Origin: Cutibacterium porci | GTDB taxonomy: Bacteria; Actinomycetota; Actinomycetes; Propionibacteriales; Propionibacteriaceae | Direction: 5' to 3' | NCBI RefSeq assembly: GCF_009696315.1 | Contig: NZ_VUMG01000003.1 | Span: 521,405-585,404 of the forward strand | DNA length: 64,000 nt | Part shown: positions 1 to 64,000 of the stretch, in pieces | How positions within the stretch are numbered: the first letter of the stretch is position 1 | Layout: each line of letters begins with the position of its first letter | Translations under genes and position numbers: made by a program | Notes under the pieces: model-generated | Databases searched by the model: none | The model's input: the letters and a program-made list of their open reading frames with translations, nothing else | Told to the model about the DNA's origin: nothing

Positions 1-2004
1 CGGTACGGCAGCAGCAACATCATAGGGGAACAGATGCAAAATATTGCCCCGCCCAGCGCGCTCGAAGTCAATTCGAGTCTCCGGGTGGTCCCGCAAGATG
101 CGATTTCCGACGTCGACGTACGCATCCAGTTGGCCTGTAATGATTCGGCTGATGGAGTAAGCACAAGAATTGAAGATGAAGACCCCGCCAGTGTTCGAGG
201 ACATATCGACGAGGTGGCCGTAGGCGTCGTTCATCAGATGCACTGGGTGACCATTAAACTCAATGGACCAGAACATTCGTTTCAGCTCGGTCACATTGGT
301 CTGTGCCGGCACCGTATAGGGGTAACCGTGGGCTTCGAAGCTATCCCCATGCGCGTACATCCACCGACCGGTGGTCAATTCCATCAACAAGGCATCAGTG
401 ATGTCTCGCAACCGAGGGGGGTCGCTAGTCCGGGTGACGGCTAAGGAGATCATGGAGCTCTCTAAGCCGGCGGCGGCACCACGCGTTCCATCGATGGGAT
501 CGACGATAAGGAACGCTTCGGGATCGCCGTCACCAACACTACGCAGCGCTCCATCCTCGGTATAGACGGCCAAAGGAGTTCTCGCACGTTCGAGATATCG
601 CCACAGGGCTTGTTCGGCAATAAGGTCGATGTCAAACTGCGCATCGCCACCGGGTGAGTCGTGACCAGATGGTGCCCCGCGCTGAGCGCGGTTGCTGTGA
701 GCTGCTCTACGGATGGCCGTTGCAGCATTAAACAGAAGCCTCTTCATCGTGATTCCCCCCCGGATCAGCTGTTCGAGACGGTCACACATGGTCTCGGCTT
801 CGTCAAGAGTGATGTTCAGCGCCGGTCGGATCTTTAACACATTGCCGCGCCCGTAGCGCGAGGTCCGCATCAGCAATCCGTACTTCCGCGCCATCTTGGC
901 TATATGGTTGGTTGCAGCGACATTCTCAGACCCATCGGCGTCGATGAGCTCGAGACCGATCATCAGCCCAACGCCGCGAACGTCGCCGATGATGGGCACT
1001 TGAGCCTGAAGGGCACGCATTCGCTGCATGATGTAGTCACCAACGATGGTCACGTTCTGTAGGAAGGCAGGTTCACGAATGATCTTCAGAGTGGCATTCG
1101 CTGCGGCGGCAGCAATGAGGTTCGAACCGTAAGTGAACGAGTGATGGTCGGGCTCCAAGCCGAGGAGGCCATCGTTGGTGATGATCGCTGCGACCTGGGC
1201 GCCAGAGCCACCAAGACCCTTAGCGACGGTGATAGCGTCCGGAACCACGCCGAAATGCTCCGAGGCGAACATGCGTCCAGTGCGTCCGATTCCGGTCTGG
1301 ACCTCGTCGAAGATGAGCTTGATGCCCCTCGCGTCACAAATCTCACGGACCCTCTGAAGGTATCCTTCCGGTGGGACGATGTTTCCGCCGTTGCCGGAAA
1401 TCGGTTCGATGAGCACGGCCGCGATCTCACCCTGGGAGGCGTATTCGATAAAATCTACAATTCGGTCTGCGCACAACAGCCCACAGGTCTCAGGTTCCTT
1501 GCCATAGAAGCACCGGTAGCAGTAGGGGTCTGGAACCTGTATCCCGAACCGCGGCAACGTTGGGAAGGGCGTTTTCCGGAACTGGTTGCCTGAGAGCGCT
1601 GTCATGGCCATGGTCTGACCTACATGGGCCCGGAAGAGAGTGATCACCTCGGTGCGACCAGTCACGCGCTGAGCCATCTTGATCGCCCCCTCATTCGCGG
1701 AGGATCCGCCGGAGACCTTAGGGTGCACGTGGTCCAGGCCGGCAGGCGCAAGTTCAGCGAGTGTACTGGTCATTTCGTTGATCGGGTGGGTCTGGTAACT
1801 CGAGCTGACATGAATCAGCTTGTCGGCCTGCTCCTTGATGGCTTTCACGACCGCCGGGTGGCGGTATCCGAGGCTGAGGTTGAAAGTCCCCGCCGAGCAG
1901 TCCATAAATTCGTTACCGTCCTTATCACGGACGTATAGACCTTCTGCATCGACAACCGTGAGATCGGAAACGTTATAGTATAGGTAGTTTGACGTATCCG
2001 GCAT
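1..2004 (-). CDS. Class III aminotransferase fused to an inositol-monophosphatase-like domain (3' end outside window)
   Basis: One open frame runs from ATG 2004 to the left edge (668 residues visible) with no stop. Residues 1 to about 415 are a fold-type I PLP aminotransferase of class III: FDEVQTG near 232-238, the PLP lysine in VAKGL (K262), and a Cys-rich insert (CYRCFYGK, about 162-169) typical of GabT/AGXT2-like members. From Met420, which is in the same frame, the sequence becomes an IMPase-like domain with a TED motif and the metal-binding DPIDGT; the C-terminal half lies beyond the window. Met420 has a G-rich stretch upstream, so internal initiation of a separate phosphatase is possible, but there is no stop between the domains. 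It is the last gene of an MFS-HAD-fusion cluster, suggesting uptake and dephosphorylation/transamination of an amino-polyol or aminocyclitol; the substrate is inferred only. Confidence 0.82.
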   Translation of the reverse strand, partial: MPDTSNYLYYNVSDLTVVDAEGLYVRDKDGNEFMDCSAGTFNLSLGYRHPAVVKAIKEQADKLIHVSSSYQTHPINEMTSTLAELAPAGLDHVHPKVSGGSSANEGAIKMAQRVTGRTEVITLFRAHVGQTMAMTALSGNQFRKTPFPTLPRFGIQVPDPYCYRCFYGKEPETCGLLCADRIVDFIEYASQGEIAAVLIEPISGNGGNIVPPEGYLQRVREICDARGIKLIFDEVQTGIGRTGRMFASEHFGVVPDAITVAKGLGGSGAQVAAIITNDGLLGLEPDHHSFTYGSNLIAAAAANATLKIIREPAFLQNVTIVGDYIMQRMRALQAQVPIIGDVRGVGLMIGLELIDADGSENVAATNHIAKMARKYGLLMRTSRYGRGNVLKIRPALNITLDEAETMCDRLEQLIRGGITMKRLLFNAATAIRRAAHSNRAQRGAPSGHDSPGGDAQFDIDLIAEQALWRYLERARTPLAVYTEDGALRSVGDGDPEAFLIVDPIDGTRGAAAGLESSMISLAVTRTSDPPRLRDITDALLMELTTGRWMYAHGDSFEAHGYPYTVPAQTNVTELKRMFWSIEFNGHPVHLMNDAYGHLVDMSSNTGGVFIFNSCAYSISRIITGQLDAYVDVGNRILRDHPETRIDFERAGRGNILHLFPYDVAAAVP

Positions 2005-2062
2005 AAGGTTCACCTGCTTCGTGGTACTACTTTGAATTTAGTCGGAAAAGTTTAATATCGGC

Positions 2063-2647
2063 TTAAGCGAGAGGCAAGCCAGGAAATTCTCCCCTAAAAA
2101 GGAAAGTGCTCATTCCAAACTCAGCGGCAGCGTCGGTATTAGCCGAGCGATCGTCGATAAACATTATGTCTTCAGGCCGAGCCTCCATGGCACGAGTTGC
2201 TGCGACGAAACACCCCTGAGAGGGCTTGGCCATGCCGAGGCGAGCGCTGAAAAGCATCCCATTGAAGAGCGAAGCAATCGGAAGATCAGCGATCGCCTCA
2301 GCTAAGGGATGCGGAGCGTTCGACAATAGCCACGGGCGGACACCTGACTCGTTGAGCTTGGTCAACCACTCGACAGCGGCTGGGTCAAGGTTGAGCCATC
2401 CGTCTACATCGATGCGAACAAAGGCGGCAAGTTCCTCATCACCGAGCTTGTAATCTGCGCCGAGTACCTTCTGCCAGTAGTCGCGAGGCGACTGTCCGCA
2501 ATCATAAGGCTCTCGGTATTCCCAGTACCGCTGTCGGAAATCCGAGGCAGATATCGCCGCGCGTTGAGCGAGTTCAGTCATCGCCGTATCGGGAAACGGC
2601 CTAGAAATCACTTCCGCGTAGTCGATGAGCAGCTTCTTCATGATCAT
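2063..2647 (-). CDS. HAD-superfamily hydrolase (probable small-molecule phosphatase)
   Basis: About 194 residues, the usual size of a HAD subfamily IA phosphatase. The N-terminal LLIDYAEVI carries the nucleophile Asp; the second position of the usual DxD is Ala, as in YihX-type members with DxGG. LLSNAP (about 113-118) is motif II, a Lys in MAKPSQGCF (about 140) is motif III, and FIDDRSANTDAA (about 164) is the motif IV acidic pair. An AAAGGA sequence precedes two candidate ATGs (2647 and 2641), so the true start may be two codons later. It lies 55 bp after the MFS gene and about 60 bp before the aminotransferase-phosphatase gene on the same strand, so an operon is likely. The substrate cannot be read from the sequence. 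Confidence 0.8.
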   Translation of the reverse strand: MIMKKLLIDYAEVISRPFPDTAMTELAQRAAISASDFRQRYWEYREPYDCGQSPRDYWQKVLGADYKLGDEELAAFVRIDVDGWLNLDPAAVEWLTKLNESGVRPWLLSNAPHPLAEAIADLPIASLFNGMLFSARLGMAKPSQGCFVAATRAMEARPEDIMFIDDRSANTDAAAEFGMSTFLFRGEFPGLPLA

Positions 2648-2701
2648 TCTGTCCTTTCCATGTATTCCTGTATATGTCCGGGGTGGTCAATATCGGAAAC
2701 C

Positions 2702-3985
2702 TCATCCCGGCGGCGAGATAGTGACGTCACGTTTGGGCGCATCTCGGCCTTTCGGTGCAGGAACGTTCTCTACCGGGTTGAGCGTGCTGGCGAGCACGAC
2801 GGCTACAAAGCCGATCGGCAACAGGACGGACAGGCCCCACCGCAAGCTTGTGGCTGTAGTGATCACGCCGACTAAGGGGCTGGTGACGAGAAATCCCACG
2901 CGCATGATCCAGTTCACGAGAGTGACACCCGAAGCTGAGCTCACGCCGGGAATGTGAGCGGCCGAACCCAAAGCACTGGGGACCAGAGTCGCCGCCCCGT
3001 ATCCCACTGCAGCCAGTCCAATGATGAGTCGGATAGGTTCCTGCGCCGTCACGATGGCGAGACCACCGAACACGATAAAGACTCCGCCGAAACGAGCGAT
3101 CCGTATCCTGCCGCACTTCTGGATGAGAAAGTCACCGCTGAAGCGGCCCAGACATTGACTACCGATGATGACGCTGAACGCGACGCCCGCACTCGCTGCC
3201 GGAACGTTACCAATCTGCACTGCGGCGATGGCAGACCAGTTGTTCGCCACGTCTTCGATGGTGGTCCCGCAGGTCGCAATAACGGCGAGCGGAAGGGCAG
3301 CCCGGAGCACGAACCACCACTGCAACCGGCCCTTCCCGCTGGAAGCGCTAGGTTCGTCATTGCTCTTCGGCATCACGGGAGCGTTACCAACGAGGAGACC
3401 ACCGATCCCGACGAGGATAATGCAGACGAAGCCGACCACGGCCAGGTAGAGACGCATGTCAGTGCCCGCACTTGCGGCTGCTGTCGAAGCAGCACCGCTG
3501 ATGACGCCACCCAAGCTCCACAACGCATGCATAGATGAAAGGATCGAGCGGCCCGAGTTGTCTTGGACAGCGACCCCGACGACGTTCTGGGCGACGTCCA
3601 CAATCGCGTCGAAGAAACCAGCGAAGAATATGCATGCCGCCAAAGCGAACCCACAACCTGACCAGCCAGCCAAAGCAACCGCGGCCGCGAGGACGACAGT
3701 GCCTACGACTGCCACAGGTACCGCGTAGAAGCGGGCGATCAATCGCGAGGGCAAGACGGAGGAGACGATAGCTCCGACTGCAAATGAAGCACCAACGAGG
3801 CCAAACTCCCAGGCCTTCAGGCCCAGTCGGCCCATAACCAGGGGGTACCAGGGTAGTAAGGCGGCGAAGACCGCGCCATTGCTGATGAAAAAGGCTCCTA
3901 CGCCAGCAACGCCACGAGGGCCGGTCCTGAATTCGGGTACCACGCGATCAAGATATGTATCAGAATGATCACATGCAACGATCAA
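2702..3985 (-). CDS. Major facilitator superfamily transporter
   Basis: 427 residues in the longest frame, with about twelve hydrophobic segments arranged as two bundles around a polar central loop (about residues 205-222), the layout of MFS carriers. No diagnostic substrate motif was recognised. The start is uncertain: the longest frame begins at 3985 and would overlap the divergent DeoR gene, whereas a GTG at 3943 (VVPEFRTG...) would remove most of the overlap; neither has a clear ribosome binding site, so leaderless translation is possible. First gene of a likely operon with the HAD phosphatase and the aminotransferase-IMPase fusion, so it probably imports the substrate of that pathway (inference). 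Confidence 0.82.
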   Translation of the reverse strand: MIVACDHSDTYLDRVVPEFRTGPRGVAGVGAFFISNGAVFAALLPWYPLVMGRLGLKAWEFGLVGASFAVGAIVSSVLPSRLIARFYAVPVAVVGTVVLAAAVALAGWSGCGFALAACIFFAGFFDAIVDVAQNVVGVAVQDNSGRSILSSMHALWSLGGVISGAASTAAASAGTDMRLYLAVVGFVCIILVGIGGLLVGNAPVMPKSNDEPSASSGKGRLQWWFVLRAALPLAVIATCGTTIEDVANNWSAIAAVQIGNVPAASAGVAFSVIIGSQCLGRFSGDFLIQKCGRIRIARFGGVFIVFGGLAIVTAQEPIRLIIGLAAVGYGAATLVPSALGSAAHIPGVSSASGVTLVNWIMRVGFLVTSPLVGVITTATSLRWGLSVLLPIGFVAVVLASTLNPVENVPAPKGRDAPKRDVTISPPG

Positions 3986-4758
3986 AGCGCCATAAAATGA
4001 TCATTGAGGCGGTGCGCTCTGGACCGCACTCCATCGACGAGCTCGCGAAGCTGACTGGCGCGAGCTCAGTCAGCGTCAGACGAGACCTCGCTGAACTTGC
4101 TGATCAGGGTGTCATCCGACGCTTCCGCGGTGGCGCAGCCCCGGTATCTCATCGTGGGGCTGACTATCCCTTCGCCCTGCGCCAAGCCTCAGGCATTGAG
4201 TCCAAATCCGCTTTGGCCAAGGCCACGGCCGAGCTCATCGAACCGGGAGAGAGCGTCTTCGTCGACAACGGCACCACTGCACTCGCCGTAGCCGAAGAGC
4301 TATCGGGAAAGAACTTGACCGCAATGACAGTCTCCCTCCACTCCGCAGCCGCGCTCGCAAGCAAGCCAGGAAACCAAGTCATTGTCCCTGGTGGACCCAT
4401 CGACCATGACGACCTGGCCTTCACCAGCGCCGGCGCCACCGAAGCAGTCGCTGCCATGAGATTCGATACCGCTGTCATTGGTACATGTGCCGCAAACCCC
4501 GACGCTGGCCTCACCGTCGCCGGATGGGGTGATGCCCAGGTCAAACGTGCTGCCATCGCCTCAGCCCAGCGAGTTTTCCTTGTCGCAACGGCCGACAAGT
4601 TCAACCACACGGCGGCGCACCGATTCGCATCCATCGCCGACCTGGATGCAATCATCACGACCTATGGTGCACCGCCAAGTGCCATCGCAGAGGCGCGCAT
4701 CGCCGGGGTGACCATGATCGAATTGGACCATAGCGGCGGTACCGAGACGCTCGGGTAA
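3973..4758 (+). CDS. DeoR-family transcriptional regulator
   Basis: About 261 residues. The N-terminus (RHKMIIEAVRSG, DELAKLTGASSVSVRRDLAEL, GVIRRFRGGA) is a DeoR-type winged helix-turn-helix, followed by the sugar-phosphate-sensing DeoRC fold with FVDNGTTALAVAEEL and VPGG. Start placed at ATG 3973 because family members begin shortly before this RxxxIIEA segment; an in-frame ATG at 3955 is possible. It is divergent from, and almost touches, the MFS gene, so it is the obvious local repressor, with a phosphorylated intermediate as expected inducer (family knowledge). TGATCA hexamers recur around 3967 and 3998 in the shared start region and could be part of an operator. Confidence 0.85.
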   Translation: MQRSKRHKMIIEAVRSGPHSIDELAKLTGASSVSVRRDLAELADQGVIRRFRGGAAPVSHRGADYPFALRQASGIESKSALAKATAELIEPGESVFVDNGTTALAVAEELSGKNLTAMTVSLHSAAALASKPGNQVIVPGGPIDHDDLAFTSAGATEAVAAMRFDTAVIGTCAANPDAGLTVAGWGDAQVKRAAIASAQRVFLVATADKFNHTAAHRFASIADLDAIITTYGAPPSAIAEARIAGVTMIELDHSGGTETLG

Positions 4759-4853
4759 AAAACCCGCATCGTCGACACTTCCTTCGAGGTTGATCGCCAA
4801 CAGCAGGAGGATTCTTCCACCCCTGAATAGCATCGTGGTGATGCATCCCTGAC

Positions 4854-5546
4854 TCATCGTGAGTTGAGGGCTTCGCGGACCCCGTCGTCGGTTTCTCCCA
4901 GAGTCGGTTCGCGGCTACTGACGACGTCGGTGATCATCTTTCCGCGCGCCCCGAACTCGCGGGCCCAACCCTTCCACCACACCGTGTCGCGAGGCTGGGT
5001 GCGATCAGGGGCCCCGACAGCGTCAAGCCCGGTCATCCGGCACGTCGCGACGGTACGAATCTCGTGGTAGTCCTGTGTCACCATGATGGCCCGGTCGACC
5101 CCGAAGATCCGTCGAGCCCGAACACAGGTGTCGTAGGTGTCGAGACCAGCGAAGTCCTCGACGATCCTGGCCGCCGGAACTCCCTTGCTGACGAGGTACG
5201 TCTTCATCACCTTGGGCTCGTTGTAATGAGTCTCTCGGTTGTCCCCCGACACCAAGATGACCTTGGCCTTGCCGCTGCGGTAGAGATCGGCAGCAACGTC
5301 GAGGCGTCCTCGCAGATAGGCCGACGGGGTACCCGAGGGCAGGACTTGGGCACCGAGGACAATGGCGACATCGCGCGGTTCAGTGTCAGCGACGTCGTGA
5401 ACCTTGCCGTATGACAGCGCCCCAGCCAGCGCCCAAGGCCCCAACAGTGCAACAAAGGCAGCAATGCATGTCGACACGACCACAGTGCGAATTGGGTGTC
5501 GGCGGCACGAACTCACACTCCCACTGTATAACCCGTGTTTTGGCAT
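4854..5546 (-). CDS. SanA/YdcF-like DUF218 membrane-anchored protein
   Basis: 230 residues with one N-terminal membrane segment (about 20-43) and then the DUF218 fold: DVAIVLGAQVLPSGTPSAYLRGRLDVAADLY, VSGDN, a NEPKVMKTYL segment and MVTQDYH. This matches the SanA branch (vancomycin high-temperature exclusion protein), thought to act in envelope integrity outside the membrane; the reaction is not established for the family. The start has no strong ribosome binding site. It is convergent with the DeoR gene and followed upstream by a tiny membrane peptide gene on the same strand. Confidence 0.85.
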   Translation of the reverse strand: MPKHGLYSGSVSSCRRHPIRTVVVSTCIAAFVALLGPWALAGALSYGKVHDVADTEPRDVAIVLGAQVLPSGTPSAYLRGRLDVAADLYRSGKAKVILVSGDNRETHYNEPKVMKTYLVSKGVPAARIVEDFAGLDTYDTCVRARRIFGVDRAIMVTQDYHEIRTVATCRMTGLDAVGAPDRTQPRDTVWWKGWAREFGARGKMITDVVSSREPTLGETDDGVREALNSR

Positions 5547-5626
5547 CCAGCGACTGCAATAGCATGTGGTAGCACAAAGAGGTCACCACGACACCACGCC
5601 GCCTATCCAAAACTCTGTCGCTATCC

Positions 5627-5749
5627 CTACCGCTTATCGCCTTTGCGGAAGTTAACCACTAGGAGACCAATAATGACCACAAGAATAACGACCGCGACGA
5701 TCAGGATCGAGATAATCCAAGACTCACTCGACATCAATAATACATCCAC
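5627..5749 (-). CDS. Small single-pass membrane peptide (40 aa)
   Basis: GTG at 5749 opens a 40-codon frame with an AAGG ribosome binding site about 8 nt upstream; an internal ATG at 5734 would give 35 residues. After a short polar head (MSSES) comes an unbroken hydrophobic run of about 22 residues rich in Ile/Val/Leu, closed by a positive tail (NFRKGDKR), so the C-terminus should be cytoplasmic. The composition and sharp TM/positive-tail design look selected rather than random. Function unknown. It is about 80 bp upstream of the SanA-like gene on the same strand and may be co-transcribed with it. Confidence 0.5.
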   Translation of the reverse strand: MDVLLMSSESWIISILIVAVVILVVIIGLLVVNFRKGDKR

Positions 5750-6068
5750 GCGCTAGACCTTCCCTTCAGTTAGCAACCCAGCAGTAATTTTCATAAACTA
5801 TGACAACCCAGTTTGCCCTAGTCTGTAAGCTTAGCTGTTGCGTTAAATTCCTTTACAGAGAGATCCAGAAACCTTGATCCAGAATACACACCAGCATAAC
5901 TAATAATTGCGCCACCAAACCTCACATAAGAAGGTAACCTTTAATCTTTCATACCATTAATTCTTCATTGAATGCTTCCCCATCGAAGGTATGCAAGAGC
6001 ATACCATCATGGCCGCAGATCGAACGAAACGTTCACGACCTATACGAAAGTACAGCTTTTCTTAGGTA
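5750..6068. other. AT-rich intergenic stretch without a convincing gene
   Basis: About 320 bases, clearly more AT-rich than the flanking genes. No frame here carries a credible start and protein-like composition. It contains a perfect short inverted repeat at 5988-6005 (GGTATGC, loop AAGA, GCATACC), which could be an operator or a small hairpin. Otherwise nothing recognised. Confidence 0.5.
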
Positions 6069-6100
6069 GTGTTTGACGGTATATCCCTGCCGCCAAACAC
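6069..6100 (-). terminator. Hairpin after pgi
   Basis: Inverted repeat GTGTTTG/CAAACAC extended by an inner CGG/CCG with one mismatch, starting 13 bases beyond the pgi stop codon. There is no T-run after it on the pgi strand, so it may be a weak or factor-assisted terminator. Confidence 0.45.
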
Positions 6101-6112
6101 CACCCACAATGA

Positions 6113-7795
6113 TCACCGACGGTGCTCGCGATACCACGTCACTAGCGAGACCGTCGACGAATCCTGAGCCTTCAGGGCGTCATCGTCACCGGACACAGCC
6201 GGGGCGATTTGCAGCGCAAGCTTTTTACCTAATTCGACACCCCACTGGTCAAAAGAGTCGATACCCCAGACGGCACCCTGCACAAAAGTGATGTGCTCGT
6301 AAAGGGCAATGAGCTCACCAAGCACCTTCGGGGATAGTTCGGAAGCCATGATTGACGTCGTCGGACGGTCTCCGGCAAAAACCCGAGCGGGAACAATGGC
6401 CTCGTCAGTGCCCTCGGCGCGCACCTCGTCGGCGGTCTTACCGAAGGCCAGAGCAGCCGTCTGGGCAAAGAAGTTACTCAGAAACAGCTCGTGGACGTCG
6501 GTAGCGCCATCCTTGGTCGGATGGGCTGGATTAGCCACCGCGATGAAATCAGCCGGAATGAGGCGGGTGCCCTGGTGAATGAGCTGATAGAAGGCGTGCT
6601 GACCGTTAGTGCCCGGCTCGCCCCAGAAAATCTCGCCGGTGTCGGTAGTCACTGCTGAACCATCCCAGCGCACCGACTTGCCATTCGACTCCATAGTCAG
6701 CTGCTGCAAATAAGCCGGGAAGCGGTGCAAATACTGTGAATATGGAAGCACCGCATGCGAGTGGGCCTTCCAGAAGTTGACGTACCAGATGTTCAACATG
6801 CCCATAAGCAGCGGGACGTTCTGCTCCGGCTCGGTGGTGGCGAAGTGCTCGTCGACGGCGTGAAATCCGGCCAGGAAGTCCTCGAAACCCTTCGGTCCGA
6901 TCGCGACGGCAAGCGACGTACCGACGGCGGAATCCACCGAGTAGCGGCCACCCACCCAGCTCCAGAACCCAAAAGCATTCACTGGATCGATGCCGAACTC
7001 CTCGACCTTGTCCAAGGCCGTTGAGACGGCGACAAAGTGCTTGGCGACGGCGTCACGTCGAGCCTGCTCGGCGTCGGCAATCGCACCGGCAGCGACCAAG
7101 CCGTCAAGCAGCCACGCACGCACGCACCGGGCATTGGTCAGAGTCTCCAGAGTGGTGAAGGTCTTAGAGGCAATGATGACCAGGGTCGTCTCGGGGTCAA
7201 GATCGGCGGTCTTGACAGCAGCATCGGTCGGGTCAATGTTGGAGATGAAGCGGCACTCCAGGCCATCCTTGACGTAGGGCTTGAGGGCCTCATAGGCCAT
7301 CACCGGGCCAAGATCGGAGCCGCCAATGCCAACGTTAATGACAGTACGAATCGGCTTGCCGGTGACCCCCTTCCACTCACCCGAACGCACCTTTCCCGCG
7401 AAGGCGTAAATCTTGTCGAGCACCTCATGAACATCGGCAACGGCGTCCTGTCCGTCAACATGCAGCTCGTCAGTGCGGGGACGACGCAGCGCGGTATGGA
7501 GGACGGCGCGGTCCTCAGTAACGTTGATGTGCTCACCGGCATACATTGCGTCACGACGCTCGGTGACGTGAGTCTGCGCAGCCAGTTCGAGGAGAGCGTC
7601 ACGAATCTCGTCGGTAAGGAGGTTCTTCGATAAATCGACGTGCAGGTCCGCGACGTCAAGGGTGTAATGCTCAGCGCGGTGCGGGTCAGCGTCAAACAAA
7701 CGGCGCAGCTTGTACGGCCCGTCAACGAAGTCGGACTTCAGGTCTAAGAGCGTGCCCCATGCGGGGGTGGACGTAGCGTCGATGGGAGTCTGCAT
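6113..7795 (-). CDS. pgi: Glucose-6-phosphate isomerase
   Basis: 560 residues, normal for the long bacterial form. Recognisable blocks are [20 protein letters not shown] (about 151-170), [15 protein letters not shown] (about 208-222), [11 protein letters not shown] (about 281-291, containing the catalytic Arg), MESNGKSV (about 367) and [10 protein letters not shown] with the histidine of QLIHQGT (about 408-416). It interconverts glucose-6-phosphate and fructose-6-phosphate in the cytoplasm. The ATG at 7795 lies in the divergent spacer shared with the surface protein gene. Confidence 0.97.
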
Positions 7796-7875
7796 AGCCC
7801 CAGCCTAGGAGATGGGGTGGCGACGACATCGTCTCACCTCGCTTATCATGTTCGCGATCGACTAAAGGAGGACAC

Positions 7876-8904
7876 GTGGGCGCGAAATATCGTCGAGCTG
7901 TTGCCCTAGCGTCGATTCTCGTCGCCCTAGCGCCAACCCCGTTTGCTGTGCCAACACCTTTACTGGCTTCAATAGCTCATGCTGCACCTCCAGGGGCAAC
8001 ACCCCCTGGAAATCTGTCGATGAGTGCATCCCTCGACCAGTCGGGCACACTCGAAGCCAAGGGAACGTTGCGAACCCAAACCGGACAACCGGTTTCACAA
8101 GCCCTCATTAACCTTGCGGTAGACGGAAAGCTCTTCACTGCTGGCATGACGCGCGATGACGGATCATGGTCTGCCAGCTTGCGGTTGCCATCGCCTATGC
8201 AAAATGGCCCCCATGAGCTGTTGGCTACCTTCGACGGTGCCACCGGCGTCGGAGCGGCCTCAGTAAGCGGCACTTTCTCGATGCCCCCGCAGCCCACACT
8301 CCTCACCGCCGCTGCCAAGCCAATGACCGCCGCCCCCGGGGCGTTACTGAACGTCACCGGCAAAGCCGCCCTCTTCGATCACCGTCCCGTCGCCGACAGC
8401 CACGTGGCGATAGTGCTCGGCGATGACGGCCAAGCAGCTTTAACAACCCCTACCGACCCGCAGGGAAACTACCAAGCCGTCGTCCCGATACCACTGGATG
8501 CCCCTCACGGACCTTTCAATGTAACGGTCAAGCTGGTGGACTCCCGCTATGGAGCCTCACAACAGACCATCACGGTACAGGTAGCATCAGCCAGCCCAAG
8601 CCCCACACCGACGCCATCGCTTCGGCCCACCCCCAGCACCCCGACGCCTAGCTCTCCGACGCCGACTACTAGCGAAGATGGTCGGATCCCCATGGCCTCG
8701 TCCAGCCCCATCCCGGTAGCGCATCGCAGCGTCCTGGACTCCTTCGGCGGGCGCAAGCCACTCCTAATACTCGCCATCGTCATCGGTGTTCTGCTGCTCG
8801 GAGTCCTGCTAGGGTCATTCACCCGTCACCGCGGTGACAAGGGAAGCAGCGAGGGGGACGGCAACTCCCTCTTTGACGACTGGGATGGACCGAGCCAGCG
8901 CTAA
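7876..8904 (+). CDS. Secreted, membrane-anchored surface protein with Ig-like regions and a Pro/Thr/Ser stalk
   Basis: GTG start at 7876 directly after an AAAGGAGG ribosome binding site. 342 residues: signal peptide with AHA-A cleavage region (about 28-37), two beta-rich stretches resembling Ig-like or carboxypeptidase-regulatory-like folds (about 45-135 and 140-235; e.g. GQPVSQALINLAVDGK and RPVADSHVAIVLGDDG), a low-complexity Pro/Thr/Ser stalk (about 237-270), then one membrane helix (LLILAIVIGVLLLGVLLGSF) and a short acidic cytoplasmic tail. This is the design of a wall-spanning surface protein. No enzyme motif. Divergent from pgi; the downstream gene is convergent. Confidence 0.72.
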   Translation: MGAKYRRAVALASILVALAPTPFAVPTPLLASIAHAAPPGATPPGNLSMSASLDQSGTLEAKGTLRTQTGQPVSQALINLAVDGKLFTAGMTRDDGSWSASLRLPSPMQNGPHELLATFDGATGVGAASVSGTFSMPPQPTLLTAAAKPMTAAPGALLNVTGKAALFDHRPVADSHVAIVLGDDGQAALTTPTDPQGNYQAVVPIPLDAPHGPFNVTVKLVDSRYGASQQTITVQVASASPSPTPTPSLRPTPSTPTPSSPTPTTSEDGRIPMASSSPIPVAHRSVLDSFGGRKPLLILAIVIGVLLLGVLLGSFTRHRGDKGSSEGDGNSLFDDWDGPSQR

Positions 8905-8929
8905 ACGTACCGACCGATGGCTCACCACC

Positions 8930-9595
8930 TCAGGCGTTAGCGTCTGCAACCACCTGCAAGACGGAACGGCAACGCTCACGCAGCGCCGAGACAATACCGT
9001 CTTCGCAAACATCCCCGACGAGGACGTCATCAAGACAGACGGCAAGGGCACCTGCAGCCAGCCAACGTCGCAACGCATAAGACCCGACGCCACCACGCGG
9101 TATGAGGGCAGCGTCGGGAGCCATCCGGGTGAGAATGTCACCGTAGCTAGCCGACCCCATGTCAGCAGGGGCAACCTGAACGGCGTCAGCACCACGGCCC
9201 CAAGTAGCCCGCACCTCGGTAGGCGTCAAAGCGTCGGGGGCCGCAGGAATGCCGGCCTGGCGCAGCGCGTCGAGGACCTCACCGCTTGCGGCTACCGGGA
9301 GCGCGAAGGCGACCTTGTCGTCGACAAGTCGGGGGACGTCGTCGACAGTCATCACCCCGTGGACACCAATGACGGCGCGACGGCGGTAAATCGCGAGGAC
9401 GGCGCGACGACGCTCAGCATCAGCAACGGGAAGGGTGAAGGCACGCACCTTTTCCTGGATCATCGCCTCAACAGGGGCCATAAGGTCGGCTGCCGGGACG
9501 TCGGGGAGCACCGCGATGATCTTCCCCGCCACCACCTCGTCAGGAAAAGCCAGTCGACCGTCAGTACGACCCGAATCATCAACCTGTGCGCTCAT
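8930..9595 (-). CDS. KDPG-aldolase-like protein lacking catalytic residues
   Basis: 221 residues that can be laid along Eda (2-keto-3-deoxy-6-phosphogluconate aldolase): GKIIAVLPDVPAADL at the start, the VRAFTLPV strand, ALPVAASGEVLDALRQAGIPAAPDALTPTEV, then ADAVQVAPADMGS and IPRGGVG as the phosphate-binding end. In true aldolases the VRAFTLPV region carries Glu (LEVTLR) and the VQVAPAD region carries the Schiff-base Lys (FKFFPAE). Both are missing here (no Glu; Gln for Lys). It is therefore probably not an active KDPG aldolase. It is divergent from dps; no Entner-Doudoroff partner lies nearby. Confidence 0.72.
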   Translation of the reverse strand: MSAQVDDSGRTDGRLAFPDEVVAGKIIAVLPDVPAADLMAPVEAMIQEKVRAFTLPVADAERRRAVLAIYRRRAVIGVHGVMTVDDVPRLVDDKVAFALPVAASGEVLDALRQAGIPAAPDALTPTEVRATWGRGADAVQVAPADMGSASYGDILTRMAPDAALIPRGGVGSYALRRWLAAGALAVCLDDVLVGDVCEDGIVSALRERCRSVLQVVADANA

Positions 9596-9670
9596 GGGTC
9601 ACATCATGCCCCATGGCGACACCTCCCTGATGTCATCGGGATGCTCGACCGTCCCGTTTTCGTACTTTCA

Positions 9671-9735
9671 CCGGAATACACTGGAATACAACAGACTAGA
9701 ACTCTGTTGTCATATATGTACGCCGACAGTCGGCG
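9671..9735 (+). promoter_or_regulatory. Palindrome-rich control region upstream of dps
   Basis: Three overlapping features precede dps: a direct repeat (GGAATACA then CTGGAATACA, 9673-9690), an inverted repeat ACAACAG-N9-CTGTTGT (9688-9710), and a perfect palindrome with a 1-nt centre, CGCCGAC-A-GTCGGCG (9721-9735). A TATATG sequence sits between the last two. Dps genes are usually controlled by peroxide, iron or starvation regulators; which protein binds here cannot be told. Confidence 0.5.
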
Positions 9736-9765
9736 CTTTGCCACCACGAACGAAGGAGATGTCGC

Positions 9766-10296
9766 ATGGCTAACACCGTGAATGTTCCAAATCCCGCCGG
9801 ACAGACCACCACCAAGCTGGAAAATGCTGAGTCTGGTTTCAAGGCTTCTGAAACCCTTGCCGCGAACCTTCAAAAAGTTCTCGTCGACTTCATCGCCCTA
9901 GAATTGGCTGGCAAACATGCCCATTGGAATATCGTCGGCCCCAATTTCCGTGATCTTCACCTCAACCTTGACGAGGTCGTCGGGATTGCCCGTGAGGGAG
10001 CTGACGAAGTCGCCGAGCGGATGCGCGCCCTTCATGCCGCACCAGACGGTCGTCCTGCGGTCGTCGCTGCCAACAACACTCTGCCGGAATCCCCGCAGGG
10101 TGAGGTCCTAACCCACGACGCCATCAAGGTCATCACCGCGTCAATCGAAGCTGTCACCGGAACAATGCGTGAGGTCCACGATCAGATTGACGAGGAGGAT
10201 CCCACCTCTGCCGATATTCTGCACGGATTCATTCAGCAGCTTGAACAGCAGGCATGGTTCATCAGCGCTGAAACTCGCACCCCCGCTGCTCGCTGA
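9766..10296 (+). CDS. dps: Dps-family DNA-binding ferritin-like protein
   Basis: 176 residues, ATG preceded by GAAGGAGA. The Dps ferroxidase signature is present at the dimer interface: GKHAHWNIVGPNFRDLHLNLDEVVGIAREGADEVAERM (about residues 46-83; given here only as key residues H, H-W, D and E). The polar Thr/Lys-containing N-terminal tail (about 1-25) could contact DNA. Function: oxidation and storage of Fe(II) with peroxide, protecting DNA. Single-gene unit ending in a strong hairpin. Confidence 0.93.
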   Translation: MANTVNVPNPAGQTTTKLENAESGFKASETLAANLQKVLVDFIALELAGKHAHWNIVGPNFRDLHLNLDEVVGIAREGADEVAERMRALHAAPDGRPAVVAANNTLPESPQGEVLTHDAIKVITASIEAVTGTMREVHDQIDEEDPTSADILHGFIQQLEQQAWFISAETRTPAAR

Positions 10297-10330
10297 CTCA
10301 CCGGTTCCGACACAGTCCATCGTTCACGTC

Positions 10331-10365
10331 GCTGCGGGTCCCAAGGCCGTCTTGGGGCCCGCAGC
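10331..10365 (+). terminator. Strong hairpin after dps
   Basis: Fourteen paired bases: GCTGCGGG then CCCAAG, a five-base loop, CTTGGG and CCCGCAGC with one T/G mismatch. It starts 35 bases after the dps stop. No T-run follows, common for high-GC actinobacteria. Confidence 0.7.
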
Positions 10366-10434
10366 GCGTATATGTGCCAAGCCGACTACATTGGCCACAG
10401 CCCCCTCTAAATCGTCCGACCCCAAGGAGACACC

Positions 10435-13026
10435 GTGCGACTAGCCGAAGCCCTTGACGACATGGTCGACGGTCATGCTCCCGTCACTACCGACCGTGGG
10501 GAACGCCAACCGGGCTGGGACTCCCCTGGGGCGCGTCCCCTCGACGCCGACATGGCCTTGGACCACATCGAACGAGCTGTCGCCGCCGACGGCATCTCAA
10601 TGTACGAGCACCAAGAAGAGGCAATACTGGAAATACTGTCGGGCAATCACGTTATCGTCACGACTCCGACAGGATCCGGGAAATCTCTCATCGCCGCTGC
10701 CGCCCATTTCGCATGCGTAGCAGCCGGTGGGCGCTCCTATTACACCGCCCCCATAAAAGCGCTCGTCAGCGAAAAATTCTTCAGTCTGTGCGACATTTTT
10801 GGTGCCGCCAACGTCGGCATGGTCACCGGCGACGCTTCGGTCAACGCCGACGCCCCCATCATCTGCTGCACCGCCGAGATCCTCGCGAACGTCGCTCTAC
10901 GCGAGGGCCGTCACGCCGACGTCGACCAGATCGTCATGGATGAGTTCCACTTCATCGGCGACCCCGATCGCGGCTGGGCCTGGCAAGTGCCACTGTCCGA
11001 GCTTCCGCAGGCCCAACAGATCATTATGAGCGCCACCCTCGGTGACGTCTCCGACCTCTCGGCTGGCCTAACAACTGCCACCGGTCGCCCCACGAGTGTC
11101 ATCACTGGGGTCGTCCGACCCGTCCCGCTGGAATATTCGTGGTCTATGAAGCCCGACCACGAGGCCATCGAAGAGCTCGTGGCCGATCAGAAAGCTCCGG
11201 TTTACATCGTCCACCCTTCCCAGAAACAAGCGTTAGAACGTGCCCAATCCATGACGTCGATGAAATTGGTGAGCACCGAAGAGCGCCACGCCATCGCCGC
11301 CGAAATCGCCGATTTTCGCTTCGCGAAAGGGTTTGGGTCGACTGTGCGCAAGTTCATCACAGCCGGAATCGGCGTTCACCATGCCGGAATGCTGCCAAAA
11401 TACCGCCGTCTTATCGAAACTCTGGCCCAGCAAGGCAAACTCAAGGTTATTTGCGGCACTGACACCCTCGGCGTCGGAATCAATGTGCCAATCCGCACCG
11501 TCATGTTCACGTCCCTGACAAAGTTTGACGGTCGACGCACCCGTGTCCTCAAGTCCCGCGAGTTCCACCAGATAGCCGGGCGAGCCGGACGGGCTGGATT
11601 CGACACGGTTGGCTACGTCGTCGCGCAAGCGCCTGAACATGTCATCGCCAACCAGAAAGCCCTTGCCAAGGCCGGAGACGACCCGAAGAAGCGTCGCAAG
11701 GTGCAGCGTCACAAGCCGCCGGAGGGGTTCGTCAACTACTCCGAAGAAACGTTCACCAAGCTCATTGAATCCGCCCCCGAGACCCTCCATGCTCGCATGA
11801 AGATCACTGAGGCGATGCTGCTCAACCTGTTGCAGCGCGACGAGGACACCGCTCGTGCTGTCCAGCATCTCGTCGAGGCTGCCACCCCGATTGTCACTGA
11901 ACGGCGCCGTCTCTACCGCCGAGCCGTCCAGATTGGACTGTCGCTGCTGCGTTCTGAGGTCGTCCATCGTCTCGATGCGCCCACACCCGGGGGTCGCCGA
12001 TTTGCCATGAACGAGGCTTTGCAGGATGACTTTGCCCTCAATCAGCCGCTGTCGGCATTTGCCAGCGAAGCAGTCGCTACCCTCGACCCAGAGTCCCCCA
12101 CGCATGCCCTCGACGTCGTCAGTGTCATCGAAGCCACCCTTGACAACCCCATGACTGTCCTTATCGCCCAACAGCACGCTGCTCGTGGCGAGGCCATCGC
12201 GCGGATGAAGGAGGACGGTTACGACTACGAGGACCGCATGGCCGCTGTCGAACAGATCGAGTGGCCCCGCCCCCTCGAAGACACCCTGAATGCACTTTTC
12301 GACATCTTCGCCCCGAGCCACCCGTGGATCCCCGCCGACGCCCTGCAACCCAAGTCGATTGTGCGCGATATGTACGAGCGCGCCATGACCTTCGGTGAAT
12401 TCTGCGCCTACTACAAAGTGCAACGCAGTGAGGGACTCGTGTTGCGCTATCTGACTGACGCCTACCGGGCGTTACGCCAGACGGTGCCCGAATCCGAACG
12501 CACCGACGAACTCGGCGACCTCATCGCATGGCTCGGTGACGTCATTCGCTCCACCGACTCTTCCCTCATCGACGAGTGGGAGGAGCTCACCCATCCCGTC
12601 GACGCCGAGCCCGAAGAGGTCCGGCCAGTGCGAACATTCACCTCCAACCAGCGGGCATTCACAGTGATGGTGCGCAATGCGATGTTCCGCAAGGTTATCC
12701 TGGCTGCCGACGACGATTTCGAAGCCTTAGGATCCCTCGAACCCGATGGGTCGGCTATGACGGCCAACGCATGGGAGGACGCCCTCGGCGACTACTGGGA
12801 CGAACACGACGAGATCAACGACGGCCCTGATGCCCGTGCCCCCGGTTTGTTCATGATCGAAAACGAATCAGGACGTCGCAATAGTCGGGTGTGGCTCGTT
12901 CGTCAGATCATCGACGACCCTGCCGGCAACCATGACTGGTCAATCACCGCGACTGTCGACCTCGACGAATGTGACGAGGCCGACGATCTAGTGTTGCGGA
13001 CCAGAGTATTCACGCGGCTGGACTGA
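10435..13026 (+). CDS. Ski2-like DEAD/DEAH-box helicase (DUF3516 type)
   Basis: GTG start with an AAGGAGA site. 863 residues: Walker A TPTGSGKS (about 77-84), the Ia motif APIKALVSEKF, DEFH box (about 168), SATLGDVSDL (motif III), then the second RecA domain with GIGVHHAGMLPKYR, CGTDTLGVGINVPIRTV and QIAGRAGRAGFD (motif VI). The C-terminal half (about 500-860) is helical and matches the actinobacterial helicases annotated with DUF3516. Family members act on RNA or DNA 3' to 5'; the cellular substrate in this group is not known. It stands alone, convergent with nrdG. Confidence 0.9.
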   Translation: MRLAEALDDMVDGHAPVTTDRGERQPGWDSPGARPLDADMALDHIERAVAADGISMYEHQEEAILEILSGNHVIVTTPTGSGKSLIAAAAHFACVAAGGRSYYTAPIKALVSEKFFSLCDIFGAANVGMVTGDASVNADAPIICCTAEILANVALREGRHADVDQIVMDEFHFIGDPDRGWAWQVPLSELPQAQQIIMSATLGDVSDLSAGLTTATGRPTSVITGVVRPVPLEYSWSMKPDHEAIEELVADQKAPVYIVHPSQKQALERAQSMTSMKLVSTEERHAIAAEIADFRFAKGFGSTVRKFITAGIGVHHAGMLPKYRRLIETLAQQGKLKVICGTDTLGVGINVPIRTVMFTSLTKFDGRRTRVLKSREFHQIAGRAGRAGFDTVGYVVAQAPEHVIANQKALAKAGDDPKKRRKVQRHKPPEGFVNYSEETFTKLIESAPETLHARMKITEAMLLNLLQRDEDTARAVQHLVEAATPIVTERRRLYRRAVQIGLSLLRSEVVHRLDAPTPGGRRFAMNEALQDDFALNQPLSAFASEAVATLDPESPTHALDVVSVIEATLDNPMTVLIAQQHAARGEAIARMKEDGYDYEDRMAAVEQIEWPRPLEDTLNALFDIFAPSHPWIPADALQPKSIVRDMYERAMTFGEFCAYYKVQRSEGLVLRYLTDAYRALRQTVPESERTDELGDLIAWLGDVIRSTDSSLIDEWEELTHPVDAEPEEVRPVRTFTSNQRAFTVMVRNAMFRKVILAADDDFEALGSLEPDGSAMTANAWEDALGDYWDEHDEINDGPDARAPGLFMIENESGRRNSRVWLVRQIIDDPAGNHDWSITATVDLDECDEADDLVLRTRVFTRLD

Positions 13027-13040
13027 CGCCCCTTGCCAGC

Positions 13041-13547
13041 TCACCGCGGGCTGCCCGCCCATTCCACCGCCCGGCCAACCCGCAAGGTGGCGGGCACGTC
13101 GATCACTCGCTGGTTACTACTGCCCCGCCAGTTCAGGGCGAGGGTGCGTCGAGCGAGCTGAAAAGGGCCGTCCACCACGACGTCGATCTGCCCCAACATG
13201 TCGGCTAGGTCACCATTGCGGCGCGCCTGATTCATCAACGCCTCGACGGTGTAGCCGGACCATGCCCACACGTCCCACCCCATCTCGTGAGCGGCGCGGG
13301 CCAGCTGTGCGCAGTCACCGGGCTGGCGGCTGGCCTCACCCCCAGACAGGGTCAGCCCACGAGCCAGCACCGCCGACGCCATAGCCTCGATGATCTGGCC
13401 GACGCCAACCTCCTGACCGCCGTCAGGGTCCCAGGTGGCCGGATTGTGACACCCAGGGCACTGCAGCGGGCACCCTTGCGTAAAGACCGTGAATCGGATG
13501 CCGGGACCATCAACAATTGACTCCGGCTCAATCCCAGCGATTCTCAT
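13041..13547 (-). CDS. nrdG: Anaerobic ribonucleoside-triphosphate reductase activating protein
   Basis: 168 residues. The radical-SAM cluster motif CPLQCPGC (Cys-x3-Cys-x2-Cys) is at about residues 26-33, preceded by DGPGIRFTVFTQGC and followed by TLSGGEA. It generates the glycyl radical on NrdD using SAM and a 4Fe-4S cluster. Its ATG overlaps the nrdD stop by 4 bp (13544-13547), so translation is coupled and the gene shares the B12 riboswitch control upstream of nrdD. Confidence 0.95.
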   Translation of the reverse strand: MRIAGIEPESIVDGPGIRFTVFTQGCPLQCPGCHNPATWDPDGGQEVGVGQIIEAMASAVLARGLTLSGGEASRQPGDCAQLARAAHEMGWDVWAWSGYTVEALMNQARRNGDLADMLGQIDVVVDGPFQLARRTLALNWRGSSNQRVIDVPATLRVGRAVEWAGSPR

Positions 13548-15895
13548 CCGTGCTTGACGCGATCTCGCACTTCGGCGCGCTTCGCATCATTGAACCGATC
13601 CAAGGTGCCCACCAGATATCCGGTAATACGGCGAATGCGGTCAAAGGGACCGGACGCTTCGGTCCTGCCGCACCGTGGGCACTCGTCGTCAATAATCCCC
13701 GTAAACCCACATTGTGGATCCCGGTCGACAGGATGGTTGATGGATCCGTATCCGATGCCGCTGGCGGCCATATGTTGCACGATCGCCACGAAAGCGTCGA
13801 CATTGCGAGCGGGGTCGCCTGACAGCTCGACGTAGGAGATGTGACCTCCATTCGTCAAGACGTGGTAGGGAGCCTCGATGGCAATTTTGTCTGCCGCGCC
13901 GATGTGATACCAGACCGGCACGTGGAAGCTATTCGTGTAGTACTCCCGGTCTGTAACGCCTGGGATTGATCCGTAGCGGCGTCGATCCATCCGGACGAAC
14001 CTGCCCGATAGCCCCTCGGCTGGGGTAGCCAACGCTGAAAAGTTCAAACCGGTGCGCGCGGCGGCCTCATCCATGCGGTCACGCAAATGCCCAACGATCC
14101 GTAAACCGAGCTGTTGGGCATCCCGCGATTCACCGTGGTGGGCACCGATTAACGCTGTCAGCGTCTCAGCTAGTCCGATGAACCCTACCGACAGCGTTCC
14201 ATGTTTGAGCACCTCGGCGACAGAATCGTCAGCTGACAGCCCCTCGGAGTCAATCCAGACCCCCTGCCCCATGAGAAAGGGGAAATTTCGCACCAGTTTG
14301 TGGGACTGGATCTTGAGACGATCGAGCAGTTGGTCGATAACCAGGTCGATCATCCGGTCGAAGGCACCAAAAAAGGCGTCGACGTCGTGGTGGGCCTCGA
14401 TTGCCAGCCTCGGCAAGTTGATGGAGGTAAATGACAGATTCCCGCGTCCCCAGGTCTGAGCTCGCGCCGGGTCGTGAACGTTCGACATCACTCTGGTGCG
14501 GCAGCCCATGTACGCGATCTCGGTCTCGGGGTGGCCGGGCCGGTAGTACTCGGCATTAAACGGGGCGTCCTGAAATGAAAAGTTCGGGAAGAGCCGCTTG
14601 GCGCTCACCCGGCATGCGAGCCGAAACAGGTCGTAGTTGGGATCGCCGGGGTCGAGGTTAACCCCTTTCTGGACCCGGAAAATCTGGATGGGAAAAATTG
14701 CCGTCTCCCCGCCACCCAGCCCGGCCTCGGTCGCTTCCAAAAGACACCGCACCGCCATGCGTGCCTCCGGGCTGGTGTCAGTGCCGTAGTTAATTGACGA
14801 AAATGGTGTCTGCGCTCCGGCCCGCGAATTCATGGTATTGAGATTGGCGATCAGGGCCTCCATTGCCTGATATGTCTGGCGTCGGGTCTCCTCAACAGCC
14901 TGACGCCGAATCCGTTCGGCGAGGCGATCGGTGTCGTCGACGAGCTCAGCGAACAGCCGCCGGACCTGCTCTCGTTCGCCAGCTAGGCCACCGTCATCGG
15001 GTTCCAACGTCCATGAAGACGCTGCTTCTCGCACCTCATCGGCCTTGTCCTCGTTGCCTCCAAGAGCCTCAAAAATTCTCGTCAAACCAGTCTGAGCAGC
15101 ACGCCTGAAGGTCTTGGCGACGCCCGGGGCCATGTCTCGATCAAAGTTCGGCACCGCTTGACCGCCGTGCTGATCGTTCTGGTTGGACTGAATCGCGATG
15201 CATGCCAGGGCTGCGTACGACCCAATGGATTGCGGAGCGCGCAGTACGCCGTGACCGGTGGAAAAGCCGTGTTCAAAAAGATCGGTGAGGTTGATCTGGC
15301 AGCAGGTAGTCGTCAGAGTGAGGAAGTCAAGGTCATGAATGTGAATATCCCCGTCACGGTGCGCTGCGGCGTGGGCGGGATCCAGTACCTCGAGCAGGTT
15401 GAATTGCTTTGCCGACTCGGTGCCATATCGCAGCATTGACCCCATGGCGGAGTTGCCGTCAACGTTGGCGTTCTCCCGCTTGGCGTCGGCTTCCTCTGCA
15501 GACGCGAAGGTGATCTCGCGCAGGGTACGCATCAAAGCCGATTGCTGGTCGCGGGCGACGGTACGACGCTGCCGGTACAAAATGTAGGCCTTGGCAACGT
15601 CATCGTGCCCTTGGTTCATCAACGCCTTCTCGACGAGGTCCTGAATAGCCTCAACGTCGGGGGTTTCGTCGCCAACCTCCCTCAGCCGAGACATCACCTC
15701 GAGGGCGACCTCAGATGCCCGCAGCTCAGCGGCGTCATCTCCGCACGCCGCAAATGCTTTACGGACGGCTTCGATGATCCTCGTTGAGTCGAAGCGGATC
15801 ACCCTGCCGTCACGTTTGCGAATAGACGTCGGTACCCCATGATGGTGGATTGCGCTGTGCTCAATAGCGACTTGGCCGTCGGGCATCGTCGACAT
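13544..15895 (-). CDS. nrdD: Anaerobic (class III) ribonucleoside-triphosphate reductase
   Basis: 783 residues from ATG 15895, chosen because a GAGGAG site lies 5-10 nt upstream; a longer in-frame start at 16021 would run into the riboswitch. N-terminal ATP-cone (RKRDGRVIRFDSTRIIEAV, about 22-40). The glycyl-radical region at the C-terminus reads RRITGYLVGTLDRFNDAK, so the glycine is kept. Just before it, the zinc ribbon has only three obvious cysteines (CGFTG, then CPRCG); the usual first Cys is an Asp. The enzyme makes dNTPs without oxygen. Operon with nrdG. Confidence 0.95.
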   Translation of the reverse strand: MSTMPDGQVAIEHSAIHHHGVPTSIRKRDGRVIRFDSTRIIEAVRKAFAACGDDAAELRASEVALEVMSRLREVGDETPDVEAIQDLVEKALMNQGHDDVAKAYILYRQRRTVARDQQSALMRTLREITFASAEEADAKRENANVDGNSAMGSMLRYGTESAKQFNLLEVLDPAHAAAHRDGDIHIHDLDFLTLTTTCCQINLTDLFEHGFSTGHGVLRAPQSIGSYAALACIAIQSNQNDQHGGQAVPNFDRDMAPGVAKTFRRAAQTGLTRIFEALGGNEDKADEVREAASSWTLEPDDGGLAGEREQVRRLFAELVDDTDRLAERIRRQAVEETRRQTYQAMEALIANLNTMNSRAGAQTPFSSINYGTDTSPEARMAVRCLLEATEAGLGGGETAIFPIQIFRVQKGVNLDPGDPNYDLFRLACRVSAKRLFPNFSFQDAPFNAEYYRPGHPETEIAYMGCRTRVMSNVHDPARAQTWGRGNLSFTSINLPRLAIEAHHDVDAFFGAFDRMIDLVIDQLLDRLKIQSHKLVRNFPFLMGQGVWIDSEGLSADDSVAEVLKHGTLSVGFIGLAETLTALIGAHHGESRDAQQLGLRIVGHLRDRMDEAAARTGLNFSALATPAEGLSGRFVRMDRRRYGSIPGVTDREYYTNSFHVPVWYHIGAADKIAIEAPYHVLTNGGHISYVELSGDPARNVDAFVAIVQHMAASGIGYGSINHPVDRDPQCGFTGIIDDECPRCGRTEASGPFDRIRRITGYLVGTLDRFNDAKRAEVRDRVKHG

Positions 15896-15984
15896 GCTCA
15901 CTCCTCGAAGCAGCGCACGAGTGGAGCAGGGATCGCTCCGGGTCGTCCCGCGCGCCCGTTGTCGTACCGGGCCTACAACCCGGG

Positions 15985-16195
15985 TACCGGCAGGTATTCG
16001 GACTCCAGGGCTTTCCGTCATCGGACGTGTTCCTACCGAGCGACGCTTCCCAGCCGAAGGGCCAGTGCGTGATGTCGCCGTCGTTCCCTGTTACCGCTGC
16101 GGGGCAGTTCCGGTCTCACACCGGATTCCCTCTTACGTCCCATCACCGCCACACGACGAGTTGCCCCTACATGTGGTTCTGGCGATAGGAACCAG
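15985..16195 (-). promoter_or_regulatory. Cobalamin (B12) riboswitch controlling nrdDG
   Basis: On the minus strand the region contains the conserved B12 aptamer core: GGGAATCCGGTG, then GAGACCGGAACTGCCCCGC, AGCGGTAA, and the 3' element AGTCCGAATACCTGCC (about 16004-15989). About 90 nt of expression platform follow to the nrdD ATG. There, GCTCCACTC can pair with GAGTGAGC and enclose the GAGGAG ribosome binding site, which would suit translational repression (inferred fold). Known logic: B12 riboswitches silence B12-independent isozymes when B12 allows a class II enzyme (NrdJ) to work. Confidence 0.93.
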
Positions 16196-16317
16196 CACAA
16201 GATGAAGTATATACACCGCCAGTGGTCATCCCCACCACACACCCGCCTCCTCCGGTTGGTCATCCTTGTTGTGGAGGCTGGCATGATGGACACACGCTCA
16301 GGGAAAGGACACGACCC

Positions 16318-16779
16318 ATGGAGATCACCAGCACATCCATCGCCGACGGTCAGCCAATCAAGCTGGCCTATGCCCACGCCGATGCGGGCGGCGATAACGT
16401 CAGCCCCCAGCTCAGCTGGACACCTGGCCCAGCGGGCACGAAGTCGTACGCAATCACCATCTACGACCCTGACGCCCCGACCGGATCAGGCTTCTGGCAC
16501 TGGATCCTCGCCGATATCCCGGCAGACATCACCTCACTTGATGAAGGAGGCCCGCTACCTGCCGGAGTACGCGAATGGACCAACGACTATCAGGAAGACG
16601 GCTATTCCGGAGCTTGCCCCCCGCCTGGGCCCGCCCACCGCTATATTCACACTGTCCATGCCATACCGAGCGAACATCTCGACATCCCCGACGATGCCGC
16701 AAACGTCCAGGTGCGCTTCGCTATCCACACCACCGAACTGGATTCCGCATCAATCACCGGAACGTTCCAGCAGTCGTGA
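16318..16779 (+). CDS. YbhB/YbcL-family PEBP-like protein
   Basis: 153 residues starting at ATG 16318 after a GGGAAAGGA site; longer in-frame starts run into the riboswitch spacer. Family signature: NVSPQLSWTPGP (about 24-35), the D-P-D-A-P anion-pocket motif (YDPDAPTGSGFWHW, about 48-61), YSGACPPPGPAHRYIHTVHA (GxxGPxPPxGxxHRY-type, about 96-115). Phosphatidylethanolamine-binding fold; bacterial members have no firmly established role. No partner genes: divergent from the nrd riboswitch and 40 bp before the cutinase gene. Confidence 0.9.
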   Translation: MEITSTSIADGQPIKLAYAHADAGGDNVSPQLSWTPGPAGTKSYAITIYDPDAPTGSGFWHWILADIPADITSLDEGGPLPAGVREWTNDYQEDGYSGACPPPGPAHRYIHTVHAIPSEHLDIPDDAANVQVRFAIHTTELDSASITGTFQQS

Positions 16780-16821
16780 GCCATCGACGCGGCTGTCCGC
16801 GGCACCTGCTTAACTGACGTT

Positions 16822-18048
16822 GTGAAGCCTCGGCAGACACCTCCCATCCTCGTCATCCTCGTAGCCTTGGTGACCTGTAGTTTCGTTCCGTTGGGTGTGT
16901 TTTCGGCGCCTGCCAACGCCACACCAGCAAGCCCCACCACCAGGGACGCGCGTGAGCCTCCCAACTCGTCGACCGACGCGGGAGTGGGTTGGAGCTCTAC
17001 CCCGGTATCCTCCGATAGGGCCTCCACCATGGGATGCGCGTCTGTCATGTTCGTAGGCGTGCGAGGTTCAGGAGAGAACCCGCCTTATGGCGACACGATT
17101 ACGTCAGTCCGTGATGCCCTAGCTCAAAAATGGCGCGGCAAGGGAAGTGTTCGTCAGGTGTACCTGGATTATCCAGCAGCAGACCCCCACACCCTGCAAG
17201 AAGCATCCCTGAGTGGCCTACTTTTTGACCCACGCATGCCGCCCACCGAGTACTTCGACTCAGCCGCCCTAGGAGCGAAAAAACTCATAGCCTTGCTCAA
17301 CGCCGAGAAGGAGCAGTGCCCCGACGAGTGGGTGGTTCTCGCCGGGTTTTCCCAAGGGTCGCAAGCCATCACGCAGGCCCTCGCCCAGACCGATACTCCT
17401 CAGCGTTTAGCAGGCGCCATTCTAGCCGGGAACCCTGACCACTACCCCGGTCAGAATGTCCAGGAGGTCAGCGGTGACGCAGATCGGACAGCAATTGGTA
17501 TGGCCGCCATCCTCTATTACCTGCGCGAGCGTGCGAACACCACCCCTAGCGCCAACCGCGACACCCAGATGCGAGCCATCATCGAAGCGACACTTGGCCT
17601 GAGCCAAAACTCCATCAATCAGAGCGCCCTCGATGCCGATATGGCAAGGGCGGGAGCCGCAATTCCCGCAGAGGCATATCCAGAAACATATTCGGTGTGC
17701 ATGAAAGGCGATCCGGTCTGCGATACCGCACCGGCTCTCACACGCATCCTCACCTTGCAGTCGACATGGCAGGACGAACTCAATCAAGGTCGTCCGATCC
17801 ACATGAGCTACACCCGCACCGTCATGGAAGAGTCGTTGGACCGCGTCGCTCAGCGAATTAACGCCATCAGCGCCGCCGAGGCGAAGGGGACACCACTGCC
17901 TCACGGATCGACGATGACACTGACCACTCGCGACTGGGGACCGCTCCAGATTGGGGTGGCCATTGGCGCCAGTGTGGTTGGAATAGGGGCGGGGTGGCTC
18001 TTGGGACGCACCAGCCGACGCCGTCACCGTCGCCGCCATGTGCGCTGA
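16822..18048 (+). CDS. Secreted cutinase-family serine esterase with C-terminal membrane anchor
   Basis: 408 residues from GTG 16822. Signal peptide (about 1-33, ending at PANA-TP). The alpha/beta-hydrolase core opens with CASVMFVGVRGSGE (about 72-85), has the nucleophile elbow AGFSQGSQA (about 173-181) and the Asp of GDPVCD (about 299), with a His candidate in HMSYT (about 332). The C-terminus is a membrane helix (IGVAIGASVVGIGAGWLLG) followed by a strongly basic tail (RRRHRRRHVR), so the enzyme is probably held at the cell surface. Members hydrolyse esters such as triglycerides, cutin or mycolate esters; in a skin-type organism lipid ester hydrolysis is plausible (inference). Confidence 0.88.
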   Translation: MKPRQTPPILVILVALVTCSFVPLGVFSAPANATPASPTTRDAREPPNSSTDAGVGWSSTPVSSDRASTMGCASVMFVGVRGSGENPPYGDTITSVRDALAQKWRGKGSVRQVYLDYPAADPHTLQEASLSGLLFDPRMPPTEYFDSAALGAKKLIALLNAEKEQCPDEWVVLAGFSQGSQAITQALAQTDTPQRLAGAILAGNPDHYPGQNVQEVSGDADRTAIGMAAILYYLRERANTTPSANRDTQMRAIIEATLGLSQNSINQSALDADMARAGAAIPAEAYPETYSVCMKGDPVCDTAPALTRILTLQSTWQDELNQGRPIHMSYTRTVMEESLDRVAQRINAISAAEAKGTPLPHGSTMTLTTRDWGPLQIGVAIGASVVGIGAGWLLGRTSRRRHRRRHVR

Positions 18049-18053
18049 GCGGG

Positions 18054-18752
18054 TTAGATCTCAAAGAACCACTGCCCGGTGGCCATGACGCCAATAACGT
18101 CTGCCAGCAGAACGGCACCAAAAGCAGCCAGCAGAGCTGAAATACCACGGTGAACCGCTACCGCGTGATCTTCTCGAATACCCGTCACGACGCTAGCGAC
18201 GCGGTCTGGCCCTCCTACGAGATACGCGATCACTAAAACGATGAGCAGGCTGTGGCTACAGGCAACCCAGATGAGCGATTCGACGACGGCCCAGCTGCGA
18301 TGCGGAAGATGTGCTGCGTGCACAAGCATTGCCCAGAATGCTGGGTCGATGAGAGACGACAGTCCTACCAGGAGTCCGCTAACGGCCAGTGCTCTAGGTG
18401 CCGTCGAGCGTGGCGCTGCGGAGGTATCGCCATCGAAGGTCTGCGTCGCAGCCCCCGGGCGCAACCGCCACGCTGCCCAGGCGATAAAAGCTAGGCCAAG
18501 GATGGCCACCAGCCACACCCAGACCAGATGGGGGACGTGGAGCTCGCGGATGCCCAACCGGGTAAGCAGCGCCCCCAAGCCAAGCACCCCGGCAATCCCG
18601 AAGATAGCGGACGTCCCTACTGACGTGGCGAGGAGAGTGACGACGCCGCGCCGCCTCACCCCGAGTCCAAGTGCTGCCAACAATACAAAGGATCCCAACG
18701 GATCAAAGCCGGCGATACCGAGCGCGAAGGCCGCAGCGAGAAAAGACAGCAC
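18054..18752 (-). CDS. Multi-pass integral membrane protein (LysE/GAP-like)
   Basis: 232 residues with six hydrophobic segments separated by short loops. The N-terminal FALGIAGFDPLGSFVLLAALGLGVRRR resembles the opening of LysE/GAP-type small membrane transporters. GTG start at 18752 without a strong ribosome binding site. Convergent with the cutinase gene, only 5 bp between stops. Substrate unknown. Confidence 0.62.
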   Translation of the reverse strand: MLSFLAAAFALGIAGFDPLGSFVLLAALGLGVRRRGVVTLLATSVGTSAIFGIAGVLGLGALLTRLGIRELHVPHLVWVWLVAILGLAFIAWAAWRLRPGAATQTFDGDTSAAPRSTAPRALAVSGLLVGLSSLIDPAFWAMLVHAAHLPHRSWAVVESLIWVACSHSLLIVLVIAYLVGGPDRVASVVTGIREDHAVAVHRGISALLAAFGAVLLADVIGVMATGQWFFEI

Positions 18753-18928
18753 GAGGAAAGGCTACTCGGTAGTCACACCGCAGATTCGGTACACCGCCGC
18801 CCACCGGACGGAGCCAGAGTGACAGAAGTTTGTGCAGGTATCGCCGTCGATTTCACTTCCGTGTGATCTCCGTGCTACCGTCTCCGAGTTGGGTTTGTCA
18901 GATGGTCTTACTGTCGGACGATCCTGAT

Positions 18929-19011
18929 GCGCGAGTGGCGGAATGGCAGACGCGCTGGCTTCAGGTGCCAGTGTCCCTTGGGACGTGGAGGTTCAACTCC
19001 TCTCTCGCGCA
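18929..19011 (+). tRNA. tRNA-Leu (CAG)
   Basis: Acceptor arms GCGCGAG/CTCGCGC, anticodon stem CTGGC/GCCAG with loop TTCAGGT giving anticodon CAG, a long variable arm (GTCCCTTGGGAC) as expected for a class II tRNA, and a T arm with GTTCAAC. Discriminator A at 19011; CCA is not encoded. It reads CUG codons. An eroded accessory stretch begins just downstream. Confidence 0.95.
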
Positions 19012-19194
19012 CAACGGGCATTTCACGTAAGTGAGTCCGATTGCTTTACGCAACTGCCGGTCGGAGGTCATCTGGCCGGGAGTTTTCGCGTTCTACATGG
19101 ATTTTCTGTTCACTGAATACACCATTGGCCTGGGGCGCACGCTCACGTGGGGAGGTCGCTGCCGACCAACGGGACCGACCCTTGCGCACGCACA

Positions 19195-21619
19195 TCACGC
19201 CAAGTCATCGGCGAGGCGATCTTTGGCGCGGATACCCCGCAACCCCATCAACGGACCAATCAATGCCAGCAGGCCGAGGACTGCCACCCAGCCCAGGATC
19301 CAGTCATGTGGGACCGACAAGTGAAGCGAGTGGGACATTCCGTGCGCGAGGACCACGGGGCCTACAGCGACGAGGCTCGCAAGAAGTCCGCAGGTCGCCA
19401 CCAGTAGCAGGCTCTGGATAATGGGAACTTTACGGCAGAACTGTGATGGCAAGCCGATGGCCAGGAGCTGTCGACTCTGGCCCCGTGCGGTCTCGCCAAA
19501 GGAAGAACACACGCTCATAGTGATGATGACTCCGATGACAAGCAGCGCCAAGCACACCGCCCACAAACTGGGGGGGGAGTTCCGGCTTCGGCGGGGCTTT
19601 GTAGTACGTCAGAACGCGCGGGTCCAACTTCTGAGTGTGGACGAACTCGATTGCTTTCGCGATCTGGGCCTCGTCAACTCCGACATAGACCCACCGGTCG
19701 GGCATGGATGCCGCATGCAGCGCTGTGACAGAACCCTCCAGCAAAACTCCGCCATATATGAAACTCCACGTCGGGGGGACAGCCACGTGCCGAGACGACA
19801 CGCCAACGCGCCGCCCGTTGTCCAAGGAAAGCTCCACGGTGCCGGGGAATTCGTCAAAGCCCAACATCGCACCGTCCTGCAATGCGGTGCGTTGCCCTTG
19901 GTCCAGCGTGACGCCAAGAACACGCTCAGCTTCTGATGGCTGGGCAACTACCATGACTCCCTGTGCCCCCGGAGTTCCCGTGGAGGAAATCTGGCCGTTT
20001 AGGATGTGGACCGCCAGCGGCGCAGGAAGCCCCGCACCGGCTTGTATCCGCTGCGGCAGATTTTTTGGCAACGGTTGGCCATTGGGAGACTGAACAACCA
20101 ACTGTCCAGGGATCGCCATGCTGATCGCGGCGCTGGAACTCAAGTAGGACGCCATGATCACAGTGACACTCGCTGGGATCGCAAGGCACATGCACAGAGC
20201 TGATCCCAAGGCCCGGACCCTGCGCCGGTCGGCGCGCACATTGGTCAGCGCCAGCCACCCGGGCAAGGATGGCAGATGTAGCACGGCGATGAGTCCTGTG
20301 AGGATGTCGGGCACGACCAGAGCCAGACCCAGGGCACTGAGAACAACGCTTTTGACAGCACCATCGAGCTGACGTGCACCATAGACAGTGATCAAGGCAG
20401 TCATTAGCAGCCCCACCGCGCCGATTCGTCGGCTCCAACTCAACAGGGAGGCAAATCGAGCGGATCCCTGCCCCGGACGCCACGATACGTTCTGGAAGAT
20501 GGCGATACTCAGCAGTGAAAGAACGACGGTGAGCCCCAAGAGTGACAATCCCAGAAGAAGCACCGGGGCTGCGGGGCTGAGTGGCTGAGTCATAAAGTGC
20601 GGCAAAACTGCAAGCCGTATCACTTGCCCGGCGAGCCAGCCGATTCCGACGCCAGCTAAGCATGCTCCGAGACAGACAAGTAGAACGACACCGAGAGTGG
20701 GGATCGGGGTCACCGACATGGGGATACCCATGCGAAGCATTGCGGCGCGTTCTATCTGGAGGGATCTCGACAGTCGAGTGGTCGTGGTCAGCTGAACGGC
20801 ACCACACAGGAGAAGACAGGGGATCATGATCAGGTATGAACTATGCGCGAACAGGGACCGCTGGGCGCGGCCCTGCAGGAACGCACGATCCAAAGCTCCC
20901 GCGTGCAGGTGATCGACTGGCGTACCAGATGCTTTTGCGATCACAGGAATCATGGCGTCCAGCTCAACCCCGTCCCACAGGTACTGGGTCGTAGAGGTGA
21001 GGTCGGGGTACCCGGTTGACGCGGCGGCCGACATCTGCTGCCAAGTCCCAGGTGCGCCCACAACCTCCAGCCCCTTGGTGGCATAGACGTCCCGAAAGGT
21101 TCCGACCACGGCGAGACGAGTGGAGTTGCTGAATGCTCTGATGGTGGAGGGATTACCAAGACGCACCAAGAGCGTCTCCGACATCATGACTTCACCGGAT
21201 CGACTGGGCCACCGTCCCGCCGCAAGCGCGTAGCGGGAGGGCTTGCTCCCCTGCTGCCACTCCATGTATTCGAGACGATCCTGCGGACCGGTGGACAGAC
21301 CCGTGGAGCGAAAGCCGTCGATCTGGAGATCTGATCCGTATACGCCAACGCGCACATTCTTGGCACCGGCTGCCGCCATCGCCTTCAGGACGGCGCGATC
21401 CGGGTAGCGGGTGGCCTGTGGTTGATGGACGACCACGGAGGCGCCACTTGGACCAAGCTCGCGATCCGCCACCTGAGCACCACTGAGCGCGAAAGACGAC
21501 ACAGCGACGTACAACGCCACGAACGCTGCCACCACAGCCAGCAACGGTACGGCCGCGGTGAAGCGGCTGCGGTTGCGACTCCAAATCCTCAACAGTGCGA
21601 TGTTCAGACTGTGACTCAC
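19195..21619 (-). pseudogene. FtsX-family ABC transporter permease, frameshifted at a C8 tract
   Basis: GTG at 21619 opens a 729-codon frame (to 19430) that looks like a macrolide-export/FtsX permease: an N-terminal helix, a large extracytoplasmic domain and several membrane helices in two blocks. At about residue 684 (KPELPP) the coding strand has eight C; with seven, the frame would continue into 123 codons ending at 19195 that hold the expected last membrane segments (WAVCLALLVIGVIITMSV ... GWVAVLGLLALIGPLMGL), for about 807 residues in all. In this sequence the C-terminal helices are replaced by a nonsense tail. Its GTG overlaps the original ATPase stop (GTGA). It could be a phase-variable gene in its off state or a plain pseudogene. 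Confidence 0.85.
19570..19577 (+). repeat. Homopolymer G8 (C8 on the coding strand) inside the ABC permease
   Basis: Eight consecutive G on the plus strand exactly at the point where the permease frame breaks. Loss of one base restores the full frame. Such tracts are slippage-prone. Confidence 0.9.
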
Positions 21620-22281
21620 GTGACGACCTGCCCATCGCGCAGCACTGTCATTGAGTCGCAGAACCGGCTCACGATCGGGTCATGGGTGGCAACCACCACA
21701 CTCATTTACTGTTCGTGCGCCAGAGCGGTGAAGACCTTGAAAAGCTCCTCCGAGTTGGCTGAGTCCAGCGCCCCGGTTGGTTCGTCGGCCAACAGAACTC
21801 GTTGCCCGCCAGCCAACGCACGGGCGACACCCACGCGTTGACGCTGACCCCCCGACACCTCTGACGGCCGACGATCACCCAGTTGATCAATTCCGAGGCG
21901 AGCCAAAGCGTCCGCAGCAGCCCTGCGACCTTGGGCACGGCCTTGGCCACGCGCCCACAGTGGTAGGGCCACATTTTCGATGTTTGTCATCTCCGCGATG
22001 AGATTGTTGTCTTGGAAAATAACCGACACGTGTTCAAGCCGATGCCGAGCCCGTGCCGCCTCATCAAATTCGGAGACACATGTACCGTTCACCTCAATTT
22101 CCCCGGCATCGGGGACATCCAGACCGGCGAGCAGATTGATTAGCGTACTCTTCCCCGACCCGCTCTCCCCCATGAGGGCGTGTAGACCCGACGACGAAAA
22201 CTCAATATCTACATTTCGAAGCGCTTCAACCCGACCCGCACCAACACCGAAGGATTTGGATACTCCAACCGCAGCGATCAT
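21616..22281 (-). pseudogene. ABC transporter ATPase with in-frame premature stop
   Basis: ATG 22281 opens a LolD/MacB-type ATPase: Walker A GESGSGKST (about 38-46), Q-loop IFQDNNLI, signature VSGGQRQRVGVARAL (about 142-156), Walker B VLLADEPTGALDS (about 161-173). At codon 192 there is a TAA (21706-21708). The same frame then continues for 30 codons with MSVVVATHDP, which is the H-loop, and ends at 21616 in a TGA that overlaps the permease GTG by 4 bp. That coupled overlap shows the TAA is a later nonsense change. The truncated protein lacks the switch His, so activity is doubtful; ATG directly follows the TAA, so a second short piece could be made. Confidence 0.88.
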
Positions 22282-22302
22282 TCTCGTCCCTTCGAAACCT
22301 GT

Positions 22303-22683
22303 TCAGCAGGAACCGTTCGTGGCCCACGACGACAGCTCGTCGTCATCCCAGGTGTTGATGTCATTGTCCGAACGGTGCGCCAGCATGTTGACACACCTTC
22401 CACGACCGTTGGCGTCGTGATACCAACGCGCGTTGGTACCCGACTTGTTCTCGTACGACGACATCGCGTCATTGTTTCCGGGACTGATGTTCATGATTCC
22501 CAGCCCTGCACGACGGTAACCCATCAACCCGAGGAAGTCGTTGTCACGGTAAAGGCATACCTCCGCAGACGGGCACAGATTACTGCCGGCGTGGGCGCTA
22601 GTGGCTAAACCCACCGGAGCTGCAGCGGCCAGCCCCAAAGCTATAATGACGACCTTATGAAGGTTAGTCTTATTAACCTTCAT
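22303..22683 (-). CDS. Secreted peptidase-inhibitor family I36 protein
   Basis: 126 residues: basic N-terminus, signal peptide ending AHA-GS (about 32), then a mature domain with the I36/beta-gamma-crystallin-like pattern CPSAEVCLYRDNDFLG (about 37-52), a central NNDAMSSYENKS segment and WYHDANGRGRCVNML; four cysteines could make two disulfides. AGGAGA ribosome binding site and a clear TATAAT box upstream. Family members are small secreted protease inhibitors in actinobacteria (SMPI is the best-known). It sits 22 bp upstream of the broken ABC ATPase on the same strand, so the transporter may once have worked with it. Confidence 0.85.
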   Translation of the reverse strand: MKVNKTNLHKVVIIALGLAAAAPVGLATSAHAGSNLCPSAEVCLYRDNDFLGLMGYRRAGLGIMNISPGNNDAMSSYENKSGTNARWYHDANGRGRCVNMLAHRSDNDINTWDDDELSSWATNGSC

Positions 22684-22739
22684 AATTCTCTTCTCCTATG
22701 GAATCCCGTTAACAAGAAGAGCCTTCACCATTAGCCAGC

Positions 22740-22745
22740 ATTATA
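22740..22745 (-). promoter_or_regulatory. Probable -10 box (TATAAT) of the I36 inhibitor gene
   Basis: A perfect TATAAT on the minus strand, 57 nt upstream of the ATG at 22683. No canonical -35 at 16-18 bp; instead a short inverted repeat (CTCCCAC/GTGGTGAG) covers that region and might bind a regulator. Confidence 0.55.
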
Positions 22746-22800
22746 TAGAACGCTCTCACCACGAGGAGTGGGAGATCTTGATATACATCCGAAAGTACAA

Positions 22801-23310
22801 CTATATGCGCCCAAAAGTACAAAGCAGAGTAGGATTAGCCACTACTGAGCACGACAAAGTACATCCCGGCATACGGCCAGGACACATTATTTCAGTTTCA
22901 TGATCTCCTGTCTCTATAGGTTTTCGATAGATGCGGGATATCGGAAGAATCCATCTTTCCGCCATTGCCACTTGGGACGAGCGAGACGAGCAGATAGTTG
23001 TCACCCCGGCTATATGATATTGATCTCTATCCGCGAGCGCACATAGATGTTCCTGCAGCGAGGACACGTGGTTAGAGTCACCCGACAAAACCAGACGAAC
23101 TCGCCCGGTGGCGGCATCACATTCAACCGATGTCGCGAGATCAGATGATCCACCGACATTCTTGAGTGGTTCTTTGCACGCAGCCGACGGCACAGCCACA
23201 CAGCTTGAGAGAGTTGTGGCTTCCAAGGTCAGAAATCTTCAAAACCGAGTATGCAACCATCGCCGATGCCGATCGGAGCTTCCCAGGATAAAGAAAACAA
23301 AGTGCGTCAC
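22801..23310 (-). pseudogene. Possible remnant of a small cysteine-rich protein gene
   Basis: A GTG at 23310 has a good GGAGGA site 6 nt upstream and reads 23 codons to a TGA (23241-23239); the same frame then stays open for another 145 codons to a TAG at 22801. The downstream part (ATSVECDAATGRVRLVLSGDSNHVS region, then CSSRSSQVAMAERW and a Cys-rich end) has protein-like composition with six or more cysteines in the C-terminal 100 residues. Nothing recognised. It may be a gene killed by one stop codon, a readthrough frame, or chance. Confidence 0.3.
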
Positions 23311-24135
23311 CAAAATTCCTCCAAAGAATTTACTCGAACGTGAGGCTCCCATCCAGTGGGGTCTTCCCTCGCCTGCGAAGCCATCAGTTGCACCAATACA
23401 CAAGAAGTAGTGTCCATTCGGACACGATCGGTCAGTACGCGCCCGAGCGACGCCAACGTCCACACCCCGGAAGAGGCGATCATCTGAGACCGCGACGCCA
23501 CCAGTCAGGCGCTTTAGCCTTGGACCTTCCGACGATTGAAGCTCAGGCGCTAAACGCCGACGTAGACCACCAGGACTCAGAGTCCAAGTCGTGCGAGGTG
23601 TTGAGGAGCAGGGTGGCGGTCATCACTCAGGCACCATCCTTCGTACATTGGTCTGCATCGTCGGATCACGATGACGACGCTATCTATCAGCCTTTCATGA
23701 GGCGCGACTGTTCGGTGGTCGAGTGTCGTTGCTGCCTGACTGGTGCTGGCTCTGCCATGCACGTATGACGGCCCTCCGCATGTCGTTGAGCGTTGGCGTT
23801 GATTCCAACTGCCCACCGGCCACATTCTTCTCCTCATGGACGCAACCGCGAAGGCCACCCGCTGGGCTGTCGCACCGCCCTGGCCAACGATCCCATCGGC
23901 TAGGCACACCTTACGGCTCTCGTTTCGGGGTCGGAGACCCTCTTCCCAACGGCCACTTGTCCAGGTATCCACCCATGTCGGTGACCATTCGTTTCTCCTC
24001 ATCAGACAAAAGTGCAATAACTCCACCGCGAGATGGACCGGCTGAGACGGGACTTCTTACCTTTTTGGTGTCAGCCGGACTCAGCCGGCACACGCACCCC
24101 ACCAGGTGCTGACGAACATAAGGAGGACACCCCCC
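23311..24135. other. About 0.8 kb without a convincing gene
   Basis: Several short overlapping frames on both strands, none with a good start, ribosome binding site and protein-like composition. One minus-strand fragment (LLSDEEKRMVTDMGGYLDKW, around 23945-24010) looks protein-like but has no intact frame. Probably eroded coding DNA between the I36 gene and the next secreted protein. Confidence 0.5.
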
Positions 24136-24711
24136 ATGACCAAGAACCGCCTCGTCGCCGCTGGAGCAGCGGTCGCACTCGCAACTGGCACCGCCCTCAT
24201 GGCCGCCCCGGCCCACGCTGCGGCACCTGCCCCTATTTCCCCTATACCTGCCCCTATTTCCCCCGCTAAGCCGAACGTAGACAAGTCGAAGCTCCCCATC
24301 CAGATCGATTTTGACTGCCTCAAGCGCAATGCTCAAGAGCGTCATCAGATTGAGGCCAAGATCGCGAAGATCCTGCTCAAGGAAGGTGCCGTCAAGGCCA
24401 AGACTGTCGCCGTGAAGTCCGCCAAGGACATCGTTGACGCCGTTCTTAAAGACCCGTCCCTGCTAGTCCACCCCAACGCCCTCATCACCAAGATCATCAA
24501 GATCATCACCGACAACGTCCGTGAAGCTTTCGGCGACACATCCGCCCTTGGTGATCTCAAGCCGCTTGCACAAGATATCATCAACAACCTTAAAGCCGCC
24601 AAGGCCTGCTTCGTTATCAATCGACCGGGCCAGCCCCCGAAGATCCAGCACGTTGGCCACCTCGGTGAGCTCCAGGGTGCCGCTTGGGTTCCCGCAGGTC
24701 AGGTTCGCTGA
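24136..24711 (+). CDS. Small secreted protein of unknown function
   Basis: 191 residues from ATG 24136, chosen over an upstream ATG at 24106 because of the AAGGAGGA site. Signal peptide ending AHA-AAP (about 29), then a short tandem Pro-rich segment (PAPISPI repeated), then a Lys-rich helical domain (about 50-150: IEAKIAKILLKEG, KIIKIITDNVREAFGD) with two cysteines (about 51 and 158) that could form one disulfide. No family recognised. Single-gene unit ended by a strong terminator. Confidence 0.7.
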   Translation: MTKNRLVAAGAAVALATGTALMAAPAHAAAPAPISPIPAPISPAKPNVDKSKLPIQIDFDCLKRNAQERHQIEAKIAKILLKEGAVKAKTVAVKSAKDIVDAVLKDPSLLVHPNALITKIIKIITDNVREAFGDTSALGDLKPLAQDIINNLKAAKACFVINRPGQPPKIQHVGHLGELQGAAWVPAGQVR

Positions 24712-24753
24712 GCATTACGGATAACCATGTGAATCATGTTTTCCGGTATAGAC

Positions 24754-24782
24754 GGGGGTTGCGGAATTTGGCCGCAACCCCC
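24754..24782 (+). terminator. Terminator after the small secreted protein gene
   Basis: Perfect 11-bp stem GGGGGTTGCGG/CCGCAACCCCC with a 7-nt loop, 42 bases after the stop codon. The U-tract is poor. Confidence 0.75.
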
Positions 24783-25052
24783 AGTCTCATATCGCGCCCA
24801 TACCTCATGCACATCTGCGCATGAGGTATTTACCTACTCACGCATGGTCACATCTTCGTGCAGATCACCCACAACGAGAATCAGGGGTCTCTATGTCGGG
24901 CACTCTATGGGCGGATTTGCCATCAGGCCTAGCCGCTGCCCTTTTGCCGCCACGGCATACATGACAAATTACTATCATTGCCGCGCCACTTCGATGTGAC
25001 GATCCGCTCACCATTTTTCGATGAGTTGAACATACGGGGTACGGTCTACCCT

Positions 25053-26543
25053 ATGTTACCAAAGCCTAACCTTCCCTGTAGGGTTGCAGTCGCCACTCTC
25101 ACAAGCTGTTTAGTACTGGCCGCGTGCTCCTCCCCGGGCGACCAGAAGAGCTTTAAGTCTGAGAAATCCCCCATTGCAGCAAGCCCCAAGGCCGTTTTGC
25201 CGAGTATTCCAGCCACTCAGGCCGGCGCAACTGACATCACTTTCAAGGCCACCCCGGAAAAGGTCAGCGCCACCTACCCCCGCTTCACGAAGGCACGGAA
25301 CCTCAGTATGGCGGTCGAGGTTATCAAGGGCCGTATGCTGCGTGATTCCTGGCAACAGGACGCCTCTGACGTCAACGTCACCTCCCAGATCATCGCCTCC
25401 AGCGACGCCGTCTTGGGTGTTCTAGTGACCAACACAACGACCATCAGGGGAAAGAAGCAGACAATCCCGGCGAGCGTCTGGTACTCAGCTGGAGCCAAGC
25501 AGTCGTACTCCTCCCCGGCACTCGTCAAGGCTGACCAGTGGGCCGACCTGACAACGGCTCTACAGGACGCTGGCAAGGACCAGTCCCTCGACGGCAGCAC
25601 GATCGCCGCAGCCGCCAAGGCCAAGTCCGCCCCATACGGCAACGGTCCCGCCCTCGGCTTCGACCACGACGGTGACCTCCTGGCCACCTTCGCTTCGGGC
25701 GTCCTCAGCGACAATCCCACCACCCTCGTCGTACCGTCTGGCAAGGCTAGAGGAATGCTCAGCAGCTTCGGCACCCAGGCCCAGAAAGCCTCGACGAATC
25801 CCGGCAAGTTCACTGGAACGACGTCGCAACCAGTCGACGAGTCCCTCGAGTCCACCGACATCTCGACTCGCCCCTCGACAGCCGTCGGCCCGGACTGTCG
25901 GGTGCTACACTGCGTCGCCGTCACCTACGACGACGGTCCCAGCGCGATGACCCCGGAGCTACTCGACACCATCAAGAAGTTCAAGCTCTCGATCACCTTC
26001 TTCCAGATGGGCAACAGCATCAAGGCCTTCCCGGAAACTGCACAGAAGGTGGCCGCCGCTGGCATGGAGATCGGCAACCACACAGTGACCCACCCGAACC
26101 TTCCGGTGAAGACCCCGGACCGTATTCGTCGCGAGTTGGAGCACAACTCCCAGCTCATCAAGGGGTTCATGGGGGCCACCCCACTGCTCTTCCGTCCGCC
26201 TTACGGCGCGCACAACGACACCGTTGACGAGGTCGCCAAGGACAACGGCATGGCGATCGTGCAGTGGCAGATCGACAGCGAGGACTGGAAGAACCGTAAC
26301 CCTGGCATGACATACAAGAATGTCATGACGGCTCTGCCCTACACCGCACCCATCATCCTCGAGCACGATATTCAAAAAGCATCAATTGACGCCGCACCGC
26401 GGATCTACAGGGATCTGGAGGCCAAGGGCAAGACGATCGTCAGCGTCAGTGAGATCTCCCTCAACACCGGCGGCTACCAGGCTGGCCATGCCTACTGCAA
26501 CGGCACGGTCAAAGAACAGAGCGGCTACAACTGCAAAGGATGA
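25053..26543 (+). CDS. Lipoprotein polysaccharide deacetylase (NodB domain), paralog 1
   Basis: 496 residues from ATG 25053; the upstream in-frame ATG at 24978 would bury the signal peptide. Lipobox LVLAAC (Cys about 25). About residues 40-285 are an N-terminal domain shared with the next gene (RNLSMAVEVIKGRMLRDSW, YGNGPALGFDHDGDLLATF). The NodB domain (about 290-480) has CVAVTYDDGPS (motif 1), GNHTVTHPNL (motif 2, both metal His), LFRPPYGAHN (motif 3) and IILEHDI near the end. A conserved C-terminal tail (SLNTGGYQAGHAYCNG) follows. Likely removes acetyl or other acyl groups from wall polysaccharide or peptidoglycan at the membrane surface. Confidence 0.9.
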   Translation: MLPKPNLPCRVAVATLTSCLVLAACSSPGDQKSFKSEKSPIAASPKAVLPSIPATQAGATDITFKATPEKVSATYPRFTKARNLSMAVEVIKGRMLRDSWQQDASDVNVTSQIIASSDAVLGVLVTNTTTIRGKKQTIPASVWYSAGAKQSYSSPALVKADQWADLTTALQDAGKDQSLDGSTIAAAAKAKSAPYGNGPALGFDHDGDLLATFASGVLSDNPTTLVVPSGKARGMLSSFGTQAQKASTNPGKFTGTTSQPVDESLESTDISTRPSTAVGPDCRVLHCVAVTYDDGPSAMTPELLDTIKKFKLSITFFQMGNSIKAFPETAQKVAAAGMEIGNHTVTHPNLPVKTPDRIRRELEHNSQLIKGFMGATPLLFRPPYGAHNDTVDEVAKDNGMAIVQWQIDSEDWKNRNPGMTYKNVMTALPYTAPIILEHDIQKASIDAAPRIYRDLEAKGKTIVSVSEISLNTGGYQAGHAYCNGTVKEQSGYNCKG

Positions 26544-26555
26544 GAATCCAACCGA

Positions 26556-26590
26556 GGGGGCGCGCACGGCCGGGGAAGGCCTCGCCCCCG
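26556..26590 (+). terminator. GC-rich hairpin between the two deacetylase genes
   Basis: GGGGGCG (26556-26562) can pair with CGCCCCC (26583-26589) around a partly self-complementary GGCC centre, 13 nt after the first deacetylase stop. No T-run. The remaining 400 bases to the next gene hold no gene I can support. Confidence 0.5.
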
Positions 26591-26988
26591 TCGTGGTGGA
26601 ATTGCTCATCCCGCTTGCCAAGGTCTTCATCGCGGCTGCCTGAATGCAAGCCTTAACGAGCTTTTCCCCTACCGCCCAGCTCGCCTTCCTGACGATGAGA
26701 CCGGTCGTCGACGTCAAACTCATCGCCATGGAAAGCGGAGCCTTTGGTGCGGGGTGTTGACGCGATTCGTCCCGTTGGCAGCGTGCTGCTGCGTCAGCTC
26801 GGCACTCCTTATGGGCGTCCTCGTCTTTCCGTTATCGGTGCACTAATAACCACCGCCGCCATGCATCATTGGCATCATGTGCGCTCGGGCCATTTGTCAT
26901 CTGAGAATCCGAAGAACTCTCCCAGAATGTCGTTGGCAACCGGCGTTGTGATTCTCCCTGGCTTGAAGAGGGCCTTAATCTATGAATC

Positions 26989-28545
26989 GTGAGTGCCTCC
27001 CCGCGTCGCTCGATTCGAGCCCTGGCCATCGCTTTGGCTGCCCTGCTCCCACTTGCAGCTTGTTCTCACGACAGCGGGGACCCTAACACGTCGCCCTCAG
27101 ACATTCGTTCGGCCCTAAAATCCACGTCGGTGGCCGCCGCCAACGTCTCGGGGGCGTCGATGACGTCGACGTCGTTCCAGAAGCCGTCAGACATCTCGGT
27201 CAAAGTACCGACCATCACCACCGCCCGCAATCTCAGCCAAGCCATCGAGGTCGTCCGGGAACGCACGTTGCGCGGCGCTGCATGGGATTCCGCGACAAAG
27301 GTCTCAATGACTGGCCATTTCACCTCCTCAACCACAGACCTGCTTGGGGTCGAGTTGCAGACAGAAGTGACGAAGGGTGAGGGGCCCTCCTTGTCGACGA
27401 CGACGCTGTGGTACGACGCCACGATGAAGCAGACTCTGTCGGCAAGTGCCCTCATCTCGTGGCCTGGGTGGCCGACGTTCAGCCAACAGGTTGTTAAGGC
27501 CGCTACTCGCGATGGCTTCGACGGCAAAAAGGCCGAGGCGGCACTTCAGCAGCCGCAGGCTCCCTATGGCACCGGGCCCGCACTATCGTTTGACTCCAAG
27601 GGAGACCTTCTTGTGAGGTTCCCGGCTGGAGCCATTGATAGCGCCCAACGCACCATTCTTATCGACTCTAAAACCGCTTCTCCGCTGCTCAGCGGGCTTG
27701 GCCAAAAGGCGCTCGGGGCCTCACTACACCCGACGCCTTTCACCGGTACCCCGTCGGCGAATGAGACATGGTTTACCAAGCTCAAGACGAGCCCGAAGCC
27801 ATCTGACTCTCCGAACGCCAAACCCCTCCCGGGAGAGCCAGCCACCAAGGCGAGCGGTAACCCGACCCATCCCTCGACGGCTATTGGCGTCGATTGCATC
27901 GTGCAACGTTGTGTCGCCCTGACCTATGACGACGGCCCCGCTGATACGACGCCGAAGGTTATTGATGGCTTCATTCACGCGAAAGCGGCTGCAACCTTTT
28001 TCCAGCTCGGCACGAACGTCGACAATCACCCAGACACCACCAAGCTGTTGGCCGGTTCTGGCTTTGAGGTTGGCAGCCACTCCGCCACCAACAAGACCCT
28101 GACGGGCCTCGGCCCCCAGGGCCGCACAACCGAAATCAACGATGCCGTCAACGCCCTGAGCAAGCTCACCGGACGCCCGACGATGCTCTTCCGTCCGCCA
28201 TATGGCGCGCACAGCGAGCGGGTCGATGCCGCGATGGCCACACAAAACTTGGCGATGGTCAACTGGGCAGCCGATTCTAATGACTGGCAAAGTCGCGATG
28301 CTGGCAAGACCACCAAAGCCGTGACGGAGTACGCCACCACGTACACCCAGCCGATCATCGTGCTGCACGACACCTATCCATCGACCGCTGATGCAACCAC
28401 CGGAATTATCGAGGCACTCCGCCACAAAGGTATCGTCCTTGTCACAGTCTCCGAACTGACCGTCAATACTGGCGGCATGGACGCCGGCAAGGCTTACTGC
28501 CGTGGTACTGCCGTCAATCAGAGTGGCTTCGGCTGCCAGAGCTGA
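26989..28545 (+). CDS. Lipoprotein polysaccharide deacetylase-like protein, paralog 2
   Basis: 518 residues, GTG start, lipobox LLPLAAC (Cys about 25). Same architecture as the upstream gene: the shared N-terminal domain (ARNLSQAIEVVRERTLRGAAW; YGTGPALSFDSKGDLLVRF), a Pro/Ser linker and a NodB domain with CVALTYDDGPAD, LFRPPYGAHS and IIVLHDTY, then the same tail (TVNTGGMDAGKAYCRG). Motif 2 reads GSHSATNKT: the first metal His is kept but the second is Asn, so catalysis may be weak or lost. The pair looks like a tandem duplication with one copy diverging. Confidence 0.88.
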   Translation: MSASPRRSIRALAIALAALLPLAACSHDSGDPNTSPSDIRSALKSTSVAAANVSGASMTSTSFQKPSDISVKVPTITTARNLSQAIEVVRERTLRGAAWDSATKVSMTGHFTSSTTDLLGVELQTEVTKGEGPSLSTTTLWYDATMKQTLSASALISWPGWPTFSQQVVKAATRDGFDGKKAEAALQQPQAPYGTGPALSFDSKGDLLVRFPAGAIDSAQRTILIDSKTASPLLSGLGQKALGASLHPTPFTGTPSANETWFTKLKTSPKPSDSPNAKPLPGEPATKASGNPTHPSTAIGVDCIVQRCVALTYDDGPADTTPKVIDGFIHAKAAATFFQLGTNVDNHPDTTKLLAGSGFEVGSHSATNKTLTGLGPQGRTTEINDAVNALSKLTGRPTMLFRPPYGAHSERVDAAMATQNLAMVNWAADSNDWQSRDAGKTTKAVTEYATTYTQPIIVLHDTYPSTADATTGIIEALRHKGIVLVTVSELTVNTGGMDAGKAYCRGTAVNQSGFGCQS

Positions 28546-28591
28546 TCGCGGCACAGATGACTGTCTGACATCACGCGTGCACGACCCGCGC

Positions 28592-30412
28592 CTAACGACG
28601 CGCCACCTTACGCAGTATGGGCCTCAGTAGGTCGATAACCTCGTCAATGTGCAGCACCGCCGCCATCGCGAGAAATAGCGCAATGAACAGCACCCCGCCG
28701 ACACAGGTTCCACCGGCGTGCCCAACCCACGTCCCGTGTCCCGCAGCGTCAATTCCGTGGGCGACGACATAGGTCGGAATCGCAGCGACGATCGAAGCCG
28801 CAGCGAGTTTCATCCACAGCTGGTTGACCTCAGCCATGCCAATACCACCGAGCTGCCGGGACGCCACCGCGAGCCAGGCCGCCGCCCCAACGAGACTGGC
28901 GAGGGTCTGGGCTGCCGCCACAACAAGAAGTGCGTACTGAGGTGGAAAGGCAAACATCGTCACCAAGATGATGAGCTGGGTGCCTGTGCTAGCCGTCTGC
29001 ATGATGAGGTTGAGCTTGCCATCCTCACGAGCGAAGCAATAACGCTGCTGCAAGGTTGTGATGCCGAAGGGCAACAGACCCACACCCATGATCGCCACAG
29101 CTCCTGCCAGGGACCCAACCTGCCCGGGTTCGAGTGAGAACACCGTCTGCACACCTGGGCGCGCTAGCACAACCATTGCCAAAGAACACGGAATGATTGC
29201 TAGGGCTGGCATTTCCAACCCCTGCCGCAGTAGCTTCTTCATGGCGGAGTTATTGCCATCAGCATTAGCGCGGCTCATCCGTGGGAAAAGAGCCGTAAGA
29301 ATCGACGTCGTAATGAAGCTCTGCGGCAACATGAAGATCAGGAATGCGTTGTCATAGGCACTAATTGACGACGAGACCTCCGGATGCACCAGACGCACGT
29401 GAGACAGCATCTTCTTCATGATGATGCCGGCGAGCTGAGCAATTACCAATGCGGTAAACGTCCACACGGTGATACGAGCAGCTGCCCCTAACCCATAGCC
29501 GCGGATCCCCCAGCGAGGACGCCATCGGAACCCGCCACGATACAGAGGAATAATGAGGAACAAGCCCTGCATAACGATGCCCAAGGTCGTCGTCCCAGCC
29601 AATACCCATACCATTTCAGGGGTCCAGGTAGCAGGATCAGGGTGGGCTCCAAACTGCACCAGGAACCACACCAAACCGGCAATCTGAATGATATTTGCCA
29701 GCACGGGGCTCCACATGAAGGACGCAAACTGATTTCGAGCGTTGAGAACCTGGCCGAGGATCGCGTAGAGACCGTAGAAGAATATCTGCGGCATACATAT
29801 AAATCCGAAAAAGACGGTGAGGTGACGAGTCGCCCCGCTCGACGAGAAATAAAGGTCTAAAAGCCATGGAGAGGCCACTGTCGCCACGATGGTGACGATG
29901 AGCACAGCCGCGAACGACGCCGTAAGCAATCGATCCACAAATTCTTGGCCACCGTCGGGCTGCTTCATGGCCTTAGTTATTTGCGGAATGAGGATGGCGT
30001 TGAGGACCCCCGCACTGAGCAGAATGAACACCACATTCGGCAGAGTGTTAGCGGCTTGGAAAGCGTCAAGGGCTAGTGACGTGCCAGCCGCGATGACGGT
30101 AAGCAGGTAGGTACGGACGAACCCCAGAATCCTCGACACCATCGTGCCGGCGGCCATAACGATGCTGGCGCGGCGCAGCGACCCCTCTCCGGTGGCCGCA
30201 GAAGCCGCCGAGACCGCTGGCGAAGTGACCTCAATCCTGGGGATGATCCGGGTGCGATCCTCGTCAGAGTCAGGCCTGGTCAGACCCCGGCGAGAAACAT
30301 TGGCGCCAACAGTGACGGCGTCAATGTCGAGACTGTCGTAGACGTCGATTGGTGGAGCCGCCTCCGGAAGACGAAGGTGGTCGTAAACGTCGTCACCATG
30401 GGAATCAGGCAT
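28592..30412 (-). CDS. murJ: Lipid II flippase MurJ (MviN family)
   Basis: 606 residues from ATG 30412; the start is placed here because it follows the lysC stop by a few bases and because a longer frame would run inside lysC. An unusual cytoplasmic N-terminus of about 110 residues rich in acidic and Ser/Ala residues precedes the MurJ core: SIVMAAGTMVSRILGFVRTYLL (about 112-133), DAFQAANTLPNVVFILLSAGVLNAILIPQ and some fourteen membrane segments. It flips lipid II for peptidoglycan synthesis. Downstream of lysC in the same direction. Confidence 0.92.
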   Translation of the reverse strand: MPDSHGDDVYDHLRLPEAAPPIDVYDSLDIDAVTVGANVSRRGLTRPDSDEDRTRIIPRIEVTSPAVSAASAATGEGSLRRASIVMAAGTMVSRILGFVRTYLLTVIAAGTSLALDAFQAANTLPNVVFILLSAGVLNAILIPQITKAMKQPDGGQEFVDRLLTASFAAVLIVTIVATVASPWLLDLYFSSSGATRHLTVFFGFICMPQIFFYGLYAILGQVLNARNQFASFMWSPVLANIIQIAGLVWFLVQFGAHPDPATWTPEMVWVLAGTTTLGIVMQGLFLIIPLYRGGFRWRPRWGIRGYGLGAAARITVWTFTALVIAQLAGIIMKKMLSHVRLVHPEVSSSISAYDNAFLIFMLPQSFITTSILTALFPRMSRANADGNNSAMKKLLRQGLEMPALAIIPCSLAMVVLARPGVQTVFSLEPGQVGSLAGAVAIMGVGLLPFGITTLQQRYCFAREDGKLNLIMQTASTGTQLIILVTMFAFPPQYALLVVAAAQTLASLVGAAAWLAVASRQLGGIGMAEVNQLWMKLAAASIVAAIPTYVVAHGIDAAGHGTWVGHAGGTCVGGVLFIALFLAMAAVLHIDEVIDLLRPILRKVARR

Positions 30413-30419
30413 TGTTGCC

Positions 30420-30938
30420 TCAGCGGCCGGTCCCGGCGTAGACGACGGCTTCGCCCTCAGCGTCGAGCCCGAAGGCGGTATGGGCAACACGAACGGCGTC
30501 GTCGACCTGGTCGGCGTCTACAACCACCGAGATACGGATCTCGGACGTCGAGATCATCTGCAAATTGATGCCAGAGTCGGCCAGGGCGCGGAAAAATGTC
30601 GACGTAACCCCGGGGTGGGACCTCATCCCGACGCCAACCACCGACACCTTGCCAATTTGGTCGTTGTAGAGGATTTGTTCATAGCCCAACTCGTCTTTGA
30701 CAGCGGTTAGGGCGCGGACTGCCGTCGGTCCGTCACTCATCGGCAATGTGAAGGAGAGGTCGGTGCGGCCATTCATGACCCGAGATGCGTTCTGGACAAT
30801 CATGTCGATATTGATGTCAGCCCGAGCGATAATCTCGAAGATCTGAGCGGCGCGCCCCACCGCATCGGGAAGGCCAGCGATGGTGATTTTGGCTTCCGAG
30901 CGGTCGTGGGCCACACCCGAGATGATGGCCTCTTCCAT
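30420..30938 (-). other. Internal start giving the aspartate kinase beta subunit
   Basis: Met253 of LysC ([20 protein letters not shown] region) has AAGGGA about 8 nt upstream and would yield 172 residues made only of the ACT domains. In Corynebacterium glutamicum the beta subunit is translated from an internal start at the equivalent MEEA position, so an alpha2-beta2 enzyme is expected here. Confidence 0.6.
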
Positions 30939-31694
30939 GTGTGATCCCTTCGTGATGTCGGCAGGGTCCATGACCCAGGTGCCAGGTTTGTCAGAGAACG
31001 AGGAACGCACGTGCACGGGCACGTTCTCGCGGCGAGCGTATTCGACGCAACGCAGATGGAGGATCTTCGCACCGCAGGCGGCCATTTCGAGCATCTCCTC
31101 GTAAGAGATCTTCGGGATGCGTCGGGCACCTTTAACGATGCGTGGATCAGCGGTGAAAACACCGTCAACGTCAGAGTAGATCTCGCAATAATCAGCCCCC
31201 AAGGAGCTGGCCAGGGCAACTGCGGTGGTGTCAGACGCCCCTCGGCCCAGCGTGGTGACGTCCTTTGTTGTCTGGGAGACCCCTTGGAAACCTGCAACGA
31301 TGACGAGATCCCCGGCCTCCAGGGATTTTTCGATCCGCCCAGGGGTGATGTCAATAATGCGTGCATTACCGTGGGCTGCAGTGGTGATGACTCCAGCCTG
31401 GGAGCCGGTGTACGAGCGTGCCGGGATCCCAATATCTGACAGGGCCATCGCGAGTAGGGCAGCAGACTGCCTCTCACCCGTAGTCAGGAGCATGTCAAGT
31501 TCTCGTGGAGCGGGCTGTGGGGAAACCTCTAAAGCGAGGTCCATGAGGTCGTCAGTGGTGTCACCCATTGCTGAGATGACGACGACGATGTCATTGCCGG
31601 CCTGTTTCGTCGCGGCGATGCGGCGCGCCACACGCTTAATCGATGCGGCATCAGCCACTGAGGACCCACCAAATTTCTGGACGACTCGCGTCAT
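30420..31694 (-). CDS. lysC: Aspartate kinase
   Basis: 424 residues from ATG 31694, preceded by AGGAGG; the longer frame to 31802 has no such site. [23 protein letters not shown] is the kinase opening, [16 protein letters not shown] the nucleotide/aspartate pocket (about 148-163), and two ACT domains follow (about 265-424), including [25 protein letters not shown]. Catalyses aspartate to aspartyl phosphate for lysine, DAP, threonine and methionine. ACT domains suggest lysine/threonine feedback. Placed before murJ, linking DAP supply with wall synthesis. Confidence 0.95.
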
Positions 31695-31881
31695 CAACCC
31701 TCCTGCCAGGTTCGGACACCAAAGTCTAACCGGCGTCAGTATGGCCTCTCCGCCATGGCGATGACGGGAGCGCGCAGTGTCTTGCGTGACGCCGTGACGC
31801 ACATATGGCCATCAGGCGCGATTGCCACGATAGTAGGAACAAGGGGTAAACCCGTGGACGACGTGCCCGCGATCCTGGGGT

Positions 31882-34416
31882 ATGTCTGAACCCTCACGTA
31901 TTCTGAATGCCATGCGCTCAGACAGGCACGGCAAGCTCTACCCCTTAGCCATGTTCGGAATCGTCAGCATCCTGGCCGGACTGATCATGGCCGGATTCAT
32001 CGTGCCCGTCGCGGCTCTGGTCGGCGGAACTACCAAGACCATCGCTACCAGCATGGATGATCTGCCTGCCGAGCTCATCAGCACCCCGCAGGCTCAAAAG
32101 TCTCACATCCTCATGGCCGATGGCTCAGTACTAGCCACTTTCTATGACGAGAACCGGGAATACGTCCCGTTGTCGAAGATCTCCAAGCAGATGCAAACCG
32201 CCCAGGTCGCCATCGAGGACAACCGGTTCTACTCCCATGGCGCAATCGACCTGAAAGGCACCGCACGCGCACTGGTAACGAACGTCAGCGGATCAGCACG
32301 GCAGGGCGGTTCCACCCTCACCCAGCAATACGTCAAGCAGATTCGCATCGAGGCTGCGGTAGCTGCGGGCAATGAGGAGGGCGTACAGGCCGCCCAGGAG
32401 CCAACGATCACCCGAAAGTTGCAGGAGTTGCGCTATGCGGTGGCGATCGAGAAGAGGCTCTCCAAGCAGCAAGTCCTGGAGCGCTACCTCAACATTGCCT
32501 ACTTCGGTGACGGCGCATACGGCGTCGAGGCCGCAGCGCGACACTACTTCGGGACGACGGCCGCCAAACTTGACCTTGCCCAGTCAGCGATGCTGGCTGG
32601 CATCGTACAAAATCCAGTGGCTTACGACCCGGTGAACCACCCCGAGGCCGCCATGAACCGCCGCAATATCGTGCTAGCGCGTATGGCTCAGCTCAACGTC
32701 ATTACCACTGACCAGGCACGGAAGGCCGAGGCGGTCGTCTTCGACAAGTCGAAGGTTTTCTATCCGAAGAACGGCTGCATTTCATCGAAGTACCCGTTTA
32801 TCTGTGATTACGCATATCGCAGCTTGTTGCAGATGCCGAGTCTGGGTAAGAACCCAGAGGAACGAGCGAAATTGGTCAAGCGCGGTGGGTTGACGATCCA
32901 GACGAATATCGACCCAAAAACTCAGGACGCCGCCCAGAAGGCTGTCTCCGACGTTGTCGGACCCAGGGACCCTGTTCTTGCTGGAACGGCCATTATTCAG
33001 CCGGGGACCGGTCTGATTATGGCGATGGCGCAATCTCGCCCCGTCATGGGGCAAAAGTCCGGGCAGACCTATTACAACTACATGGCACCCAGTTCGATGG
33101 GCGGGGCCACCGGTTTCCAGGCCGGATCGACCTTTAAAGCCTTTACCATCGCTGCCGCCCTTGCCAAGGGCATACCCATGAGTAAGCACTACACTGCGTC
33201 TTCCCCCATGGACTTCACCGGTGAAAAATTCACCAACTGTACGGGCAGCTTTAAGTCGGGGCCATTCCGAGTGCGCAACTCGACCGGACACTCATGGGAC
33301 ATCGGATTGCGCGAAGCGGCTGCATGGTCTGTCAACACCTACTTTGTCCAGCTAGAGCAGGACGTCGGCATGTGTGACGTCACCAAGATGGCTCAGAATA
33401 CTGGCGTCAAGCTCTCCAGCGATAAGGATATCGTCAAGAGTTTCCAGAACGTGCCGTCGTTCACTCTCGGTACCGCCTACGTGTCCCCGATGTCTATGGC
33501 TTCGGCCTACGCAACCTTTGCTTCACGCGGCATCCAGTGCGACCCGATCATCCTCAAGTCGGTCAAGAATCGCAATGGTTCACCGATCAAGGTTCCGACC
33601 GGCAACTGCAAGCGAGTCATGCCTCAGTGGGTTGCTGACGGAGTCAATTCGGTGCTCTCGGGCGTCATGGATGCCACAGGTGCGGCGGCAAGGATTCCGG
33701 GTGGTTATCCGCAGGCTGGCAAGACCGGTACCACCGACGCCCATGAGGCTGCTTGGTTCAACGGATACACCCCCCAAGCTGCCGGTGTAGCGATGATCGC
33801 TGCGGACAGCGGCAACTCCTACTTCCGTGGCGATAGCTCCCGCTCCATCAAGGGCATTGAGACCACTCCAGGTGTCCGTCTCAACGGTTCTGGTGGCAGT
33901 GACGCCGGCAAGATCTACCGCGCAGCAATGGTCGCTGTCCTCCAGGACAAGCCCAGGACAGACTTTGCGTCTCCCACTGACGAGGTGCGCTACGGCAAGC
34001 TTATGCCGATTCCAAATACTGACGGAATGACGTATTCCCAGGCCAGGGATGCCCTCCGCAAGGCGGGATTCCGCACTAATGTGTGGCGTGTCTGGGACGA
34101 CACGGAGCCCGGTACCTACCTTGGCACTGATCCCGAGGGGTCGGCCCGCTCTGGAGTCACCGTGGCCCTCAAGGTATCGAAGGGACCGAAGCCAGAGCCT
34201 CAACCGACGTTCGCCCCGCCGCAGCAGAATCAACCAGACAACCCTGGAAATGACCAACCCGGCGGCCAGCAGAATCCACCCAATAATCAACCCCAGCCCG
34301 GCAACAACAATGGAAATTCCGGGAATGGCAATGCCCGAGGAAATAACGGCGGAAATAATGGGGGTAACAACGGTGGTGGCCAACAAAACCCACCTGGAGC
34401 GACGAAGCCTCGCTGA
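31882..34416 (+). CDS. Bifunctional class A penicillin-binding protein with C-terminal PASTA domain
   Basis: 844 residues. One N-terminal membrane helix (about 23-47), a GT51 transglycosylase domain with EDNRFYSHGAIDLKGTARA (about 112-130) and GGSTLTQQYVKQ, then a transpeptidase with active-site S416-x-x-K419 (GSTFKAF), S483-V-N and K614-T-G. A PASTA repeat (about 715-772, TDGMTYSQARDALRKAGF) and a Gln/Asn/Pro/Gly-rich low-complexity tail (about 775-844) follow. It polymerises and crosslinks peptidoglycan. Divergent from lysC; the metallophosphoesterase follows by one base, so the two are likely co-transcribed, as is usual in actinobacteria. Confidence 0.95.
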   Translation: MSEPSRILNAMRSDRHGKLYPLAMFGIVSILAGLIMAGFIVPVAALVGGTTKTIATSMDDLPAELISTPQAQKSHILMADGSVLATFYDENREYVPLSKISKQMQTAQVAIEDNRFYSHGAIDLKGTARALVTNVSGSARQGGSTLTQQYVKQIRIEAAVAAGNEEGVQAAQEPTITRKLQELRYAVAIEKRLSKQQVLERYLNIAYFGDGAYGVEAAARHYFGTTAAKLDLAQSAMLAGIVQNPVAYDPVNHPEAAMNRRNIVLARMAQLNVITTDQARKAEAVVFDKSKVFYPKNGCISSKYPFICDYAYRSLLQMPSLGKNPEERAKLVKRGGLTIQTNIDPKTQDAAQKAVSDVVGPRDPVLAGTAIIQPGTGLIMAMAQSRPVMGQKSGQTYYNYMAPSSMGGATGFQAGSTFKAFTIAAALAKGIPMSKHYTASSPMDFTGEKFTNCTGSFKSGPFRVRNSTGHSWDIGLREAAAWSVNTYFVQLEQDVGMCDVTKMAQNTGVKLSSDKDIVKSFQNVPSFTLGTAYVSPMSMASAYATFASRGIQCDPIILKSVKNRNGSPIKVPTGNCKRVMPQWVADGVNSVLSGVMDATGAAARIPGGYPQAGKTGTTDAHEAAWFNGYTPQAAGVAMIAADSGNSYFRGDSSRSIKGIETTPGVRLNGSGGSDAGKIYRAAMVAVLQDKPRTDFASPTDEVRYGKLMPIPNTDGMTYSQARDALRKAGFRTNVWRVWDDTEPGTYLGTDPEGSARSGVTVALKVSKGPKPEPQPTFAPPQQNQPDNPGNDQPGGQQNPPNNQPQPGNNNGNSGNGNARGNNGGNNGGNNGGGQQNPPGATKPR

Positions 34417-34417
34417 C

Positions 34418-35335
34418 ATGAGAACCACCATGAAACCAGCGCTCGTAGCAGCGGCTAGCGTTATCGGGATCGGCGCATCTGGTCTAGCCTACGGAGCTAT
34501 CGAGGCGCGTCGGTTCGTCGTCCGTCGCGTCGAGGTGCCCATACTCACTCCCGGGAGTGCACCGCTACGCATACTTCATATGTCTGATGTGCATCTGTTA
34601 GTGCGCCAGAACGCTAAGCGGAAGTTCATCCGAGAACTCGCCGCCCTTGAACCTGACCTCGTCATTAATTCCGGCGACAACTTTTGTTCAGCCGAGGCAC
34701 TCCAGCCACTCCTCGACGACATGTCGGGGCTGTTGACACGGCCTGGGGCCTTTGTGTTTGGGTCCAACGACTACCTGGTACCGAAGTTTAAGAATCCGTT
34801 GTCGTACCTTGTGCGGGGACGATCTCATCTGACCGACGAGGCGGTGCCGGAGCTTCCCCACGAGGAGCTTCGCCAGGCTTTCACCACTGCAGGATGGCTC
34901 GACCTCAACGACAATTCGGGGACGCTTGAGGTGGCCGGTCATCGATTGGCCTTCCGCGGAACTGACGACGCCCACCACAACCGCGACCACTACGAAAAAG
35001 TGGCTGGCCCAGCCGACAGTGATGCCGACCTCAATATCGGCGTCACCCATGCCCCCTATCTCAAGATCCTCGACGCCATGGTGAGCGACGACATGGACAT
35101 CGTGTTCGCGGGTCATACTCACGGCGGGCAGGTGTGTTTGCCCTTCACAGGGGCGATCATCACCAACTGCGATTTGGACACCGACCGTGTTAAGGGGCTT
35201 TCGAAGCACACCTGCGATGGGCGCACCGCATGGTTGCATGTTTCAGCCGGGATAGGGTGCTCCCCCTTTGCTCCGTATCGCACCTTCTGCCGCCCAGAAG
35301 CGACCCTGCTTACCCTCATGCCCCGGCCCCGATGA
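34418..35335 (+). CDS. Membrane-associated metallophosphoesterase
   Basis: 305 residues from ATG 34418, one base past the PBP stop. N-terminal membrane segment (about 6-25), then the calcineurin-like signature: LHMSDVHL (D, H), INSGDNF (GDxx), FGSNDYL (GND; the usual GNH/GNN has Asp), VTHAPY and FAGHTHGGQV. Two-metal phosphoesterase; the substrate in this YkuE-like group may be a lipid-linked pyrophosphate or UDP-type substrate (family knowledge, not proven). Start choice rests on the spacing; ATG 34430 is an alternative. Confidence 0.88.
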   Translation: MRTTMKPALVAAASVIGIGASGLAYGAIEARRFVVRRVEVPILTPGSAPLRILHMSDVHLLVRQNAKRKFIRELAALEPDLVINSGDNFCSAEALQPLLDDMSGLLTRPGAFVFGSNDYLVPKFKNPLSYLVRGRSHLTDEAVPELPHEELRQAFTTAGWLDLNDNSGTLEVAGHRLAFRGTDDAHHNRDHYEKVAGPADSDADLNIGVTHAPYLKILDAMVSDDMDIVFAGHTHGGQVCLPFTGAIITNCDLDTDRVKGLSKHTCDGRTAWLHVSAGIGCSPFAPYRTFCRPEATLLTLMPRPR

Positions 35336-35341
35336 AGGTCG

Positions 35342-35362
35342 GCTTGGCGGTTTCGGCCAAGC
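35342..35362 (+). terminator. Short hairpin after the metallophosphoesterase
   Basis: Perfect stem GCTTGGC/GCCAAGC with a 7-nt loop, 6 bases after the stop and 50 bases before tRNA-Pro. Weak T content afterwards. Confidence 0.5.
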
Positions 35363-35412
35363 TGGGTTAAAGTATTCGTCGGCCTTCCCCATGGGGAGTA
35401 TGACCGTGGTCG

Positions 35413-35489
<77 letters not shown>

Positions 35490-35648
35490 TCTGATGCGCC
35501 AGGTGATGGTTTTCATCGCCACATGTCATGCGCTTTTCCGTCTGTTGCGGTGCGGCACCAGGATCGAGCCTGTGGAAACCGAGTCGCGGAATACGTCGGC
35601 CTGGGGGCTTGTTGTATTCACCGAACGCAACAAGAAGGAGGAACCACT

Positions 35649-36185
35649 ATGGCACGCGCTCTCATCGCCGTCACCGACTTTGGAGTTGAGGAGGCCGAGC
35701 TCGTCGATCCTCTCAACGCTCTCAAGACAGCCGGCATCGACGTGACCGTCGCTTCCAATAGCGGCGAGTCCATTCAGACCGTCACCGGCGACAAAAACTG
35801 GGCATCCACGGTGAGCGCCGATTCCAAGCTCGCCGACGCCAATGCTTCCGATTACGACCTGCTCGTCATTCCCGGCGGCACCGTTAATGCAGATACTTTG
35901 CGTATTGACGACGATGCACGCCGCCTCGTCAAGGAGTTCGCAGCCGCTGGCAAGCCGATTGGGGCTATCTGTCACGGCCCCTGGGTGCTCATTGACGCCG
36001 GCGTCGCCAAGGGCAAGACGTTGACGTCTTACATCTCCATTCGCCCCGACCTTGAAAATGCTGGAGCGACCTGGGTGGATAAGGAGCTCTTCCGCTGCCC
36101 TGGCAACGGCTGGGTACTGCTCACCTCGCGCAACCCCGACGATCTACCCGTCTTCACGAAGGCCCTCGTCGACGAAATTTCCTGA
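35649..36185 (+). CDS. DJ-1/PfpI-family protein
   Basis: 178 residues from ATG 35649 with AAGGAGGA upstream. The class I glutamine-amidotransferase-like fold of PfpI: ALIAVTDFGVEEAELVDPL at the start, VIPGGTVNAD with the supporting acidic site, the nucleophile elbow AICHGPWVLIDAG (Cys-His pair about 104-105) and GATWVDKELF near the end. Family members are described as proteases or as protein/nucleotide deglycases that repair glyoxal damage. Single gene, closed by a strong terminator. Confidence 0.92.
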   Translation: MARALIAVTDFGVEEAELVDPLNALKTAGIDVTVASNSGESIQTVTGDKNWASTVSADSKLADANASDYDLLVIPGGTVNADTLRIDDDARRLVKEFAAAGKPIGAICHGPWVLIDAGVAKGKTLTSYISIRPDLENAGATWVDKELFRCPGNGWVLLTSRNPDDLPVFTKALVDEIS

Positions 36186-36201
36186 TTCACGAGGGCTTAA
36201 T

Positions 36202-36232
36202 GGGGCTCACGCCTGCGGGCGTGGGCCCCTTT
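36202..36232 (+). terminator. Intrinsic terminator after the PfpI gene
   Basis: Stem GGGGC-CACGCC/GGCGTG-GCCCC with one mismatch and a TGCG loop, followed by TTT. Begins 16 bases after the stop codon. Confidence 0.85.
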
Positions 36233-36481
36233 CGCACACCTCGCGACACGACGACTTGTCCGGCTAGCCGTCCTCAAAGCCTGCAATGACGCGGCGTTCT
36301 GCCCCAGATATCTTCACATCGTGAGATTGATGTCCACTTAAGCGGAATGACTTTACACATGTTTCAAATTGGTCACGATATGGTCTCAGCCCTTCGAAAC
36401 AGCTGACGAATACTGCCCCATGGTGGCATGGTGTCCCGAAACCGTCGGTTCGATGCCGACGTGAGGCAAAAAGGAGACACC

Positions 36482-38149
36482 ATGCGTCGAATGAGGCCAC
36501 TCATTGCGCTGTCCCTCGCAGGCTTGATGGCATTGTCAGCCTGCGGCGAGGACGTCGCAGCCAAGGACGACACGGCTTCCGGGGCGTCGGCCACTGGCGG
36601 TAGCAATAACAGTGCCCCGGCCAAGGACGGTGGATCGATCACCGTTCGCGGCTGCACCCCACAGAACCCGCTTATTCCGTCCAACACCAACGAGACATGC
36701 GGCGGAAATATCCTCGACGCCGTCACTGCTCGTCTCATCCACTACAACTCCGACACCGCCAAGCCAGAGCTGGACATCGCCGAGTCCATCGAGACGAAGG
36801 ACAACCAGACCTTCACCGTCAAGATCAAGCCGGGATACAAGTTCTCCGATGGCAGCGAAGTCACGGCTAAGAACTTCGTCGACGGCTGGAACTGGGCCGC
36901 CTACGGCCCCAATGCTCAGCAGTCCGCCTATTTCTTCGAGCCGATCGAGGGTTACGCCGACGAGCAGTGTAGTGACGAAACGTGCAAGACCAAGCCCAAG
37001 GCCAACACCATGAGCGGTCTCAAGGTCGTCGACGACCACACCTTCACCATCAAGACCACTGAGAAAGTCTCTAACCTCGAGATGCGTCTGGGCTATACCG
37101 CCTTTGCCCCGCTGCCGGACGCCTTCCTCAAGGATCCGACTAACAAGAAGTGGGAAAAGATGCCGATCGGCGCCGGGCCATACAAGGTCACAGACAACAC
37201 CGCCACAGCGATTACTGTCTCCAAGAACGAGAACTACGCCGGGTCATACAAGGGCCACGTCGACAAGGTCACTTTCAAGATCTACAACGACGCTAGCCCG
37301 GCCTACAACGACACCGTCGCCAATAACCTCGACATCAACGACCTCATCCCGACCGATCAGCTCACCAATGATCAGTGGAAGAACGACCTCTCTGGCCGCT
37401 GGGGCATCCGTCAGGCGGGTATCAACCAGACGCTGACCTACTCCAGCAAGGACAAGCAGCTTGCCGGTAACAAGGACCTCATTCAGGCCCTCGGCATGGA
37501 CATCGACCGAGCGACGATTACGAAGCAAATCTTCGCCGGCTCCCGGACCCCTGCTGACGGCTGGGTCTCCCCCGTCGTCGACGGGTACAAGAAGGGCCAG
37601 TGCGGCGAGATGTGCACGTACGACAAGGACAAGGCCGTCGAGCTGTACAAGAAGTCGGGCGGCTACAACGGCACCCTGACAATTGCGGTTAACGGTGATG
37701 GTGACCACAAGGCATGGTCGCAGGCCATTTGCAACGGCTGGAAGAACGACCTTGGCCTCAAGTGCCAGCTCAAGGTCACTCCGGATTTCAAAACGCTGCG
37801 CGACATGGTCAACAAGCGTCAGCTCCAAGGCTTCTTCCGCACCGGATGGCAGATGGACTACCCGTCCATTGAGAACTTCCTGACCCCGCTGTACGCCACC
37901 GGCGCCTCGAGCAACGACAACGACTACTCGAATAAAGCTTTTGACGCCAAGCTGAAGGACGCCGCAGCGGCCACCGATGCCGCACAGGCGAACGAGCTGT
38001 ACCAAGAGGCTGAAAAAATGCTGGCGGACAATCCACCCAACATCCCGCTGTGGACGACGTCGAGCCCCTTCGCGTGGTCAGACAAGGTCGCCAATGTCAA
38101 GCTCACTCCATTCGGCACGATTGACCTCCAGTCGGTCAGCGTGAAGTAA
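36482..38149 (+). CDS. oppA: Oligopeptide ABC transporter substrate-binding lipoprotein
   Basis: 555 residues from ATG 36482 with AAAAGGAGA upstream; lipobox MALSAC (Cys21). Family 5 extracellular solute-binding protein: ITVRGCTPQNPLIPSN at the start of the mature part, DGSEVTAKNFVDGWNW (about 121-136), IGAGPYKV (about 229), and the long C-terminal lobe ending with NIPLWTTSSPFAWSDKV. Three Cys pairs in the mature part (e.g. CSDETC, CGEMC, CNGWKNDLGLKC) suggest disulfides. First gene of the opp operon; a 15-bp hairpin after it probably keeps its level above that of the permeases. Confidence 0.93.
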   Translation: MRRMRPLIALSLAGLMALSACGEDVAAKDDTASGASATGGSNNSAPAKDGGSITVRGCTPQNPLIPSNTNETCGGNILDAVTARLIHYNSDTAKPELDIAESIETKDNQTFTVKIKPGYKFSDGSEVTAKNFVDGWNWAAYGPNAQQSAYFFEPIEGYADEQCSDETCKTKPKANTMSGLKVVDDHTFTIKTTEKVSNLEMRLGYTAFAPLPDAFLKDPTNKKWEKMPIGAGPYKVTDNTATAITVSKNENYAGSYKGHVDKVTFKIYNDASPAYNDTVANNLDINDLIPTDQLTNDQWKNDLSGRWGIRQAGINQTLTYSSKDKQLAGNKDLIQALGMDIDRATITKQIFAGSRTPADGWVSPVVDGYKKGQCGEMCTYDKDKAVELYKKSGGYNGTLTIAVNGDGDHKAWSQAICNGWKNDLGLKCQLKVTPDFKTLRDMVNKRQLQGFFRTGWQMDYPSIENFLTPLYATGASSNDNDYSNKAFDAKLKDAAAATDAAQANELYQEAEKMLADNPPNIPLWTTSSPFAWSDKVANVKLTPFGTIDLQSVSVK

Positions 38150-38167
38150 TTCACCCTGAGAACGCAC

Positions 38168-38200
38168 CCGTCGGTCCACCGAGCCTCGGTGGACCGACGG
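38168..38200 (+). promoter_or_regulatory. 15-bp perfect hairpin between oppA and oppB
   Basis: Inverted repeat beginning CCGTCGGTCC with loop GCC and its full complement; no T-run, and oppB starts 17 bases later. It fits an mRNA-stabilising or attenuating element that sets binding protein above permease rather than a full terminator. Confidence 0.7.
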
Positions 38201-38216
38201 TGTCGTGAGGAACACC

Positions 38217-39140
38217 ATGTTCAGATACATCGTCAGACGCATCCTTCAGATGATCCCGGTGCTCATCGGGACGACGTTCATCATCTTCTGTTTGGTCTTC
38301 GCCCTCCCCGGCGACCCGACGGCTGGACGTTGCGGTGAACGTCCTTGCCCACCGGCCTACGTGGCGGCATTCCGGGCCGAGTACAACCTAGACAAGCCGT
38401 TACTCGTCCAGTACGGCCTGTATTTGGAAAAACTGTTGCACGGCAATCTCGGTGTCGACTATTACGGCAACACCGTCGTCTCAGAGCTCGCCGCCCGATA
38501 CCCAGTGACAATCAAGCTAGCCATCATTGCCCTGCTCGTTGAGATCGTCGTCGGCATCCTCGCCGGTGTGTGGGCCGGCGTACGGCGCGGCAAGTTCATT
38601 GACTATTTCGTCCTGGTGTCCTCCCTCATCGTCATCTCAATCCCCATTTTCGTCATCGGCTCGCTGGCGCAGCTCATCTTTGGCTTGCGGCTGGGATGGT
38701 TCCCGGTGACAGCCGGTGACGGCTCGTGGGGAACACTCATTCTGCCAGGACTCGTACTGGGAGCGTTGTCAGTGGCCTACGTTGCGCGTCTGACAAGGTC
38801 GAACCTGCTAGAGAACCAACGGGCCGACTATGTACGTACGGCCAAGGCTAAGGGCATGTCACCGTCGCGGATCGTCACTGTGCACACCCTGCGCAATTCT
38901 CTTATCCCCGTCATCACCTTCATCGGGTATGACTTCGGTGCCCTGATGGGTGGTGCCATCGTCACCGAGCGCATCTTCAATATCAACGGGATCGGCAATT
39001 ACGTCTACCGGTCGATCAACCAGCGCGACGGCGTCTCGGTAGTCGGGGCGGTGACCTGTCTGGTGTTGGTGTATCTGCTCGCAAACCTCCTCGTCGACCT
39101 GCTGTACGGGGTGCTCGACCCGAGGATCAGCCATGACTGA
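38217..39140 (+). CDS. oppB: Oligopeptide ABC transporter permease, OppB type
   Basis: 307 residues from ATG 38217, with GTGAGGA as ribosome binding site (an in-frame GTG at 38205 is that same site). MFRYIVRRILQMIPVLIGTTFIIF opening is characteristic of DppB/OppB; six membrane segments and the cytoplasmic EAA-type loop DYVRTAKAKGMSPSRIVTVHTLRNSL (about 206-231). Forms the membrane channel with OppC. Its end overlaps oppC by 8 bp. Confidence 0.94.
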   Translation: MFRYIVRRILQMIPVLIGTTFIIFCLVFALPGDPTAGRCGERPCPPAYVAAFRAEYNLDKPLLVQYGLYLEKLLHGNLGVDYYGNTVVSELAARYPVTIKLAIIALLVEIVVGILAGVWAGVRRGKFIDYFVLVSSLIVISIPIFVIGSLAQLIFGLRLGWFPVTAGDGSWGTLILPGLVLGALSVAYVARLTRSNLLENQRADYVRTAKAKGMSPSRIVTVHTLRNSLIPVITFIGYDFGALMGGAIVTERIFNINGIGNYVYRSINQRDGVSVVGAVTCLVLVYLLANLLVDLLYGVLDPRISHD

Positions 39141-40098
39141 GCCACGTACGAACCTTCTCGGCGCTAGTGGCCCGGAAGCCATCGCCACTCCCGCGCCCGG
39201 CGACAACGATGTCCTAGGTAATTCCAAACCGCGCTCAGTCTGGAATGACGCCTGGAACTCCCTCAAACACAATCCGCTGTTCTGGATATCGGTGACGCTT
39301 ATCGTCATCTTCCTCGTCATGGCCGCCATCCCAGCGGTCTTCACCTCAAAAGATCCCACCGACTGCAACCTGTCCGCAGCCCGACACATACCCTCACCGG
39401 TGCATTGGTTTGGTACCGACATCCAGGGGTGTGACGTATATTCCAGGACGGTGTACGGGGCTAGATCGTCGATCCTCGTCGGTGTGCTCGCCACCTTGGG
39501 AACAACCATTCTTGGCGCTTTTATTGGTCTCATAGCGGGGTTCCGCGGGGGCTGGCTCGACACTCTATTGAGCCGGACCGGAGACGTTTTCTACGCCATC
39601 CCGCTGCTGCTCGGCGGCATCATCATTTTGTACACCTTCCCCAACGAGCCAGGCACCCCCTACCTCGTCATGGTGCTCAAGGTGGTGGGAGCGATCGTCA
39701 TCCTCGGCTGGCCATCCATCGCACGGCTGATGAGGTCGTCAGTATTGCAGGTGTTACCGCACGACTATGTTCAGGCGGCTCGGGCTCTGGGGGCGTCGTC
39801 GTGGCGAATCATCCGCTCGCACATTCTGCCCAATGCCGTGGCCCCGGTCATCGTGGTGGCCACCATCAATCTGGGCGCCTACATTGCCATCGAGGCGACG
39901 CTGAGCTACCTAGGCATCGGCTTGCAGGAACCAGCCATCTCGTGGGGCGTGTCAATTTCTGACGCCTCCGGATTGGGATACGTCCGATCAGCGCCATTTA
40001 TGCTGCTATTTCCGTCACTTTTTCTGTCGCTGGCGGTGCTGGCGTTCATCTTCCTTGGCGAGGCGGCACAAGACGCCTTCGACCCCAAACAGCACTGA
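39133..40098 (+). CDS. oppC: Oligopeptide ABC transporter permease, OppC type
   Basis: 321 residues. A polar N-terminal extension (about 1-50) typical of OppC, a first membrane helix (about 51-75), FGTDIQGCDVYSRTVYGARSSILVGV, and the EAA loop DYVQAARALGASSWRIIRSHILPNAVAP (about 212-239). The oppB stop lies inside its first codons, so translation is coupled. Confidence 0.94.
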   Translation: MTEPRTNLLGASGPEAIATPAPGDNDVLGNSKPRSVWNDAWNSLKHNPLFWISVTLIVIFLVMAAIPAVFTSKDPTDCNLSAARHIPSPVHWFGTDIQGCDVYSRTVYGARSSILVGVLATLGTTILGAFIGLIAGFRGGWLDTLLSRTGDVFYAIPLLLGGIIILYTFPNEPGTPYLVMVLKVVGAIVILGWPSIARLMRSSVLQVLPHDYVQAARALGASSWRIIRSHILPNAVAPVIVVATINLGAYIAIEATLSYLGIGLQEPAISWGVSISDASGLGYVRSAPFMLLFPSLFLSLAVLAFIFLGEAAQDAFDPKQH

Positions 40099-40107
40099 GG
40101 TTTCGAC

Positions 40108-41145
40108 ATGGCACGAAAAACACTTACTAGCGCCCGGCTTCACCTAGAACCGGTTGACGGGCTGCTCCTCAAGGTCGACGACCTGCACGTCGAGTTTCGC
40201 ACCCGTGACGGGGTGGCCAAGGCCATTAACGGGACGAGTTTCACCTTGTCGGAACGCGAGACCCTTGCCATCCTCGGCGAGTCGGGATCGGGCAAGTCGG
40301 TGACCGCGCAGGCAATTATGGGCATCCTCGACTCTCCACCAGCCCAGATCACTGGCGGGCGCATTGAATACTGCGGGGTAGATCTGCTCACGATGCCGGA
40401 GAAAAAGCGTCGCCAGATCCGGGGCGAACACATCTCAATGATCTTCCAGGACGCGTTATCGTCGCTTAATCCGGTATTCCCGGTCGGATGGCAGATCGCG
40501 GAAATGTTCCGGATTCACCGCGGTATGAACCGCTCCGATGCGATGTCTGAGGCAATTCGCCTCATGGAGAGGGTCCATATCCCGGCTGCCAAGGAGCGCG
40601 CTAATAATTACCCTCACCAGTTCTCTGGCGGTATGCGTCAGCGCATCATGATTGCGATGGCGATCGCGCTCAATCCCTGGGTGCTCATCGCCGACGAGCC
40701 GACGACTGCCCTCGACGTCACCGTTCAAGCTCAAATCATGACCCTACTCAAGGAGCTCCAGGAAGAGTCCGGCATGGGGCTGATCCTTATTACCCACGAC
40801 CTTGGGGTGGTGGCCGACGTAGCCGACGACATCGCGGTCATGTACTGTGGCCGGTTCGTCGAGCACGCCGATGTCCACCGCCTCTATGACAACCCCGCCC
40901 ATCCGTATACCGTGGGCTTGCTGGATTCCATTCCGCGCCTGGACCAAAAAGGCACCGAGCTCTACGCCATCGGCGGACTGCCACCATCCCTAACAAATCT
41001 GCCCTCGGGATGCTCCTTCCACCCGCGGTGTCGTTGGGCCACACCGGAGTGCCGCGTCGGCGGTGCCCCCGCATTCATTGAGGTCGAGCCCGGACGCTGG
41101 GCCGCCTGCCACCACACCGAGGAGGTCCTCCATCGTGACCGCTAA
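40108..41145 (+). CDS. oppD: Oligopeptide ABC transporter ATPase, OppD type
   Basis: 345 residues. Walker A GESGSGKSVT (about 56-65), Q-loop IFQDALSSLNP, signature FSGGMRQRIMIAMA (about 172-185), Walker B LIADEPTTALD, H-loop ITHDLG. The C-terminal oligopeptide/dipeptide domain has CSFHPRCRWATPEC (about 297-310), the cysteine set that binds an Fe-S cluster in several OppD/DppD proteins. It ends inside the oppF start region. Confidence 0.94.
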   Translation: MARKTLTSARLHLEPVDGLLLKVDDLHVEFRTRDGVAKAINGTSFTLSERETLAILGESGSGKSVTAQAIMGILDSPPAQITGGRIEYCGVDLLTMPEKKRRQIRGEHISMIFQDALSSLNPVFPVGWQIAEMFRIHRGMNRSDAMSEAIRLMERVHIPAAKERANNYPHQFSGGMRQRIMIAMAIALNPWVLIADEPTTALDVTVQAQIMTLLKELQEESGMGLILITHDLGVVADVADDIAVMYCGRFVEHADVHRLYDNPAHPYTVGLLDSIPRLDQKGTELYAIGGLPPSLTNLPSGCSFHPRCRWATPECRVGGAPAFIEVEPGRWAACHHTEEVLHRDR

Positions 41146-42184
41146 CACCACAGCTGAACCGATCCTGTCGGTGCGCGACCTCACTAAGCATTACCCCCTC
41201 AAGTCTGGGCTGGTGCGTCACACCGTCGGCCACGTCAAAGCCGTCGACGGGGTCAGCTTCGACCTCTACCCGGGTGAGACGCTCGGTGTCGTCGGAGAGT
41301 CCGGATGCGGTAAGTCCACACTGGGGCGTCTGCTGGTAAACCTCGAGCTGCCGACGTCAGGAAGGATCACCTTTGAGGGACGCGACGTCACCGACCTCAA
41401 GGGATCGGCGATGCGCAAACTGCGTCGTGACATCCAGATCGTGTTCCAGGATCCCTACACCTCGTTGGATCCGCGCATGACCGTCGGCGACATCGTCGGT
41501 GAGCCGTTCCGGATCCACCCTGACGCCGTACCGCGTGGCAAGCGAACCGAACGGGTCAAGGAACTGCTCGACCTCGTCGGGCTCAACCCAGAACACATCA
41601 ACCGCTACCCGCACGAGTTCTCCGGTGGTCAGCGTCAGCGCATCGGAATTGCCCGAGGCATTGCCCTGAACCCTAAGGTGCTGGTGTGCGACGAGCCGGT
41701 GTCAGCACTGGACGTTTCGGTGCAGGCCCAGGTCGTCAACCTGCTTCAGAAATTGCAGCGGGAGCTAGGGATGGCCTACATCTTCATCGCCCACGACCTG
41801 TCGGTAGTGCGCCACATTTCCGATCGGGTAGCCGTGATGTACCTCGGCAGGATCATGGAGATCGGTGACGAAGAGCAGATTTACGAACGCTCCACTCACC
41901 CGTATACCCAGGCTTTGCTGTCGGCGGTGCCGGTGCCCGATCCTTCGGCACGGGGAACACGTCACCAAATCCTGCTGCACGGTGATGTGCCCTCCCCGGC
42001 AAACCCGCCTTCTGGATGCCGGTTCCACACCAGGTGTTGGCGGGCGCAGCCACTGTGTTCGGACAAGGAAACCACTCTGACGATGCACTCCGACGGGCAT
42101 AGCGAACATGCCTGCCGGTGTCACTTCGCGGAAGTCTTCGAGAAGGCATCAGACGATATTAGTCCCAGTGACCTCACCGACTGA
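41135..42184 (+). CDS. oppF: Oligopeptide ABC transporter ATPase, OppF type
   Basis: 349 residues from GTG 41135, with GAGGAGG upstream inside the oppD end; the longer frame to 41063 is a shadow of oppD. Walker A GESGCGKST (about 53-61), Q-loop VFQDPYTSLDPRM, signature FSGGQRQRIGIARG (about 162-175), Walker B VCDEPVSALD, H-loop IAHDLS; C-terminal CRFHTRCWRAQPLC cysteine cluster. Last gene of oppABCDF. Confidence 0.94.
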   Translation: MTANTTAEPILSVRDLTKHYPLKSGLVRHTVGHVKAVDGVSFDLYPGETLGVVGESGCGKSTLGRLLVNLELPTSGRITFEGRDVTDLKGSAMRKLRRDIQIVFQDPYTSLDPRMTVGDIVGEPFRIHPDAVPRGKRTERVKELLDLVGLNPEHINRYPHEFSGGQRQRIGIARGIALNPKVLVCDEPVSALDVSVQAQVVNLLQKLQRELGMAYIFIAHDLSVVRHISDRVAVMYLGRIMEIGDEEQIYERSTHPYTQALLSAVPVPDPSARGTRHQILLHGDVPSPANPPSGCRFHTRCWRAQPLCSDKETTLTMHSDGHSEHACRCHFAEVFEKASDDISPSDLTD

Positions 42185-42242
42185 CGGGGGCAGTTCCGTC
42201 AGTCGATGAGCGTGATCCGGCCGGTGAGCAGCCGCACACCGT

Positions 42243-42563
42243 TTAACGGCTGAAGAACATGGCCGTCGCATTCTTAGCAATGTCCAGCATCGCGTCAAAG
42301 CTGTCATTGTCAGCGGCGCGCACTTTCCGTTGTGCGCCGCATGTGCGGCATGTGTAATACACCTTGGTGGGTTGACCGAATTCCACTTGGACTGGCTCCA
42401 GCGGGCCTCGACACGGATTTGCACGGTCTCCCGGAGAATTGTCGACGTGTAGCGACCACAGACAGTGGGGGCAATGGTCGGTGTATCCGTTACCGCGGAC
42501 CTGCCATCCGCAGTGATCGCACACAAAATCCTCGTGGCACCGTTGGAATTTCGGTGTCTCCAT
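42243..42563 (-). CDS. RNHCP-domain zinc-ribbon protein
   Basis: 106 residues from the Met at 42563 (a longer frame reaches 42608). The family pattern is clear: FVCDHCG, then HCPHCLWSLHVD (the RNHCPxCLxSxHVD block), PGDR, CRGPLEPV, and a second CRTCG. These cysteines make two zinc-ribbon-like sites. The C-terminal tail (FDAMLDIAKNA) is helical. The family is annotated by domain only; function unknown. Convergent with oppF. Confidence 0.82.
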   Translation of the reverse strand: METPKFQRCHEDFVCDHCGWQVRGNGYTDHCPHCLWSLHVDNSPGDRANPCRGPLEPVQVEFGQPTKVYYTCRTCGAQRKVRAADNDSFDAMLDIAKNATAMFFSR

Positions 42564-42672
42564 GCGACAGGAACCCCTTTCCGCACAGCCATTATCTCTG
42601 ACCGCCACTCATAGTAAAGCCGGGGGCTCAGGTATCGGTATTCGTGCCGGACCTGCCCGATAAGCTGCCCGT

Positions 42673-43437
42673 GTGCTGACCCTGATTTCCCCCGCAAAAT
42701 CGCTGGACCTTGAAAGCCCCGCGTCCATACGCGGCACCACTGAACCCCGCTTGCTTGATCAAACCGTCGAGCTGGCCAATATCATGTCTGGCAAGTCGGT
42801 TGCACAATTGCGCACCCTCATGAACGTCTCCGAAGAGATCGCTACCCTCAACGTCGAGCGGTATCGCCGCTTCCAACCCGGCACCCCTGACGACGCCCGG
42901 CCAGCCGCAGTGACCTTCGACGGAGCCGTCTACCGGGGCATGGATCCGCAATCCTTCTCCACCCGAGACTGGACCGAGGCTCAAAAAACTTTGCGAATTT
43001 TGTCCGGCTTGTACGGCGTCTTGCGGCCCCTCGACCGCATCCAGCCCTACCGCTTGGAAATGGGTACGCCCTTGCACACCGACCGTGGCACCACCGTCGC
43101 CAGTTGGTGGCAAAACCGTATCATCGACCTTGTCGCAGCCGACCTCGAAGAGTCTCCAGGGCCGAAAGCCATTGTCAATCTTGCCTCGGCGGAATATTTC
43201 CAGGCTGTCGAAGGCATCGACGTCAAGGTCATCTCACCGCGATTCGAATCGCGGGATCGTCAAGGCCGCTGGAAGGTTATCTCTTTCACTGCCAAGACGG
43301 CTCGGGGCCGGATGGCCGGATGGATGATCCGCAATAGGGTGCGCACCATCAAAGCACTCACCGAGTTTGACGACGGCTGGTCGTATTGCGCGGACGCTTC
43401 CTCTGACCAGATCCCCGTCTTCCGCGAGGAGGCCTAG
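42673..43437 (+). CDS. yaaA: YaaA-family peroxide-stress protein (DUF328)
   Basis: 254 residues from GTG 42673. MLTLISPAKSLD opening, AAVTFDGAVYRGMDPQ (about 76-91), LRILSGLYGVLRPLDRIQPYRLEMGT (about 109-134) and the central VNLASAEYF (about 171-179) are the YaaA signature. In E. coli YaaA lowers free iron during peroxide stress and the family fold binds DNA. Ends in a double-hairpin region shared with the convergent rpmE2. Confidence 0.92.
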   Translation: MLTLISPAKSLDLESPASIRGTTEPRLLDQTVELANIMSGKSVAQLRTLMNVSEEIATLNVERYRRFQPGTPDDARPAAVTFDGAVYRGMDPQSFSTRDWTEAQKTLRILSGLYGVLRPLDRIQPYRLEMGTPLHTDRGTTVASWWQNRIIDLVAADLEESPGPKAIVNLASAEYFQAVEGIDVKVISPRFESRDRQGRWKVISFTAKTARGRMAGWMIRNRVRTIKALTEFDDGWSYCADASSDQIPVFREEA

Positions 43438-43481
43438 CACCACAAGGCCCCTCCACGGAGCGACGCGCCAAGAAACGCAAT

Positions 43482-43583
43482 GCGCGGCACCCGCCAATGC
43501 GGATGCCGCGCCCAGGGACCGGACAATGCCAGGGATCAGTCGGCATGCCGACCGGCGACGGCACACTCCTCGTTGCCGGTCGG
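43482..43583. terminator. Two strong hairpins between yaaA and rpmE2
   Basis: First hairpin 43482-43511: GCGCGGCA then CCGC, loop CAAT, GCGG, TGCCGCGC. Second 43548-43583: CCGACCGGC-G-ACG pairing with CGT-T-GCCGGTCGG. Together they would stop transcription arriving from either side of this convergent junction. Confidence 0.7.
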
Positions 43584-43657
43584 GTCCAGGTTCCCTGCCT
43601 CATCACCACGTCAATGAATCACCTCCAGCCTGTTGAGCGGCTCTGATACGCCATCAC

Positions 43658-43903
43658 CTACTTCTTGCCGTAGCGCCGGTTGAACTTCTCGACTCGCCCG
43701 GCGACGTCAACGATCTTGGACCTGCCGGTGTAAAAGGGATGACTGGCCGAAGAAATATCGACGTCGACGACTGGATAGGTGTTGCCGTCCTCCCACTCGA
43801 TTTCTGTCGAGCTCGTGACTGTTGACCTCGTCAGAAAGATCATGCCCGCCGAGATATCCCTGAAAACCACCGGATGGTAGTCGGGGTGGATGCCTTGCTT
43901 CAT
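43658..43903 (-). CDS. rpmE2: 50S ribosomal protein L31 type B (zinc-free)
   Basis: 81 residues from ATG 43903 (upstream frame extension to 43996 runs over the Zur-like site). [16 protein letters not shown] opening and [27 protein letters not shown] end are type B L31. It has no cysteines, so it does not need the zinc bound by standard L31. Divergent from rpmB2 across a Zur-box-like sequence, so expression under zinc shortage is expected. Confidence 0.95.
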
Positions 43904-43951
43904 TGGTCTCCTTCCGGCGTATGACGAGTTCTCATCTCGCCACTGACAGTA

Positions 43952-43970
43952 TATGATAATGATTCTCATA
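43952..43970 (+). promoter_or_regulatory. Zur-box-like operator
   Basis: TGATAATGATTCTCATA closely resembles the actinobacterial Zur consensus (TGAAAATGATTTTCA) and sits midway between the divergent rpmE2 and rpmB2 starts. Zur would repress both sides when zinc is plentiful. Confidence 0.8.
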
Positions 43971-43994
43971 AGCAACCAATGGCAGGAGATACCC

Positions 43995-44231
43995 ATGTCA
44001 CGACGCTGTCAGGTCCGCGGCACCAAGCCAGGATTCGGCAACAACGTCTCACACTCCCAACGCCACACCCGGCGCCGCTGGAACCCGAACATCCATAAAA
44101 AGCGCTATTGGGTGCCGTCGTTGGGCAGAAAAGTCACCCTGACTCTGACCCCTAAGGCCATAAAAGAGATCGACCGCCGCGGTGTTGACAAAGTCGTCGC
44201 CGAAATGCTCACTCGAGGAGAGAAAATCTGA
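43995..44231 (+). CDS. rpmB: 50S ribosomal protein L28 (zinc-independent paralog)
   Basis: 78 residues from ATG 43995 with GGCAGGAGAT upstream. [41 protein letters not shown] is the L28 core. Only one cysteine (Cys5), not the CxxC pairs of the zinc form. The stop codon overlaps the rpmG start by one base. First gene of the Zur-side ribosomal operon. Confidence 0.93.
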
Positions 44232-44401
44232 TGGCCAAAAAGTCCACACAGCTGCGCCCCATCATCAAGCTGCGATCGACAGCTGGAACCGGCTACACCT
44301 ACGTCACCCGAAAGAACCGACGCAACACGCCGGACCGTCTCGTCCTCAAGAAGTTCGATCCCATCGTGCGCCGTCACGTCGAATTCAAGGAGACCCGCTA
44401 A
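44231..44401 (+). CDS. rpmG: 50S ribosomal protein L33 (cysteine-free)
   Basis: 56 residues: [19 protein letters not shown], then [31 protein letters not shown]. All the cysteines of zinc-binding L33 are absent. Its ATG overlaps the rpmB stop and its stop overlaps the rpsN start (TAATG), so the three are translationally coupled. Confidence 0.93.
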
Positions 44402-44706
44402 TGGCCAAGAAATCCAAGATTGCTGCCCAGAAAAAACGCGAGAAACTGGTAGCCCAATACGCCGAACGGCGCGCCAAGCTCAAAGCCATCGTGACATCCC
44501 CCGACGTCTCATTGGACGAACGCATGGCAGCATCGCGTAAACTGTCTACTCTGCCGCGCGACTCATCCCCCGTGCGGCTGCGTAACCGTGACCAAGTCGA
44601 CGGACGCCCTCGTGGCTATGTTGGCAAGGCCGGTGTGTCCCGTATCCGTTTCCGTGAGATGGCCCACCGCGGCGAGCTCCCCGGAATCACGAAGTCAAGC
44701 TGGTGA
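44401..44706 (+). CDS. rpsN: 30S ribosomal protein S14 (long, zinc-free form)
   Basis: 101 residues, the long C-minus form. [29 protein letters not shown] start; [45 protein letters not shown] end. No CxxC motifs, in contrast to the short zinc-binding S14 that is normally the main copy in the S10/spc operon. Confidence 0.95.
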
Positions 44707-44710
44707 GACC

Positions 44711-44881
44711 ATGGCAGTACCGAAGCGAAAGAAGTCCCGTTCGACCACGCGTCATCGGCGGGCCCAGTGGAAGACCACGCCAACACAGTTGGTTGAGATC
44801 CGCGTTGAGGGCAAAATCCTGCGGGTCCCGCGACATCTGGTCAAGGCCTACCACTCTGGGCTAATTAACGTCGAAGGCTGA
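44711..44881 (+). CDS. rpmF: 50S ribosomal protein L32 (cysteine-free)
   Basis: 56 residues: MAVPKRKKSRSTTRHRRAQWK is the L32 signature. The zinc-ribbon cysteines of the usual L32 are missing. Four bases after rpsN; end of the Zur-side set rpmB-rpmG-rpsN-rpmF. Confidence 0.92.
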   Translation: MAVPKRKKSRSTTRHRRAQWKTTPTQLVEIRVEGKILRVPRHLVKAYHSGLINVEG

Positions 44882-44926
44882 CAGACGTCGTCAAGCTCGT
44901 TGCGGTGATCCCGTAGGGTTATCGTC

Positions 44927-45292
44927 ATGAGCAAGCCCGAAGTGACCCTGCCCGATTCCGCCCCCGAGGACCTCGTCATCGAGGACATCACCGTCGGTGA
45001 CGGCCCTGAAGCCACCGCCGGCAACCTCGTCGAGGTGCATTACGTCGGAGTGGCCCTGAGCAATGGCCGTGAATTCGATTCGTCGTGGAATCGCGGTGAG
45101 CCGCTAACCTTCCAGCTCGGAGCTGGCCAGGTGATCCCCGGATGGGATGACGGCGTCCAGGGCATGAAGGTCGGCGGGCGACGCAAACTCGTCATCCCCC
45201 ACCATCTCGCCTACGGTCCGCAAGGAATCCCCGGCGTGATCGCGGGCGGTGAAACGCTAGTTTTCGTCTGCGACCTCGTCAACGTTATCTGA
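44927..45292 (+). CDS. FKBP-type peptidyl-prolyl cis-trans isomerase
   Basis: 121 residues, a single cytoplasmic FKBP domain: VEVHYVGVALSNGREFDSSWNRGEPLTFQLGAGQVIPGWDDGVQGMKVGGRRKLVIPHHLAYG region (about 35-97; key residues Tyr, Phe, Asp, Val-Ile and Trp of the active-site cleft all present). Catalyses proline isomerisation during folding. The following kinase gene starts 1 base after its stop. Confidence 0.95.
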   Translation: MSKPEVTLPDSAPEDLVIEDITVGDGPEATAGNLVEVHYVGVALSNGREFDSSWNRGEPLTFQLGAGQVIPGWDDGVQGMKVGGRRKLVIPHHLAYGPQGIPGVIAGGETLVFVCDLVNVI

Positions 45293-45293
45293 C

Positions 45294-45866
45294 GTGACCC
45301 CAGATCAAGCAGTCGAACGCGCCCGGGCCCTAGCGAGGTCCGGGCGTCGCCGTGTGCTCGGCCTGTGCGGTGAACCAGGTGCTGGCAAAACAACCCTGTC
45401 CCACCTCATCGATGAGCAGCTGGGCGATAAGTGCGCCGTCGTCCCAATGGATGGTTTCCACCTTGCCCAGGGACAAATCGAACGCCTCGGGCGCGCTGAC
45501 CGCAAAGGAGCGCCCGATACCTTCGACAGTTGGGGATTTTTGTCACTGGTGCAACGACTGGCAGCCGCCCGGGAGCCGGTCATATACGCCCCGATGTACC
45601 AGCACGGGTTCGGTGAGCCCATCGCCGGGGCGATTCCGGTGCCGAAAAATGTGCCTCTCGTCATCGTCGAAGGCAATTATCTGCTCCTCGACGACGAGCC
45701 ATGGTCCTTGCTGGCACCGCTATTGGCACAGGCTTGGTACGTCAACGTTGCCCCTCAGTTACGGATGAAGCGACTCATCCGCCGCCACATCGACGCTGGA
45801 AAATCCCCGGACTATGCCACCACATGGGCTCATGGCCCCGACGAGCGCAATGCCGCACTCATCTGA
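45294..45866 (+). CDS. Nucleoside/nucleotide kinase-family protein, C-terminus cut by an in-frame TGA
   Basis: 190 residues from GTG 45294. P-loop GLCGEPGAGKTT (about 23-34), MDGFHLAQGQIERLGRADRKGAPDTFDSWGF (about 52-82) and the VIVEGNYLLLDDEPW block (about 123-137) are those of the phosphoribulokinase/uridine-kinase-like group that includes FrcK and PanK-like proteins. After NAALI there is a TGA, and the same frame continues ATRVRADDVVVMD before TAA at 45906-45908, which looks like the family's usual C-terminus. So about 14 residues are lost; the core should still fold. Substrate unknown. Confidence 0.8.
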   Translation: MTPDQAVERARALARSGRRRVLGLCGEPGAGKTTLSHLIDEQLGDKCAVVPMDGFHLAQGQIERLGRADRKGAPDTFDSWGFLSLVQRLAAAREPVIYAPMYQHGFGEPIAGAIPVPKNVPLVIVEGNYLLLDDEPWSLLAPLLAQAWYVNVAPQLRMKRLIRRHIDAGKSPDYATTWAHGPDERNAALI

Positions 45867-46188
45867 GCCACGAGGGTGCGCGCCGACGACGTCGTCGTCA
45901 TGGACTAACGCCCAGCCCGATACCGGCCCGATCACCGCGCGGCGGTTGCGATCATGCCGCGAGCTCTCCAGGCACGGCCCCCATAGCGGTAAATCATGGG
46001 TTGGTCTGGGGTTATATCAGCAGGCGAAGCTGACCGACCGCCCATAGTGATACCGTCAGGGGTGTCTCCTTGACGAGGGGACCCACGGCGATCACACCGA
46101 CGCGATTCGCCCATGGCCATTGTGTGACCTCGCCGGGATCGTCGTGCCACAACGGCGCCACACCGAACGCATCTGGGGGAACTGAACG

Positions 46189-48195
46189 ATGTACGACAAC
46201 AGCAGCACTACCGCAGCTATGACGATCAAGCTCGACACCGAGTTCCCTCCTGACCCGGTTTTCGAGCCCGGTATCCGACGAGCTCCGTCACGCGGATTCC
46301 ACCTCACCCCCGATCAGACCAAGATCGCACTGCGTAATGCTCTGCGCTACCTGCCCCCCGAACTCCACGAGAAAGCCGCCCCAGAGTTCCTCGAAGAATT
46401 GCGCACCTATGGCCGCATCTACGCCTACCGGTGGCGTCCCGCCGGGCATATTAAGGGACGCCCGATCGACGAGTACGAGGGCCGTTGCACCGAGGGCAAG
46501 GCGTTCCAGGTGCAGATCGACAACAACCTCGACTTCGACGTCGCCCTGTACCCCTATGAGCTCGTCACTTATGGCGAAACCGGTAGTGTCTGCCAAAACT
46601 GGCTGCAATACCGACTCATCAAGAAGTACCTTTCTCAGCTCACCGAGGACACCACCTTGGTCGTCATGAGCGGTCACCCACTCGGGCTGTTCCCGTCACG
46701 CCCGGAATCCCCGCGCGTCATCATCACGAACTCCCTCATGGTTGGCCATTTCGACAACCAGAAAGATTGGGAGATCTGTGAAGAGATGGGGGTCGCTAAC
46801 TACGGCCAGATGACCGCCGGAGGCTGGATGTACATTGGCCCGCAAGGCATCGTCCACGGCACCTTCAATACCATTCTCAACGCAGGGCGAATCCGGTTGG
46901 GCATTCCCGCTGACGGGGACCTCTCCGGGGTGCTTTTCGTCTCATCGGGTCTGGGAGGCATGTCCGGGGCTCAGCCCAAGGCCGCCGAGATCGCTCACGC
47001 CGTCGGGATCATTGCCGAGGTCGATATGTCGCGCATCCAGACCCGACTTGACCAAGGCTGGGTGGGCCACGTCTCCGATGACCTCGACGAGGTCTTCACG
47101 CTGGCGAAAAAGCACATCGAGGATCGCACCCCGATTTCCATCGCTTACCACGGCAGCATCGTCGATTTGCTGCAGTACGCCGTCGATAACAACATCGACA
47201 TTCCGTTGCTGTCAGACCAAACCTCCTGCCACGCAGCCTACGACGGCGGCTACTGCCCGCAGGGTCTGACTTTCGAGCAGCGCACTGAGTTGTTGGCCCG
47301 CGACCGTAACGAGTATGCCCGCCGCGTCAACGAGACCTTGCGCAAGCATTATGAGCTCATCCGGACCCTCACCGACCGTGGCACCTATTTCTTTGATTAC
47401 GGCAACGCTTTCATGGCCACCGTTTTTGAATCTGGGGTGACCGAGATCGCCAAGGGCGGAGACGCCCGAAACGGGTTCATTTGGCCGTCCTACGTTGAGG
47501 ACATCATGGGGCCGGAGCTCTTCGACTACGGCTACGGACCATTCCGTTGGGTGTGCCTATCCGGTAAGCATGACGACCTCATTGCCACCGACCATGCCGC
47601 GATGGATTGCATCGACCCGAATCGCCGAGGCCAGGATCGGGACAACTACATCTGGATCCGTGACGCCGAGGCCAACAACCTTGTGGTAGGAACCCAGGCG
47701 CGCATCCTCTACCAAGACGCGAAGGGCCGCATGGACATCGCGTTACGCTTCAACGAGATGGTCCGAAACGGTGAGATTGGGCCGGTCATGCTCGGACGCG
47801 ACCACCACGACGTCTCAGGCACCGATTCCCCGTTCCGCGAGACCGCCAACATCAAAGACGGCTCCAATGTCATGGCCGATATGGCTACCCAGTGCTTCGC
47901 CGGCAATGCGGCGCGCGGCATGAGCCTGGTGACCCTGCACAACGGCGGAGGGACGGGCATCGGTAACGCTATCAATGGCGGGTTTGGCCTCGTCCTTGAC
48001 GGTTCCGAACGGGTCGACGCCGTCATTCGCAGCTCCCTGCTGTGGGATGTCATGTGCGGGGTGGCCCGACGCGGCTGGGCACGCAACGATCACTCCATCG
48101 AGACAGCCACCGAGTTCAACCGGGAACACGACGACGCTCAGATTACCCTGCCGTACCTGGTCGATGATGCCCTCATCGACGGATTGGTGAAGTGA
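46189..48195 (+). CDS. hutU: Urocanate hydratase
   Basis: 668 residues, the long actinobacterial form. NAD+-binding region with VFVSSGLGGMSGAQPKAA (about 248-265), QTSCHAAYDGGYCPQGLTFEQ (about 344-364) and the active-site Cys region with VTLHNGGGTGIGNAINGGFG (about 585-604). Converts urocanate to imidazolonepropionate. GGGGGAA ribosome binding site before ATG 46189. First gene of hutU-M20-hutF-hutI, all with overlapping ends. Confidence 0.96.
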   Translation: MYDNSSTTAAMTIKLDTEFPPDPVFEPGIRRAPSRGFHLTPDQTKIALRNALRYLPPELHEKAAPEFLEELRTYGRIYAYRWRPAGHIKGRPIDEYEGRCTEGKAFQVQIDNNLDFDVALYPYELVTYGETGSVCQNWLQYRLIKKYLSQLTEDTTLVVMSGHPLGLFPSRPESPRVIITNSLMVGHFDNQKDWEICEEMGVANYGQMTAGGWMYIGPQGIVHGTFNTILNAGRIRLGIPADGDLSGVLFVSSGLGGMSGAQPKAAEIAHAVGIIAEVDMSRIQTRLDQGWVGHVSDDLDEVFTLAKKHIEDRTPISIAYHGSIVDLLQYAVDNNIDIPLLSDQTSCHAAYDGGYCPQGLTFEQRTELLARDRNEYARRVNETLRKHYELIRTLTDRGTYFFDYGNAFMATVFESGVTEIAKGGDARNGFIWPSYVEDIMGPELFDYGYGPFRWVCLSGKHDDLIATDHAAMDCIDPNRRGQDRDNYIWIRDAEANNLVVGTQARILYQDAKGRMDIALRFNEMVRNGEIGPVMLGRDHHDVSGTDSPFRETANIKDGSNVMADMATQCFAGNAARGMSLVTLHNGGGTGIGNAINGGFGLVLDGSERVDAVIRSSLLWDVMCGVARRGWARNDHSIETATEFNREHDDAQITLPYLVDDALIDGLVK

Positions 48196-49391
48196 TGACC
48201 TCCTGGACCGCAGCCTCTCTACTGGCTGAGATCGCCGAGATCGGACGCAACGGGGACGGCTCTTACTCACGATTTTGCCTGCGCCCCGAAGAGGTGACGC
48301 TGCGGGAATGGTTCGTAGCCAAGGCCACCCAGATAGGGCTGACAATCGTCACAGACATGAACGCCAACATCTGGGCGTGGTGGGGGACGCCCGGCCCAGA
48401 CGCCGTCCTGACAGGCTCACATCTAGATTCCGTGCCCGGCGGCGGAGCCTACGACGGGCCTCTCGGTGTCGTCTCGTCATTGGTGGCGGTGGCGACAATG
48501 CGGGACGCCGGAATCACGCCGTCGAAACCCTTGGCCATCGTCGCAATGGCCGACGAAGAGGGCGCCCGGTTCGGGATGCCTTGTTTGGGGTCGCGATTGG
48601 CAGCGGGCAAGCTCAGCAAAGCCGAGGCCCACAAACTCGTCGCTCGCGATGGCCAGTCCTTGCCGGACGCGTGGCGAGCAGCCGGTTTGGACCCCGATCT
48701 CATCGGGCCCAATGACGTTCTGCTGACAGCGTCGTGCTTTATTGAGTTGCACGTCGAGCAGGGGCGCGGACTGGCGGACCTGGGGCATCCGGTCGCTATT
48801 GCCACGGCGGTGCGGCCACATGGCCGGTGGCGTGCCGAATTCACCGGCCAAGGTAACCACGCCGGGACGACCCTCATCTGTGATCGTCACGATCCCGTCC
48901 TCCCGGTGGCGCAGACCGTGCTGGCTGCTCGTGAGGCAGCGGAGCGGGAGGGGTGCGTCACAACGGTCGGCAGGATCAATGTCGAACCGGGCGGCACCAA
49001 CGTCATTGCCTCAGCCGCGACGATGTGGCTGGACTGCCGAGCCGAGGCGTCACAGACCGTCACCAAGGTCGTCAAAGACATCCAGCAAGCCTCAAAAACC
49101 GCCGCTGACAAGCATGGATGCCAAGTGGTCTGGACTCGCGAGTCGTGGACTGATCGCACCTCCTTCGAGTTACGCGCACGGATGCTAAAGATCCTCGGCG
49201 AGAACACCCCGCAGCTATCGACCGGGGCCGGACATGACGCCGCAACGCTGGCGACAACGATGCCTACCGGGATGCTCTTTGTGCGCAATCCCACCGGCGC
49301 GTCTCACTGTCCTGCGGAATCCGCCAGCGACGCCGACTGCGAAGCCGGGGTCGAGGCGCTACAAACCGTGCTCGAGGAGCTCGTCAAATGA
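48195..49391 (+). CDS. M20-family amidohydrolase in the hut operon (probable N-formylglutamate deformylase)
   Basis: 398 residues from ATG 48195, overlapping the hutU stop by one base. M20/allantoate amidohydrolase motifs: GSHLDSVPGGGAYDGPLGV (about 74-92; metal His and Asp), MADEEGARFG (about 118-127; Glu pair), FIELHVEQG (about 179-187; His) and FTGQGNHAGTT (about 216-226; His). Annotation by family would be N-carbamoyl-amino-acid or allantoate hydrolase, but its place between hutU and hutF, with no hutG in the operon, makes hydrolysis of N-formylglutamate to glutamate and formate the likelier role. Confidence 0.82.
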   Translation: MTSWTAASLLAEIAEIGRNGDGSYSRFCLRPEEVTLREWFVAKATQIGLTIVTDMNANIWAWWGTPGPDAVLTGSHLDSVPGGGAYDGPLGVVSSLVAVATMRDAGITPSKPLAIVAMADEEGARFGMPCLGSRLAAGKLSKAEAHKLVARDGQSLPDAWRAAGLDPDLIGPNDVLLTASCFIELHVEQGRGLADLGHPVAIATAVRPHGRWRAEFTGQGNHAGTTLICDRHDPVLPVAQTVLAAREAAEREGCVTTVGRINVEPGGTNVIASAATMWLDCRAEASQTVTKVVKDIQQASKTAADKHGCQVVWTRESWTDRTSFELRARMLKILGENTPQLSTGAGHDAATLATTMPTGMLFVRNPTGASHCPAESASDADCEAGVEALQTVLEELVK

Positions 49392-50722
49392 GCGAATGGT
49401 TCTTCCCGAAAGCCCTCGTTAGCGGGCAGATTACCGACAATGTGCGCATCGAGACCCACGACGGCGTCGTCACCGCAGTGGCGGTAGGCGCCGAACCTCA
49501 TCACCACACGTTCAACGGGGTCGGCGTCCCTGGTTTCGCCAATACCCACTCCCACGTTTTTCACCGTGGACTGCGCGGGGCCGGGGCCGGCGAGGATTTT
49601 TGGTCCTGGCGCACTGACATGTACCGGCTCGCCACCTGCCTCGACCCGGACTCCTACTACCGGCTGGCGCGAGCTGCCTTCGCAGAAATGGTGGCGGCCG
49701 GCTACACCAGTGTGGGCGAATTCCACTACGTTCATCACCAGCCTGACGGGACGCCCTACCCCGATCATGCAATGGAATTAGCCCTTGTCAGCGCGGCTAT
49801 TGAGGCCGGGATTCGTATCACTATCCTCGACACCTGCTACCTTCACGCCGGGCCGGGAGCGCCTCTTGGCGCAGATCAAATACGGTTCGGGGACGGCAGC
49901 GTTGAACGGTGGCTGGAGCGTTGGCACGCACTGCGCGATGCCCTGCCGGATTCCCCGTTGGCGACGATGGGCGCGGCCCTCCATTCGGTGAGAGCCGTCA
50001 GCCCCGACGAGATGGCCACCGCTGTGACGGGGCTGCCGCCGCGCGTGCCTATCCATATTCACGTCTCCGAGCAGCCCCGTGAAAACGCCGAATGTTTGGC
50101 CGCACATGGTCTGACGCCAACCGCAGTGCTCGATCACGCTGGGGTGCTCTCTGACCGCACCACCATCGTCCATGCCACTCACCTGGACGACGCCGACATC
50201 GCCATGATTGCGGCTTCGGATACCGTCGTGTCCCTATGCCCAACCACTGAAGCCGATCTCGGTGACGGCATCGCACGAATCAAAGATCTGCACGACGCCG
50301 GAGTGCGTATGACAATTGGCACTGACGAAGACGTCGTTACCGACCCGTTTGCTGAGTTACGGATGTTGGAATCCACTGCTCGTTTGGCCACCGGAACGCG
50401 AGGTGTCGTCAGCTGTGACGCGCTGTGGACCATCGGCACCCGAAATGGAGTCGAAAGCCTGCGTCCGGCGCCCGAGCCACGTTCGCGCCGAGCTGCCACA
50501 CCTGGATCCGTCGGGTTGAGCGTCGGGGACCCGGCAGATATTGCCGTCGTCGATCCGTCATCAGTACGGTTGGCTGGGGTAGATCCAATGCGCTGGCCCC
50601 TGGTAGCAACGGCCGACGACATCGCGGCCACCATCGTCGCCGGACAGTGGAATCACCATGACGCCGCGACAGCCGAGGACTTGCGCCACGTTCTGAAAGA
50701 ACTGAGAGGTCGTCACTCGTGA
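49388..50722 (+). CDS. hutF: Formimidoylglutamate deiminase
   Basis: 444 residues, starting with a 4-bp ATGA overlap with the M20 gene. Amidohydrolase-superfamily Hut[19 protein letters not shown] (about 47-64; metal His-x-His), [21 protein letters not shown] (about 113-121), [16 protein letters not shown] (about 220-235) and [20 protein letters not shown] (Asp, about 313). Removes ammonia from formiminoglutamate to give N-formylglutamate, so this organism uses the five-step histidine route. Confidence 0.94.
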
Positions 50723-51909
50723 GCACCGTCATCAATAACATTGGTCTGCTCGTTACCAACGATCCATCTGTCGGCACTGGCTCCCTCGGGCAGATCCACA
50801 ACGCAGCCGTCGTGATCTCGGGGGACCGGATTGTGTGGGTCGGATCATCGGCGGATGCGCCGGCCGCCGATCACCAGTCCGATATGGCCGGGGCCTGCGT
50901 CATTCCAGGCTTCGTCGACTCCCACAGCCACCCGATCTTTGCCGGTGACCGCAGCGATGAGTTCGACGCGCGAATGAACGGGCAGAAGTACCAGGCTGGC
51001 GGGATATTACGTACTGTTCAGCGCACTCGGGAAGCCTCGATAGGGTTCCTCGACGCCGTCATGACTGGGATCCTTCACGAAATGGCACGCAGCGGGACGA
51101 CGACTGTGGAGGCCAAAACGGGGTATGGGCTCGACGTCGAGACCGAGGTCAAGCTGGCGCGAGTGGCCAGTTCTCACACCGACGAGGTCACCTTCCTGGG
51201 CGCACACGTCGTCGCGCCTGAGTGCCAGCCTGACGAGTACGTCCACCTAGTGTGCGGTGACATGCTGCAAGCTGTGCGCCCATATGTGCGCTGGATCGAC
51301 GCGTTCTGCGAGACCGGTGCCTTCGATGCCGACCAAACTCTCGAAATCCTGCGTGCTGGCAAGGACGCCGGGTTGGGTCTTCGCCTCCATGCAGCACAGC
51401 TTGGCCCCTCGCAGGTCATCCCGCGCGCTTGCGAGTTGGGTCTGGCTGCGGTCGATCACTGCACTTTCTTATCCGATGAAGACATTGACGCTCTCAAAGC
51501 CACTGGGACGGTGGCGACCCTGCTTCCAGCCGCCGAGTTCAGCACCAAACAGCCCTACCCCGACGCCCGTCGCCTGCTCGATGCTGGCGTGACGGTGGCG
51601 TTGGCTACCGACTGCAATCCGGGTACCGCATTCACCTCGTCAATGCCCTTCTGCCTTGCCATCGCGGTACGCGAGATGGATATGACGCCCGAGCAGGCCC
51701 TGTGGTCGGCAACTGCAGGCGGCGCAGCAGCCCTTCGACGCGACGATGTGGGGGTGGTGACGCCAGGAGCCCGAGCTGATCTCGTGAGCTTGGCCGCCCC
51801 GTCATGGCTGCACCTGATGTACCGCCCCGGTGTGCCCCTCGTGCATCGGGTGTGGCAAGGAGGCCGGCTCCTTAAGCTGGACCAACCACGATTGAGACTC
51901 GACAACTAA
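50719..51909 (+). CDS. hutI: Imidazolonepropionase
   Basis: 396 residues, GTGA overlap with hut[30 protein letters not shown] region (about 55-83; His-x-His metals), [14 protein letters not shown] (about 94-107), [18 protein letters not shown] (about 131-148), LRLHAAQLG (about 220) and ATDCNPGT near the end. Opens the imidazolone ring to formiminoglutamate. Together with hutU and hutF it completes the middle of the histidine pathway. Confidence 0.96.
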
Positions 51910-52015
51910 CGCCCACCCCAGCGTGCTCCGGCAGATTGGAGACGTTGGCGGTTGCATCGAAGCATGACAGACACCATCGCCACGGCGACGTGGCCCCATC
52001 CAAGAAAGGACGACC

Positions 52016-53551
52016 ATGAACCCAACCATTGTTGACGTCGGTGCTCCTCTTACCCCCGGCGATATCGTCGCAGTGGCCCGACGAGGAGCCCACGTGACGG
52101 TCGGAGACGACGCGATGGAGCGGGTGAAACGAGCCTCGGACCTTGTCGAAAGCCTGGCCGATGATCCCAACCCCCATTACGGCATCTCTACCGGCTTCGG
52201 TGCCTTGGCTTCGACCCGGGTGCCCCGTGACCACCGGGTCGCCCTGCAACATTCCCTCATCCGGTCCCATGCCGCTTCCACTGGACCGCGCGTCGAGAAT
52301 GAGGTCATCCGAGCCATGATGACCCTGCGCCTCAAGACGATGGCATCTGGCCATACCGGAGTGCGTCCGCACGTCGTCACCACTTACGCTAATCTGCTCA
52401 ACTCCGGACTCGTCCCGGTCGTGGGCGAATATGGGTCTCTTGGCTGTTCCGGCGACCTCGCCCCGCTAGCCCACTGTGCCCTCGTCCTCACCGGCGAGGG
52501 GACCGTCCTCACCCCTGACGGCGACGAGGTTGACGCCGCCACCGGTTTGGCCCAGGCCGGGCTGAAGCCTGTCTCGCTGCGCGAGAAGGAAGGACTGGCC
52601 CTCATCAACGGCACCGATGGCATGCTTGGCCAGCTCATCATGGCTCTAGCCGACCTCGACGTCCTCGTCCCGGCAGCTGACCTAGCCACCGCTATGACCG
52701 TCCAGGCGCTGTGCGGCATCGACCGGGTCTTTGCTCCTGACCTCCAGGCCCTGCGACCTCACCCAGGCCAGAGCACCTCGGCCGCTAACATACTCGGCTT
52801 GTTGGAAGGCTCCGACCTCATCCAGGCTGGTCGAGAGGGCGCCGCCAAGCGAGTCCAGGACGCCTACTCCCTACGCTGCGCTCCGCAGGTCCACGGCGCG
52901 GTCCGTGACACGATGGCCCATGCCTTACAGGTGGCGAAGGTCGAGTTGGCCTCAGCCGTCGATAATCCGGTGATTACCGACGACATGAGGGTGGAGTCCA
53001 ACGGCAACTTCCACGGTGCTCCCGTGGCATATGTGCTCGATTTTCTGGCCATCGCGGCAGCCGACCTCGCGTCGATGAGCGAGCGTCGAACCGACCGTAT
53101 GCTCGACCCGGCCCGTAACCGCGACCTGCACCCCTTCCTGGCTGACGACCCTGGCGTCGACTCGGGGCACATGATCGCCCAATACACCCAAGCCGGCATC
53201 GTCTCCGAAATGAAGCGGTTGGCCGTCCCAGCATCGGTGGACTCCATCCCAACCTCAGCCATGCAGGAGGACCACGTCTCGATGGGATGGTCGGCTGCCC
53301 GCAAACTGCGCCGCGCCATCGACGGTATGGGGGCAGTCATTGGTATCGAGATCCTGACCGCCGCCAAAGCCATCCAGATGCGCGGTTTGGAGCCGTCGAA
53401 GCCGGTGGCCGACGTCATCGCGACGATGCGCAAGACGATTCCTGGCCCCGGACCGGACCGCTTCCTGGCCCCCGAAATTGATGAGGCCCACCGTCTGGTG
53501 GCTTCCGGTGAGCTCCTTGAGGTCGCCCGTCAGAGCGTGATGGTGAGTTGA
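52016..53551 (+). CDS. hutH: Histidine ammonia-lyase
   Basis: 511 residues, AAAGGA site before ATG 52016, 106 bp after hutI. PHYGISTGFGALAST (about 45-59; the active-site Tyr), the MIO prosthetic group segment GSLGCSGDLAPLAHCAL (about 140-156) with C144-S145-G146, NGTDGMLGQL and SAVDNPVI (about 316). Deaminates histidine to urocanate, the entry step. The first MIO residue is Cys instead of the common Ala; the Ser-Gly that matter for cyclisation are kept. Its stop is 39 bases before the repeat-like elements upstream of cas3. Confidence 0.96.
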   Translation: MNPTIVDVGAPLTPGDIVAVARRGAHVTVGDDAMERVKRASDLVESLADDPNPHYGISTGFGALASTRVPRDHRVALQHSLIRSHAASTGPRVENEVIRAMMTLRLKTMASGHTGVRPHVVTTYANLLNSGLVPVVGEYGSLGCSGDLAPLAHCALVLTGEGTVLTPDGDEVDAATGLAQAGLKPVSLREKEGLALINGTDGMLGQLIMALADLDVLVPAADLATAMTVQALCGIDRVFAPDLQALRPHPGQSTSAANILGLLEGSDLIQAGREGAAKRVQDAYSLRCAPQVHGAVRDTMAHALQVAKVELASAVDNPVITDDMRVESNGNFHGAPVAYVLDFLAIAAADLASMSERRTDRMLDPARNRDLHPFLADDPGVDSGHMIAQYTQAGIVSEMKRLAVPASVDSIPTSAMQEDHVSMGWSAARKLRRAIDGMGAVIGIEILTAAKAIQMRGLEPSKPVADVIATMRKTIPGPGPDRFLAPEIDEAHRLVASGELLEVARQSVMVS

Positions 53552-53589
53552 TCGCACACCATTCGTATGCATGGCTCCGGTAGCGTGGG

Positions 53590-53679
53590 ATGTGCTCTGC
53601 CCATGCAGAGGTGAGCCATTGTTGAGTTGCGTGTCGTCCGCATCTCCCGTGTCCTCCCCGCCGTTGCGGGGGTCGGCGG
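53590..53679 (+). ncRNA. Two degenerate CRISPR repeats around a 32-nt spacer-like sequence (CreR-like crRNA candidate)
   Basis: Element 1 (53590-53618) has a hairpin CTCTGC-CCAT-GCAGAG followed by GTGAGCCA. The array repeat has CCCCGC-TTAT-GCGGGG then GTGAGCCG/T, so the stem has compensatory changes and the 8-nt crRNA handle is kept but for its last base. Element 2 (53651-53679) has CCCCGC-CGTT-GCGGGG and matches the array repeat at 21 of 29 positions, with only its handle decayed. Between them lie 32 nt (53619-53650), the array's spacer length, so the elements are spaced by exactly one 61-nt array period. Cas6e could cut both hairpins and release one crRNA-like guide. No separate promoter could be identified with certainty. 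Confidence 0.78.
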
Positions 53680-53709
53680 CGACTTGTGGTTGTCTGGCCA
53701 TTATTTAAT

Positions 53710-53745
53710 AACTTGTTTAGTTGAGGAACTTTTCTGTGCTATTGT
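53710..53745 (+). promoter_or_regulatory. Putative cas operon promoter overlapping a partial match to the crRNA-like guide
   Basis: 53713-53725 reads TTGTTTAGTTGAG, against guide positions 1-13 TTGTTGAGTTGCG: identical except positions 6 and 12. The three bases before it are AAC, in the place of a type I-E PAM. A TATTGT -10-like box with TG upstream lies at 53740-53745, so the match covers the -35 side of the likely cas3 promoter. Identity stops after position 13, so binding without cleavage is expected. Confidence 0.6.
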
Positions 53746-53776
53746 CCCTGCCAACACCAACCGCAAGGAAGCGACA

Positions 53777-56572
53777 ATGCTCAACACCTGGTCCCCACCA
53801 GCACAGTCCTGCTGGGGAAAGACAAATGAGTCCGGGGGCTGGCTGCCTGTGGTCCAGCATCTCGAAGATGCTGCCGGAATCATGGCCGAAGTCTGGAGAC
53901 TCCAGCCACAATCCATCCGATCGCTCCTGGCGGACACTCTTGGCGGGGAGCGGGCTGCCCAGACGTTCGTATGCTTCCTGGCAGGGATCCATGACGTCGG
54001 CAAGATCAGCGCCGACTTTGCCTACAAAGCACGTTTCCCGCGACCCGATGGCACGTCGACGAGCTATTTGTGCGATCAGATGGAGCGCCACGGATTCGTC
54101 ATCACCAAGCCGGAACACCCAATCCCGCATGGCGCAGTCGGGCAGTGCCACACCCAAGCATGGCTACTGAACCGTTACCCGGATGTCCCCAGGGCACGCC
54201 GCTGTGCCCGCAACATCGCATCCATCGTTGGTGGCCACCACGGCATGAACCCAACGGACGGCGATGTGAAGGAATACGGGCTGTCCTTGGCGCGCGAGGA
54301 CCATCTGTGGAAGGCCACCCGTGACGAGGTCCTCAACACCATGGCCGCACACACGGGCGCCGAAGAATACCTACCCAAGTGGATGAGCACGTCGATCCCG
54401 ATCCAGGTGCAAGTGTTGTCGGAGGCGCTCGTGATCATGGCTGATTGGATCGCCAGTTCGGAGTCCCTCTTCCCCTACGACGTCACCGAACAGACACCTG
54501 ATCGCGTGCGTCGCGCTGCCACGCGGCTCCATCTTCCTCATCCGTGGCAGCTGCCCCCGGCGTCGAACGACGCGGCAGACATTTTCCGAAGGAGTTTCCC
54601 CTCGATCCCCGGCGGCGCGCCCAATGCCATGCAGGCCTCGGCCGTCGAGGCGGCCGAGGCTATGACTGAGCCAGGCCTGCTCGTCATTGAAGCTCCTATG
54701 GGGCAGGGCAAGACCGAGGCGGCCCTCATGTGCGCCGAAGTTCTTGCCCGCAAGTTCGGGCTCGGAGGTGTCTTCTTCGGGCTGCCGACAATGGCGACGT
54801 CCAACCCCATGTTCGGTCGAGTTCGGGAATGGCTCGACGCCGTGCCCGCCACAGAATCGTCGAGCATCTCCCTGGCCCACTCGAAGGCTGGACTCAACGA
54901 GGAATACCAGCAGCTCATGCCGTGGAACGCGCACATGGATGTCTACGACGACAGCGCCGGCACGCAGCGTGAAGCTTCGGCGATCGTCCATGAGTGGTTC
55001 TTGGGCCGCAAACGCGCCATCCTCGCAGACCACGTCGTCGGGACCATCGACCAGGCACTTTTCACCGGTCTCAAAGCCAAGCATGTGGTGTTGCGCCACC
55101 TCGGTCTGGCGAGCAAGGTCGTTATCATCGACGAGGTCCATGCCGCCGACGTCTACATGCGGGAGTACCTCAAGGTCGTCCTCGAGTGGCTCGGCGCCTA
55201 CCGCACGCCAGTCATCCTCATGTCCGCGACGCTGCCACCGGCCCAACGTCATGAACTCGCGCTAGCGTACGCTAAAGGACGCCACGGAAGAAACGCGCAG
55301 GTGGTCCTCACGACGACCGATGAGTACCCAATCGTGACCACGGTATCCGATGGTGTCGCTCAACAAGGCACTTCGACGTCGGCACCCGGACGACAGATTG
55401 TCGTCCGCTCTATGGGCGACTCCCTTGACGAGCTCATCAGCCTCATTGAAGACAAGATGGCCGACGGTGGTTGCATCGGCATCATCCGCGACACCGTCTC
55501 TCGAGCCCAGGAGACCTTCGACGCACTCGAGTCCCGGCTAGACTGCGAGGTGGTGCTCGTCCACTCGCGTTTCCTGGCTCCGCAACGCGCACGACGGGAG
55601 GCCGACCTCGTACGGCGCCTCGGACGCTCTGGAGGCGACCGTCCGCACAGAATCGTCGTCGTCGGGACGCAGGTGCTCGAGCAATCCCTCGACGTCGACT
55701 TCGACCTGCTCGTCAGCGACATCGCGCCGATGGACCTTCTGCTGCAGCGCATCGGCCGCCTTCATCGGCACGACCGACAACGCCCGGTTTCCCTGCGTGA
55801 AGCCACTTGTCTCGTCACCGGCATCGACGATTGGCGAGACGACGGTCCGGCGTTCAGCCGAGGCGTCGACTCTGTCTATGGCGAGGACGCACTCCTGCGT
55901 ACCGCCGCGCTCCTGAACAACCTGCCTGGTGGCACAGCGACGGTGCCCGCAGACATCCCGCGGCTCGTCCGTGAGGCGTATTCAGAACCGTTCACCTGGC
56001 CTACGAAATGGGCCGCACGGGGCGACGAGGCCAGCATGAAAGCGCGTTCGGAACACGGGGAAGCGGAGAACAGGGCGAAGACGTTCAGGTTGGCCCACCC
56101 GTATGTCGCATCAAGCCTCATGAAGGGACTCACCGACGTCTCGACCCTTGATCCGGAGAACTCGTCGGGCCATGCCAGGGTGCGCGATTCCGAGGACTCG
56201 ATCGAGGTCATCGTCATCCAAGAGTCTGGCTCCGGTGGTCATCGGCTCCCCTCTGGCATCGGGGAGTTCTCGGGTGCCGAGCTGCCGCTGTTCGGGGCTC
56301 CCGAAGGTGCGTTGGCTCGGGCGGTGGCATCGTGCACCGTCTCGTTGCCAAGGTCTGTGTCGAACCCTTGGGACATCGACCAGACAATTGCCGAACTCGA
56401 AGCCGCACCAATCGACCTCAGCTCCTGGCAGACCTCGCCGTGGCTTCGGGGCCAGCTCGTCCTCGTGCTGGACGCCGAGGGCAATTCGACACTACTGGGC
56501 CGCCCCATCCATTATGATTCTAAGCGCGGGCTCACGGTCGAGCCCCGCCTCGATAAGGGAGATCCGGCATGA
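53777..56572 (+). CDS. cas3: CRISPR-associated helicase/nuclease Cas3 (type I-E)
   Basis: 931 residues from ATG 53777 with AAGGAAG upstream; a longer frame to 53627 would cover the repeat-like element and promoter. HD nuclease domain with H28 and GIHDVGK (H72-D73) and a HH pair in VGGHHGMNP (about 152-160). SF2 helicase: APMGQGKTEAAL (about 306-317), DEVH (about 452), SATLP (about 483), QVLEQSLDVDFD (about 632) and QRIGRLHRHDR (about 656). It unwinds and degrades DNA marked by Cascade. First gene of an eight-gene overlapping operon. Confidence 0.96.
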   Translation: MLNTWSPPAQSCWGKTNESGGWLPVVQHLEDAAGIMAEVWRLQPQSIRSLLADTLGGERAAQTFVCFLAGIHDVGKISADFAYKARFPRPDGTSTSYLCDQMERHGFVITKPEHPIPHGAVGQCHTQAWLLNRYPDVPRARRCARNIASIVGGHHGMNPTDGDVKEYGLSLAREDHLWKATRDEVLNTMAAHTGAEEYLPKWMSTSIPIQVQVLSEALVIMADWIASSESLFPYDVTEQTPDRVRRAATRLHLPHPWQLPPASNDAADIFRRSFPSIPGGAPNAMQASAVEAAEAMTEPGLLVIEAPMGQGKTEAALMCAEVLARKFGLGGVFFGLPTMATSNPMFGRVREWLDAVPATESSSISLAHSKAGLNEEYQQLMPWNAHMDVYDDSAGTQREASAIVHEWFLGRKRAILADHVVGTIDQALFTGLKAKHVVLRHLGLASKVVIIDEVHAADVYMREYLKVVLEWLGAYRTPVILMSATLPPAQRHELALAYAKGRHGRNAQVVLTTTDEYPIVTTVSDGVAQQGTSTSAPGRQIVVRSMGDSLDELISLIEDKMADGGCIGIIRDTVSRAQETFDALESRLDCEVVLVHSRFLAPQRARREADLVRRLGRSGGDRPHRIVVVGTQVLEQSLDVDFDLLVSDIAPMDLLLQRIGRLHRHDRQRPVSLREATCLVTGIDDWRDDGPAFSRGVDSVYGEDALLRTAALLNNLPGGTATVPADIPRLVREAYSEPFTWPTKWAARGDEASMKARSEHGEAENRAKTFRLAHPYVASSLMKGLTDVSTLDPENSSGHARVRDSEDSIEVIVIQESGSGGHRLPSGIGEFSGAELPLFGAPEGALARAVASCTVSLPRSVSNPWDIDQTIAELEAAPIDLSSWQTSPWLRGQLVLVLDAEGNSTLLGRPIHYDSKRGLTVEPRLDKGDPA

Positions 56573-58227
56573 CGAGTGCTTTCAACCTCATGGACGAGCC
56601 GTGGATCCTCGCTCGCGAACCGGACAACCGCGTGGTCGAGGTGTCGATTCGGGATGCCTTCCACCGTGCAACCGAGCTGCGGGCGCTCGCCGGGGAGATC
56701 CCGACCCAGGAGGCAGCCATCCTGCGTTTGCTGCTGGCCATCGTGATGCGAGCCACGGCGCGCGAGCGCAGCGACGACGAGAAGGTCGACGACTGGGGCC
56801 AGTGGTGGAGCGAGGGTCTTCCCCTCGACGAAATCGACTCCTACCTCGACCAGTGGCACGACCGCTTCGACCTCTTCGACGACCGGGCGCCGTTCATGCA
56901 GGTCGCAGATCTTCACACTGCCAAGGGTGGGTTCTCCGGCCTGACGAAGATCATCAGCGAGGTCCCAGCCAACGACAAGTTCTTCACCACCAGGGACGGT
57001 GCCGGCATCGCAAGCCTGTCCTTTGCGGAGGCCGCCAGGTGGCTCGTCCACGCCCACGCCTTCGACGTGTCAGGCATCAAATCGGGTGCGGTGGGCGATC
57101 CCCGGGTCAAGAGCGGAAAGGGTTTCCCCATCGGCACGGGCGTGAGCGGCCCGATGGGAATCGTCGTCGTCGAAGGCGCGAACCTATCCGAGACGATCCT
57201 GCTCAACCTCTTCCTGGAGGACGACCCCGAGGGCGACGTCCCGGTCTGGGAACGTCCTGCGCAGGGTCCCGCGCCGGACGCACAACATCCCGTGCCGACG
57301 GGGTGCGCTGATCTCTTCACGTGGCAGAGCCGTCGGGCACGGCTCATCACTGACGGTGAGCGCGTCACCGACGTGCTCCTGTGTAACGGTGACAAGGTCG
57401 AGTGGAAGGACCTCCTCCACAAGGACTCCTCGACCGCCTGGCGGTTCAGTGCACCCCAAACGAAGACCGCCGGGCAGGTGGTCTACATGCCACGCAGCCA
57501 TGACGCAACCAAGGCCATGTGGCGAGGACTCGAGCCGCTACTCGCCCGCGAGCCCTCCCCTGAGGATCATCACAAGCGCAAGCCGGGCGAGCCGGACCGC
57601 CAGTGGTTGCGACCCGAGATCTTCGAACAGTTGGCCATGCTCACCGCCGACGGCGTGCTGCCCAGCGCCCATATGGCACGAGTCCGCACGATCGGAATGG
57701 AGTACGGCCCCAAGGCGTCGTCGGTCTCAAGCGTGATTGACGACGCCCTCCCGACATCAATGGCCGTCCTCGCCGACGAGCAGCTCGCTCGGCTGGCGGT
57801 CGACTGTGCCAGGACGGCGGAGGGGCTCGTCTTCGCCCTGCAGAACCTCGCCACTGACCTGGCCACTGCGACCGGCAGCGAGGCCGAAGGGGTGCGCCCG
57901 CACGCCGCCGAGGCCGGCTTCGCATCGCTCGATCCCGACTACCGCGACTGGTTCAGTCACCTGTCCAGCACGACCGACATCGATGGCGCTCGCGTCGCAT
58001 GGCGCCGCCGAGCCCGCCAGGTCGTACGTGATGTCGGCCGTCAGCTGTGCCGCGACGCCGGCCCGATGGCGTTGACCGGACGCATGATCACGGTGCCGAA
58101 CACCGAGCGCGAGGACCTCATGGATGTCGCGCGAGCATGGCAGCGTTTCGCGAGCCGACTACGCACATCGGCCCCACTACCGGATGACCCCCAACCCCGA
58201 TCCGAGACCTCCTCGAAGGAGAAGTGA
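56569..58227 (+). CDS. casA: Cascade large subunit Cse1/CasA (Cas8e)
   Basis: 552 residues, ATGA overlap with cas3. FNLMDEPWILAR (about 4-15) is the classic Cse1 N-terminus; EIPTQEAAILRLLLAIVMRA (about 44-63), FDDRAPFMQV and the central GKGFPIGTG region (about 183-191, in the L1/PAM-reading area) follow, with a C-terminal four-helix bundle. It recognises the PAM and recruits Cas3. Confidence 0.95.
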   Translation: MTSAFNLMDEPWILAREPDNRVVEVSIRDAFHRATELRALAGEIPTQEAAILRLLLAIVMRATARERSDDEKVDDWGQWWSEGLPLDEIDSYLDQWHDRFDLFDDRAPFMQVADLHTAKGGFSGLTKIISEVPANDKFFTTRDGAGIASLSFAEAARWLVHAHAFDVSGIKSGAVGDPRVKSGKGFPIGTGVSGPMGIVVVEGANLSETILLNLFLEDDPEGDVPVWERPAQGPAPDAQHPVPTGCADLFTWQSRRARLITDGERVTDVLLCNGDKVEWKDLLHKDSSTAWRFSAPQTKTAGQVVYMPRSHDATKAMWRGLEPLLAREPSPEDHHKRKPGEPDRQWLRPEIFEQLAMLTADGVLPSAHMARVRTIGMEYGPKASSVSSVIDDALPTSMAVLADEQLARLAVDCARTAEGLVFALQNLATDLATATGSEAEGVRPHAAEAGFASLDPDYRDWFSHLSSTTDIDGARVAWRRRARQVVRDVGRQLCRDAGPMALTGRMITVPNTEREDLMDVARAWQRFASRLRTSAPLPDDPQPRSETSSKEK

Positions 58228-58853
58228 TGCCTGAACCATGGAATGACGTGACCTCGGCGACGGTGTCAGCCATCAGCCGTCTGCAACACGGTTACCTCAC
58301 GACACCGCGCGACCCATGGGCTGTCCGTACGCTTGCGTCATTGCGACGCGCCGACGAGAGCAGGCCTGGCGCCGACCCGAGCCTGTGGGACGTCACCCTC
58401 GGCCGTCTGCCCGACGAGCTCCTGGGCCACGGCACGTCGCCCGCGACAGCGGCGGAGCGGGCCGTCCATGCCGCGGTCGTGCTCTACGCCGTTCACCAGC
58501 AGTCCCGAGCGGAACCCATGCACGCGACTGGCGTCGGGCTCGGGCAGGCTGTGCGCATGCTGTCGGTAAAACGTTCCGACGGCACGGAATGGGATCCGGG
58601 CACGATCTCGCGCTTCCAACACATGTGCCGGGCCCAACAGTGGGCCATCCGTGTCGACAACTTGCGAGGGCTCGTCACCCTCATGCGCTCCGAAGCGGTT
58701 CCCCTCGACTACGGACGCCTGGCAGCCGATCTGTGGCGACTCCAGGTGTCGGCCCCCGATCAGGTCCTCCTGAAGTGGGGACGTCAACTCCACAGAATCC
58801 CCCTCACCAAGCAGGCTGCCTCCACCGAGACCGATCAAGGAGAACCCCGATGA
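58227..58853 (+). CDS. casB: Cascade small subunit Cse2/CasB
   Basis: 208 residues from ATG 58227, which overlaps the casA stop by one base. All-helical basic protein with ALRRADESRPGADPSLW-type opening (about 32-50), TAAERAVHAAVVLYAVHQQSR (about 73-93) and DYGRLAADLWRLQ (about 163-175), as in Cse2. Two copies line the Cascade belly and hold the displaced DNA strand. Confidence 0.92.
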   Translation: MPEPWNDVTSATVSAISRLQHGYLTTPRDPWAVRTLASLRRADESRPGADPSLWDVTLGRLPDELLGHGTSPATAAERAVHAAVVLYAVHQQSRAEPMHATGVGLGQAVRMLSVKRSDGTEWDPGTISRFQHMCRAQQWAIRVDNLRGLVTLMRSEAVPLDYGRLAADLWRLQVSAPDQVLLKWGRQLHRIPLTKQAASTETDQGEPR

Positions 58854-59974
58854 GCTCATATTACGTTGACATCCACGTCATTCAGAGCGTCCCGCCGTCG
58901 AACGTCAACCGGGACGACACTGGATCACCGAAGTCCGCCCTGTACGGAGGAGTCCGGCGGGCCCGCGTGAGTTCACAGGCGTGGAAGAAGGCGGTGCGAA
59001 CATCGTTCAAGGATCTCCTTCCTGCCTCCCAGAGCGGTGTGCGTACCCTGCGGGTGGTGGAACTGCTCATGAATCGGCTCACTGCCGACCCGTACGGCCT
59101 CAGCGAGGAGGACGCGCGCGACCGGGCCCTCGCCGTCGTCAAGGCCCTCGGACTGAAGGCTGAGAAACCCCGGGCGAAGAGCGACTCGCCCAAGGAACCG
59201 ATCGAGCGCACCCAGTACTTGGTGTTCTACTCGAACCAGCAGCTGGACCGGCTGGCCGAACTCGCCGCCAGTACTGAAGGAAAGATTTCAGCCCCTGACG
59301 CGAAGAAGGCCGCTGATTCTGATCATGGGATCGAGGTGGCCCTGTTCGGCCGCATGGTCGCCGACTCCAAGGACCTCAACGTCGACTCGGCCGTTCAGGT
59401 CGCCCACGCTCTGAGTACCCATGCCGTGGAGACTGAGGCCGACTACTTCACCGCCGTCGATGACTACAAGCTCGACGAGGACGACGCGGGCGCTGGCATG
59501 ATCGGCACCGTCGAGTTCACCTCCGAGACCCTGTACCGGTTCGCCACGGTCGCCGTCTCGACCTTGGAGGGCAACCTCGGTGACGTCGACCTCACTGCCG
59601 ACGCCGCAGCCGCATTCGTCCGTGGGTTCGTCATGTCGATGCCAACGGGCAAGCAGAACACCTTCGCCAACAACACGATCCCTGACGCCGTGGTCGTCCA
59701 GATCCGCAAGGGTCGTTCCGCGAGCTTCGTCGGGGCCTTCGAGGAACCTGTGACGTCCGGCAACGGCGGATTCGTCGCCGAGTCGTGCCGAGCGCTGGCA
59801 GCTTACGCGCATGACTGCGAGGAAGCGTTCCTGGGAGCGCCCGAGGCATCCTTCGTCATCCGCGTCGGCTCACGCACCGAGGCCATTGGCGCCATGGGCA
59901 CCCCCATGCCGATGGACGACCTCGTCTCCTCGGTGCGTGACACGGTCACGTCCCTCCTGCGGGGCGAGTCGTGA
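58850..59974 (+). CDS. casC: Cascade backbone subunit Cas7e (CasC/Cse4)
   Basis: 374 residues, ATGA overlap with casB. YYVDIHVIQSVPPSNVNRDDTGSPKSALYGGVRRARVSSQAWKKAVR opening (RRAR-S-Q-AWK is the Cas7e hallmark), AVDDYKLDEDDAGAGMIGTVEFTSETLYRFA (about 203-233) and GKQNTFANNT (about 264-273, the thumb/RNA-binding region). Six copies coat the crRNA and flip out every sixth base, the geometry that matters for the guide match upstream of cas3. Confidence 0.96.
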   Translation: MSSYYVDIHVIQSVPPSNVNRDDTGSPKSALYGGVRRARVSSQAWKKAVRTSFKDLLPASQSGVRTLRVVELLMNRLTADPYGLSEEDARDRALAVVKALGLKAEKPRAKSDSPKEPIERTQYLVFYSNQQLDRLAELAASTEGKISAPDAKKAADSDHGIEVALFGRMVADSKDLNVDSAVQVAHALSTHAVETEADYFTAVDDYKLDEDDAGAGMIGTVEFTSETLYRFATVAVSTLEGNLGDVDLTADAAAAFVRGFVMSMPTGKQNTFANNTIPDAVVVQIRKGRSASFVGAFEEPVTSGNGGFVAESCRALAAYAHDCEEAFLGAPEASFVIRVGSRTEAIGAMGTPMPMDDLVSSVRDTVTSLLRGES

Positions 59975-60678
59975 CCGTCCTCGTCCTCAGGCTCGCCGGG
60001 CCGTTGCAGTCGTGGGGCGACTCCAGCCGCTTCACGACTCGCGCGACCCGCCGGGAGCCCACCAAATCCGGGGTCATCGGCCTGCTGGCGGCAGCGCAAG
60101 GACGCCGACGCACGGACAGCATCGAGGACCTCCTGTCGCTGCGATTCGGTGTACGCGCCGATCAACCCGGCTCCGTCGTTCGAGACTTCCAGACGGCGAT
60201 GGACTGGTCGCACCCGAAAAGAGACGGAGGCGTCAACTCGATGCCCCTGTCACACCGCTATTACTTGGCTGACGCCGTCTTCGTGGCAGCGGTCGAAGGG
60301 GAACCATCACTGCTGGAGGCGCTGGATGAAGCCATCGCCGATCCGGTGTTTCCGCTCTACCTTGGCCGGAGGTCGTGCCCCACGGAGGGGCAGGTGTCCC
60401 TGGGTGTGCGTGACGGCGACCTGCTGACAGCGCTGACCAACGAACCGTGGTGTGCCAAGCCGTGGCAGCAACGCCGGCTGCCGCGATCGGTGCGACTTCA
60501 GATCGCTTACGACGCCGAGCCGGGCCAAGTCGGCGACACCGTCCGGGACATTCCACTGAGTTTCAGCCCGGAGCGGCGTGAGTACGGCTGGCGCGACGTC
60601 GCGACGACGACGGTTGTCGTCGACAATCCCATCGGCAGTGACGAGCCGGACTGGTTCGCAGGCCTGGAAGGAGCGTGA
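59971..60678 (+). CDS. casD: Cascade subunit Cas5e (CasD)
   Basis: 235 residues, GTGA overlap with casC. VLVLRLAGPLQSWGDSSRFTTRATRREPTKSGVIGLLAAAQG (about 3-44) is the Cas5e RAMP start; YLADAVFVAAVEG and YLGRRSCP (about 129-136) are also typical. It caps the 5' handle of the crRNA. Confidence 0.95.
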   Translation: MTVLVLRLAGPLQSWGDSSRFTTRATRREPTKSGVIGLLAAAQGRRRTDSIEDLLSLRFGVRADQPGSVVRDFQTAMDWSHPKRDGGVNSMPLSHRYYLADAVFVAAVEGEPSLLEALDEAIADPVFPLYLGRRSCPTEGQVSLGVRDGDLLTALTNEPWCAKPWQQRRLPRSVRLQIAYDAEPGQVGDTVRDIPLSFSPERREYGWRDVATTTVVVDNPIGSDEPDWFAGLEGA

Positions 60679-61346
60679 CGTTGTTCCTCACTCAATTCGA
60701 CGTCAACGTGGCTCGTCGTGACGCCACGCGCCTCTTGGCATCCCCGGAACGACTCCACGCCGCGGTTCTGGCATCGTTTCCGCCCGGCCAATCCGCCACT
60801 GGATCCGCACGCACCCTGTGGCGGCTGGACCGTGGCCCGGCGAAACATGACGCGCGCCTCATCATCGTTAGCCCGTTGCAGCCCGACCTCACTGTTCTCA
60901 ACGAGCAGGCCGGGTGGTCGACGGGGACGCCTGGACGATCGGCTGACTATGACCCGTTCCTACGAGCTCTCCGTTCGGGATCTGCGTGGCGATTCCGATG
61001 CACCGTCAACCCGACGACTGCCGTGCGCAAACAGGGATCGTCGCGGGGGCGGCGGGTCGCAGAGGTCACGGCCGACCAGCAACTGCAATGGTTCATCACT
61101 CGCTTGGAGCGTCGCGGATTCCGACTCCCCGACGACCCCACGGGAGTTCCGTCCGCGCGGGTGACCCGGCGAGAGGTCCTGAGATTCCGACGTCAGTCCT
61201 CCACGGTCACACTTGCTGTAGCGCAGGTGGACGGCATTCTCGAGATCACCGATGTCGACGCCGCTCGATCGGCACTCGTTGGTGGAATCGGGCCAGCTAA
61301 AGGGTATGGCTGCGGACTTCTGACGCTGGCTCCGACCGGGAAATGA
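60675..61346 (+). CDS. casE: CRISPR RNA endonuclease Cas6e (CasE)
   Basis: 223 residues, GTGA overlap with casD. SPERLHAAVLASFPP (about 24-38) holds the catalytic His (about 28) as in E. coli CasE; the glycine-rich RAMP loop IGPAKGYGCGLLTLAP closes the protein. It cuts at the base of the repeat hairpin, leaving the 8-nt handle (GTGAGCCG or T here). Both repeat-like elements upstream of cas3 keep the stem it would need. Confidence 0.95.
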   Translation: MTLFLTQFDVNVARRDATRLLASPERLHAAVLASFPPGQSATGSARTLWRLDRGPAKHDARLIIVSPLQPDLTVLNEQAGWSTGTPGRSADYDPFLRALRSGSAWRFRCTVNPTTAVRKQGSSRGRRVAEVTADQQLQWFITRLERRGFRLPDDPTGVPSARVTRREVLRFRRQSSTVTLAVAQVDGILEITDVDAARSALVGGIGPAKGYGCGLLTLAPTGK

Positions 61347-61349
61347 ATC

Positions 61350-62288
61350 GTGGCCATGCCGATCCCAGGCGCGCGACCCGCCGAGGTGCAGGAGCTGGCA
61401 CGCGCCCAGGACCGGCTAAGTTTCGTTTACATGGAGCACTGTGTCGTGAACCGCGACTCGAATGCCATCACGGCGGCGAACCAGCAGGGCACAGTGCACA
61501 TCCCAGCATCGATGATCGGAGCGCTGCTGCTGGGCCCAGGAACGAACGTCACCCACCAAGCAATGATGTTGCTGGCGGAATCCGGATCCACGACATTGTG
61601 GGTCGGTGAGCACGGCGTCCGGTACTACGCCCACGGACGTCCCCTCGCCCGAACGACCCGACTGCTGCAACTGCAAGCGGAAGCTGTCACGGACCGAACG
61701 AAGCGGCTGGCCGTGGCGCGACGCATGTACGAGATACGCTTCCCCGACGACGTGGCCACTGGGCTGACCCTGCAGGAGCTCCGAGGACACGAGGGCGCGA
61801 GAGTCCGGCAGGCATACCGGGACGCGTCAATCAAGTTCGGCGTCGACTGGGACAAGCGCAGCTACAAGGTTGAGGACTTCTCTTCCTCGGATCCTGCGAA
61901 CCAGGCCCTCACTGCAGCCACGACGTGTCTGTACGGCGTGGTCCACTCCGTCGTCGCGGCGTTGGGGCTGTCTGCGGGTCTCGGCTTCGTACACACGGGC
62001 AAGGACCGTTCATTCGTCTACGACGTCGCCGACCTGTACAAGACGTCCCTAGCCGTACCAGTCGCATTCCAGTGCGCAGCGACCAACGATCTCGACGATC
62101 TTCCCGGCGCGACGAGACGTGCCATGCGCGACGCTATCCACGAATCAAAATTGCTCAGCAGGTGCGTCGAGGACATCCACACCGTTCTCAACGCTCCCGG
62201 AGACCCCGACGACGGATACGGCTGGGACGTGGTCGACCTGTGGGACGACCGCCAAGGTCTCGTCTCCGGCGGTAAGTCTTGGGGGTAG
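61350..62288 (+). CDS. cas1: CRISPR adaptation integrase Cas1 (type I-E)
   Basis: 312 residues from GTG 61350. RLSFVYMEHCVVNRDSNAI (about 21-39), GHEGARVRQAY (catalytic Glu about 148), GLGFVHTGKDRSFVYDVADLYK (His about 215, Asp about 228). Cas1e with Cas2e integrates new spacers. Three bases after casE. Confidence 0.96.
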   Translation: MAMPIPGARPAEVQELARAQDRLSFVYMEHCVVNRDSNAITAANQQGTVHIPASMIGALLLGPGTNVTHQAMMLLAESGSTTLWVGEHGVRYYAHGRPLARTTRLLQLQAEAVTDRTKRLAVARRMYEIRFPDDVATGLTLQELRGHEGARVRQAYRDASIKFGVDWDKRSYKVEDFSSSDPANQALTAATTCLYGVVHSVVAALGLSAGLGFVHTGKDRSFVYDVADLYKTSLAVPVAFQCAATNDLDDLPGATRRAMRDAIHESKLLSRCVEDIHTVLNAPGDPDDGYGWDVVDLWDDRQGLVSGGKSWG

Positions 62289-62290
62289 GC

Positions 62291-62635
62291 ATGGTCGTCC
62301 TTGTTCTCACCGCATGTCCTGCTGGTCTGCGCGGCCACTTGACGAGGTGGCTCCTCGAGATCAGCCCGGGAGTGTTCGTCGGCCATGTGCCGGCTCGTAT
62401 TAGAGACGCACTGTGGGACAGGGTAGTCGAGATGTGCCGCGACGGCCGCGCGATCCTCGTGTACACGGTTCGTGGGGAACAGCACTTCGAGTTCCGAGTT
62501 CACCGTCATGACTGGGAAGTTGTTGACTTCGACGGCTTGAAGCTCATGCGACGGCCGAACAGCAAAGCTCGATCCTCGACTCTCCGGCCAGGTTGGAGTT
62601 CTGCTGCGCGACGCCGTAAAGTACGTAATCGTTGA
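62291..62635 (+). CDS. cas2: CRISPR adaptation protein Cas2 (type I-E)
   Basis: 114 residues from ATG 62291, 2 bases after cas1. MVVLVLTACPAGLRGHLTRWLLEISPGVFVGHVPARIRDALWD is the CasB-type Cas2e opening, and VVDFDGLKLMRRP the usual end. A further 20 residues rich in Arg, Lys and Ser follow, longer than E. coli Cas2 (94 residues); this basic tail is read through DNA close to the array leader. Confidence 0.93.
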   Translation: MVVLVLTACPAGLRGHLTRWLLEISPGVFVGHVPARIRDALWDRVVEMCRDGRAILVYTVRGEQHFEFRVHRHDWEVVDFDGLKLMRRPNSKARSSTLRPGWSSAARRRKVRNR

Positions 62636-62689
62636 CGCGAGGCCACTCGCATCTCACTAACGCTCCTGCATCAGCCCTAGCCAGTTGGT
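62636..62689 (+). promoter_or_regulatory. CRISPR leader (short)
   Basis: Only 54 bases separate the cas2 stop from the first repeat. No AT-rich leader tract or clear promoter is visible; CTAGCCA near 62677 is the only weak -10-like element. The functional leader may extend into the cas2 3' end. Confidence 0.5.
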
Positions 62690-64000
62690 GTATTCCCCGC
62701 TTATGCGGGGGTGAGCCGTCGGCTGGCGCGGTCGGTCAGGCCGAGTTCCAGTATTCCCCGCTTATGCGGGGGTGAGCCGGAGAGACAGTCTCGTCCATCA
62801 CTGTCAAAGGCGTATTCCCCGCTTATGCGGGGGTGAGCCGCAGCGGTTCTGCAGTGGAGTCGAATGCCCAACGTATTCCCCGCTTATGCGGGGGTGAGCC
62901 GGCCGGAGCAGCCGTAGCCACCGTAGGAGCCGCGTATTCCCCGCTTATGCGGGGGTGAGCCGTTCGCCCGCGAGACCGACACCACCCAGCACAAGTATTC
63001 CCCGCTTATGCGGGGGTGAGCCGTCGTCAGGCCGTGTCAATCCAGGTTCCCCCTCGTATTCCCCGCTTATGCGGGGGTGAGCCGCCATCCGCGACGCGCA
63101 GCGTAGAGGAGTAGCGGTATTCCCCGCTTATGCGGGGGTGAGCCGACCAAAGCCGTCATCCGGGCAGGAGGAGCGAGGTATTCCCCGCTTATGCGGGGGT
63201 GAGCCGGACTCCATCTCCGAGGCATCCAACCTCGAACAGTATTCCCCGCTTATGCGGGGGTGAGCCGAGAGACAGTCTCGTCCATCACTGTCAAAGGCAG
63301 TATTCCCCGCTTATGCGGGGGTGAGCCGTGTCTGTGCTGGCAGACACCCGGAAGTTCTCCGTATTCCCCGCTTATGCGGGGGTGAGCCGTTCTTCCTGCT
63401 GCTGGTTGGAGTAGGTTTCAGGTATTCCCCGCTTATGCGGGGGTGAGCCTATGGTCGACTGCTGTTTCATCCCATTTATCGGGTATTCCCCGCTTATGCG
63501 GGGGTGAGCCTATTGTTTTCGACGATGGCGCGATTCGTGGCAGGTATTCCCCGCTTATGCGGGGGTGAGCCTATCCCCAAAAAACAGTCTCCGCGGAACA
63601 AAAAGTATTCCCCGCTTATGCGGGGGTGAGCCTCCGTCTCACCCCACAGCAGCGCCACAACTGCAGTATTCCCCGCTTATGCGGGGGTGAGCCTACACGC
63701 CGTGAGCCATCGACGCCCCAGCAGTAGTATTCCCCGCTTATGCGGGGGTGAGCCTAAATGTGACAGCTTTCTGCATTTTCACTGGCGGTATTCCCCGCTT
63801 ATGCGGGGGTGAGCCTATCCCCAAAAAACAGTCTCCGCGGAACAAAAAGTATTCCCCGCTTATGCGGGGGTGAGCCTCCGTCTCACCCCACAGCAGCGCC
63901 ACAACTGCAGTATTCCCCGCTTATGCGGGGGTGAGCCTACACGCCGTGAGCCATCGACGCCCCAGCAGTAGTATTCCCCGCTTATGCGGGGGTGAGCCTA
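62690..64000 (+). CRISPR. Type I-E CRISPR array, 22 repeats visible, continuing past the window
   Basis: Repeat 29 nt: GTATT, stem CCCCGC, loop TTAT, stem GCGGGG, then GTGAGCC plus G or T. Spacers are all 32 nt (strict 61-nt period; repeats start at 62690, 62751 and so on to 63971). Repeats 1-12 end in G and repeats 13-22 end in T. Spacers 2 and 10 are the same sequence shifted by one base. Spacers 15-16-17 reappear in order as 19-20-21. The repeat block starting at 63971 is complete and is followed by one spacer base. The cas2-proximal end should be the leader end, with the newest spacers. Confidence 0.99.

Follow-up and report, generated by a model that had tools for sequence, protein, structure and literature searches.

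The cas operon and its array

The window, by which we mean the whole 64,000-nucleotide stretch of Cutibacterium porci DNA that was analysed, ends in a type I-E CRISPR-Cas locus with the following genes and features.

53777-56572, forward strand: cas3, the operon's first gene (NCBIfam cas3_core and cas3_HD, above cut-off)
56569-61346, forward strand: casA, casB, casC, casD and casE, type I-E Cascade (TIGR02547, TIGR02548, TIGR01869, TIGR01868 and TIGR01907)
61350-62635, forward strand: type I-E cas1 and cas2 (TIGR03638 and TIGR01873)
62689-64000, forward strand: CRISPR array, 28 fixed repeat bases plus a variable base 29, with a period of 61

All eight of the type I-E Cas proteins are present and score over curated cut-offs. 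For casA to casE, cas1 and cas2 these are the NCBIfam matches listed; for Cas3 they are the generic Cas3 domain models, the E. coli-type equivalog PRK09694 falling under its own cut-off. From cas3 to casE every gene start overlaps the end of the preceding gene, with cas1 and cas2 only a few bases behind; the whole operon is therefore probably transcribed from a single promoter ahead of cas3.

The array runs to the end of its contig, and the same repeat is also found at the start of contig C1. A 214-nucleotide block at 63543-63756 is repeated identically at 63787-64000, and one 32-nucleotide spacer sequence is present twice (from 62780 and from 63267); these repeats are either an internal duplication or, with the contig ending there, an artefact of assembly. 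Repeat base 29 is G in 12 and T in 9 of the 21 units of this array. It is also variable in the arrays of three relatives (G003, G002 and G007), while all 27 units counted in each of two others, G004 (locus L124) and G008 (locus L126), have a C there. In E. coli, repeat base 29 copies the last base of the PAM, and here too it may be a record of the PAM used in adaptation. Our assignment of the PAM is based on this variable base and on the promoter sites described below. When the arrays of the window, G003, G004 and C. avidum were compared with 50,697 phage records, no Cutibacterium phage was matched and no PAM could be read from protospacers; the matches of the four arrays were repeat-like or marginal.

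A two-repeat element upstream of cas3

Between hutH and cas3, at 53590-53679, lies an element with type I-E-like repeats. Its parts, and the parts of the cas3 promoter that concern us here, are listed below.

53581-53586, forward strand: TAGCGT, putative -10 of a promoter for the guide RNA, from conservation
53590-53618, forward strand: degenerate repeat 1 (psi-R1), with a 6-bp stem and a crRNA-type 5' handle
53595-53600 and 53605-53610, forward strand: stem arms of repeat 1, CTCTGC and GCAGAG, by direct reading
53611-53618, forward strand: handle of repeat 1, GTGAGCCA, by direct reading
53619-53650, forward strand: guide of 32 nucleotides, by direct reading
53651-53679, forward strand: degenerate repeat 2 (psi-R2), stem kept and handle gone
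53656-53661 and 53666-53671, forward strand: stem arms of repeat 2, CCCCGC and GCGGGG, the same stem as in the array
53710-53712, forward strand: AAC in PAM position, a putative PAM, by direct reading
53713-53725, forward strand: seed target in the cas3 promoter, matching the guide at 11 of 13 positions
53740-53745, forward strand: TATTGT, putative -10 for the cas operon, its first base at target position 28

The first-pass annotation of this DNA had described two degenerate repeats 61 nucleotides apart, start to start, around a 32-nucleotide guide, which we could confirm base by base. Direct reading bears out the details as well: repeat 1 has a 6-bp hairpin kept by compensatory changes (two C-G pairs of the array stem have become T-A) and 7 of the 8 handle bases, and repeat 2 has kept its hairpin and lost its handle. 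Because the eighth handle base is repeat base 29, which itself varies in the array of the window, repeat 1 in fact retains all seven of the fixed ones. Identity to the array repeat over 28 positions is 19 for repeat 1 and 20 for repeat 2. The summed repeat score at 61-nucleotide spacing is therefore 39 of 56, against a maximum of 31 among 5000 dinucleotide shuffles.

Folded alone, hairpin 1 is in the minimum-energy structure (-8.7 kcal/mol, 34% of the ensemble); folded with 91 nucleotides of its own context it competes with another fold and is absent from that structure. A terminator-like consensus match at 53659-53681 (0.3 expected) overlaps repeat 2. The TAGCGT directly 5' of repeat 1 is identical in all five aligned genus sequences, a decayed one included, and may be the -10 of a promoter for the guide RNA itself. 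A sigma-70 consensus scan of 53500-53800 called no promoter, and our -10 assignments rest on TANNNT hexamers and conservation. An Rfam search of the same stretch gave sroE at 22.3 of 51 bits and CRISPR-DR10 at 12.2 of 39 bits, both below gathering thresholds and taken as chance.

The guide and the cas3 promoter

Over positions 1-13 the guide agrees with 53713-53725, the only mismatches being at 6 and 12, and the match is preceded by AAC, just as the first-pass annotation had it; further on, matches are scattered. In 20,000 shuffles of the 126-nucleotide promoter part, the real guide reached 10 of 10 test positions 11 times. Taken alone, then, the match in the window is about a 1-in-2000 event, with the PAM not yet counted, and on sequence comparison it is the relatives described below that make it decisive. 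The exact pattern of AAN plus seed (positions 1-5, 7-11 and 13) has a single site in the whole 2.6-Mb genome, at the cas3 promoter, and a looser form of the pattern has one site each in the genomes of G002, G004 and G008. From the putative -10 to the cas3 ATG (53777) there are 31 nucleotides, which include a Shine-Dalgarno-like AAGGA.

Conservation within the genus

The genus set consists of nine genomes, of which G000 is the window. Element and target are both present in four of them: G000, G002 (C. avidum), G004 and G008 (timonense); in G004 a third repeat is present. In the order G000, G004, G008, G002, the guide and target bases at position 7 are A/A, A/A, G/G and G/G, and those at position 11 are G/G, G/G, G/G and A/A, so where the guide differs the target differs with it. 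Position 6 is mismatched in all four and position 12 in three, and both vary freely. The pairing at position 13 is broken in C. avidum.

The remaining genomes show several ways of losing the pair. In G007 there are gaps in the element and in the target, and a stop in cas3, so that guide and target have decayed together. In G003 the cas genes are intact and exact repeats number 64, but the element is missing; it is therefore dispensable. G006 has neither the element nor the promoter; its cas3 match covers only about 500 residues, and none of the other cas genes turned up in the 21.5 kb examined. In G005 (L300, C3:103500-110500) the operon is gone from this place, and hutH is followed by an orphan element whose second repeat is more worn. 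A lone array repeat lies about 4 kb downstream, on the side expected for operon and array, with no Cas protein match between the two. The G005 genome has no site fitting AANTTGTTNRGTTR, and a diverged cas3 remnant lies on another of its contigs. In G001 neither cas3 nor the element was found.

Recurrence in the family and beyond

We then consider 50 regions, each of 600 nucleotides upstream of cas3 or as much as the contig allowed. They come from 45 family genomes, the window included, with a match near the Cas3 N-terminus, and from five of six order genomes outside the family. Any cas3 match was found in 64 of the 198 family genomes; G144, G182, G040 and G200, and also weak helicase-only matches, are excluded from the 50, and G010, G067 and G191 are included with short regions of about 300 nucleotides each. 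The scan required a strict handle and took the highest-scoring match downstream, leaving the PAM, position 6 and anything beyond position 11 unused. It replaced an earlier hairpin-based scan that had called 18 of the 50 regions, with about 6 expected by shuffling, and that had both missed true cases and called false ones.

A strict handle was present in 32 of the 50 regions, and in 19 of these the guide matched its own promoter at 9 or 10 of the 10 positions; the other 31 of the 50 had no pair at 9 or more. Among 10,000 shuffled regions, 3305 had a strict handle, 59 scored at least 9, and one did so with AA in the PAM position. All 19 targets are preceded by AA at -3/-2, compared with a background of 3.5%, the full triplets being AAC (nine), AAG (five), AAT (four) and AAA (one). 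AA precedes the best match in just one (G414) of the 13 strict-handle regions that scored lower. The best scores of G023 (7) and G414 (8) fall under 9 and are uncounted. A separate scan, with AA required and looser handles allowed, gave for each of the 19 no shuffle in 300 that equalled the real region.

The pairing profile of these 19 is uneven. Positions 1-5, 7 and 8 match in all of them, position 9 in 13, position 10 in 18 and position 11 in 17, and position 6, which was not selected for, matches in 4, the chance level. Beyond the scored part, matches number 5 at position 12, 17 at 13, 16 at 14, 11 at 15, 8 at 16, 12 at 17 and 4 at 18, followed by between 1 and 9 at each position from 19 onward. 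Positions 12 and 18, likewise unselected and at chance level, together match in 9 of 38 cells, compared with 64 of 95 at positions 13-17 (Fisher p 6e-6); with four related genomes removed the figures are 7 of 30 and 52 of 75 (p 2e-5). Cascade flips out the bases at positions 6, 12 and 18, and judged by this profile the dips are its pairing geometry. When guides were swapped, 10 of 342 cross pairs reached 9, all of them within the window's genus or between the near-identical G060 and G061. The guides differ between genera and do not fit foreign promoters.

Beyond the order, 62 class genomes outside the genus had matches and 28 of them yielded loci (among these, L163 has a short flank and a possibly shifted region). 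One of the 28 regions, that of G543, reaches 9. This genome (L175) is of the same class and another family; its pair lies about 350 nucleotides upstream of cas3, scores 9 of 10 after an AAT and has matches to about position 19. An alignment query yielded 46 cas3 loci in named genomes, where a single-protein query had given none. Of these, 19 were chosen and none reached 9; two of the 19 (A. jensenii, which is G010, and Nocardioides) are in the order. From these scans the trait is common in the family, and neither universal nor general.

It had been proposed with the first-pass annotation that related strains be compared for drift that breaks the hairpins and the seed match. Run across species, the comparison gave mostly the opposite, with covariation in the genus and recurrence on different guides family-wide; the exceptions, G003, G005, G006 and G007, are without an intact target as well. 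The same two results lend support to the central suggestion of that annotation, that Cascade may repress its own operon.

Proposed mechanism and its alternatives

In 10 of the 19 pairs (mean 1.5 and maximum 7 in 5000 shuffles) a TANNNT hexamer has its first base at target position 26-31, and in seven of the ten at 28. The count should be read with the knowledge that the 26-31 interval was picked after the positions had been seen and that four of the ten belong to one genus. Without G061, G004, G008 and G002 the count is 7 of 15. The nine others (G118, G059, G060, G061, G047, G034, G070, G081 and G305) have another spacing or no hexamer, and in G059, G060, G061 and G070 no TANNNT starts within 60 nucleotides from the target start. 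The spacing rule applies to part of the 19 pairs only. Given the usual 17-nucleotide spacer, the -35 box would lie under the seed, and bound Cascade would therefore cover the promoter from the -35 to the start of the -10.

We are highly confident that the element is a two-repeat mini-CRISPR, predicted from its sequence to encode a CreR RNA that leads Cascade to the cas3 promoter and likely represses the operon from cas3 to cas2. The mini-CRISPR would be transcribed from a promoter at about 53581, and Cas6e is predicted to process the transcript into CreR RNA, which would be loaded into Cascade. The loaded complex would then bind the cas3 promoter site and, by covering the -35 to the -10, repress the whole operon. 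Pairing in the window stops near position 13, which should allow binding without attack by Cas3; in some relatives pairing extends further, in G059 to about position 23. The loop would relax when array crRNAs or anti-CRISPRs draw Cascade off. The idea that it senses crRNA supply and anti-CRISPRs is one that we infer by analogy, carrying it over from the CreR work.

The same arrangement could be what is left of a decayed array, a dead spacer between two surviving repeats, its promoter match due to chance or to local duplication. Both repeats are indeed degenerate, repeat 2 is without a handle, and in G005 the loss of the operon did leave behind an orphan element and a single array repeat. Yet the matches of the 19 pairs begin at guide position 1, come after AA and not after the handle's CC, skip positions 6, 12 and 18 in most cases, and covary in the genus. 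Duplication or drift predicts none of this, and for that reason we regard a relic as extremely improbable.

A functional guide might also have another task. It could be a CreA-type antitoxin that represses a small toxin gene, as in CreTA, and not the cas operon; the anatomy is like that of CreA (PMC9458426), where too the first repeat has diverged more strongly than the second. However, the 31 nucleotides between the putative -10 and the cas3 ATG, with AAGGA among them, leave scant room for a toxin gene, and there are lineages that have lost operon or promoter, G005 keeping an orphan guide and G006 none, as would be expected for a regulator free of a toxin. An antitoxin is thus as improbable as a relic. 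It is also very unlikely that an expressed mini-CRISPR serves mainly as a decoy or buffer for Cascade, promoter contact being minor. The degenerate, weakly folding repeat 1 might load poorly, which would suit such a role, but a decoy has no need of a seed match, and it is the seed, the PAM and, for some of the pairs, the spacing to the -10 that are conserved.

Relation to known systems

CreR RNAs that regulate cas genes were reportedly described by Liu et al. 2023 in Cell Host & Microbe. The best match to the element is this class. Both have a mini-CRISPR of degenerate repeats adjoining the cas operon, a guide only partly complementary to the cas promoter (here 11 of 13, beside a PAM-like AAC), no coupled toxin gene (judged here from the 31 nucleotides before the cas3 ATG) and an effector encoded at the same locus, and nothing categorical was found to differ. 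Repression of cas operons through partial promoter complementarity is described for CreR in PMC13131331, PMC12948488 and PMC12737573, and the first of these reports CreR autorepression for types I-B, I-E and V-A. The first-pass annotation had placed CreR/CreA-type RNAs "in some other type I systems"; this needs correcting, since by that account type I-E is not an "other" system but one in which CreR is known (PMC13131331). From its sequence-level features the assignment of the element to CreR is well-founded, and this kind of self-control is already known. Among the literature matches listed, which are open-licence papers, there was no CreR-type report for this lineage. What is seen here is natural covariation in a genus, recurrence in a family, the 6-12-18 signature, and a fixed distance from seed to -10 in about half of the pairs.

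Two other systems are similar in part. CreA of CreTA (PMC9458426) has degenerate repeats, the first more diverged, and pairs partially with a promoter; it differs in that the target here is a cas promoter leading into cas3, with no toxin gene seen between. Racr RNA anti-CRISPRs (PMC10651486) share the mimicry of repeats outside an array. They are solitary repeats in phages and plasmids, whereas here two repeats and a guide sit between hutH and cas3 on a chromosome, beside their own cas operon.

Mini-CRISPRs in phages

A search for a phage copy of the guide returned at least 120 stretches with a loose pattern, none of the 80 listed having the stem, and none at all with a tighter pattern. Phages do carry mini-CRISPRs of their own. 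Nine records of P. freudenreichii phages (Anatole, B3, Doucette, E1 and B22) share one of type I-E with two repeats, a 61-nucleotide period, the handle GTGATCCC and a 32-nucleotide guide. It lies antisense to gene 26, and there is a partial match in a tenth record.

Anatole NC_041890.1, about 20650-20820, reverse strand: phage mini-CRISPR (L149)

Its guide has no AAN-flanked site at 9 of 10 positions in Anatole, and no exact site of AAN plus seed in four genomes of the genus Propionibacterium. Type I-E occurs in about 25% of P. freudenreichii strains according to PMC12755874. The phage element may act as an RNA anti-CRISPR or as a hijacking guide. In Streptomyces phage Piccadilly (OL455886.1, L148), six unannotated I-E-like repeats lie between genes 53 and 54 at about 34595-34905, with spacings of 61, 60, 58, 49 and 51. 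The array of G003 matched 16 Streptomyces phage records.

Implications

In its broadest form our reading has about an even chance of being right. CreR autorepression in the Propionibacteriales would be an old and recurrent control of type I-E systems, its seed locked on the -35 at a fixed distance from the -10. Promoter and guide would evolve as a unit, giving 15 distinct pairs (14 in the family) in which only the bases flipped by Cascade drift. Lineages that drop the guide would either become unthrottled, as G003 with its 64 exact repeats may have done, or lose the operon with only a fossil guide remaining, as in G005.

Apart from this broadest form, natural covariation shows without experiment that a lineage of skin commensals keeps a CRISPR guide directed at its own cas promoter. 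This predicts which species run type I-E throttled and which unthrottled, and it offers 18 further guide-promoter pairs for the study of repression by partially matched Cascade. It would also provide a ready system for asking whether phage attack or anti-CRISPRs release the brake.
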